Shown piece after piece: positions 1 through 32,532 of a stretch of 32,532 bases of DNA. The notes below the pieces were generated by a model that worked only from the letters and a program-made list of their open reading frames with translations, ran no database searches and was not told the origin of the DNA. The position numbers and the translations under genes are program-made. Positions within the stretch are counted from its first letter, which is position 1. The number at the start of each line of letters is the position of its first letter. The stretch covers positions 1 through 32,532 of the forward strand of contig JAHJUF010000050.1 of the NCBI GenBank assembly GCA_018829095.1, given 5' to 3'. The stretch is from Pseudomonadota bacterium (GTDB taxonomy: Bacteria; Desulfobacterota; Desulfobacteria; Desulfobacterales; Desulfatibacillaceae).

Positions 1-112
1 AAGGACTGGTTCACGAAATCCTCCAAAATGGATCATGGCCCTGCCTGGCCGGATGCCCCGGACCGGGGACGAGGAGTGGGCCGGGAGGGAAGGCGGCGGA
101 CGATTTTCTCGC

Positions 113-511
113 TCAGGAATCCAGGGGCTGCTCCGGAAGGGAGGAACGGGCCAGGAGCTTCCCGAGCATCTCCATGTTTTCCTCGGAAAGCCCCTCGAAC
201 TTCAAGCCGCAGCGGCGCATGGTGGGTTTTTCCACCTGACTACCGACTCCACACACTTCCTCGTCATGGATGATGCGGCAGGGCACCTTGAGCAGGTAAA
301 AACTCTCTCCGGGAAGAAAAATATCGACCTCCACCTCTGCACCGATCCAACTGGCCGAATCCTCCCCGGCAGCGGGCAGGTACTGGAAGAGGAGACCCTG
401 GAAGCTGATATTCCGGATCCTTCCCAGGAGGCCGTAATCCGGCCGCACGGCCGCGACGGTTTCCCGGGGCGGCATGTGGCGGGGATGGTTTCTCCGCTCG
501 GCAAGGGCCAT
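113..511 (-). CDS. PilZ domain protein (putative c-di-GMP effector)
   Basis: A 132-residue protein with the two halves of the PilZ signature. RNHPR (RxxxR) lies at residues 7-11 and NISFQG (N/DxSxxG) follows about 25 residues later. A beta-rich body ends in RRCGLKFEGLSEE, the usual close of a PilZ barrel. PilZ domains bind cyclic di-GMP, so a role as a cytoplasmic effector is inferred from the family. There is no fused output domain, so it would have to act through a partner. It is the last gene before the window edge, 45 nt downstream of a second PilZ gene, and the two look co-transcribed. The Shine-Dalgarno sequence is weak (an AGAG-like tract). The partner and the process controlled cannot be read from the sequence. 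Confidence 0.75.
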   Translation of the reverse strand: MALAERRNHPRHMPPRETVAAVRPDYGLLGRIRNISFQGLLFQYLPAAGEDSASWIGAEVEVDIFLPGESFYLLKVPCRIIHDEEVCGVGSQVEKPTMRRCGLKFEGLSEENMEMLGKLLARSSLPEQPLDS

Positions 512-556
512 AAATTCTCTTTTCGGGTGAAGGGACGCCCGGAAAACGACAGATTC

Positions 557-991
557 CTAGGCCGTGGTCATGGAATGCTCTCCCCCTGCATGATCCTGGC
601 AAAGGGAAATGAACTCCTCCAGGGTGCGGGCATCTTCCCCTTCCAGCCGCTTGAACTGGATGGCGCAAAGACGGATGTTCAAGGTGGACGTGAAGAAGGA
701 CTCGCTGGAACGGGCCATCCGCTTGTCCCGGATCATGCAGCAGGGAAGCCTGCGCAGGGCCACCTTCCGGTCCGCGGTGAAGATGTCGATCTCTCCGTCG
801 AAATCCCCCTGGAGAGGTTCGGAGAAGGCATCCAGCACGTACTCAAAAGCCAAACCCCCCTTGCTCACGTCCCGGATAACACCCACCTTCTCCGGGAGGC
901 TGCGCAAGGCGGCGAAGCTCCCTTCAGGTGCCTGAAACCGGGAGAATTTTCTTCTTTCCCCCTCGCCATGCATGCTGGTTGCCACGTCCAT
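557..991 (-). CDS. PilZ domain protein (putative c-di-GMP effector)
   Basis: A 144-residue protein with a PilZ signature: RKFSR (RxxxR) near residue 14 and DVSKGG (DxSxxG) near residue 41. A C-terminal stretch, IRLCAIQFKRLEGEDARTLEEF, matches the closing strand and helix of PilZ domains. It is a diverged paralogue of the next gene downstream, at 113-511. Both lie 70 nt or less from their upstream neighbours on the same strand. They may therefore sit at the 3' end of the paaK-liv transcript, although an AT-rich gap with a weak dyad (1019-1046) precedes this gene. The start is preceded by a G-rich tract. Binding of c-di-GMP is inferred from the motifs. Confidence 0.75.
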   Translation of the reverse strand: MDVATSMHGEGERRKFSRFQAPEGSFAALRSLPEKVGVIRDVSKGGLAFEYVLDAFSEPLQGDFDGEIDIFTADRKVALRRLPCCMIRDKRMARSSESFFTSTLNIRLCAIQFKRLEGEDARTLEEFISLCQDHAGGEHSMTTA

Positions 992-1061
992 TTTTCCCCC
1001 AAAAAATCTTTGTCGTTAGCTTTTGCCATTTTCCCGGAGCAAAAGCAAGGCTTCGGTCCCC

Positions 1062-1493
1062 TCACCAGGCCTGAAGGTCTGTTCCTTCCATGAGAGGCAG
1101 GCCCGCCTTTTCGATGACCTCCAACCCCTTTTCCATGGGGTCGAAGCGGAAGATCATCACCGCCCTGCCGCCCCGGGGGCTGGCATAGGCGTACATGTAT
1201 TCGATGTTCACTCCAGCGTCGTCCATAAGGTCCAGGACGGCAAGCAGTCCGCCGGGACGGTCCTCCAACTCAACGGCCGCCACCTCGGTCCTGCGAACGG
1301 TGAACCCGTTGTCCTTGAGCACCGTCCTGGCTTTTTCAGGGTCATTGACGATGAGCCGCAACACCCCGAAATCCGAGGTGTCGGCCAGGGAAAGAGCCCG
1401 GATGTTGATGGACGCATCGGCCAAAATCCTGGCCATCTCGGCCAAGCGGCCCGCCTTGTTTTCCAGAAAAACGGAAATCTGTTCAGCCATCAT
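1062..1493 (-). CDS. Tandem ACT domain amino-acid-binding protein (copy 2)
   Basis: A 143-residue protein made of two ACT domains and nothing else. The first opens with ISVFLENKAGRLAEMARIL and the second with VELEDRPGGLLAVLDLM; both carry the G-R/G-L turn that forms the ligand site. ACT domains bind amino acids and usually act allosterically, so this is probably a small sensor or regulator of an aromatic or branched-chain amino acid process. It is clearly paralogous to the ACT protein at 7581-8012: the first 45 residues are nearly identical and the rest is similar. It follows a PaaK-like gene by 60 nt and has a strong AAGGAGG ribosome binding site. What it regulates is not visible. Confidence 0.85.
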   Translation of the reverse strand: MMAEQISVFLENKAGRLAEMARILADASINIRALSLADTSDFGVLRLIVNDPEKARTVLKDNGFTVRRTEVAAVELEDRPGGLLAVLDLMDDAGVNIEYMYAYASPRGGRAVMIFRFDPMEKGLEVIEKAGLPLMEGTDLQAW

Positions 1494-1553
1494 GGAGGTC
1501 CTCCTTGAAAGCTCATTTTCCGTGGCCCGGCATGTGCGCTCGGTGCCTCCGGG

Positions 1554-2849
1554 TCAGAGGGCTTCAGGCATCCATTTCTGGTTTTCCGGGCCCATCTGGG
1601 TGGTCTCCTTCAACCGGACCGAAACCGGCACGCCCAGCTCCTGGGAAAGGGCCGCAGACACAGCCTGGACCCTGCCCTCCAGAATCTTGACCTCATCGGA
1701 GAAGACGTCGTTGTCCACTCCCAGCCACACTTCCAGCCCGCTCGCCGTCTCCCCCCGGACCGGCCGGAACCGAAAATGCCTGGGAACGAGGGACAAAACC
1801 CGGCTCATGTGGGACAGGATCTGGTCCTGATGCACCTTGACGCCCCGGATGAGAACGGTATCGTCGAGGCGGCCCGGAAGCCACTGGACCCGCCGGAGGG
1901 TACGCCCGCAGGGACAGGGCTCGGGGATGAGACGCATGCGGTCGCCAGTCCGGAACCGGATCAAGGGAAAAGCCCGGGTGGTCAGGGTGGTGAGGGTCAG
2001 CTCTCCCTCCTCTCCCTCGGGTACCGGCGTACCGCTGGCCGGGTCCACGATCTCGGCCAGAAAATGATCCTCGGAAAGGTGCAGGCCATGGTGCTCCTCG
2101 CACTCGAAGGCCAGCCCAGGTCCCGGGACCTCGGAAAGCCCGTAATGGGACCAGGCGGTGAGGTGTAGCCCTTCCTCCAGGGCCTGCCTCGTTTCAGGGG
2201 TGAGGGGCTCCCCGGCCAGGACCAGGGTGCGCAGGGCCAGTTCGTTGGGATTCACTCCCGAGGCCAAAAGGGTGTTCATCAATTGCACGGCAAAGGTCGG
2301 CGTGGTGGACAGGACGCTGGTCTTGTAGTCCGCCAGGATCATGCGCTGCTTTTCCATGGACAGGGACGTCAGAGGGATGACGGAGGCCCCCAAGGCCTCG
2401 GCCGCGTCCTTGTAATCCCGGCCCCAGTTGGCCAGGCCCGGGTCCAGGCAAATTTGGAGGATGTCCGAGGCCCCTAGGCCAGCCGTGGAGAGGGCCCGGG
2501 TGGCGATCTCCCGCCAGATGACCAAATCCTGCCGGGTGTAGCCCGAAACGACCGGATGCACTCCCAGACCGGGAGCCGTATGAATGCGCACGATGTCCCG
2601 GAGGGGAACGGCGAACAGGCCGTAGGGATAATGCTCTGCCAGGTCCTTGCGATAGGTGAAGGGCAGCCGCCCGATGCTATCCAGGCTTTCCACGGACGAT
2701 GGCTCGGCCCGGTTTTCCATGAACCGGTTCTTGTAGAAGGGAACGGTGCCGTGGGCCCGGTTGATGGTGGCCTGTAGAAGTTCCAGCTGCCTCTGGAGCC
2801 GTTGGGCCGGGTCCATGTACTGGCCGGTCTTGACATCCGTTTCCAGCAT
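1554..2849 (-). CDS. PaaK-like adenylate-forming protein with degenerate ATP-binding loop
   Basis: A 431-residue member of the phenylacetate-CoA ligase family, aligning end to end with the PaaK at 8055-9356. Shared features are VPFYKNRF near the N-terminus, YGLSEVPGPGLAFEC with EDHFLAEI in the middle, and GRLDDTVLIRGVKVH near the C-terminus. The P-loop (A3) motif, SSGTTGQP in the other copy, reads APGLGVHP here at the same alignment position, so the Ser/Thr/Gly phosphate loop is lost. A Lys near the C-terminus (ENQKWMP) still aligns with the catalytic Lys of PaaK (SEGKAQR). The reading frame stays open far upstream inside livF, but the family match begins at the ATG at 2849. That ATG overlaps the livF stop codon as TGATG, indicating translational coupling. 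It may be inactive, regulatory, or an altered enzyme. Confidence 0.8.
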   Translation of the reverse strand: MLETDVKTGQYMDPAQRLQRQLELLQATINRAHGTVPFYKNRFMENRAEPSSVESLDSIGRLPFTYRKDLAEHYPYGLFAVPLRDIVRIHTAPGLGVHPVVSGYTRQDLVIWREIATRALSTAGLGASDILQICLDPGLANWGRDYKDAAEALGASVIPLTSLSMEKQRMILADYKTSVLSTTPTFAVQLMNTLLASGVNPNELALRTLVLAGEPLTPETRQALEEGLHLTAWSHYGLSEVPGPGLAFECEEHHGLHLSEDHFLAEIVDPASGTPVPEGEEGELTLTTLTTRAFPLIRFRTGDRMRLIPEPCPCGRTLRRVQWLPGRLDDTVLIRGVKVHQDQILSHMSRVLSLVPRHFRFRPVRGETASGLEVWLGVDNDVFSDEVKILEGRVQAVSAALSQELGVPVSVRLKETTQMGPENQKWMPEAL

Positions 2850-3592
2850 CACTCCCTCCCATCCGTGAACTGGCTGTAGTCCTTGCCCAAATAAGCCCGT
2901 TTCACTTCCTCGTCCTCCAGAAGCTCGGCCGCCCCGGCGGTGAGCACCATGCGCCCCGTTTCCAAAACATATCCCCGCTCCGCGATAGCCAGGGCCGCCT
3001 GGGCGTTCTGCTCCACCACCAGGATGGTGAGACCCTGGCTCCGGAGTTGGGCCAGGGTCTTGAATATCTGCTTCACCACCAGGGGAGCGAGCCCCATGGA
3101 GGGTTCGTCCAGAAGGAGAAGCCGGGGCCGGGCCATGAGGGCCCGGGCGATGGATAGCATCTGCTGCTCCCCGCCGGAAAGGGTTCCTGCGGCCTGTTTG
3201 GACCGTTCGGCCAGCACCGGAAACATGACGAACATGCGGTCCAAGTCCTGGCGGATGCCGAAATGATCCCGCTGGCGATAGCGCAGGTAAGCGCCCAGGC
3301 GGAGGTTGTCCATGACAGACAGGGGGCCGAAGATCAGACGCCCTTCGGGGACCATGCTGATGCCCCGGGCCACGATGGGCGGAGGGGCCAACCCCTTGAG
3401 GGATTCCCCCTTGAAAAGGATCTCCCCTTCCCATCCGGGAAGAAGCCCGCACACAGCCTGCAAAAGGGTGCTCTTGCCGGACCCGTTGGCCCCGATGAGG
3501 GCCACCAGCTCCCCTTCGGCCACCGACAGGGTGACACTGGAAAGGGCCTGGATTTTGCCGTAATAGCACTTCAGATTGCGGATTTCCAGCAT
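2849..3592 (-). CDS. livF: Branched-chain-type amino acid ABC transporter, ATP-binding protein LivF
   Basis: A 247-residue ABC ATPase of the LivF class. It has Walker A GANGSGKST (residues 34-42), signature LSGGEQQ (138-144) and Walker B LLLLDEP (158-164), followed by the switch His region near VVEQNAQ. LivF pairs with LivG to power import through LivH-LivM. An upstream ATG in the same frame at 3688 would add 32 residues unlike the family, so the start at 3592 (MLEIRN) is preferred. It gives the usual LivF length. The gene lies 55 nt after livG and overlaps the PaaK-like gene by one base. This uptake family carries hydrophobic amino acids and, in some members, other organic acids. The substrate here is inferred from the paaK neighbours to be an aromatic compound. 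Confidence 0.92.
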   Translation of the reverse strand: MLEIRNLKCYYGKIQALSSVTLSVAEGELVALIGANGSGKSTLLQAVCGLLPGWEGEILFKGESLKGLAPPPIVARGISMVPEGRLIFGPLSVMDNLRLGAYLRYRQRDHFGIRQDLDRMFVMFPVLAERSKQAAGTLSGGEQQMLSIARALMARPRLLLLDEPSMGLAPLVVKQIFKTLAQLRSQGLTILVVEQNAQAALAIAERGYVLETGRMVLTAGAAELLEDEEVKRAYLGKDYSQFTDGRE

Positions 3593-3647
3593 GGCCCGCC
3601 CATGGGGAAGGAAGGGAAAACCGTCTCTCCCCTCCCCTGTTCCGTTT

Positions 3648-4436
3648 CTATTCCCCCTGGCCCAGGTAGGCAGCCAGGACCTTTTCATCCGCCTGGATTT
3701 CCCTGGGCGTGCCCTCGGCGATCTTTCTGCCCTGGTCCAGGACCACGATGCGATCGGAGATCTCCATGGTGAGGCTCATGTCGTGCTCCACCAGGAGCAG
3801 AGTCACGCCCCGGGTCCGTATCTGGCGAAGTAGAACCCCAAGGTCGCGCGTCTCCCGGGCGTTCAGCCCGGCGGCCGGCTCGTCCAAGAGCAGAAGCCGG
3901 GGCCGGGACGCCAGGGCCCGGGCGATCTCCACCAGGCGTTGCCAGCCAAAGGGCAGATCCCCGGCCTGGCTTTCCGCCATCTTTTCCAATCCCACGAACT
4001 TCAGCCAGTCCAGGGCCGTGCCCCGGGCCTGCTCCTCTTCCCGCCGGACCCAGGGCCACTTGGCCAGGGCCCCGAAAAAACCGCACCGGGTGCGCACGTG
4101 GAGGCCCACCATGACGTTTTCCAGCACGGACATGCCCGTGAAAAGCTCCACGTTCTGGAAGGTCCGGGCGATACCAGCGGCTACCCGTTCGTACACCTCG
4201 AGACGCCCCACGTCCCGGCCCTCGAAAAGGACGCTGCCATCGTCGGCCGGGTATATTCCGGTGATCAGGTTGAACAGGGTGGTCTTTCCGGCACCGTTGG
4301 GCCCGATCAAGGCATGGATGTGCCCGGAGGCCACGGAAAAGGAAACCTCCTGCGCTGCCCGGACTCCCCCGAAGGACTTGCTGACCCTGTCCAGTTCAAG
4401 AACCGGAGCCGGTTTTTCCTCTTCTTGCGCGTTCAT
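3648..4436 (-). CDS. livG: Branched-chain-type amino acid ABC transporter, ATP-binding protein LivG
   Basis: A 262-residue ABC ATPase. Walker A GPNGAGKT is at residues 45-52, a signature region reads LPFGWQRLVEIARAL, and Walker B is LLLLDEPAAGLN, the long form typical of LivG. The first Gln-Gln of the usual LPYGQQR signature is replaced by Gly-Trp (FGWQ), a mild variation. Its start overlaps the end of livM by 41 nt. No better internal start exists, so the overlap is accepted. It is expected to form the cytoplasmic ATPase heterodimer with LivF. Confidence 0.92.
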   Translation of the reverse strand: MNAQEEEKPAPVLELDRVSKSFGGVRAAQEVSFSVASGHIHALIGPNGAGKTTLFNLITGIYPADDGSVLFEGRDVGRLEVYERVAAGIARTFQNVELFTGMSVLENVMVGLHVRTRCGFFGALAKWPWVRREEEQARGTALDWLKFVGLEKMAESQAGDLPFGWQRLVEIARALASRPRLLLLDEPAAGLNARETRDLGVLLRQIRTRGVTLLLVEHDMSLTMEISDRIVVLDQGRKIAEGTPREIQADEKVLAAYLGQGE

Positions 4437-5358
4437 AAAGATCCAACATGCCCCGGGTCAGGCCCTGGGGAAAGAAAATCATCACCACCACGAGAATGAG
4501 TCCGTACACCAGCACCTCATACTCGGAAAACACATGGAGCCACTCGGGCAGCATGGTCAGGAGAGAAGCGCCGAACAGGGATCCCCATATACTGGCCATG
4601 CCGCCGATGACCACCATGGCCACGATGCGCACGGAAACCAGAAAGCCAAAGGAACTGGGGCTGACAAAGGTGACCATGTGGGCATAGAGAAACCCCGCCA
4701 ATCCAGCCAGAACCCCGGCGAACACGAAAACCTGGAGCTTGGCGCGGGCCGTGTCCACGCCCACGGCCGCAGCGGCCTGCTCGGAAAAATGGATGGCCCT
4801 AAGCGCCCTTCCCACCCGGGAGTGTACTAGGCGCTGGCACATGGCAAAGCTCACCAGGACCACGCCCCAGACCACGAACATGTAGGGCCTTCCTCCGGGA
4901 ATCTCCAGGGGGCCCAGGGACAGGGTGGGAATACCCGGCAGCCCCGATGGCCCCCCTGTGAGGGAGGACCATTCCCGGAAAAGGACGTGAACGATCATGC
5001 CCACTCCCAGGGTGCCCATGCCCAGGTAGTAGCCGTGGAGCTTCAAGGTGGGGCGGCCCACCAGCCAGGCCACCAGCCCGCTCACCAACAGGGCGCACGG
5101 CAGGGTGACCAAAGGCGGCCAGCCCAAATGGACCCCCAGGATTCCCGTGGTGTAGGCCCCCAGGCCGTAAAAGGCCGCGTGACCGAGGGAAATCTGCCCG
5201 GCGTAGCCCATGAGCATGTTCAGGCCCACGGCCAGGAGGGTGTTGATGCCGATGAAGGTGAGGAGTTGGAAATAGTAGTAGTTATCCACCCAAAGCCCCA
5301 CGGCCAGGATGGCGGAGCCTACCAGGAGATAACCGATGACGTTGGCGAGTACTCGCAT
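4396..5358 (-). CDS. livM: Branched-chain-type amino acid ABC transporter, permease LivM
   Basis: A 320-residue, strongly hydrophobic inner-membrane protein. It carries the LivM/LivH family core GLNMLMGYAGQISLGHAAFYGLGAY near residues 45-70 and the later RIVAMVVIGGMASIWGSLFGA segment. These are hallmarks of the branched-chain amino acid permease family (about 8-10 membrane spans). LivM pairs with LivH to form the channel. It lies 48 nt downstream of livH and overlaps livG. The charged C-terminal tail (YERARRGKTGSGS) is cytoplasmic by family topology. Confidence 0.92.
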   Translation of the reverse strand: MRVLANVIGYLLVGSAILAVGLWVDNYYYFQLLTFIGINTLLAVGLNMLMGYAGQISLGHAAFYGLGAYTTGILGVHLGWPPLVTLPCALLVSGLVAWLVGRPTLKLHGYYLGMGTLGVGMIVHVLFREWSSLTGGPSGLPGIPTLSLGPLEIPGGRPYMFVVWGVVLVSFAMCQRLVHSRVGRALRAIHFSEQAAAAVGVDTARAKLQVFVFAGVLAGLAGFLYAHMVTFVSPSSFGFLVSVRIVAMVVIGGMASIWGSLFGASLLTMLPEWLHVFSEYEVLVYGLILVVVMIFFPQGLTRGMLDLYERARRGKTGSGS

Positions 5359-5406
5359 GGAACGATTCCGTCCGGGCCAGGGGCCGGGGCGGGGGGCGTC
5401 CTTTCG

Positions 5407-6282
5407 TCAGAAACGCTGGGTGGAGGCCTTGCCCAGAATGCCGGTGGGTCGGGCGTAAAGGATGAGCAGGAGCAGGAAAAAAGCGATGGCGTCCCGCAGG
5501 CTCGATGAGGCATATCCCACCCCCATGGCCTCCAGGATACCCAGGAGCACGCCCCCCACCACCGCGCCCCAGAAGTTCCCCAGTCCCCCAAGCATGGCCG
5601 CACAGAAACCCTTGAGGCCCAGCATGGTGCCCATGTCGTATGAGGACATGGTGATGGGCGCAATGATAACTCCGGCCACGGCCCCCAATCCGGCGGAAAG
5701 GCCCCAGGCCAGCAAGGCGATCTTCTGAGTGCCCACCCCCAGGAGGGATGCCGCGCGCTTGTTGATGGCGCAGGCCTGCATGGCCTTGCCCGTCAGGGTC
5801 CGGTGGTAGAAAAGGTTCAGGCCCACCACCAGGAGCACCACGATGCCCAGGATCCAGAGACTCTGGGGCAGCAGGTAGGCTCCGCCGATCTCGATGGCCT
5901 GGGTTTTGGAAAAAGCCGGCACGCTGTAGGCGTCCTTGCCCCAGATGAGCATGGCCACGCCCCGGAGGAAGATGGACGCCCCCACTGTGATGAGCACCAG
6001 CAGGATGGGACTCGGCTTCCGCACGGTGCGGATGGCCACCCGTTCGAAAACCATGCCAAAGGCGGCCACCAAAAGCACGGTCAGGGGGAACGCGGCCCAT
6101 AGGGGAAGATGGGCCTGGGACCACAGGGTCACCAGGACCAGAGCCCCCAGCATGACGAACTCGCCCTGGGCGAAGTTGATGAGATCCGTGGCCGAGTACA
6201 GGGTGGAGAACCCCAGGGCGATGACTGCGTAGATGGCCCCGTTGGTGACCCCGGAAAACAGGTATTGCAAGAACTCCTGCAT
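5407..6282 (-). CDS. livH: Branched-chain-type amino acid ABC transporter, permease LivH
   Basis: A 291-residue integral membrane protein. Its N-terminus GVTNGAIYAVIALGFSTLYSATDLINFAQGEFVMLGA is the classic LivH opening, and a conserved GLKGFCAAMLGGLGNFWGAVVGG segment lies near the C-terminus. It forms the permease heterodimer with LivM. It is separated from livK by 106 nt that contain a strong hairpin (6332-6365). Fewer transcripts may therefore reach this gene than livK. Confidence 0.92.
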   Translation of the reverse strand: MQEFLQYLFSGVTNGAIYAVIALGFSTLYSATDLINFAQGEFVMLGALVLVTLWSQAHLPLWAAFPLTVLLVAAFGMVFERVAIRTVRKPSPILLVLITVGASIFLRGVAMLIWGKDAYSVPAFSKTQAIEIGGAYLLPQSLWILGIVVLLVVGLNLFYHRTLTGKAMQACAINKRAASLLGVGTQKIALLAWGLSAGLGAVAGVIIAPITMSSYDMGTMLGLKGFCAAMLGGLGNFWGAVVGGVLLGILEAMGVGYASSSLRDAIAFFLLLLILYARPTGILGKASTQRF

Positions 6283-6324
6283 GGATCCGGACTTTCCGCG
6301 CCGGGCTCCTTTTCAGGACCGCCG

Positions 6325-6365
6325 AAAAAGGCCCCGCCGGGTCCGAAACGAAGGACCCGGCGGGG
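6325..6365 (-). terminator. Intra-operon hairpin with short T tract between livK and livH
   Basis: On the minus strand, CCCCGCCGGGTCC (6365-6353) and GGACCCGGCGGGG (6344-6332) form a perfect 13-bp stem with an 8-nt loop. The stem is followed by CC and then five T. It lies just after the livK stop codon. The T tract is short and offset by two C, so it probably acts as a partial terminator or 3'-end stabiliser. That would let the abundant binding protein be made in excess of the membrane parts. The effect is inferred; the hairpin is directly visible. Confidence 0.7.
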
Positions 6366-6388
6366 AATGGACAAAAAAAGGCTTGGAA

Positions 6389-7549
6389 TCAGTCAACCAG
6401 TGCCCAGGTGCCGTTCTGAATCTTGATCATGACAAAGGAATCACTACCAAGGCCATTGTGCTCCACGGCGGAAAAGTTGAAGGTGCCGGAAACGCCAACA
6501 AGGCCCTTCATGTTCTCGATGCGGTCCCTCAACACGGCTTTGTCCCCGTTGGTTCCGCAAAGGGCCTGGGTGATGATGTTCATGCCGTCCCAGGCATAGC
6601 CGCCGAAACCGGATACGCCGGAGCCATACTTGGCATTGAAGCGGTCGATGTAGTCCATGAGCACGGGCTTCTGGTGCTGGCCATCGGGCAGAAGGCCGGC
6701 CACCGCGATCTTGCCCGAGGGAAGCATGATGCCCTCACAAGCGTCCCCGGCCAGCTGGATGAACTTGGGGGAAGCCACGCCGTGGCTCATGTACAGGGGG
6801 ATATTCAACTGAAGCTGCTGGGCGTTCCTGGCCACGATGGCGGGCCCGGGGTTGGTGCCCCAGCACACGATGGCGTCGGGCTTGGCCAAGCGCATCTTGG
6901 TGAGCTGGGCCGTCATGTCCGGGTCCGTCTTGCCGTAGCTCTCCTCAGCCACCACGGTGATGCCGTAGGCTGCGGCCTGCTCCAGGAGCTGCTCCTTGCC
7001 GCTCTGGCCGAAACCGTCATCCACGCACAGAAGGCCCACCTTCTTGATGCCCTGGGTCTTCATGTAGGCGTAGATTGTGGCCACGGCCTGGATGTCGCTC
7101 TGGGCGGTCTTGAACACGTAGGGCTTGACAGGCAGGGTGATCTTGTTGCCCGCCGCGCAGGAAATGAAGGGGATATTGGCTTTTTCCACCTCGGGAATCA
7201 CCGCCATGGTGGCCGGGGTGGTGCTGGGGCCGATGATGGCCAGCACCTTGTCGCTGTGGATGAGCTTGTTGGCGAAGGAGACCGCCTTGGTGGGGTCCGC
7301 CTCGGTGTCGTAGATAACGACTTCGAGTTGCTTGCCGTTGATCCCGCCGGCAGCGTTCACCATCTCGGCGAACATCTCCATGCTCTTCTTTTCCGGATCG
7401 CCCAGAAAGGATGCGGGGCCGGTGACCGAAAAGAGCCCACCGATCTTGTAGGTTTCCGCCGCCACAGCAGCGGGAGCCAACATCCAGCACACGGCCAGAA
7501 GGGCCAAGAGCACTCCCCCCACGATCTTCACCGATCTTGCTCTCTCCAT
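6389..7549 (-). CDS. livK: Periplasmic amino-acid/aryl-acid binding protein (LivK/LivJ family)
   Basis: A 386-residue substrate-binding protein of the Leu/Ile/Val-binding family. It has a signal peptide with Arg/Lys near the N-terminus, a hydrophobic core (IVGGVLLALLAVCWMLAP) and a probable AVA-A cleavage site. YKIGGLFSVTGPASFLGDP and INGKQLEVVIYDTEADPTKAV follow, the usual N-lobe start of this family. An ATG at 7603 would add 18 residues. The ATG at 7549 is chosen because AGGAGGAGG lies 5 nt upstream and the signal peptide then begins correctly. It delivers ligand to LivHMGF. The ligand is unknown. The neighbours suggest an aromatic amino acid or aryl acid, but this family also binds aliphatic amino acids. 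Confidence 0.9.
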   Translation of the reverse strand: MERARSVKIVGGVLLALLAVCWMLAPAAVAAETYKIGGLFSVTGPASFLGDPEKKSMEMFAEMVNAAGGINGKQLEVVIYDTEADPTKAVSFANKLIHSDKVLAIIGPSTTPATMAVIPEVEKANIPFISCAAGNKITLPVKPYVFKTAQSDIQAVATIYAYMKTQGIKKVGLLCVDDGFGQSGKEQLLEQAAAYGITVVAEESYGKTDPDMTAQLTKMRLAKPDAIVCWGTNPGPAIVARNAQQLQLNIPLYMSHGVASPKFIQLAGDACEGIMLPSGKIAVAGLLPDGQHQKPVLMDYIDRFNAKYGSGVSGFGGYAWDGMNIITQALCGTNGDKAVLRDRIENMKGLVGVSGTFNFSAVEHNGLGSDSFVMIKIQNGTWALVD

Positions 7550-7580
7550 GGGAACCTCCTCCTTTTCCGGTTGTCCGGAA

Positions 7581-8012
7581 TTACATGGTGTATAGGGTTT
7601 CACCCTTGATGACCGAAAAACCTTTTTCGGTGAGGGCGAGCACGGCCTGGTCCGTATTGTCGAAACGGAAGATCATGACCGCATTGTCCTGCTTCTGGCG
7701 CACGAACGCGTACATGTACTCCACGTTGATCTTGGAAGTCTGGAGAAACTCGAGAATTTCATGGAGCCCGCCCGGCCGGTCAGCCACTTCCACGGCCACC
7801 ACCCGGGTCTTGCGGACCGTGAAACCGGCGTCCTTCAGGGCGGAATCGGCCTTCCTGTTGTCATCCACGATAATGCGCAAGATGCCAAAATCCGAGGTGT
7901 CTGCCAAGGACAGGGCTCGGATGTTCACCCCGGCCTCGGCGAGCACCCGAGAGACTTCGGCGAGCCGGCCGGACTTATTTTCCAAAAAAACGGAGATTTG
8001 TTCCGCGAACAT
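7581..8012 (-). CDS. Tandem ACT domain amino-acid-binding protein (copy 1)
   Basis: A 143-residue, two-ACT-domain protein. ACT1 starts ISVFLENKSGRLAEVSRVL and ACT2 starts VEVADRPGGLHEILEFL. It matches the second copy at 1062-1493 closely over the first domain (NIRALSLADTSDFG is shared). It sits between paaK (42 nt upstream) and livK (31 nt downstream). The close paaK-ACT pairing, present twice in this operon, suggests it senses an amino acid related to the PaaK pathway and modulates the enzyme or the transporter. That role is inferred. Confidence 0.87.
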   Translation of the reverse strand: MFAEQISVFLENKSGRLAEVSRVLAEAGVNIRALSLADTSDFGILRIIVDDNRKADSALKDAGFTVRKTRVVAVEVADRPGGLHEILEFLQTSKINVEYMYAFVRQKQDNAVMIFRFDNTDQAVLALTEKGFSVIKGETLYTM

Positions 8013-8054
8013 GATGCCTCCCTTGCCTGGATGTTGCCGCCAGGCACCGGACGG

Positions 8055-9356
8055 TCATATCTTTCGGTTGTCGATGACCCGCTGAGCCTTGCCCTCGCTC
8101 CGGGCGATGGTCTTGGGCTCCACCAGCTTCACTCTCACCGAGACTCCGAGGGTTTCCTTGATGTTCTTGGCGATCTTCTTCTCCAGGGTCAAAAGGTCCT
8201 TGACCTCGTCGGAGAAGGCCTGCTCCCCCACCTCCACATTGACCGTGAGGTTGTCCAGGGTTCCCTCTCGGTCCACCACCAACTGGTAGTGGGGCTCCAC
8301 CTCGGTCATCTCCATAAGCACGGACTCGATCTGGGACGGAAAAACGTTCACGCCCCGGATGATGAGCATGTCGTCCGTGCGGCCGGACACACGGGTCATA
8401 CGCACCATGGTCCTGCCGCAGATGCAGGGGGCGTAGTTCAGGGAGGAAATGTCCCGGGTGCGGTACCGGAGGATAGGAAAAGCCTCCTTGGTGAGGCTCG
8501 TAAAAACCAGCTCCCCGGTCTCCCCTGGCCCGGCGGGATCGCCTGTTTCCGGCCGGATGATCTCCGGGAGAAAATGATCCTCGAAAATGTGGAGGCCCTT
8601 CTTGGCCTCGACGCACTCGATGGCCACGCCCGGGCCGATGACCTCGGAGAGGCCGTAGATGTCCACGGCCGAAAGATGCAGAATCCTTTCGATCTCCAGG
8701 CGCATGGTCTCAGACCAGGGCTCGGCGCCGAAGATACCGGACTTGAACTTGAGGGCAGAGAAATCTACCCCCATTTCCTGGGCCGCCTCGGCCAAGTGCA
8801 GGGCGTAGGAAGGCGTGCAGGTGAGGATCGTGGGGCCGAAGTCCCGCATGATAAGCACTTGGCGCTTGGTGTTGCCCCCGGAAATCGGGATCACCGAGGC
8901 ACCCAGCTTCTCGGCCCCGTAATGCACCCCCAGGCCGCCGGTAAACAGGCCGTACCCGTAGGCGTTGTGGATGATGTCCCCCCGGCTGGCTCCTCCGGCG
9001 GAAAGGGCCCGGGCCATGAGTTCCGCCCAGGTGGCCACGTCCCGGGCCGTGTACCCCACCACCGTGGGCTGGCCCGTGGTGCCCGAGGATGCGTGGATAC
9101 GGACCACGTTGTCCATGGGCACGGCGAACATGCCAAAGGGGTAGTTGTCGCGCAAATCCTGCTTGGTGGTGAAAGGAAGCCGCGAAAGATCCTTCAGGGA
9201 CTGAATGTCACCCGGCTTGACTCCGGCCTCGTCCAGCTTTCTCCTGTAAAAGGGGACCGTGGCGTAAATCCTTTCCACGTTGGCCCTCAACCTTCGGAGT
9301 TGGATCGCCTCAAGGGCCTCCCTGGGCAGGGTCTCGAACTCCATATTGTAAATCAT
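8055..9356 (-). CDS. paaK: Phenylacetate-CoA ligase (aryl-CoA ligase)
   Basis: A 433-residue adenylate-forming ligase with the complete PaaK set: [13 protein letters not shown] near residue 35, the P-loop [14 protein letters not shown] near residue 90, [31 protein letters not shown], and the C-terminal [14 protein letters not shown] with the catalytic Lys. It converts an aryl acid such as phenylacetate plus CoA and ATP to aryl-CoA, AMP and PPi. The ribosome binding site is AAGGGGAA about 7 nt before the ATG. It is the first gene after an unusual leader with aromatic codons and tandem terminators (9411-9620). In anaerobes such ligases work in phenylalanine breakdown. With indolepyruvate oxidoreductase they can also work in the reverse, assimilating direction. 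The oxidoreductase is not in this window. Confidence 0.92.
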
Positions 9357-9410
9357 TGCCGTTTCCCCTTTCTTTTCGGCCTGTGATTCTTGCGGCGGGG
9401 CGATCCCTTC

Positions 9411-9443
9411 AAAAAAAAGCCGCAGGCTTCGTCAGCCCACGGC
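9411..9443 (-). terminator. Leader terminator 2 upstream of paaK
   Basis: On the minus strand, GCCGTGGGCT (9443-9434) pairs with AGCCTGCGGC (9428-9419) around a 5-nt GACGA loop. This gives 10 pairs, two of them G-T wobbles, followed directly by eight T (9418-9411). It is a canonical intrinsic terminator lying 55 nt before the paaK start, so transcripts must pass it to express the operon. Its 5' arm can instead pair with the 3' arm of terminator 1. Confidence 0.82.
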
Positions 9444-9453
9444 CTTTTGCAAT

Positions 9454-9488
9454 AAAAAACCATGGGCTTTTCATCGTCTGCCCATGGT
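9454..9488 (-). terminator. Leader terminator 1 upstream of paaK
   Basis: On the minus strand, CCATGGGC (9487-9480) and GCCCATGG (9467-9460) form a perfect 8-bp stem with a 12-nt loop. The stem is followed immediately by six T (9459-9454). The 5' arm overlaps the 3' strand of the long upstream helix (9476-9487), so the two structures exclude each other. The 3' arm can also pair with 9442-9435, the 5' arm of terminator 2. Confidence 0.75.
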
Positions 9489-9540
9489 GGCTTTGCCGCA
9501 ATTCCTGGCTTTGCCTACTCAGGCTTCCCCACGGGCAGAC
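9476..9540 (-). promoter_or_regulatory. Antiterminator helix of the paaK-liv leader
   Basis: GTCTGCCCGTGG (minus strand, 9540-9529) pairs with CCATGGGCAGAC (9487-9476) over 12 bp, with a single G-T wobble. Forming it removes the 5' arm of terminator 1. The 5' strand lies inside the last codons of the leader peptide (residues 17-20), so a translating ribosome would mask it. The enclosed segment holds a small GCCT/AGGC hairpin around the leader stop codon and two GGCAAAGCC-like stretches. The geometry is that of an attenuator or riboswitch. I could not match it to a known aptamer class. Confidence 0.65.
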
Positions 9541-9590
9541 TTCCGAAAGCGAAAGTACCCGGAATAAAAACCGCCAATAAAAGCACCCAT
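9519..9590 (-). CDS. Aromatic-rich leader peptide of the paaK-liv operon
   Basis: A 23-codon ORF with ATG at 9590 and TGA at 9521-9519. GGGAG lies 6 nt upstream of the ATG, and a sigma-70-like promoter about 30 nt further upstream. Residues 4-15 contain Phe4, Phe8, Tyr9, Tyr12, Phe13 and Phe15, six aromatics in twelve positions. The tail (residues 16-23, RKSARGEA) has none. It resembles leader peptides of Phe/Tyr-controlled attenuators, where stalling at aromatic codons decides which RNA helix forms. The stop codon lies in the loop of a small hairpin. It was found by reading the leader by eye and is too short for ordinary gene calling. The coding role is inferred from position, ribosome binding site and composition. 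Confidence 0.6.
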   Translation of the reverse strand: MGAFIGGFYSGYFRFRKSARGEA

Positions 9591-9625
9591 CCTGATCTCC
9601 CAAGACTTTAGCAGGAAATGCGGGA

Positions 9626-9654
9626 CCCATAACAGTCCGGGCATGAACTGTCAA
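9626..9654 (-). promoter_or_regulatory. Promoter of the paaK-liv operon leader
   Basis: On the minus strand TTGACA (9654-9649), a perfect -35 box, is followed after 17 nt by TATGGG (9631-9626), a poor -10. A start near 9620 would give about 30 nt before the leader peptide and a 264-nt leader before paaK. The -35 match is strong and the -10 match is weak. Confidence 0.5.
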
Positions 9655-9710
9655 GCGAAAAGACTCGCCGCAGGGAGGCGATCCGCCCGTCCAGCCGCGC
9701 CGGGAGCGTG

Positions 9711-9740
9711 TTGCGCGCCATACAAGGCTTGTGGTATTTT
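9711..9740 (+). promoter_or_regulatory. Possible promoter for the small plus-strand gene
   Basis: TTGCGC (9711-9716) and TATTTT (9735-9740) are separated by 18 nt, about 55 nt before the start at 9796. This is the only reasonable sigma-70-like pair seen in this short divergent region. Confidence 0.3.
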
Positions 9741-9795
9741 TGGATGGAAATAGAAAATGGATGGAGACAAACCCGCATTTGCCTGGAGGCACGCC

Positions 9796-10167
9796 ATGAG
9801 CTTCGAACTGCTCCTCTATCATTCCAGGACCCGCGAGCTTGTGCCCTTTGAAAAACGGAAAAGGCTGAGGGCCACCCACGTCCCCTTTTCCGGATCCCCC
9901 CGGGCCCACGGCCTGGACCCAGACCGTCTCCTTCTGGTGGCTGACCCTTTCAGCTCCGGCAGCCACTACCTGGAGTTCTCCCTTTCCGACGTTGATTTCG
10001 TGGAAAAGCTTCCCAGCCTGGTGACCGTGGACGGTGAATCCATAAACATGGCGAGGATCTGGGTGCGGAAGGGAAGTTTGGGCCTGCGCCTGTCCCCCTT
10101 TGTGGTGGAAGACACGGCCGGGGCTGCCCCGGCGGCATCCCTGGAGATGGACCCTTTTTCCTGGTAG
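9796..10167 (+). CDS. Conserved-looking hypothetical protein, 123 residues
   Basis: I do not recognise this protein. The start at 9796 is chosen over an in-frame ATG at 9757 because GGAGG lies 6 nt before it. It begins MSFELLLYHSRTRELVPFEKRKR and has no signal peptide or membrane span. It alternates beta-like segments (DRLLLVADPFSSGSHYLEFSL, RIWVRKGSLGLRLSPFVVED) and ends in a short Pro/Ala-rich tail. It is transcribed divergently from the paaK-liv leader and converges on the kinase-like gene. Codon use looks like that of the neighbouring genes and the opposite-strand frame has no recognisable domain, so it is probably real. Function unknown. Confidence 0.6.
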   Translation: MSFELLLYHSRTRELVPFEKRKRLRATHVPFSGSPRAHGLDPDRLLLVADPFSSGSHYLEFSLSDVDFVEKLPSLVTVDGESINMARIWVRKGSLGLRLSPFVVEDTAGAAPAASLEMDPFSW

Positions 10168-10200
10168 GGGTGAATCTGACGGACAAGGGGCTTTGCAAGC

Positions 10201-10243
10201 CCAAAAAACAAAGCTTCCCGGGTCTCCACCAGACCCGGGAAGC
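10201..10243 (-). terminator. Intrinsic terminator of the hybrid kinase-like gene
   Basis: On the minus strand, GCTTCCCGGGTCT (10243-10231) and AGACCCGGGAAGC (10225-10213) form a perfect 13-bp stem with a 5-nt loop. The stem is followed by TTTGTTTTTTGG. It lies 45 nt beyond the stop codon of the gene ending at 10288. It may also shield against read-through from the convergent plus-strand gene, but the T tract is on the minus side only. Confidence 0.85.
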
Positions 10244-10287
10244 GACCACCAGGTGGGCCGTCCCACCCAGCGGAAAAGCATCCTTCC

Positions 10288-12276
10288 CTATTCTCTCTCG
10301 TCCAGCACTTCCCGAACGGTCTCCGCCAGGGTTTTCGCCCCCACCGGTTTGGACATCAGGCGAGCCAGCCCCACGGCCTGGGCGTTCTCCCGGCTCACCA
10401 GGCTGCTGTTGGCCGTACAGAGGATCACGGGGATATCCGGCCTCACCGAAAGAATCTGATCCGTAAGCTCCAGGCCAGTCATGATTTCCATGTTCTGATC
10501 CGTGATGACCAGGGAGTACCGTTTGGGGTTTTGCAGGAAGACTTCCAGCGCCTTCTCGGCGCTCTCCACGGCCGTGACCTGGTAGCCAAGACGGTCCAGG
10601 AGGGTCTTTCCGAAGTCCCGCAGGGCCGGCTGGTCATCCACGAACAGGATTTGTTCCGAGCCGCCGGGCAGGGAGACCCGGAACTCGTTATTCACCACGA
10701 AACCCGTCTCCCCGCCAGGCAGTGGCAGATACACATGAAAGCTGGTCCCCAGGCCAGGCTCGGACTCCACGGACATGCCGCCTCCATGGGCCGCGATGAT
10801 GCTCTGGGCCACGGCCAGCCCCAGGCCCTCCCCGGTTTCCGGGCACTGGGCCGCGAAACAGGGCTCGAAGATCCACTGGAGCGTTTCCTGAGAAATACCC
10901 TTTCCCGTGTCCTTGATCGTGATGCGAGCGTAGGAGCCTGGCCGGAGCCCCGGAAGCCGGGAGGCGTCGGCCGAGGTCAGATCTTCCCGGAACAGGCCGA
11001 TCTCCAGGGCCCCCCCTTCGTTGCGCATGGATTCCACGGAGTTGGCGAACAGGTGAAACAAAACCCTTTCTATCTGCACCGCATCGGCCATGATCTCCAG
11101 GCTTCCCGGCCCCAGGTACAAATGGGCCTGGATGCCCTTGGGAAGACCCGGGCGCATGGAGAACAGGGTCTCCTCCACCAGCCGCCGGAGTTCCACGGGC
11201 TCACGGCTGGAAGCTTCCCGCCCGGCAAAGGACAGGATCTTGGCAGCCAGATGGCGGGCGTGGTGAGCCGAGTCCAGCAGATTCAAGAGGCTGGGCCGCA
11301 CGGGATGCTCCTCGCTGAGTTCCATGGACTCCACCACCTGGGCTGACTCCACCACGGACCAGAGGACCCGGCAAATGTCCTCGGCGATGCCTGCGGCCAA
11401 GGTGCTTACCGCCTCCAGGCGCTGGGCCTCCATGAGGTGGCGATCGCGGCTGGACCTCTCCTCCGCCATATCCTGAACCAGGGGGATCTTGTGGCCCCAC
11501 ACCGCCAGGTTCACCAGGTTGCGCCAAGGATCCTGGACCGGGTAGACCCCTCCGGCGTAACGGAACTCGCCCTGCTCGTGGGAAAAGCTCACCGGCCTAC
11601 CGGTGCTCCTGGCCACGTCCACCAGCATATGCGCGTCCTCCTGGTCGGCTCCAGGAATGACATCCCACACTGGGCGGCCAATCATCTCTCCGGCCTTGCC
11701 CGAACCTGTCCAGGCGGGGCAGGAAGCGGCCAGGACCGAGCCTTCGGAGTCGGTTAGGAGGCTGAACTCCATGGTGGGAGCCTGCTCATGAACCGCGGCC
11801 TGGGCCACCAGCACGGGCACGAGAGCGGTGTTCCGGCTTGAAACCGGAGTTTTTTTGCCGCCTCCGCTGCCCCCATCATTCCCTTTCGCGGGCATGGGAG
11901 TGCCGGAAATCCCCAGCATGACCTTGAGGCGTTCAGCCAGTTCCTGGGGCATGAAGGGCTTGGGCAGGTAGTCGTCCGCTCCGACCCGGGAAGCCTCCAG
12001 GTACTCCATGTCACCGAAGGAGCCGGAGATCATGATGACCGGGATATGTTTGAACTGTTCGTCCTGCTTGATCCGCTCAACCACCTGGAATCCGTCCATG
12101 CCTGGCATGAAGGCGTCCAGGAGCACGGCGTCCGGCATGTAGTCCTCCATCTTGGCCAGGCCCTCGAGGCCGGACTTGGCCGTGTCCACGCTGCACTCGG
12201 GGATCAGGCGGGTCAGCAGTTTTTCGATGATGGCCAGGCAGCCGTTGTCGTCGTCTATGGCCAGGATTCTTTTCAT
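10288..12276 (-). CDS. Hybrid REC-kinase-REC protein lacking the phospho-accepting His
   Basis: A 662-residue protein. The N-terminal receiver is intact (Asp54 in VLLDAFMPGMDG, Lys in YLPKPF). A PAS-like middle follows (about 165-275), then a dimerisation/phosphotransfer helix, a HATPase domain, and a C-terminal receiver (VDDQPALRD; acceptor Asp in VITDQNM). The HATPase keeps its N box (ANSVESM), G1 (KDTGKGIS) and G2 (GEGLGLAVA). The H-box, [13 protein letters not shown] in the kinase at 14816-16732, reads STLAAGIAEDICR here. Glu299 therefore replaces His; the codon is GAG at 11382-11380. It cannot autophosphorylate on that site in the usual way. It may act as a phosphatase, a scaffold, or a receiver-driven module. 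It lies 70 nt downstream of a secreted-protein gene. Confidence 0.85.
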   Translation of the reverse strand: MKRILAIDDDNGCLAIIEKLLTRLIPECSVDTAKSGLEGLAKMEDYMPDAVLLDAFMPGMDGFQVVERIKQDEQFKHIPVIMISGSFGDMEYLEASRVGADDYLPKPFMPQELAERLKVMLGISGTPMPAKGNDGGSGGGKKTPVSSRNTALVPVLVAQAAVHEQAPTMEFSLLTDSEGSVLAASCPAWTGSGKAGEMIGRPVWDVIPGADQEDAHMLVDVARSTGRPVSFSHEQGEFRYAGGVYPVQDPWRNLVNLAVWGHKIPLVQDMAEERSSRDRHLMEAQRLEAVSTLAAGIAEDICRVLWSVVESAQVVESMELSEEHPVRPSLLNLLDSAHHARHLAAKILSFAGREASSREPVELRRLVEETLFSMRPGLPKGIQAHLYLGPGSLEIMADAVQIERVLFHLFANSVESMRNEGGALEIGLFREDLTSADASRLPGLRPGSYARITIKDTGKGISQETLQWIFEPCFAAQCPETGEGLGLAVAQSIIAAHGGGMSVESEPGLGTSFHVYLPLPGGETGFVVNNEFRVSLPGGSEQILFVDDQPALRDFGKTLLDRLGYQVTAVESAEKALEVFLQNPKRYSLVITDQNMEIMTGLELTDQILSVRPDIPVILCTANSSLVSRENAQAVGLARLMSKPVGAKTLAETVREVLDERE

Positions 12277-12346
12277 TTTCCTTTTCCTTTCCCAAAATCT
12301 CCGAGGGGTGAATTTCCTGTCGCCTTTTCCCTGTTCCGGACCGACC

Positions 12347-12886
12347 CTAATGGGCTGAGAACTTCACCGATCCGTCGATCTTGATGCCCATCCCACCGAT
12401 CACCAGCGAACCCAGGCTCTTGCCCTGTCCGGGATCGGGCCCCAGGGTGATGCTCCCCACCTCGAACCGCTCAATGAAGATGTCCGCGTGGTCAAAGTCC
12501 ATTTCAAGGCCCGTGACCTCCGTCATGCCGTTGGGCAGGGTCTCGGTGGTCATCTGGACGCTCAGGGACTCTCCGAAATCCGCGCGGCCCTTGTAGATCA
12601 CGTTGTTCAAGCTCAACCAAGCGCCGGTGCCTTTTTCGCCGGTGCCGCATCCATCCTCGTCGCCCCAGGCCAGAACATCGGTCTGGCCTTCCCAGTTGAA
12701 GCCCTGAGTGGTGAGGGCGATACCCGTCTGGGCGCGGACACTGGAGAGTTCTTCGTTGGTGAGTTCCTGGCCCAGGTTGATGGGAAGCATTCCCGCGTGG
12801 ACGGTGCCCGCGAAGCCGAAGACGATCAAGGAAGCGAGAAGTACGGAGGCGATGACCATGGTGTTTTTCTGATGATTCTTTTTCAT
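12347..12886 (-). CDS. Secreted protein with ELSxVxAQ-type N-terminal motif
   Basis: A 179-residue protein. It has a Lys-rich N-terminus, a hydrophobic stretch (VIASVLLASLIVFGFAG) and a probable cleavage site after VHA, so it is exported. Directly after the signal comes LGQELTNEELSSVRAQTGIAL. This resembles the L-x(n)-ELS-x-V-x-(A/G)Q-x-G motif at the start of a group of exported, filament- or pilus-associated proteins of the FilA/DUF6160 type. The remainder is Gly- and Asp-rich with beta-like repeats (MDFDHADIFIERFEVGSITLG). It lies between two signalling genes and is preceded by a long AT-rich region with a possible sigma-54 site. The family link is tentative. A surface or pilus-related role is inferred only from the motif. 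Confidence 0.65.
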   Translation of the reverse strand: MKKNHQKNTMVIASVLLASLIVFGFAGTVHAGMLPINLGQELTNEELSSVRAQTGIALTTQGFNWEGQTDVLAWGDEDGCGTGEKGTGAWLSLNNVIYKGRADFGESLSVQMTTETLPNGMTEVTGLEMDFDHADIFIERFEVGSITLGPDPGQGKSLGSLVIGGMGIKIDGSVKFSAH

Positions 12887-13355
12887 GAGCTTTTTCCTTT
12901 CGAAGCCAGAGGTTGGTTTAACAACTTGTTTTTGCGGTGATTAATTTCCGCAAAACCTTGTTGCCTATCTGGTATTTCAAGGAGCATGCCAAAAGGCTCA
13001 AGAAAAGTTTTAATATAATATTTTCAGAATGTTATCTTATAAGTCCTGGCCCATAAACATCAGTTTACTACTAGTTTTTTGTTCATGGTTTCCGGCTGAC
13101 TGTTCACCATTATCGGATAGTGGCAGAACCACCTGAAATAAAAGACAATCCAAGCTATTGCAGGGATGACGATCTGAAGAAACGAGAAGGGATTCCGGAT
13201 TTGCTGCCCGGGTTAATGGAAAATATTCAAAGGGTTAAAAGACGGAGGGGAGGTTTTCCACAAAAAGCGAACAGATGGGGGGAGCGAGGAAAGCAGGGGT
13301 ATAAAAAAGTGGATGCGGCAGTGAACGGTATGAAAAAAGAAGGAAACAGGTGGAA
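12887..13355. other. Gene-free AT-rich interval between the NtrC-type gene and the secreted protein gene
   Basis: About 470 bases with no convincing gene. The middle (about 12940-13110) is much more AT-rich than the flanks, as in a regulatory region. An open frame on the plus strand (13120-13506) runs into the 3' end of the NtrC-type gene, has no domain and is not accepted. The only specific signal seen is the weak sigma-54-like element at 12976-12992. Confidence 0.6.
12976..12992 (-). promoter_or_regulatory. Possible sigma-54 promoter for the secreted protein gene
   Basis: On the minus strand, TTGGCATGCTCCTTGAA compares with the sigma-54 consensus TTGGCACG-N4-TTGCA. The GG of the -24 box is intact. 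The -12 box has GA instead of the near-invariant GC. A start near 12964 would give a 78-nt untranslated region. The adjacent NtrC-type activator makes it plausible, but the -12 mismatch keeps confidence low. Confidence 0.25.
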
Positions 13356-14813
13356 TCAGGAAGAAGGACGGTCGTCCAGGTCCCAGCCCATGCGGGAGAC
13401 GTTATGCTTTTTCAAAAGGCCGTACAGGCGGGTACGGCCCAGGTCAGCGATTCGGCAGGCCTCCTGGATGTTGCCCCTGGTCCTGGCCATGAGGTCCTGG
13501 AGGTAAGCCTTTTCCGCCTCGTTGAGGACTTCCTCCCGCATGCTTTTGTAGCTGCTTGGCACAGCGGGATTGGAAACCGGAGGCGGCCCTCCTGCTTCCC
13601 GGGTCCCCGGAGCCTGTACGGGGCCGGCCGACTGCATGGAGGCCTGGATGGCCCGGATACGAATATGGGCGGGAAGATGCTTGGCAAAGAGGGTGGATTC
13701 GTCCACCGCCACGGCCAGGGACCGCTCCACCACGTTCACCAGTTCCCGAACATTTCCGGGCCAGGAATAGGCGGCCAGGGTGTCCAGGTATTCCGGGGAC
13801 AGGCCCTTGGACCCCGCACCCTGGCGCTGGCATAGCCGGTTGACATGGAAAACGGCCATGTCCCGGATATCCTCGGCACGTTCCTGCAGGGGGGGCAAGG
13901 TGATAACGGTGGAATTGATGCGGTAAAGAAGGTCCTTCCTGAAACCGCCCTCGTCCGACATCTTCTCCAGATTCCGGTTGGTGGCGGCCACCAGGCGAAA
14001 ATCGGAGGTCTTTTCCGCACCGCCTCCCACAGGCCGGAACCTGTGCTCCTGGAGCACCCGGAGAAAGGATTTCTGGATGGAAAGGGGAAGCTCGCCGATT
14101 TCGTCCAGAAAAAGCGTACCATTGTCGGCCTGGGCCACCAGGCCCTTCTGATCCCGGTCCGCGCCGGTGAAGGCGCCCTTCCGGTGGCCGAACAGGGTGC
14201 TTTCCACCAGGGTTTCCGGCAGGCCGGCGCAGTCCACCACCACCAGTTCACCCAAGGAGCGGAGGCTGTTTTCGTGGATGGCCTGGGCGAAGAGTTCCTT
14301 TCCCGTGCCAGTTTCGCCGGTGATGAGCACGCTGGCGTCTCCGGCTGCGGCCTGGGCCACCAAGTCCAGGCAGTGCCTCATGGCCGGACTGTTGGTCACG
14401 ATGCCCGTCTGCTTCAGAGCCACGGCGGGCTTTTTTGCTTTTCTGGCGTTGTCCAGGTATTGGAACACCCGGGTGAGGGGGAGCATGATCTTGCGGGGGG
14501 ACACGGGCTTTTCCACGTAATCCCACGCCCCGTTCACGATGGCGGTTTCCGCCCCGTCCGGGGTGCCGTACCCCGTCATGATGATGACTTCCGGCGGATC
14601 GGGGAGTTGCCGGATTCTCGCCAAAGCTTCCAGGCCGTTTCCATCCGGCATGTTGACGTCCAGAAACACCAGGTCAACGGGCTCCTGTTGGAGCCGTTCC
14701 AGGCCCCCGGAAAGGGTGGACCGGCCCTCGCTCTCGTGGCCCAACCGGCGCACCAGACCCACCATCATTTCGCACAGGGAGCGATCGTCATCAATGACCA
14801 GAACCTTACCCAT
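13356..14813 (-). CDS. Sigma-54-dependent NtrC-family response regulator
   Basis: A 485-residue protein with three domains in the standard order. The receiver (1-120) has acidic residues DDD at 8-10 and acceptor Asp52 in FLDVNMPDGNG. The AAA+ domain (about 140-370) has Walker A GETGTGKE (166-173), the sigma-54-contacting GAFTGA loop (213-218) and Walker B TLFLDEIG (233-240). A Fis-type helix-turn-helix ends the protein (AEKAYLQDLMARTRGNIQEAC, then RTRLYGLLKKH). It activates transcription from sigma-54 promoters when phosphorylated. It starts 2 nt after the stop codon of the hybrid kinase at 14816-16732, so the two form a cognate pair in one operon. The target promoter is unknown; a weak candidate lies 364 nt downstream of its stop codon. 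Confidence 0.93.
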   Translation of the reverse strand: MGKVLVIDDDRSLCEMMVGLVRRLGHESEGRSTLSGGLERLQQEPVDLVFLDVNMPDGNGLEALARIRQLPDPPEVIIMTGYGTPDGAETAIVNGAWDYVEKPVSPRKIMLPLTRVFQYLDNARKAKKPAVALKQTGIVTNSPAMRHCLDLVAQAAAGDASVLITGETGTGKELFAQAIHENSLRSLGELVVVDCAGLPETLVESTLFGHRKGAFTGADRDQKGLVAQADNGTLFLDEIGELPLSIQKSFLRVLQEHRFRPVGGGAEKTSDFRLVAATNRNLEKMSDEGGFRKDLLYRINSTVITLPPLQERAEDIRDMAVFHVNRLCQRQGAGSKGLSPEYLDTLAAYSWPGNVRELVNVVERSLAVAVDESTLFAKHLPAHIRIRAIQASMQSAGPVQAPGTREAGGPPPVSNPAVPSSYKSMREEVLNEAEKAYLQDLMARTRGNIQEACRIADLGRTRLYGLLKKHNVSRMGWDLDDRPSS

Positions 14814-14815
14814 GG

Positions 14816-16732
14816 TTATTCTCGGGCTCCCTGTATCTTGCTTTCATCAAGGACCTGCCGGACCACGTCCGCCAAAACCCGGGCACCCAGGGGTTTTGCC
14901 AGGAGCCTTGCCACGCCCTTTTCCCGGTAATCGGCAATGTTCATCATGGATCCGTGCCCCGAACAAAGGATGACGGGAATGCCGCTTTTGCTTTCAAGGA
15001 GTTTCTCCGCCAGGACACTGCCCTGCATACCCGGCATGGTTTCATCGGTGATGATCAGATCATACTTTTCAGGGTCCCGCAGCACAAGGTCCAGAGCCCT
15101 TTCCCCGGCGGTCTCGCAATCCACCTGGTAACCCAGGCGGGAAAGGATCATCCGGCCCCAGTTGCACAGGGGATCCTCATCGTCCACGAAGAGAATGCTT
15201 TCCGTTCCGGTGGGCAGAAGGCTTTTCCTTCCATCCCCTGTTGATTTTCCCGCGCCGGCCCCCTGGTCCGCGATACGGGGCAGGTATACGGAAAAGGAAG
15301 TTCCCCCGTCCAGTTCGCTTTCCACCCGGATGGCCCCGCCATGCCCGGTGACGATGCCGTGGACCACCGCAAGCCCCAGACCGGCCCCGTCCCCTCCCTC
15401 CCTGGTGGTGTAGTAGGGATCGAAGATGTTTTCCAGGGCTTCGGCAGGTATCCCTTCTCCGGTGTCCGTGACAGTCAGACGCACGGCCGTGCCGGGCCGG
15501 GCCTCCGGGAACCCGGGGACTCCTTCCTTGGGAATATCTTCTTCCTCCAGGGCGACGGTGAGGGTCCCTCCCTTTTCCCTCATGGAATGGGAGGCGTTGG
15601 TGCAGAGGTTCATGAGCATCTGATAGATCTGGGTGGGATCGGCCATGACCTCCCCGGCCTCCCGCGGTACGTCCACCTCGAACCGGATGGTGGATGGCAG
15701 GCTCGCCCGGAGAAAAACCATGGCCTCCTTCACCAGGGGAATCAGGCTGGTGCGGATCGGTTCCTTTTCCGTCTGCCGACTGAAAGTGAGGATTTGCCGG
15801 ACCAGGTTTCTGGCCCTCTCCGCAGCCCCGAGGATTTCGCTAATCTGGGGCTTCAGGGGGCTGTCCTCGGCCACGTCAAATATATCCATCATCTCGGCGT
15901 AGCCGATGATGGTACCCAGAATATTGTTGAAATCGTGGGCGATGCCTCCGGCGAGGGTCCCGATGGCCTCCATCTTTTGGGCATGGCGGAGCTGAACCTC
16001 CAGCCCCTTTCTCTCCGTGATGTCCCGGGCTACGGTGAGCACCAGGGGTTTGTTGTCCACCACCATGGGCCGGCTGCAGCATTCGGCCAGAAAGGATTCG
16101 CCTGAGGAGGGGGAGAAAAGGACCTCATGGATGAGCGTTCCCTTTTTCCGCATCTTTTCCATGCGATCGGAAAACGGAAGGCCGGACTGGGGGCACTCGA
16201 GATCCTGAAAATTCCTACCCAAAAGCTCCTTCACTGAATACCCCAGAGCTTCGGCCGCCGACCGATTCACCTCATACAGGCAGCCGCTGGAATCATGGAT
16301 AAAAATAGAATCCCCCACGCCGTGGAACAGGGTCTTGTAGCGGTGTTCCAGGCTCTGCTTCTCCACCGCGTGTCGGACTTTCTTCAAAACCTCCCGCATA
16401 TCCAGGGGTTTCACCAGGCATCCATCCGCCCCCAGGTTCATGGCCTCCAGGGCAGACTGAGCAGCCCCGGGAGAGACCATGACCAGGACCACGGTTTCCG
16501 GGCAAAGCTCCTTGATGGCAGGCACCAAGTCCTTTTCCGACCCATGGAAAAGGTCTCCGGAGAGGAGGACCACATGGAAGAACCGCTCTCCGGAAAGCTT
16601 CCGTGCCTCTTTCGACGAGCCACACCAATGGAGCTCATAACCAAGCTTTTGCAGGACGGTCTTCACGGGCTCCATGGCCCGGGAGTCGGGGTCGGCAATG
16701 AGGATGCCGGTTGACTGGATCAATTCGGGCAT
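14816..16732 (-). CDS. Hybrid sensor histidine kinase (degenerate REC-PAS-HisKA-HATPase-REC)
   Basis: A 638-residue cytoplasmic hybrid kinase. Numbered from the chosen start, it has an N-terminal receiver-like domain (about 8-125), a PAS domain (about 130-240, ending DITERKG), the H-box [13 protein letters not shown] with His266, a HATPase domain (N box [11 protein letters not shown]1 DTGEGIP, G2 GAGLGLAVV) and a C-terminal receiver (VDDEDPL; acceptor Asp in ITDETMPGM). The N-terminal receiver has Ser58 where the acceptor Asp should be (VVLLSGDLF), so it is probably not phosphorylated. No membrane span is seen. An ATG at 16807 would add 25 residues. The start at 16732 fits better with a promoter at 16785-16814. 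It pairs with the downstream NtrC-type regulator. Confidence 0.87.
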
Positions 16733-16784
16733 GTTGAATATATCCGCAAGGAGATGTCGCCAAACAGGAAAAAAACCTATTTTG

Positions 16785-16814
16785 ATAGTATTTGCACAAA
16801 TTGACATTCGTCAA
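16785..16814 (-). promoter_or_regulatory. Promoter of the hybrid kinase-NtrC operon
   Basis: On the minus strand, TTGACG (16814-16809) and TACTAT (16790-16785) are separated by 18 nt. The predicted start is about 40 nt before the ATG at 16732, which supports that start over the ATG at 16807. The -35 box lies inside the dyad at 16801-16814. Confidence 0.45.
16801..16814. repeat. Operator-like dyad in the divergent kinase/gpmA region
   Basis: TTGACATTCGTCAA is a 5-bp inverted repeat (TTGAC-N4-GTCAA). It contains a perfect -35 box (TTGACA) reading toward gpmA on the plus strand and a near-perfect one (TTGACG) reading toward the kinase on the minus strand. A matching plus-strand -10 is poor (AAGGAT or TTTAAG). 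A protein bound here could affect both directions. This is inferred. Confidence 0.4.
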
Positions 16815-16999
16815 CACGAATTTAAGGATCAGATCCCGTGATCCCTTCCCGGCCCAGCGCGAATACCCCTTGGGGGTCACCCGCTGGCAAGGTTCTCCCT
16901 TGCAAACGGACGGCAAATTGCCTATCCGAAGGGATCTGAACCCATCGCCAGGACACCCCAGGATAACCCGAACCACTTACCGGCACCGCGGAGGAAAGC

Positions 17000-17746
17000 A
17001 TGCACAAGCTGGTACTGCTCCGGCATGGAGAAAGCATTTGGAACAAGGAGAACCTTTTCACCGGATGGACGGACGTAGGCCTTTCTCCCCAGGGAGAAAA
17101 GGAGGCCGGGCAGGCGGGCAGGCTCCTGGCGGACGAGGGTTACGCCTTTGACGAGGCTTACACGTCGGTGTTGAAAAGGGCTATCAAGACCCTCTGGCTC
17201 GCCCTGGAGGAAATGGACCTCATGTGGGTGGACGTGTACCGCTCCTGGAGGCTGAACGAGAGACATTACGGTGCTCTCCAGGGTTTGAACAAGGCCCAGA
17301 CAGCCGAACTCCACGGAGCGGATCAGGTGCACATCTGGAGAAGGAGCTACGACATCCGCCCCCCGGCCCTGGACCCCTCGGATGAAAGGTACCCCGGCAA
17401 AGACCCCCGGTACCGGAACCTGGACCCCGCGCTTCTGCCCACCACCGAATGCCTGAAGGACACGGTGGAACGCTTCCTCCCCTATTGGCACGAAACCATC
17501 GCCCCGGAGATCCGGAAAGGGAAAAGAATCATCATCGCGGCCCACGGCAACAGCCTCCGGGCCCTGGTGAAGTATTTGGACGGAATCTCGGACGAGAAGA
17601 TCACGGGCTTGAACATCCCCACCGGCATCCCCCTGGTCTACGAACTGAATGACGATCTGACTCCCATTCGCTCATTTTACCTGGGGGACCAGGAGCAGGT
17701 GAAAAAGGCCGCCCAGAAGGTGGCGGACCAGGCCAAAGGAAAATGA
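17000..17746 (+). CDS. gpmA: 2,3-bisphosphoglycerate-dependent phosphoglycerate mutase
   Basis: A 248-residue protein that matches dPGM in length and motifs. RHGES at residues 8-12 holds the phosphorylated His9. [14 protein letters not shown] holds the acid/base Glu87. [18 protein letters not shown] holds His182. It interconverts 3- and 2-phosphoglycerate in glycolysis and gluconeogenesis, in the cytoplasm. GGAGG lies 5 nt before the ATG. The 190-base upstream region has several short inverted repeats (GCAAGG/CCTTGC at 16887-16903, ACCCC/GGGGT at 16865-16877, GGCAA/TTGCC at 16912-16922) of unknown meaning. It ends at a bidirectional terminator shared with the convergent CBS gene. Confidence 0.95.
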
Positions 17747-17756
17747 TTCCGCGATA

Positions 17757-17803
17757 AAAAAGGGCACCGTTTCCTTCCTCAAGCCGGAAACGGTGCCCTT
17801 TTC
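17757..17803. terminator. Bidirectional terminator between gpmA and the CBS gene
   Basis: AAAAGGGCACCGTTTCC (17758-17774) and its exact complement GGAAACGGTGCCCTTTT (17786-17802) form a 17-bp stem with an 11-nt loop. A tracts on the left and T tracts on the right let it work in both directions. Confidence 0.9.
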
Positions 17804-17845
17804 ACGGGAAAGCCCGCCCAACCCTCTTGTACCCGGGGATGGAAC

Positions 17846-18295
17846 TCAAGCCAGAACGGTCCTGAGGACGTCCTCCTTGCCCACCACCCCCACTAGGCGG
17901 TTGTTCTCCACCACCGGAACGGTGTGAAATTTTTTCTCCACCATGAGGGTGGCCACGGCCTCCACCGAATCCTCGGGCCCAACAGTGCGGGGTTTTTTCG
18001 TCATGGCCTCGCCCACCGTGGCTGCGGACATCTTGGCCAGTTCCTGCTCCATCCTTTCCTGGGAGCGCAAGGGGATCACCCCGCCCACAAGGGTGAACAC
18101 CGAGGGCAGGGGGAACCTCTTCTGCTGGGTGATGAGGTCGCTTTGGGTAATGACCCCCAATAGCCGGCCATCTGCGTCCACCACGGGTAGCCCGTTCACG
18201 TGATTTTCCAGCATGAGGGCGGCGGCGGCCCCAATTTCGGTTTCCGGGCCCACCGTGACAACCTCGCGGGTCATGATCTCCTTAACCTTTTGCAT
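17846..18295 (-). CDS. Paired CBS domain protein
   Basis: A 149-residue protein made of two CBS domains: VKEIMTREVVTVGPETEIG to GVITQSDLI, and VGEAMTKKPRTVGPEDSVE to GVVGKEDVL. Stand-alone CBS pairs bind adenine nucleotides such as AMP, ATP or S-adenosylmethionine and act as energy or ligand sensors. It has a clear ribosome binding site (GGGAGG). It lies 78 nt downstream of a DHH-CBS gene on the same strand, so both are probably co-transcribed. The gap contains a 9-bp inverted repeat (CTCCGCGAA at 18318-18326, TTCGCGGAG at 18359-18367). Its partner is not known. Confidence 0.88.
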   Translation of the reverse strand: MQKVKEIMTREVVTVGPETEIGAAAALMLENHVNGLPVVDADGRLLGVITQSDLITQQKRFPLPSVFTLVGGVIPLRSQERMEQELAKMSAATVGEAMTKKPRTVGPEDSVEAVATLMVEKKFHTVPVVENNRLVGVVGKEDVLRTVLA

Positions 18296-18373
18296 GATTT
18301 CCTCCCTGGTACGATGTCTCCGCGAAGGGTGCGGAAATGGGGACGCCGGGTCCGGTTGTTCGCGGAGCCGCCA

Positions 18374-19678
18374 TTATTCGGGCATGAGATCGTAGTAGTA
18401 GAGCATGGCATCAGACCGGGTGAAAATGCCGATGATCTTGCCGTCCTGGATCACGGGAAGCCGACCGATGTCGTGCTTCACCAACATCCTGGAGGCGGCA
18501 GGAACACTCCTGTCCGCATCCACAGCAAGGACGTCCCGCGCCATGAATGCCTTTACCGGTGCCTTCCATTGGGAAGGGGACTTGAGCTTGTTCACGTCTC
18601 TGCGGGAGATAATCCCCAGGAGCTTTCCGTCCTCGGCCACGGGCATGCCTGAAATCCCCTTTTCTTTCAGAAGGGAGGCCGCCTCCTCCATGGGGGTGTC
18701 CGGGTGTACAGTGAACACGGGAAAACTCATGAGGTCTCCCACCCGCACGGAAGACTGTTGATTGCCCCGCACCATTTCCAGGACCAGTTCCTCCACCGCG
18801 TCGGGGTTCACGTCCTTCAGCATGGCCGAGGCCGCGCCCGGGTGCCCTCCCCCGCCCAGGGAACGCATGATCTTTCCCACATCCATGGTATCCACACCGC
18901 TCCGGGCGATGACGATGGTCCTCTTGCGGCCCGGCTCGGTGAAAATCCCGAAGGCGGCATCCACGTTCAGGATGTCCCGGTACATGAGCACAACCAGGGA
19001 GAGCCCGTTGGTGTGTCCTTCGATCTCCATTTTGCAGATGGAAATGGCGAATCCATTGGCCTTGATGCGCTTGGCATCCTGGAGCATGCTGAAAAGGATA
19101 TCCTTCTGCCTGGGGCCATAGGAGGGTCGAAGGAAATTCTCCAGAACGGAAAGATCCGCGTGGTTCTCCAGAAGGTGCGCCACGGCAAGGGCGTCCCTGG
19201 CCGTGGTCTGGGGGAAGGAGAGGCTCCCCGTGTCCTCGTAGATACCCGCCAGAAAAAGGGTGGACTGGATGGGGGAGATGTCCGCCTTCCGGTTCTTGAT
19301 CTCCTCCACCAACAGCGTGGTGCATGCCCCCACGCGCTCCTCCCTTTGGAGGCTGGCGTCCATATCGCAGACCTCGGCATGGTGGTCCCACACATGGATC
19401 TCCATGCCCTTTTGTCCGGACAGGCTTTTCAGACGATCCAGGCGCTGCCACCGGTTCACGTCCACCGCCACCAAGCGCGTCACCTTCCTGCCGTCCACCT
19501 TTTCCACCGGAAAGAAATTGAATATGTCCAGGTCTTTGTGGATGGAAAGGAAGGCCTTGACATTGGGGTTCACCCGGGATGGCAGCAGAACCGCAGCCTC
19601 AGGATAGAGGATTTTGGCTGCGATCATGGAGGATAGGGCATCGAAGTCGGTGCTGTTGTGGGTGGTAATGACCTCCAT
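18374..19678 (-). CDS. DHH-DHHA1 phosphoesterase with two C-terminal CBS domains
   Basis: A 434-residue protein. The DHH domain starts EVITTHNSTDFDALSSM and has the WDHHAEV motif. DHHA1 has the glycine loop SLGGGGHPGAASAM near residue 290. Two CBS domains follow (VGDLMSFPVFTVHPDTPME and KAFMARDVLAVDADRSV). This is the N-terminal half of the DHH-CBS-polymerase tRNA nucleotidyltransferases found in Desulfobacterota and relatives, but the polymerase half is absent. The gene ends cleanly (YYYDLMPE, stop). It may act as a nucleotide phosphodiesterase or exopolyphosphatase-like enzyme tuned by the CBS ligand. The start at 19678 is preferred to 19714 because AGGAGG precedes it at proper spacing and the DHH domain begins at once. 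Confidence 0.85.
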   Translation of the reverse strand: MEVITTHNSTDFDALSSMIAAKILYPEAAVLLPSRVNPNVKAFLSIHKDLDIFNFFPVEKVDGRKVTRLVAVDVNRWQRLDRLKSLSGQKGMEIHVWDHHAEVCDMDASLQREERVGACTTLLVEEIKNRKADISPIQSTLFLAGIYEDTGSLSFPQTTARDALAVAHLLENHADLSVLENFLRPSYGPRQKDILFSMLQDAKRIKANGFAISICKMEIEGHTNGLSLVVLMYRDILNVDAAFGIFTEPGRKRTIVIARSGVDTMDVGKIMRSLGGGGHPGAASAMLKDVNPDAVEELVLEMVRGNQQSSVRVGDLMSFPVFTVHPDTPMEEAASLLKEKGISGMPVAEDGKLLGIISRRDVNKLKSPSQWKAPVKAFMARDVLAVDADRSVPAASRMLVKHDIGRLPVIQDGKIIGIFTRSDAMLYYYDLMPE

Positions 19679-20107
19679 GGGGCGGCCCTCCTGCTCAAGA
19701 TCCGTTCCGCGCAACTCAATGCATGGAAAATCACTACCATTTTAGCGGAAACGGAAAAAGCTTTTTTCGAGGGTCTGCCCGCGCCGGACCGCAAGGAGGT
19801 CAGATCGGCCGATAAAAAAGTATTTGCATTAAAAAGGAGGATGCCATATTTTGATGGCTGACCTGCCTGTTCGTAAACGTATTGAATATCTTGAATCCTT
19901 GTCTGCCCCGCGCATGGTGCCGGGGTTTTCTCGCGCTCGTCTTTTGCGGGGATCAAAAAGCCCATCTCGTTTTGAGGGCCGGAAAACAGGCCTTTCAGGG
20001 CCAGCGACCAAGGGCTCGAAAGCCTGCGCTCGGCCCGTCTGTATGAAGGGACGAACCGGCGAAGCCCGCAACAACACCCTAAACCACAGCCTGCAAGAAG
20101 ATCTGCC
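19679..20107. other. Divergent intergenic region upstream of the DHH-CBS and secreted-protein genes
   Basis: About 430 bases. It contains a perfect palindrome ATCGGCCGAT (19804-19813) next to six A, a good Shine-Dalgarno sequence (AAGGAGG, 19834-19840), and a short plus-strand open frame described separately. No clear -35/-10 pair was found for either flanking gene. Confidence 0.4.
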
Positions 20108-20111
20108 ATGA
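19851..20111 (+). CDS. Possible short ORF coupled to the secreted protein gene
   Basis: An 86-codon frame starting TTG at 19851 or ATG at 19854, 10 or 13 nt after AAGGAGG. It ends in TGA overlapping the next start as ATGA (20108-20111). The product is basic (DLPVRKRIEYLESLSAPR at its start), with no known domain or signal peptide. Third-codon bases are less GC-rich than in neighbouring genes, which argues against it being conserved coding sequence. The canonical ribosome binding site and ATGA overlap argue for translation, perhaps as a leader for the downstream gene. Uncertain. Confidence 0.25.
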   Translation: MMADLPVRKRIEYLESLSAPRMVPGFSRARLLRGSKSPSRFEGRKTGLSGPATKGSKACARPVCMKGRTGEARNNTLNHSLQEDLP

Positions 20112-22222
20112 AGAAAACGTATGTCTTTTGCCCGCTTTTCCTGGCCCTTTTCGCCCTGACCCTCCTGGCAGCAGCCGCTCCGGCGGGCGCAGCCATCGTT
20201 ACGGCTCCCTCGGAAATGCGGGCAGGCTACACCGCCACGTTCGTGTCGGACCCGGCCAGCATCTACATTTGGGAATTCCCCATTGGAGAGCCCCGGACGG
20301 CCTTCACCCGGGAGGTGGTCTGGAAGGCTCCGAATGCCAAGGGTTCCGCTCCGTTGACCGTGACGGCCAAGCTCACGGCGGACGGTGTCGTGTACACGTC
20401 AGGAATGACCATCTACAGTCTTCTGGAGATTCGCCGGAAGGCCAGCATCCCCGAAGTCGTCCTTTACGGCGAAACCACCTTGAACCCCGATGGCGACCCC
20501 TACCTTGTGGTGGCGGGCGGAAACTCCTCCAATTATACCTGGACTGTCACAGGCCCCCTGGATAACGACCCTTTCCACGATTACAGCTACGGCGGATTCA
20601 CCCGCAACGGCAACACCTTCGTGTTCGTTTCCCCCAGCGAGGGACAGTTCAGCGGACAATACACCGTCACCATCGCGGATGGTCTTCAGGAAACCGATTA
20701 CGTCAATTTCTACGTTCCGCCCTACATAGATGCCTTCGGATACGTTTTCACCGAGGCCGGTCCGCCCTTTCCCGTTATTCTGAAAGGTGCCCCGGACACG
20801 GCCACCTACACGCCGGTTCTTTTTGACGGCAAAGGTCAGGATGCCGAGATCCTCACGGACGCCGCCCAGTATGGGACTTTCACGGTCGCCGGGGCCTCGT
20901 CAGGCGGCTATCTCACTGCCACCTATACCCCTCCTGCGGATATCGAGACTCCCCAGCCTTTCTGGTTCGGCATGCAGCCCCAAAACGTAGAGCTCCTATG
21001 GGACGAACTCTACAACATCTACGAACCTCTCCCCCGGGGTGCCATGCACATCCGGGACATGAGAAATTTTACGGGCACCATTGTCCGTCCCGATGGCGTG
21101 ACACCCATCGTGGGGGCCAAAGTGGACTTAGTGGCTCCCAAACAGTTCATTCAAACCTTGGTGACTGATTTCCAGGGAGAATTCTCCTTTCGTTTGCCCG
21201 CTAGCGGAAAATACTATTTTACGGTTTCAGAGCCCAGCTATCTGGAAAAAAGCTTCACCTCCGTGCTCCTGCCCCGTCCGCCCGAGGACGACAACCCTGT
21301 AGCCCTGGAGTCGGCTGCGGCCAACTCGTACATTGAGGGCACGGTTTCCGCCGAGGGACTCCCCCTGACCAACGGGACCGAGGTCAAGGTGGCCCTCATC
21401 TATCACGATGCAGCCGACATCCCGGTTTTCGTCCGGGACACCCAGATATTGGGCAACCAGTTCCGCCTTTCCTTCGGGGAAAACCTGCCGGCCAGAGACT
21501 ACAGCATCATCGCCTACAACCCGGGATACTACGCCCGGCATGATCTCCCGACTGCCTCATCCGTGCCGCCCCCTTACACGGGGGTGAACCTGGACATGGC
21601 CCGGTTCCACGATCTGCCTCCCAACATCCTGCCGCCCCTGACGGCGGGCTACACCATGAATATCAACGATGAGGACGGAATACTCGGAGCCATCCTAGAA
21701 CTGCCCGCCGGATGTTTCAAGGTGGGAACCCTCATCCAGCCGCCCACGCCACCGGAAGTGGGGGTCCAGGGAGAGATCCGCCACGGTCAGAGGGATGACC
21801 CCTTCGTGGCCGCTTCGGAAACCCTCCTGAATATAAAGGTTGTGGACAATGCCCCCCTGGCGTATACGGAGCACAACTTCGAGGTGATCAACGAACGGGG
21901 AATGTATCTGACCCTCCCCTTTGACCTCACCTACGTCAATGAAGGCGATATCGAGGTCAACAACATCAAGGTCCGCCATTCCGCGGTGAACCTCACGGAC
22001 CTCAAGGGGTGCAGCGCCATCGTAGTGCCACAGGATGACATACTGGCCATCGACTACCTGGGGGATGGCAACATTGGATGGGTCACCTTCTGGGTGGTGG
22101 ATGGCGACTTTTTCGGCATAGGGAACCCCTGTAATCCCGCCGATGATGGTGCCAGGGTCTTTGCTTTCCCAGGGTTTGATCGCTACGAGTTCTACGGTTG
22201 TTTCCTCCAGTCCATCGAGTGA
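20108..22222 (+). CDS. Large secreted protein with Ig-like and carboxypeptidase-regulatory-like domains
   Basis: A 704-residue exported protein. It has a classical signal peptide (MKKTYVFCPLFLALFALTLL, then AAPAGAA) and no membrane anchor at the C-terminus. Residues about 30-330 are beta-rich with Ig/PKD-like strands (YTWTVTGPL, GQYTVTIADGLQETDYVNFYV). Residues about 320-390 form a carboxypeptidase-regulatory-like fold (FTGTIVRPDGVTPIVGAKVDL, FQGEFSFRLPASGKYYFTV). A second, weaker copy begins at YIEGTVSAEGLPLTNG. The C-terminal third is Asp-rich with two late Cys pairs. It has no catalytic motif that I recognise. A surface adhesin or extracellular matrix role is inferred only from the fold. 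It ends at a strong terminator. Confidence 0.8.
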   Translation: MKKTYVFCPLFLALFALTLLAAAAPAGAAIVTAPSEMRAGYTATFVSDPASIYIWEFPIGEPRTAFTREVVWKAPNAKGSAPLTVTAKLTADGVVYTSGMTIYSLLEIRRKASIPEVVLYGETTLNPDGDPYLVVAGGNSSNYTWTVTGPLDNDPFHDYSYGGFTRNGNTFVFVSPSEGQFSGQYTVTIADGLQETDYVNFYVPPYIDAFGYVFTEAGPPFPVILKGAPDTATYTPVLFDGKGQDAEILTDAAQYGTFTVAGASSGGYLTATYTPPADIETPQPFWFGMQPQNVELLWDELYNIYEPLPRGAMHIRDMRNFTGTIVRPDGVTPIVGAKVDLVAPKQFIQTLVTDFQGEFSFRLPASGKYYFTVSEPSYLEKSFTSVLLPRPPEDDNPVALESAAANSYIEGTVSAEGLPLTNGTEVKVALIYHDAADIPVFVRDTQILGNQFRLSFGENLPARDYSIIAYNPGYYARHDLPTASSVPPPYTGVNLDMARFHDLPPNILPPLTAGYTMNINDEDGILGAILELPAGCFKVGTLIQPPTPPEVGVQGEIRHGQRDDPFVAASETLLNIKVVDNAPLAYTEHNFEVINERGMYLTLPFDLTYVNEGDIEVNNIKVRHSAVNLTDLKGCSAIVVPQDDILAIDYLGDGNIGWVTFWVVDGDFFGIGNPCNPADDGARVFAFPGFDRYEFYGCFLQSIE

Positions 22223-22246
22223 CGCTGACAGCCTGTCTGCGGAATC

Positions 22247-22295
22247 AAAAAAGGGGAGGCCCGGAAAACCACCGACCGGGACCTCCCCTTTTTTT
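22247..22295. terminator. Bidirectional terminator after the secreted protein gene
   Basis: AAAAAAGGGGAGG-CCCGG (22247-22264) pairs with CCGGG-A-CCTCCCCTTTTTT (22276-22294). The stem has about 18 pairs, one bulged A and an 11-nt loop, with A and T tracts on the two sides. It serves both the plus-strand gene ending at 22222 and the minus-strand gene ending at 22312. Confidence 0.9.
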
Positions 22296-22311
22296 CGCTC
22301 TCCAATCAGGC

Positions 22312-23268
22312 TCAGCAGACGCCTTCGCAGAGCAGGCGGTCAAAATAATCCACCGTTAGCCTGAGTCCCTCCTCCAGGTGCACTTTGGGCTCCCAGTCCA
22401 GGACCTTTGCGGCCAGGCTGATGTCCGGCTTCCTTTGCCGGGGATCGTCCACAGGCAGGGGCTCCCGCACCAGAGAGCTCTTGGAGCCCGTCATCTCCAG
22501 GACCCGTTCGGCCAGCTCCAGGATGGTGAACTCCCGGGGATTGCCCAGGTTCATGGGTCCGGTCACCTTGTCCGGAGAGGTCATGAGCAGGAAAAGCCCT
22601 TCCACCAGATCGTCCACATAGCAGAAGGAGCGGGTCTGGGAGCCGTCTCCATAGACGGTGATAGGGAGATCCTTCAGGGCCTGGATGATGAAGTTGGAGA
22701 CCACCCGTCCGTCGTTGGGGTGCATCCGGGGGCCGTAGGTGTTGAAGATGCGGGCCACCTTGATGCGGATGCCGTGCTCTCGGTGGTAGTCGAAATATAG
22801 GGTTTCGGCGCAACGCTTGCCCTCGTCGTAGCAGGACCTGGGTCCAACGCAGTTCACATTGCCCCAGTAGGACTCCTTCTGGGGGTGCATTTCCGGATCG
22901 CCATACACCTCCGAGGTGGATGCCTGGAGGATGCGCGCCCCCACCCTCCGGGCCAGACCCAGCATGTTGATGGACCCGTGGACGTTCACCTTGGTGGTTT
23001 GGACCGGGTCGTTCTGATAGTGGATGGGGGAGGCCGGGCAGGCCAGGTTGTAGATCTCGTCCACCTCCACGTACAGCGGGAAGGTGACGTCGTGGCGGAG
23101 CACCTCGAAGTAGGGGTTGTCCAAAAGGTGCACGATGTTCTGCTTGGAGCCGGTGAAAAAATTGTCCACACAGAGCACGTCGCAGCCCTCCTTCAGGAGC
23201 CGCTCACAAAGATGGGAGCCCACAAAGCCGGATCCGCCGGTGACCAGGACGCGCGTTTTCAGATGCAT
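22312..23268 (-). CDS. UDP-glucuronate decarboxylase-like NAD-dependent SDR (UXS family)
   Basis: A 318-residue extended short-chain dehydrogenase. It has NAD loop GGSGFVG (11-17), STSEVYG before the active site, and the catalytic Tyr147-xxx-Lys151 in [35 protein letters not shown] and [17 protein letters not shown] are typical of UDP-xylose synthases, which convert UDP-glucuronate to UDP-xylose and CO2. Length fits bacterial UXS. The frame extends upstream to 23409, but the Rossmann fold begins directly after the ATG at 23268. The ribosome binding site is weak. It probably supplies nucleotide sugars for envelope polysaccharide. A related SDR assignment (dTDP-glucose dehydratase-like) is possible but less likely. 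Confidence 0.85.
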
Positions 23269-23387
23269 GGCTTGTTTCCCCAAGGAAAGCATCAGGACGG
23301 TTTCGGTTGAATGAAAGTTCCCATCCGGTCCATAGCACGGATGGGAAGAAGGATTCCAGGCCGGGTAAGGCTTGGGGGCGTCGGGCT

Positions 23388-23888
23388 CTAGAATAACACG
23401 CCTGTCCAACGCAGGAGATAAAGAATCACCGCCGCCAGGATTCCGGCTCCCAGGTCATCGGCCAGTACGCCCCATCCCCCTGGAATGCTCCGGTCCATTT
23501 GCCGAATGGGGGGCGGTTTGGCGATGTCCAGGGCCCGGAAAAATACGAAACCCCAGATGGCCGTGGGCCACAAGGGTGCCCCCTGGAAAAGGAGGGGGAT
23601 CAGAAGATACCCCGCCACCTCGTCGGCCACCATGTGCCCGGGGTCCTTCTTTCCCCAATGGCTGGCCGCCCAGTCCGAGGTGGCCAGACAGGCACCGCAG
23701 GCCAAAAGGAAAAGGACGCCCAGGACCGCCGTGTCCAGGGGCCTGGGCAAAACGCTTGCCACGGCCAGATGGAGCGCCACGGCCACCAGGGTGCCGCAGG
23801 TCCCGGGGGCCACGGGGGACAATCCCGCTCCGCCTGCAGTGGCCAGGAGGAACGGAAGCCCTTGATTCTTCTTTTCCCAGTCTTCCAT
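23388..23888 (-). CDS. pgpA: Phosphatidylglycerophosphatase A
   Basis: A 166-residue inner-membrane protein. It shows the PgpA signature [19 protein letters not shown] at residues 16-34, then [15 protein letters not shown] with the catalytic acidic residues, and [16 protein letters not shown] with [13 protein letters not shown]. Three to four hydrophobic spans are visible. It removes the phosphate of phosphatidylglycerol phosphate to give phosphatidylglycerol. It is transcribed divergently from the phasin-like gene and lies 119 nt upstream of the UXS-like gene. Confidence 0.93.
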
Positions 23889-24226
23889 CCTCTCCTCCTC
23901 TTGGATTGTAGGCGGCGTAAACGGGTTCCGGAATTCAACGATGGTGGAGGAATCCGGGAGGGCCTTTCTACCGTCAGCGGTCCTTTCCCAAAATAAAATA
24001 GTCTAAAAAAAATCGACTACAGGGTCAAGATTTCTCTCTCGACCGTTTTCTCATCTAACTAGAACAGTTAGGAACTATATATTTACTGAGTTGGCTAAAA
24101 AAAAGTAAAGACCCCCTTGACACCCATGACGCGGTGCGTCATATTGGGGGTCGGAAAATGGGCGAGGAGGATGTCCTTACGGAAGAACGTTTCATACCGA
24201 CCAACCGAGAAAGAGGAGGATGAACC
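23889..24226. other. AT-rich divergent region between pgpA and the phasin-like gene
   Basis: 338 bases without a gene. The middle (about 23985-24115) is AT-rich, with an inverted repeat CTAACT-N5-AGTTAG (24055-24071). An A8 tract (24097-24104) could act as an UP element for the phasin promoter. The promoter with its internal operator-like dyad lies at 24117-24145. Confidence 0.55.
24117..24145 (+). promoter_or_regulatory. Phasin promoter with operator between -35 and -10
   Basis: TTGACA (24117-24122) is a perfect -35. CATATT (24140-24145) is a 4/6 -10 at 17-nt spacing. The spacer is filled by the perfect dyad ATGACGC-GGT-GCGTCAT (24126-24142), whose right arm runs into the -10. This layout is typical of repression by a TetR-type dimer. 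An outer GACCCCC/GGGGGTC pair (24110-24116 and 24146-24152) extends the symmetry. A start near 24152 gives a 75-nt untranslated region. Confidence 0.65.
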
Positions 24227-24967
24227 ATGGCTACCGCGAAAACCAAAATGACCGAGGAAGTGACTGCCGCCGACTTCTACGTAGTGCGCACCTTCCGCAA
24301 AATGGCGGACAACTGGAACACGACCTTGAACGACTGCAACGAAAAATTCGTGAAAAAGGGCGTGGAAAAGGGAAAGGAACTCGTGGATGAGTTCCGGAAG
24401 AACACCGAGGAAGCCTTTGACGGCATGCTGAACGACAGCAAAAAGGTGATGGCCATGATCCCCATGCTGGAGTCCATCACTCCCAAGGTGGAGGAGGACA
24501 AAACCGAGTTCTACCTGGCCCAGGCCATCAAGAAAGCCCGTGAAAGCGCCACCACCACGATCCGCGGCTACAGCCAGGTGACCATCACGGCCCTGAACCA
24601 GTACAAGGACACCACGGTTTCAGCCGTGAAGAACTACCGCGAGACCGGAAACGCCATTTACAAGGACACCAACGAGAACCTGCGCAAGGCCCTGGCCAAC
24701 GGCCGCGGCGTGGCCTCCGGTGTGGCCAAGGGTGCCCGGGAAGCCGTGAACGGATTGGCCGAGGACAGCAAGAAGTTGGTGGCCCAGGCCGGCACGACCC
24801 TCACCACGACTCAGGGGGCCGTGAGTGCCCGGATCGAGAGCGTGATGGACGCCGGATTTGCCAAGCTCACGGAAAAACTCGACCTTCCCACCAAGAAGGA
24901 CATCAAGAAGCTCACCAAGCTCATGGAGGAGTTCAACAAGAAGATAGACACTCTCCAGAAGGCCTAG
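24227..24967 (+). CDS. Phasin-like granule-associated protein
   Basis: A 246-residue protein, almost entirely predicted amphipathic helix, Lys-, Ala- and Thr-rich, with no signal peptide or membrane span. It begins with a helix of the phasin type (TAADFYVVRTFRKMADNW). The C-terminus LDLPTKKDIKKLTKLMEEFNKKI is the LPT-(R/K)-xD-(I/V)-xxL coiled-coil motif of PHA granule-associated proteins. Phasins coat polyhydroxyalkanoate granules in the cytoplasm. The ribosome binding site is very strong (AGAGGAGG) and the promoter well formed, so it is probably abundant. A more general helical storage or stress protein is possible. No PHA synthase is in the window. Confidence 0.65.
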   Translation: MATAKTKMTEEVTAADFYVVRTFRKMADNWNTTLNDCNEKFVKKGVEKGKELVDEFRKNTEEAFDGMLNDSKKVMAMIPMLESITPKVEEDKTEFYLAQAIKKARESATTTIRGYSQVTITALNQYKDTTVSAVKNYRETGNAIYKDTNENLRKALANGRGVASGVAKGAREAVNGLAEDSKKLVAQAGTTLTTTQGAVSARIESVMDAGFAKLTEKLDLPTKKDIKKLTKLMEEFNKKIDTLQKA

Positions 24968-25035
24968 CGCAGAAATGCAAAGAATCCTTTTCCGGGCCGG
25001 TGCCTTACAAAAAGGGCCGGCCGGAAAGACCACCC

Positions 25036-25075
25036 AAACAAAAGCGCCCCCTTTCGGGGGCGCTTTTGTTTTTCC
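25036..25075. terminator. Bidirectional terminator after the phasin-like gene
   Basis: AAACAAAAGCGCCCCC (25036-25051) pairs perfectly with GGGGGCGCTTTTGTTT (25056-25071) around a TTTC loop. The 16-bp stem is flanked by A and T tracts. It separates the phasin-like gene from the convergent epimerase gene. Confidence 0.92.
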
Positions 25076-25098
25076 AGGCCTCCTCGGGGACCGATCCC

Positions 25099-26079
25099 CT
25101 ACCCCATCTCCTCCCGGGCAACACGGATGACTTCGGAGAGAATGGTGTCCAGATCCGTCCGGGGCACAAAACCCGTCAGGGCCAGAATCTTGGAGATATC
25201 CGGCACCCGGCGCTGCATGTCCTCGAAATCCGCAGGGAAAGCATCCTCGTAGGGGATGATGCGGATTTCGGAGGACGAACCCGAGGCCCGGATGATGCGC
25301 TCAGCCAGGTCCCGAATGGAAATTTCCTCCGTACCCCCCACATTGAAGATATCCCCCAGGGCCTCCGGATGATCCACGAGGCCCATCAGGGCCTCCACCA
25401 CGTCCTTGACGTAAGTAAAGGTTCGGGTCTGAGAGCCGTCGCCGTACACGGTCAAGGGTTCGTTCGCCAAGGCCTGGGATACCAGGCGGGGAATGACCAT
25501 GCCGTAGGCCCCGGTCTGGCGAGGGCCCACGGTGTTGAACAGGCGGGCCGTCACCACCTCCAGGCCCCGGTTCCGGTGGTAGGCCAGAGCCGTGAACTCG
25601 TCCATGAGTTTGGAGGCCGCGTAGCTCCACCGGAACTTGCTGGTGGGACCGTAGATGATGTTGTCCGTTTCCGTCAGCGGCGCGTGGAGGTGCTTGCCGT
25701 AGACCTCGGAGGACGAGGCGATGAGCACCCTCTTCTTGAACCGGGCGCACTCGGCCAACACCGCGTCCGTGCCCTGGATGTTGATGCGGATGGAATGGAG
25801 GGGGTTTTCCAGGATGTAGCGCACCCCTACGGCGGCAGCCATGTGGAACACCACGTCGCAGATCCCCACCAATTCCAGAAGCGCGTCCGGATTCAGGATG
25901 GTGTCATGATGGAAAAAAAGGCGGCCGGACAGGTCCGGATTTTCCTGGAGCGGACGAATATTGTCCAGGCTTCCCGTGGACAGGTCGTCCAGGATGTAGA
26001 CCTCGTCTCCCCGCTCCAGACAGGCCTGGGCCAGGTGAGAACCGATGAAGCCGGCGCCTCCGGTGATCAAAACCCGCAT
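25099..26079 (-). CDS. NAD-dependent epimerase/dehydratase (extended SDR)
   Basis: A 326-residue extended SDR. It has NAD loop GGAGFIG near residue 7, SSSEVYG before the active site, Tyr153-xxx-Lys157 in SYAASKL, and a sugar-nucleotide region (TARLFNTVGPRQTG, then [15 protein letters not shown]). It belongs to the nucleotide-sugar 4-epimerase/4,6-dehydratase group; the exact substrate cannot be told. An in-frame ATG at 26145 would overlap the upstream gene. The ATG at 26079 has GGGAGG directly before it and starts the Rossmann fold. It lies 23 nt after the SDR at 26103-27110, in one transcription unit. Confidence 0.87.
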   Translation of the reverse strand: MRVLITGGAGFIGSHLAQACLERGDEVYILDDLSTGSLDNIRPLQENPDLSGRLFFHHDTILNPDALLELVGICDVVFHMAAAVGVRYILENPLHSIRINIQGTDAVLAECARFKKRVLIASSSEVYGKHLHAPLTETDNIIYGPTSKFRWSYAASKLMDEFTALAYHRNRGLEVVTARLFNTVGPRQTGAYGMVIPRLVSQALANEPLTVYGDGSQTRTFTYVKDVVEALMGLVDHPEALGDIFNVGGTEEISIRDLAERIIRASGSSSEIRIIPYEDAFPADFEDMQRRVPDISKILALTGFVPRTDLDTILSEVIRVAREEMG

Positions 26080-26102
26080 GGGTCCCTCCCTGATGCCTTG
26101 GA

Positions 26103-27110
26103 TCATTTGCCCTTGATGATGGAAAGGTCCTGGGTCCCCAGCCATTCCATGGTTCGGGCGAACCCTTCCCTGTAGGAAACCGCTGGTTTCCAGCCGAGTT
26201 CCCTTTCGGCCTTTTCAATGGAAAACCGCAGCCTGGAACCCAGGTTCTTCACCACGTAGGTGGTGAGCAGCGGACGGTTTTTGATACCCAGTACCTTCCA
26301 GGCCAGTTCCATAACCCGGGCGGCGGCCATTGCCAGCCCGAAAGGGATGTGCAGGCTGGGCGGTTTGGCCTCGATTTCTCGGGCGATGGCCCCGCAAAAT
26401 TCCTGGAGAGTGGTGGATTCCCCGTCGTGAACGAGGTATCCCCGGCCCACGGCACGGTCGTCCTCGGCCATGAGGAAGAGGATATCCACCAAGTTGTCCA
26501 CGTAAGTGGGCCACACCAGGACATCCCTGCGCCAGAACACCATCTCGCGGTTGGCGATGGCGTCGGCCAGATGGGGAACGAAAGTCTTGTCTCCGGGGCC
26601 GTACACCCAACAAGGATAGGCCATGGTGGTGGGAAGCCCCTGCTCCCGGTGAGCCTCCCACACCGCATCCTCAGCCCGGATCTTGTGGTCCGGGTACGGC
26701 TCGCCCCAAGGTTGCCGGGGATGGTCCTCGGCAATCACCCCGGACTCGTCCAGACCGAACACATCGTTGGTGGACAGGTAAACCAGCCGGGAAACCCCGG
26801 CCTCCACCGCCGCGCGGCAGACGTTTTTGGTGCCTCCTACCGTGACATTTTCAAACAGGCTTTTGGGTGCCCAGTCCGAAACCACGGCCGCGCAGTGAAA
26901 GATGACATCCACCCCATGAGTTGCCTGGGCGACAGCCTCGGGATCGCAGATGTCCCCGGCCACGGTTTGGATACCCTTCTTCTCCAGGGCAGGCGCTCCC
27001 GGGTCCCCGGGCAGGTGAAAGGCCCGGACTTCGAGGCCCTGTTCCAGACACCTTTCCACGATACGACCGCCGATGAAACCCGTTGCCCCGGTCACCAGCA
27101 CTTTCTTCAT
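26103..27110 (-). CDS. Extended SDR, 3-beta-HSD/dihydroflavonol-reductase-like
   Basis: A 335-residue protein with NAD(P) loop GATGFIG (8-14), YLSTNDVFG, and catalytic Tyr139-xxx-Lys143 in YPDHK. The body resembles the 3-beta-hydroxysteroid dehydrogenase / dihydroflavonol reductase branch (AMAYPCWVYGPGDKTFV; LVWPTYVDNLVDILFLMAED). Members act on sugars, sterols or polyketide-like alcohols, so the substrate is unknown. AGGGGG precedes the ATG. It is the first gene of a two-gene unit with the epimerase at 25099-26079 and follows a terminator at 27222-27250. Confidence 0.83.
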   Translation of the reverse strand: MKKVLVTGATGFIGGRIVERCLEQGLEVRAFHLPGDPGAPALEKKGIQTVAGDICDPEAVAQATHGVDVIFHCAAVVSDWAPKSLFENVTVGGTKNVCRAAVEAGVSRLVYLSTNDVFGLDESGVIAEDHPRQPWGEPYPDHKIRAEDAVWEAHREQGLPTTMAYPCWVYGPGDKTFVPHLADAIANREMVFWRRDVLVWPTYVDNLVDILFLMAEDDRAVGRGYLVHDGESTTLQEFCGAIAREIEAKPPSLHIPFGLAMAAARVMELAWKVLGIKNRPLLTTYVVKNLGSRLRFSIEKAERELGWKPAVSYREGFARTMEWLGTQDLSIIKGK

Positions 27111-27221
27111 GAATTCCCCCTGGAACGTTCACTGCGACGCATGATTTCAAAAGGTTAAAAAACCCATGGATTACACAGCGCCCGCAGATAAAAGGATTCC
27201 TGGTTCCCCGGCCATTTGCTG

Positions 27222-27250
27222 AAAAAACGGCGACCAGGCGTTCCGGCGCC
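27222..27250 (-). terminator. Intrinsic terminator after the His-rich small protein gene
   Basis: On the minus strand GGCGCCGG-AACG-CCTGGTCGCC forms an imperfect stem of about 8 pairs (two bulged T), followed by G and six T (27227-27222). It lies just downstream of the stop codon at 27260. Confidence 0.6.
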
Positions 27251-27259
27251 AGCCGAACC

Positions 27260-27535
27260 TCAAGCCTTATTTCCCCGCAATAGGCCCAAGGCCTTTTCCA
27301 TCTTTTCATTGATGGCGACATTGTCCCGGGCCGCCTCCTCCAGGGCCTGTGCCACCCCATCCAGGCCCTCGGCACGGGCCCGGCCGGCCCAGGTGCGGTA
27401 GTTCTCTGCGTGGTCCTCGTTGTGGCGGACCCAGTGATCCAAAAGCTTTTCCAGCTTACCGGAAAGGGAAAGCTCGGCGGTTTGCTCTTCCTGATGATGG
27501 TGGTGGTGCCCATTTTCGGAATGGTGATGGCTCAT
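27260..27535 (-). CDS. Small His-rich protein (possible metal-binding, DUF8180-like)
   Basis: A 91-residue protein. Its first 15 residues carry eight His (MSHHHSENGHHHHHQ), a likely Ni/Zn/Co-binding tail. The rest is helical: LSLSGKLEKLLDHWVRHNEDH, then NYRTWAGRARAEGLDGVAQAL and a final helix. I recognise this pattern (K-LLxHWxxHNxxHAxxYRxW) from small proteins of anaerobic bacteria annotated as a domain of unknown function. A role in metal storage or delivery is inferred from the His tail only. A modest ribosome binding site (AAGGGAT) precedes the ATG. It stands between the restriction locus and the SDR pair, with its own terminator. Confidence 0.75.
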   Translation of the reverse strand: MSHHHSENGHHHHHQEEQTAELSLSGKLEKLLDHWVRHNEDHAENYRTWAGRARAEGLDGVAQALEEAARDNVAINEKMEKALGLLRGNKA

Positions 27536-27639
27536 GGCGATCCCTTTTCTTGCCGGTTGAATCCAGGCAGATTACCCCCGGCGGGCCGGATTTGCAATGC
27601 GAGAAAATGGACACAAAAATCCGTAGCATAAACAGCGTA

Positions 27640-30600
27640 TTAGCTTGAAGCCAGTAGGAATTCTTCTAGACCTGCCTTATTTAATAGTTTCTCGATATAC
27701 GTTGTCTTATCGTCCCATTGGAAGAGGACATTGTGCTGTTCAAACTGTTTCTTGTCCAGACCTTCCTCCCACCATGCTATTTGCTGGAAAGGCGTTCTGG
27801 AGACGATAAAGGAATCCAGCACCACGCCAGGATCACCCAGGCGGCTTTCCAATTCCTTGATGGTTTGGGAAAAGCGGATTTTGGGGTCGTTCAGGCCATC
27901 CACGTTTCGCAGGCCCTTGGGATCAATGAAGTTGATCCGTTGGGAGCCATTGGCGACAAGCCACAAAATGAAGTCCGGATAGAAGTTGCCCGCCTCAAAA
28001 AAGCCGATGCCACGGCCACGGGACATGTTGCGCAAAAGGTAAAGCTCCTTTTTCTCGAATTTCGGTTTGTTGCTCTCGTAGTATTTTCGCAGGTCTATGA
28101 CAAAATCCCGTTCCCCTTCATTTAGCACCACAGGCTTAACATCAATAAGATCGTTATTCACATACAGAAGCGGCTGATACAGGTGCTGACCGAACATTAT
28201 AGAATGAAATCCATGGAACTCGACATCTGTTAACGTACCGCTCTGAATCATGTTTTTCAGGGCATTAAGGCTTGAGATAATTGCCTCTCTGGATTTCTCT
28301 ATGTAGCATCGATATTCATCAATAAAATTTGGATCGTTTTCATCCAATTCGCGGTATTCCAAATGCTTGTTCTCGTATTCGGCCCTCTTGTGATTGTAGT
28401 AACGGTCACAATACTTTTTTAGCAGCGAGACAGCAATTTCATGCCATTGCCTGACCTGTTCGAATGTTCGCAGCTCCATTTCTTCCTCTGGTATCTGGAG
28501 ACGGTACCAATCGCGGCTTTTTAGAAGAGCGGCTATTTCCTCCCTGGACAGGTTCAGATTGTATAGATTTTTCTCGTATTTGAACTCCTGCATGGCAAAG
28601 TAAATGGCATCCATATCCATGAAGGCCAAGTGCTTTTCTTCTATCCAGTTATTCTTTTTTTGGGCTTGCTGAGGCATCATCTGCCCCTTGCCGCTAACCA
28701 TGGCCTGAATTTTTGGATACCAGTCCAGCACTATCGGGTATTTCTTGAGATGGTCGTCTGGCAAGCCAAGGGTGGGCTTGGGGCCTTGCCTCTTGAAATC
28801 CACGCCTTCTTTCAAGCGGACGGTCTTGAGCTTTTGGGTGCCCAGGTTCTTGATCACCGGCAGCACGATTTCGATGCGGTCCTCGTTGGACGGCAGGCCC
28901 TCATCCTCCAGGTACTCCTTGAACTGGCGCATATAATCGGCCCGGACGCCGAAAATGTTCAAGGTCTCCAGCTTATCGATGTCGCTGGGTGCTGACCTGC
29001 CCAAGGCTTCCCGGGTACGCTTGAGGCAAAAATCCTTTCCCTTGAGCCTCACCCCCCGCCCAAAAAGCTGGATGATCTGAGCTCCCTCTTTCTTGCCGAT
29101 GTTCATCAAGCCCATGGTGGAAACCCGCCAACTGGACCAACCCTCGGAAAATTTCTTGGAACCGACCAAAAGGTTTACCCTGGAGGTCCTGTCGTTCAAC
29201 CCACGGAACAGGGAACCGGAAAACTCCCGATCCCCCACCACGAGTTCCCTCTGTTCCTCGCAAAGCTTACAAAGCTTGGGAGCATCACCCACGTTGATGA
29301 CTCCGAAGGGTTCATTGTCCCCCAGGCGCAGGGCAATTTCCCCATCCGAACCCTTGAGGTTTTCCACGTGCAGGGCCGCTGGATTCTTGGCGTTAAAAAG
29401 AACCGCAAAAACATCCTCAAGCAGCTTTTCGGGGTCCATGCGGGTCTTTACAAGATAGGAAAAAGCCGTGGAGAACAGGTCGTTTCCTCTTGCATCCAGC
29501 AACCCGGAATCTCCGGCAAGGAATCTTTCGATCAGGGTGAGAACTTCTTCCCGGTTCCTGGGGGCACTGAAATGGGCCAGAAACAGGAGGATGTCCACCA
29601 CGTCGGAAACCTCCCGCCCGCCTTCTGTCCGCACGGCCGTGACTTTGCCTCCCACGAAAATCCACAAGGGTTTTTCCAGGAGAAACGGCGCGTATTCCCG
29701 CTCCTTGTCCTGAAAAAGCTTCTGCTGCTGGTAAAAGGCCAACAGGCAAGCCATGAGATATCGTTGCCTGTAATTATTGGCGTCTTCCTGCAAGTTCAGA
29801 ATCCGGTAATCCTTGCCGTACCCGTCCCCATAAAAGTATTTGTAGGAGTAATCGAACAGGATGCTCTTGGCGTAGGTCTGTTCCAGGTCTTTGTTGCCGG
29901 ATGCCTTTATGGCCTGTCCGAAGGTGGCGGAGTATTCAAAGGAAAACCCCACCTCGCAAAGATCATTTCGCCTATCCATCCACACGCCGGTTTCCTTGCC
30001 CGCCGTCCCCCGGTGCCCCTCGTCCACCAGGACCAGGTTGTTGCCCTCAAAGGCTTTTACGTCCACCGTCTTTTCGCCTGACTGTTCCCGCAGCTTGTGG
30101 ATGTCTATGATCTGGATGTTGTTGGTGGTGAATAGGCCGCCGCCGTCCTTTTGGAAAAGTTCCGCCGGGATGCCGGAAAGGGCGAACTCCTCCTCATGCT
30201 GGCGGCTCAATCCCTCGTTCGGGGTCAGAAGGATGATGCGGTTCAGCTCCCTTTCCCGTCCGTGGAGGGCAAGGTAATACCGGTACTGGAGAATGTTCAC
30301 GTGCATCAACAGGGTCTTGCCGGACCCCGTGGCCATCCAGAAGGCCACCTTGTTTAGCTCCTTCTGGGTGAAGGGTTCCACCTGGTCCCGGGGTTCCTTG
30401 TCCTGGTTGAATTCCTCCACATGCAGGTTCAGGGCATGAAGCAGCTTTTCCGGGTTGCGGAAGTACCGGTCCAGATAGATTTCCGCGAACAGGAGGGCCA
30501 GGTACTGGAAATACTTGGGATAGAGGGTGTGCCCGAAATGGTTGCGTTTTTCCGTGATTCGCTTCCAATGGCGGACGATGTTGTCGTCATAGCCCAGGAG

Positions 30601-30837
30601 CAGGTCACGGGGGAGTTCCTTCCGGTCAAAAAGCCGGGCGATCAGGACCTGATGAAAGCGGCTTACGTTGTTTTCCGCAAAGCCTTCCAGTTCCGGGATG
30701 GTGATCCCGTCGGCAAGCTCTTCCAGGCTGTTGACCTCGAACAGGGAAAGCATCCACTGGTGGAGGACCAGCTTCTTGTCGAATTTCAGGGGCGGGGCCT
30801 GGTTCCTGGTCCGGCCGCCTTGTGTTCTGGGGGGCAT
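27640..30837 (-). CDS. res: Type III restriction enzyme, Res subunit (helicase-nuclease)
   Basis: A 1,065-residue SF2 helicase with C-terminal nuclease. Walker A is ATGSGKT near residue 169, motif II is LVLVDEGH (DEGH rather than DEAH), and motif III is EYSATF. The later helicase motifs are KKFSEGWSSWRV and QLFGRGVRLKG. The PD-(D/E)xK nuclease is near residue 960 (YPDFILWL, then NFIDPKG). Type III Res acts with Mod to translocate and cut DNA between two unmethylated head-to-head sites. It starts 10 nt after mod. The C-terminal third (27640 to about 28640) is clearly more AT-rich than the helicase part. All catalytic motifs are intact, so the subunit looks functional even though mod does not. 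Confidence 0.9.
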   Translation of the reverse strand: MPPRTQGGRTRNQAPPLKFDKKLVLHQWMLSLFEVNSLEELADGITIPELEGFAENNVSRFHQVLIARLFDRKELPRDLLLGYDDNIVRHWKRITEKRNHFGHTLYPKYFQYLALLFAEIYLDRYFRNPEKLLHALNLHVEEFNQDKEPRDQVEPFTQKELNKVAFWMATGSGKTLLMHVNILQYRYYLALHGRERELNRIILLTPNEGLSRQHEEEFALSGIPAELFQKDGGGLFTTNNIQIIDIHKLREQSGEKTVDVKAFEGNNLVLVDEGHRGTAGKETGVWMDRRNDLCEVGFSFEYSATFGQAIKASGNKDLEQTYAKSILFDYSYKYFYGDGYGKDYRILNLQEDANNYRQRYLMACLLAFYQQQKLFQDKEREYAPFLLEKPLWIFVGGKVTAVRTEGGREVSDVVDILLFLAHFSAPRNREEVLTLIERFLAGDSGLLDARGNDLFSTAFSYLVKTRMDPEKLLEDVFAVLFNAKNPAALHVENLKGSDGEIALRLGDNEPFGVINVGDAPKLCKLCEEQRELVVGDREFSGSLFRGLNDRTSRVNLLVGSKKFSEGWSSWRVSTMGLMNIGKKEGAQIIQLFGRGVRLKGKDFCLKRTREALGRSAPSDIDKLETLNIFGVRADYMRQFKEYLEDEGLPSNEDRIEIVLPVIKNLGTQKLKTVRLKEGVDFKRQGPKPTLGLPDDHLKKYPIVLDWYPKIQAMVSGKGQMMPQQAQKKNNWIEEKHLAFMDMDAIYFAMQEFKYEKNLYNLNLSREEIAALLKSRDWYRLQIPEEEMELRTFEQVRQWHEIAVSLLKKYCDRYYNHKRAEYENKHLEYRELDENDPNFIDEYRCYIEKSREAIISSLNALKNMIQSGTLTDVEFHGFHSIMFGQHLYQPLLYVNNDLIDVKPVVLNEGERDFVIDLRKYYESNKPKFEKKELYLLRNMSRGRGIGFFEAGNFYPDFILWLVANGSQRINFIDPKGLRNVDGLNDPKIRFSQTIKELESRLGDPGVVLDSFIVSRTPFQQIAWWEEGLDKKQFEQHNVLFQWDDKTTYIEKLLNKAGLEEFLLASS

Positions 30838-30847
30838 GGCCGGTTCC

Positions 30848-32404
30848 TTAAATCACATCACGGGTGTCGAACATCAGGCGGGAAAACTCCTGCTCGATGA
30901 GGCGGACCTTCCAGGTTTGGTCTTGCCGCCGGAGGTTTTCCAGGTTGTTGTCGCCGTTGACATAGATCAGATCAAATTCCATGTCCTGGGTGTTGTATTT
31001 TTGCTTCTGGAACCATGCGTCGAGCTTGCCGGAGTCCATTTCCTTCACGTTGCGCCACAGGACCAGGACCCGCTCGCCTTGGCGATTTTCGCCTTCCACC
31101 ACCCGGACGCAGCGAAGGGTGTCCATGTGCCGGACCGTGAGGCCCAGCAGGTAATTGAAGGTTTCCACCAGGTCCACGATGGTGGGTTTGGTTTCCCCGG
31201 CGGTCCCCGTGGCGATGTGGAGCTTGCAGTTGAACGGGTCCTCGAACATCTCCACGTTCAGCAGGCTGTCCCGGGTCTCCGTGTCCAGCATGTAGGAGAG
31301 CATGTAGGATTCCCGGAAGGATTTGGAGAGGCCCAGGGCGTCGTCCAATTCCTTGGGGCGCTTGGGCGTAAGGTTCGCCAGGGCGTCTTCGTAGGATTCC
31401 AGGCGTAGGTACTTGAAGCAATGGGATATGCCTGTGCCCCGCGCCGTGGGCTTGCCGTCTTTCCAGGACTCGGAATAAACCACCTTTTGGATACGTGGTT
31501 TAAGTACCGTGTCGAAATAATCACCCATTTCCACGAGAATGTATTTTCGATTACCTTCATCCTCGCGATTGAGGCTTATAACGGCATGGCCCGTTGTTCC
31601 GGTACCGGCAAAATAGTCTAACGTTATTGAATTTGAATCTGCACCACATGCATACAGGCAATCAATTACAGCAAAAATACTTTTTGGGTATGAAAAATCA
31701 CTATTTCCACCAAGTATTTCTTTTAATACTTTGGTTCCACTTTCACTGGCGGAATATTTTGGATCACCCCACCATGTTCCGGGCAAAACACCAGATTGAT
31801 TTGGACGATATTTCCGGTATATTTGCCATGATCCATTTGCCCTTTTCGCTTCCAGCAATTCACCTTTTTCATCATTAGCTCTTTTCCATCCAAGGGCCCA
31901 AACCCGTTCTACTCCATTTTCATCTATAGGAAAAACCTCTTTACATCCAACAGGAATGCTATCGGGAACCCATGATTTATTTTCATCATTCCAATTAAAT
32001 TGTGGTATTATTATGTTTCCATTATTTTCTACATAAATGGGATAGAATAATTTTGGTCTATTTTCTCTCCAAGAGTTTGCCCCGGTAGCCCGCAAATTTG
32101 CCCAAGCAAAGAAACCAGTCGTATCATTATCTTTGTATCTCTCCATCTTTTTTTCATCTCTAGGCAATCTACCAACATTCGCCTCTTTTGAGGCCCCGAA
32201 AAAAATTGCATATTCATGATTTGGCGAAAACCCAGACGGGACAGCTCGACCTTGTGGCTTACTTCTTATGCAAGCAGTAGCAAGGTAGTTTTCATAGCCC
32301 ATGGACATGCCCATCAGTTGATGCATATATACATATTCATAATCATCAATAGTTGCACAATAAATAGATTGATTGCATAATAAATCTAATGAGTGTCTGT
32401 CCAA
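30848..32404 (-). pseudogene. mod: Type III DNA methyltransferase Mod, N-terminally truncated
   Basis: A 518-codon frame matching the later part of a beta-class type III Mod. SIYCATIDDYEYVYMHQL (residues 13-30) is the region just after the catalytic motif. The target-recognition part follows (YPIYVENNGN, FPIDENGVERVWALGW, WWGDPKYSASESGT), then the SAM-binding motif LDYFAGTGTTGHAV (262-275). In this class the DPPY catalytic motif comes before these, and it is missing. The frame begins with TTG at 32404, without a ribosome binding site, just inside a sharp base-composition change, and a stop codon lies 43 nt further upstream. Either the 5' part lies beyond an insertion or it is lost. The first 785 bases are AT-rich and the C-terminal half is GC-rich. 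Confidence 0.75.
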
Positions 32405-32532
32405 AAACCCCTTTTTCCGGGCGGAAGCAAGGGTAGTGATGGGCCGTCATGCCGCCCGTCGGGGCCTACCGGGGTCCGGTCCGTTCATTTCCCGCGAAGT
32501 CGGGCCTTCCCCTGGTCTTTCAGGGCGCACCT
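32390..32532. mobile_element. Possible end of a mobile element inserted into mod
   Basis: From about 32390 the sequence turns abruptly from AT-rich mod to GC-rich DNA with no mod similarity. The junction reads GAGTGTCTGTCCAAAAACCC (32390-32409), which looks like an insertion-sequence terminal repeat. No transposase is visible because the window ends. The identification rests on the truncated gene, the composition jump and the appearance of the end. Confidence 0.35.

Follow-up and report, generated by a model that had tools for sequence, protein, structure and literature searches.

A predicted five-segment leader-peptide attenuator upstream of paaK-liv and aromatic biosynthesis operons in Desulfobacterota

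Introduction

In the trp leader of Escherichia coli, helix 2:3 antiterminates and helix 3:4 terminates. The element described here resembles that leader and those of the E. coli phe and his operons (Trp_leader, Phe_leader) in its leader peptide with regulatory codons, its alternative helices, its U-rich terminator and, as we predict, its expression under starvation. It differs from the trp leader in possessing five segments (A to E) and two terminators, and in placing the regulatory codons upstream of segment 1 and not within it. Specifically, the parity is the inverse of that in trp: helices 1:2 and 3:4 are predicted to antiterminate and helices 2:3 (B:C) and 4:5 (D:E) to terminate, which, with the codons upstream of A, sets the element apart from the classical trp topology.

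Likenesses to other described systems are also partial. The actinobacterial and proteobacterial attenuators of PMC1262725 likewise have complementary triples common to antiterminator and terminator and lie upstream of amino acid operons; those that we examined control biosynthesis and aminoacyl-tRNA synthetase genes, and none of them precedes a PaaK/Liv operon. TnaC, the tna leader, similarly links a leader peptide to aromatic amino acid metabolism, but the element described here has no C-terminal arrest sequence conserved across its classes, and it does have intrinsic terminators and alternative hairpins. The anaerobic catabolism of phenylacetate (PadJ/PaaK, Pad) uses the same ligase family, which in our case appears to be under a starvation-type leader control.

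Ribosome-mediated attenuation is itself a known kind of regulation; the five-segment, two-terminator inverted form, its spread in the Desulfobacterota and its link to paaK-liv operons were found neither in Rfam nor in the papers that we searched. A search of the window with Rfam 15 returned no family at the gathering threshold (Trp_leader, Phe_leader and T-box included), PMC2965389 does not mention Desulf-, and the open literature, to which our search was confined, yielded nothing relevant for sulfate reducers or deltaproteobacteria; an earlier report of an aro or trp leader in the subscription literature is possible. A first-pass annotation of the same DNA likewise knew of no such control for a PaaK/Liv operon.

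Architecture of the leader region

The element lies in the window, by which we mean the whole 32,532-nt stretch of DNA that was analysed, and all of its parts are on the minus strand. It begins with a −35 element, TTGACA (9649–9654), flagged in the first pass as promoter-like; an exact match is present in the upstream regions of 66 of 74 relatives, against 2.5 expected in shuffles. The probable −10 element, TATGGG (9626–9631), is weak and follows after a 17-nt spacer, while comparison with relatives shows mostly TATAGA, TATAGG or TATAGC at 16–18 nt spacing. A generic sigma-70 scan of the window did not list a promoter before the leader, because the −10 is poor.

The promoter is followed by an SD-like GGGAG, 6 nt and a 23-codon leader ORF, MGAFIGGFYSGYFRFRKSARGEA (9519–9590; ATG at 9590, TGA at 9521–9519), identified from the sequence and its relatives. 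Six Phe/Tyr codons (4, 8, 9, 12, 13 and 15) lie upstream of segment A, which is contained in the last leader codons and directly followed by the stop codon. The locus has, in other words, the translatable short ORF enriched in codons for the amino acids of the pathway that an attenuator calls for. The in-frame aromatic fraction of the leader ORFs is 0.30, versus 0.17 and 0.24 in the other frames, a comparison biased by the choice of leader ORFs by aromatic content. An ORF of 290 aa (9409–10281) overlapping the element matches no Pfam family and was taken as spurious. Farther upstream, a strong intrinsic terminator (10213–10243, minus strand) follows a hybrid histidine kinase gene (10288–12276) and separates the kinase from the attenuated operon.

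Beyond the ORF lie segments with alternative partners. Segment A (segment 1; 9529–9540; GTCTGCCCGTGG) can form 12 pairs with segment B (2; 9476–9487; CCATGGGCAGAC) in the putative first antitermination helix, and the window fold including the loop is worth −33 kcal/mol. Segment B can instead pair with segment C (3; 9460–9467; GCCCATGG; −13.4 kcal/mol) as terminator 1, which is followed by a U6 run (9454–9459). Segment C can in turn pair with segment D (4; 9435–9442; CCGTGGGC; −19.1 kcal/mol) as antiterminator 2, a helix that extends to 14 bp by running through the U-run of terminator 1, and D can pair with segment E (5; 9419–9428; AGCCTGCGGC; −21.2 kcal/mol), the 3′ arm of terminator 2, which ends in a U8 run (9411–9418). 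There is hence an intrinsic terminator with a U-run before the first structural gene. Because segment B begins about 31 nt past the leader stop, a ribosome positioned on that codon masks A and leaves B exposed. The first-pass annotation had already proposed the leader ORF with its GGGAG, the five segments, the four competing pairings and both U-runs, and every one of these coordinates proved correct.

Conservation and covariation of the competing helices

PaaK orthologues were searched for in 59 relatives and the upstream region was inspected at 30 loci. About 17 of the 30 carry a Phe/Tyr-rich leader ORF followed by A-B-C-D-E in the same order, and relatives whose PaaK is about 73–89% identical keep this layout ahead of the gene. 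In 15 aligned leaders, the antitermination pairings (A:B, C:D) are 95.7% paired and the termination pairings (B:C, D:E) 95.5%; by most measures, changes on both sides of the helices are more frequent than in any of 500 shuffles, and they lie far above slid controls. Across 76 paaK/livK copies, A:B, B:C, C:D and D:E are 96.8, 93.7, 94.4 and 94.7% paired. On this comparative evidence the four helices are supported independently, with compensatory changes in each. Individual positions illustrate how one segment serves two partners: the first base of C is tied more closely to D than to B (A-T 41, C-G 10, G-C 4, T-A 3), and the triple C161-D202-E231 covaries as a whole (C:D CG 64, TA 8; D:E GC 66, AT 8), such that in 8 copies a change from CG to TA in C:D accompanies one from GC to AT in D:E, a position held by two alternative helices. 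These are the mutually exclusive, covarying terminator and antiterminator helices of an attenuator.

The covariance model used for wider searches, R1, was built from the 15 aligned leaders with A:B and D:E as its only specified helices; the pairing of B:C and C:D in its matches is therefore not a product of the model. Chance was judged genome-wide by covariance-model E-values, including those of a leave-family-out model, R2, built without the entire window family (f1). Run against the 3.6-Mb genome from which the window comes, R2 recovers the window copy with E = 1.1e-15; the next-best match, at 0.011, is an aro operon.

The two terminators are not equally constant. Terminator 2 has its U-run (at least 5 T of 9) in 76 of 76 paaK/livK copies, whereas a U-run of at least 5 of 8 follows terminator 1 in 67 of 76, which marks terminator 1 as dispensable and the release of D as the constant role of B:C; in the 9 copies with B:C lacking a U-run, this helix can presumably act only as a switch. 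The first-pass proposal of two tandem terminators therefore stands for D:E but is only partly right for B:C.

These data also bear on the idea that the hairpins are two independent terminators insulating the operon from upstream transcription, the ORF being fortuitous. Both do resemble ordinary intrinsic terminators, and a terminator scan lists the second. Nonetheless, the promoter lies upstream and within the same unit, the cross-pairings A:B and C:D covary, and roughly a hundred copies have kept the leader ORF; we rejected simple insulation on these three grounds and regard it as very improbable, the least credible of the explanations considered.

Conservation has limits. Aromatic codons are scarce in some leaders, for example that of Desulfosarcina widdelii (L219). 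In genus g5 there are degenerate versions in which A:B pairing survives beside terminators of eroded (L003) or divergent (L004/L189) appearance, possibly a loss in progress.

Folding and a model of attenuation

In the mechanism that we propose, transcription from the promoter near 9650 would produce a leader RNA encoding a Phe/Tyr-rich peptide, with segment A inside the final codons of the ORF. With Phe and Tyr sufficient, the ribosome would reach the stop codon and cover A, B:C (terminator 1) and D:E (terminator 2) would form, and transcription would stop. With Phe or Tyr short, the ribosome would stall upstream of A, A:B would form and C would be free for D; with both A:B and C:D in place, polymerase would continue into paaK-ACT-livKHMGF-paaK2. 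We infer both actual termination and the direction of this response from the arrangement of the leader, and the attenuation reading is, by sequence comparison, well supported.

Folding of the window leader with a ribosome mask returns A:B for a ribosome at codons 4 to 13, and B:C for one at codon 15 or at the stop. A stall at codon 15 already masks A, so stalling is needed at codon 13 or earlier. The first-pass logic, in which an early stall frees A and a finished ribosome covers it, is in accord with this, codon 13 being the limit. Folding of the emerging RNA with a stalled ribosome gives C:D as the dominant helix until the end near 9419 emerges and D:E thereafter; together the two calculations give the two expected states in silico. 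The equilibrium folds favour D:E over C:D, both for the window and for 59 of 76 paaK/livK copies; any read-through at terminator 2 must therefore be kinetic, by trapping. By the time D:E wins, polymerase would be about 14 nt ahead and past the U8 run, and kinetic antitermination at the second site is plausible on the modelling. In 75 of 76 copies A:B outweighs B:C, from which it follows that an untranslated leader RNA should read through, opposite to trp and unlike its super-attenuation.

Distribution and sharing with aromatic biosynthesis operons

R1 matches occur in 320 of 390 genomes of the order (E <= 0.01) and in 82 of 297 genomes of a phylum sample (E <= 1e-6); these counts pool matches before every class of gene, and the weaker of the 320 may be chance. 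In 107 examined copies, which were drawn from the best-scoring matches and do not give unbiased class proportions, the first recognised downstream gene encodes PaaK (71), ADH synthase (22), LivK (6), PheA (4), AroE (1) or TrpE (1), with 2 unclassified; aromatic biosynthesis operons lie downstream of 27 of the 107, trpE being counted apart. Among named PaaK loci, 42 of 80 have the element upstream, and about half of the near paaK homologues have no detectable element. Named carriers include Desulfatibacillum alkenivorans, Desulfacinum infernum, Desulfacinum hydrothermale, Desulfoferrobacter suflitae and Desulfosarcina widdelii. An alignment proposed in the first pass as a check has accordingly come out in its favour: short ORF, Phe/Tyr codons and competing stems are all conserved across the Desulfobacterales and in some other members of the phylum. 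In several relatives that lack the element (L018, L022, L025, L027, L029), paaK lies closely behind an apparent crotonase gene, which suggests regulation changed by operon fusion.

A second copy is present in the window's own genome (G000:C32:4633-4772, L066; R1 E = 7e-5, R2 E = 0.011). It precedes an operon for ADH synthase, a type II dehydroquinate synthase, PheA, AroE and AroA (archaeal-type), and its leader peptide is MLRNHLGGFFYCGYFYYATGLPGGARR. The first-pass annotation had tied the element to a paaK-liv setting; it does lie before that operon, but it is not unique to it, since it is also found ahead of aro operons, in this genome and numerous others. The same element before the genome's own aromatic biosynthesis operon places the paaK-liv operon in an aromatic-amino-acid starvation regulon, and what would have been a guess about uptake becomes a regulon-level argument. 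In genomes that have paaK-ACT and livKHMGF at separate sites (G020, G087), a leader precedes each of the two. Leader composition, moreover, tracks the target: paaK and livK have Phe/Tyr leaders, aro operons have Phe/Tyr/Trp ones, and trpE has WWWW, in a leader (L077, G222:C261) with four consecutive Trp codons and the same A–E architecture, suggesting that one attenuator scaffold has been reused for Trp.

This tracking weighs against an RNA switch in which a protein or ligand (the ACT protein, perhaps, or a repressor on A/B) would operate the same hairpins and the ORF would be secondary. Such a switch would fit the conservation of A, B and C in primary sequence besides pairing, and the operon does encode an ACT-domain protein. 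Nevertheless, two partners per segment alone explain the sequence conservation, the aromatic codons follow the target pathway (a Trp run for trpE, F/Y/W for aro, F/Y for paaK) and no Rfam family matches in the window, so that we consider a switch of this kind improbable.

The sharing also speaks to a TnaC-like arrest leader, in which aromatic excess would stall the ribosome on the nascent peptide and induce a catabolic paaK operon. It is generally known that paaK is usually catabolic and that TnaC-type leaders control a catabolic operon. Against this, the same element stands before biosynthesis operons, where induction by excess would be senseless; the peptide C-termini, of the forms KS[TI]HG.. 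and GLPG[VA]R, differ between classes, as does the frame over A, with the stop either 30 or 25 nt after the start of A, the classes compared being aro and paaK. It is thus the RNA that is conserved and not a C-terminal arrest motif, the conserved feature of the peptide being its count of Phe/Tyr. Among the phenylacetate-specific proteins of Desulfococcus multivorans, furthermore, a different ligase is named (PMC5109826). Without a conserved C-terminal arrest peptide, TnaC-type arrest was rejected, and we hold it to be very improbable, more so than a ligand switch. Comparison thus reveals the element itself, its alternative pairings, its leader ORF and its sharing with aromatic biosynthesis operons, and argues for an attenuator that senses charged tRNA-Phe/Tyr.

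The operon and its likely role

The operon paaK-ACT-livKHMGF-paaK2 is conserved, for example in G018 and G023, and in the window runs on the minus strand. paaK1 (8055–9356) encodes a probable phenylacetate-CoA ligase whose closest solved structures are PaaK enzymes; it scores 630.3 bits against the PaaK equivalog model TIGR02155, a little short of the curated cut-off of 646.3. It is followed by a gene for an ACT-domain-pair protein (7581–8012; PF19571 ACT_8), a livK-type solute-binding protein gene (6389–7603; PF13458), the permease genes livH (5407–6282) and livM (4396–5358), the ATPase genes livG (3648–4436) and livF (2849–3688, the listed ORF probably beginning upstream of the true start) and, last, paaK2 (1554–2849, 5′ end approximate), a second PaaK-like gene with an altered ATP-binding loop. 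In 16 of 16 relatives (L311–L324, L273, L275) the paaK2 loop reads RIHTAPGxxxxPxVSGYT (TASG or TSPG in a few) and YGLSE-type motifs are retained despite the change; paaK2 may encode a pseudo-ligase that has been conserved, or else a ligase whose chemistry has changed.

Should a lack of Phe/Tyr raise expression, the expected function of the operon would be to supply Phe and Tyr. Its leader makes it most likely that such a lack switches it on, and that its purpose is to obtain or synthesise the two amino acids and not phenylacetate breakdown. PaaA was found in 0 of 59 relatives, and padB and padEFGHI are reported absent from D. multivorans (PMC5109826); the ring-attack enzymes of a catabolic Paa/Pad operon are in this respect missing. 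D. multivorans (G018:C1) has the operon with its leader, paaK1 and paaK2 being at opposite operon ends, and a proteomic study assigns this species two PadJ genes, dmul_C22990/23060 (PMC5109826), whose spacing matches and which are thus probably the operon's paaK1 and paaK2. In the same study, the proteins specifically formed on phenylacetate or phenylpyruvate include FadD4, another ligase, and a TRAP transporter (PMC5109826).

Homologues of the alpha subunit of IOR (indolepyruvate:ferredoxin oxidoreductase) are present in 59 of 59 relatives, 52 of them above the curated cut-off, and in the window's own incomplete genome below it; the enzyme can work in either direction. The solved chains nearest to LivK are 3sg0, 4dqd, 3ukj, 3tx6 and 4jb0 (CouP), well ahead of the E. 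coli LIV proteins, and the first four we take to be Rhodopseudomonas-type aromatic-acid binders. CouP binds coumarate and 4-hydroxyphenylpyruvate (PMC3610893). In Methanococcus maripaludis, aromatic amino acids can be made from arylacetates through indolepyruvate oxidoreductase (Porat et al., cited in PMC4162585), and rumen cultures make Phe from phenylacetate (work cited in PMC7356843). The precursors in the methanogen and rumen routes are alike; here the route would operate in sulfate reducers under predicted leader-peptide attenuation. A search of 30 loci found no element upstream of iorA, the best match (E = 0.003) being on the opposite strand. A different PaaK, 52–56% identical, adjoins iorA with no element at G036:C16, G010:C48, G011:C68, G027:C194, G037:C11 and G041:C151; judged by sequence, these are separate ior-paaK clusters.

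It is also worth considering that, under the same attenuator, the operon might simply import aromatic amino acids, aromatic peptides or 2-oxo acids, PaaK handling a by-product and no reductive carboxylation taking place. Starvation-induced uptake is a generally known use of attenuation, and livKHMGF alone has a leader in some genomes. Yet paaK-ACT alone also has a leader (G020, G022, G087), which puts the ligase itself in the regulon, and mere uptake of amino acids would gain nothing from a CoA ligase; we therefore think this version unlikely, if far less so than the switch, arrest and insulation readings. Substrate and pathway we infer from the company that the operon keeps. Salvage of arylacetates by PaaK and reverse IOR is our preferred role, by a modest preference, with aromatic uptake as its main rival; the co-regulation with aro, the presence of IOR, the absence of PaaA, the relatives of LivK and the D. 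multivorans proteomics point to one of these two and away from catabolism, and the cited arylacetate precursors fit salvage.

Discussion

The explanation that best accounts for these observations, and in which we have good confidence, is an attenuator that senses charged tRNA-Phe/Tyr and holds the paaK-liv operon in a starvation regulon, the operon likely leading from the import of arylacetates or similar aromatic acids through PaaK, reverse IOR and transamination to Phe and Tyr. A broader picture, for which we see the case as evenly balanced, is that sulfate reducers of the Desulfobacterota have a leader-peptide-controlled aromatic starvation regulon, governed by an inverted-parity, five-segment, two-terminator attenuator, in which a liv transporter, PaaK and reverse IOR make Phe and Tyr from environmental arylacetates alongside archaeal-type shikimate entry genes.

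The element defines a broad Desulfobacterota family of amino acid attenuators, unmatched by Rfam 15 in the window, whose logic predicts, when the leader is not translated, a phenotype opposite to that of trp. Its presence also warns that paaK should not be annotated as catabolic by homology: judged by its regulation, this conserved operon for “phenylacetate degradation” belongs instead with the acquisition of amino acids, which makes a concrete claim on how sulfate reducers may recycle arylacetates.

Follow-up and report, generated by a model that had tools for sequence, protein, structure and literature searches.

A phasin promoter with a perfect dyad

The promoter of a phasin-like gene contains a perfect dyad. 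Which regulator might act there, and what might it sense? The gene lies in the window analyzed here, a stretch of 32,532 nucleotides from a genome of the Desulfatibacillaceae (order Desulfobacterales), for which the initial annotation had proposed a repressor site and a regulator, perhaps of the TetR family, linking PHA or acyl-CoA status to phasin level. The features of the locus are given in Table 1.

Table 1. Features of the phasin promoter and gene in the window
Feature	Position	Strand	Basis
-35 hexamer TTGACA	24117..24122	+	Promoter scan; TTGAC(A/G) common to family copies
Operator dyad ATGACGC-GGT-GCGTCAT, centre GGT (= RNY), putative	24126..24142	+	Inverted-repeat and pattern searches
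-10 hexamer CATATT, first 3 bases common with right arm of dyad	24140..24145	+	Promoter scan
Outer GACCCCC/GGGGGTC pair, judged incidental	24110..24152	+	Off-centre by 3 bp
Ribosome-binding site AGGAGG	24214..24219	+	Read from sequence
Phasin-like gene, 246 aa	24227..24967	+	PF05597, E 6e-5, 23.5 bits, under cut-off of 28.8
Terminator 3' of phasin gene	25040..25073	+	Sequence reading and computed scan

The dyad near TTGACA is indeed perfect: its two arms (24126-24132 and 24136-24142), of 7 bp each, are 100% complementary across a 3-bp loop. The phasin-like gene has a single strong promoter, which has a 17-bp spacer between its hexamers and had 10 of 12 promoter matches. The dyad had been described as lying exactly between the -35 and -10 elements, which holds for its start, 3 bp past TTGACA at the fourth spacer base, but not for its other end, which runs 3 bp into the -10 element so that the CAT of the right arm is the first half of CATATT. 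Allowing up to 3 mismatches, the combined promoter and dyad pattern occurred once in the window and in 0 of 100 shuffles. The outer symmetry also described does exist as a pair of arms (24110-24116 and 24146-24152), but its centre (24131) differs from that of the dyad (24134), so the symmetry is not concentric, and when promoters were compared by reading, the remaining dyad copies of the family showed no such arms. On these two grounds, a second operator formed by the outer arms was rejected.

The window phasin unit looks monocistronic. Its product shares 34% identity with a second phasin of the same genome (contig C411), which has a Lys/Ala-rich N-terminus that the window phasin lacks. PhaF-type phasins of Pseudomonas likewise have a Lys/Ala-rich tail, but in the C411 phasin it is N-terminal. 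Elsewhere in the window (27640-32404, minus strand), a ResIII-type helicase gene adjoins an N6/N4 DNA methylase gene, a possible restriction-modification system.

Conservation of the dyad

Scanning the source genome (3.63 Mb in 457 contigs, 87% complete) revealed 3 exact copies of the dyad, none with one mismatch and 13 sites with two; the reversed pattern, a control, matched once with up to 2 mismatches, and the chance expectation for the 14 fixed bases is about 0.014 copies. The exact copies precede the window phasin gene (C425), the second phasin gene (C411) and an exported FG-GAP-like gene named by eye (C276). On C411, the same promoter and dyad stand before the second phasin gene, which is followed in one operon by a PF07879 (PhaR-type) gene, the single such gene of the genome. 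The third copy (7998-8014 of locus L005) forms part of a dyad-promoter like the others, and since the exported FG-GAP-like protein is no phasin, the regulon may reach beyond phasins. A fourth site, on C372, with 2 mismatches and overlapping TTGACA, was set aside for want of a convincing downstream gene.

Across the family, 12 exact copies were found in 8 of 9 genomes, and the ninth (G001) carries a one-base variant at the same place. Ten of the 12 precede phasin genes, one the FG-GAP-like gene, and one lies at a contig end. By reading, TTGAC(A/G) was located 1-3 nt 5' of every copy, and the 3-bp centre varies freely, yet is RNY in all 12. The lack of further copies together with a lack of conservation, which the initial annotation had thought fatal to its operator idea, was thus not what we observed; on sequence grounds, the dyad appears to behave as a conserved operator, present before other phasin genes and before orthologues. 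Any dyad is able to form a hairpin, but that this one is a chance or structural feature (e.g., of the mRNA) serving no regulator is scarcely conceivable: the family copies are conserved while their centres vary freely, shuffling did not reproduce the pattern, and a dyad at and upstream of the -10 element would be outside the transcript. Conservation refutes such an origin.

In a scan of 395 genomes of the phylum, 4 of them from the family (G000, the source genome, with G001, G002 and G006), the exact dyad was found in 7: the source genome, two more of the family, and four others. These four matches have non-RNY centres, which fits background, and the occurrence of the exact dyad beyond the family within the 395 genomes fits the background level.

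Farther afield, a GTDB-wide scan for TTGACNNNNATGACGCNNNGCGTCAT, with one genome per species, returned 20 stretches. In 10 of these (L045, L046, L047, L048, L049, L055, L057, L060, L061, and L062), a PhaR gene and/or a Desulfobacterota-type phasin gene comes next downstream by reading. In Chloroflexota, the proteins encoded downstream of two copies pass the Pfam Phasin threshold of 28.8 bits (with 49.7 and 37.9), and a further copy precedes a DUF4342 protein. The search for PF07879 took in 13 of the 20 loci and covered 12 genomes; the domain was identified in 10, among them the Blastocatellia and all four Chloroflexota. It was not found in a Thermoplasmata and a Clostridia MAG, whose dyad copies have non-RNY centres. 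An exception to the RNY rule is L046, a real-looking phaR promoter with the centre GGA.

PF07879 regulators of the order

The PF07879 gene was present in 7 of 9 family genomes; in the other two (G005 and G006), which have the dyad, the contigs stop right after the promoter or the phasin gene, where phaR would lie. Because published PhaR sites carry GCRNYGC, the PF07879 genes of the order were surveyed, and matches were found in 73 of 146 genomes. A three-residue signature divides them into classes: NRR marks the canonical S class (about 156 aa), NRK the L class (about 197 aa), and NG the G class. G427 and G434 fell outside this pattern, G427 being S by sequence and G434 (SRK) being set aside as "other", and one G match (G453:C78) scored under the Pfam cut-off. 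The S genes form one clade (support 97/99). Matches to the phasin-like model TIGR01837, weak and all seen under the model cut-off, were found at the C-terminus of 40 of 43 L and 9 of 10 G proteins but of 0 of 56 S proteins, and Pfam Phasin also matches 39 of 43 L proteins. The L form is accordingly predicted to join an N-terminal PF07879 DNA-binding domain to a C-terminal phasin-like domain. The PhaR-like protein of the source genome, which is of this form, scored 63.5 bits, below the TIGR01848 PhaR equivalog cut-off of 109.45. Residues 1-58 of its AlphaFold2 model, strands and helices, are of high confidence (mean pLDDT of the model, 76), and PDB sequence and fold searches gave no significant match.

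Several neighborhoods deserve mention. L and G regulators are paired as neighbors within one cluster in L113, L122, L124, L131, and L135. In L113, L130, L133, and L135, the L-type phaR is followed by a conserved gene whose product contains an FFF(E/N/K)KLYAPEDF-like motif; Pfam gave no match for the L133 copy. In L122 (1800-3926) and L124 (3114-5421), a tandem pair of ArsA/GET3-like ATPase genes (by eye, P-loop) lies beside a phasin gene and a G-type phaR. ParA-like ATPase genes (by eye) occur a few kilobases from family phasin-phaR operons in L020 (9341-10102) and L028 (5472-6314), where a role in inclusion partitioning is possible.

Two probable operators for two regulator lineages

Operator sites matching at least 14 of 16 letters were sought within 1,600 bp upstream of the PF07879 genes, one L and one S gene with less than 150 bp upstream being left out. 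Sites resembling ATGACGCRNYGCGTCAT were found upstream of 33 of 41 L genes and 10 of 10 G genes (43 of 51 for L/G) versus none of 56 S regions, which represent 55 distinct genes; the regions are related by descent, because of which Fisher values overstate their independence. Means of 0.01-0.07 regions per class were obtained with 200 shuffled-arm controls, and the same search of downstream stretches gave 1 of 52 (L/G) and 1 of 57 (S). When every possible 4-bp arm (256 in all) was tested around an RNY centre, ACGC was top in L/G regions (35 of 51; next arm, 3). TGC arms were top in S regions, with TGCRNYGCA upstream of 45 of 55 (next, 14); none of the 51 L/G genes had this sequence upstream, and the arms of the window site are CGC/GCG. 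De novo counts of palindromes with 5-bp arms, though noisier, returned the same two cores. Eight of the 51 L/G regions have no site of at least 14 letters. Three of the eight reach 13, and those of L113, L122, and L135 belong to second regulator genes of clusters in which the neighbor gene carries the operator site.

The geometry of the window promoter recurs at these sites. Of 64 L/G sites, 33 lie exactly 3 nt past TTGACN and 8 at 2 nt; CATATT is the commonest -10 element, found at 18 of the 33 with the 3-nt gap. Second sites, where present, are mostly 23-29 bp off. In L/G regions, 43 of the 52 ACGCNNNGCGT sites have an RNY centre. Upstream of the order's canonical S-type phaR genes (L071-L099) are sites resembling TTGTGCRNYGCACAA, a Desulfobacterales version of the published PhaR site. 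The dyad therefore associates strictly with L/G-type and not with canonical PhaR genes, and because the operators separate by class, two regulator lineages of one order, often of one cell, have two operators.

These results bear directly on the TetR-family regulator of the initial annotation. TetR operators, too, are generally short perfect dyads overlapping a promoter, which speaks for an acyl-CoA regulator of the TetR (or another) family whose control of phasins is happenstance. A Pfam scan of 20 window ORFs, however, found no TetR domain (the surroundings of the other dyad copies were partly scanned), and the dyad tracks PF07879 genes across phyla while being absent upstream of their canonical sister clade (0/55). 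We consider such an operator very improbable; the proposed regulator type found no support, the gene that travels with the dyad being PhaR-type.

PHA synthase, WS/DGAT, and the kind of inclusion

The core GCRNYGC, common to published PhaR sites, the PF07879 domain and the phasin targets would all be consistent with an operator of canonical, PHA-responsive PhaR by which phasin level tracks PHA granules as in Ralstonia or Paracoccus. PHA synthase (TIGR01836) was nonetheless over the cut-off in 0 of 9 family genomes (assemblies 83-100% complete). The best match, in the source genome (5e-48), falls within a long frame that, judged by eye, begins like a beta-lactamase. Order-wide, the synthase was over the cut-off in 60 of 146 genomes, and 31 of 58 S genes had it within 8 kb, versus 0 of 51 L/G genes; class labels in this comparison, in that for WS/DGAT and in the per-genome counts rest on the signatures NRR, NRK, and NG. 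Genomes with the S form had it in 52 of 56 cases, and L/G-only genomes over the cut-off in 4 of 19, with a weak match in 3 and none in 12 (for G003, G004, G007, and G008, the status in this per-genome table was taken from the family search and not the order-wide one). The four L/G-only genomes with a synthase speak for the canonical alternative; the synthase-free family, the gene neighborhoods, and the different operator used by the canonical clade speak against it, and we regard it as unlikely. The PHA link that the initial annotation had drawn is for the same reasons doubtful in this family.

A different enzyme adjoins many L/G genes. WS/DGAT (wax-ester/TAG synthase, PF03007) was identified in 21 of 146 order genomes; 15 of 51 L/G genes (10 genomes) have it within 8 kb, versus 0 of 58 S genes. 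In L113, L124, L130, L133, L135, and L181, it is oriented divergently to phasin and/or phaR and separated from them by dyads; in L131, it is downstream in the same direction. The L/G genes thus adjoin fat-making and not bioplastic-making genes in related bacteria, so the regulator may sense oily storage droplets, and the inclusion in some species of the wider order is probably wax ester/TAG. As the lipid enzyme of the window family, WS/DGAT was rejected: it was found in 0 of 9 genomes, and 14 control genomes also had none, yet the model matched in the order as above. Neither PHA synthase over the cut-off nor WS/DGAT was found in 12 of 19 L/G-only genomes. WS/DGAT is therefore no full answer to the type of L/G inclusion, as it is missing from the window family and from these 12.

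Proposed mechanism and known systems

Promoter architecture, conservation before phasin genes, and L/G-specific association all emerge from the computations, and together they suggest that the dyad is very probably the operator of the L-form PhaR-type regulator encoded on C411, which would act by inclusion-titrated repression. As a dimer covering both the spacer and the -10 element, the regulator would block RNA polymerase. Once a hydrophobic inclusion forms, the phasin-like C-terminus would bind it and the regulator would leave the DNA, whereupon phasin and regulator would be made in proportion to inclusion surface. Release by the inclusion is proposed by analogy with PhaR, reported to be sequestered on PHB granules (PMC12542648), and with MLDSR of Rhodococcus jostii, described as encoded with the droplet coat protein MLDS and titrated by the lipid droplet (PMC5504291).

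Comparison with these systems defines what is shared and what is not. The published PhaR motifs are NYGCRNYGCRN for Sinorhizobium meliloti (PMC12542648) and YTKNTGCRNYGCANMAR, with the core TGCRNYGCA, for Ralstonia eutropha (PMC12849132). PhaR of Ralstonia eutropha, Paracoccus, and Sinorhizobium resembles the regulator here in its PF07879 domain, its phasin targets, and its core GCRNYGC (PMC12849132 and PMC12542648). In the same way, the window's phasin promoter carries a GCRNYGC palindrome, and the PF07879 regulator of the genome shares an operon (on C411) with a gene that has this site as well. The canonical arms, however, are TGC...GCA, whereas those here are CGC...GCG with outer ATGA/TCAT; a single dyad here covers the spacer and the -10 element, and the regulator has a phasin-like C-terminus, falls under the TIGR01848 cut-off, and belongs to a family without PHA synthase over the cut-off. 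With MLDS/MLDSR, the likeness is of a regulator encoded with the coat protein and titrated by the droplet, a titration that is conjectural here; MLDSR, from another phylum, has an XRE-type helix-turn-helix and the regulator here PF07879 (PMC5504291).

Most likely, then, the site is a genuine operator, as the initial annotation proposed at its core. It would belong to a system of known kind in which the DNA code is new, the architecture of the regulator differs from that of canonical PhaR, and the signal sensed by the L-type regulator is possibly new. More tentatively, as a bolder reading that we hold to be plausible though somewhat less than even, a second PhaR-like lineage (PF07879 plus a phasin-like domain) has an operator, ATGACGCRNYGCGTCAT, insulated from TGCRNYGCA where both coexist. 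The phasins under its control would coat inclusions other than PHA, of neutral lipid (wax ester/TAG) or another kind, and the signal would be the inclusion itself. A description of the L/G regulator paired with its operator was not found in the literature searched, a search that mostly did not reach subscription papers.

The L/G regulator is a relative of PhaR, the bioplastic regulator, that has received little study, and one order thus contains two paralogous lineages of PhaR, each with its own DNA code. The dyad and the C411 gene supply a concrete candidate regulator-operator pair for phasins in relatives of sulfate reducers that have no recognizable PHA synthase, and the L/G regulators beside WS/DGAT genes point to a lipid-inclusion sensor.
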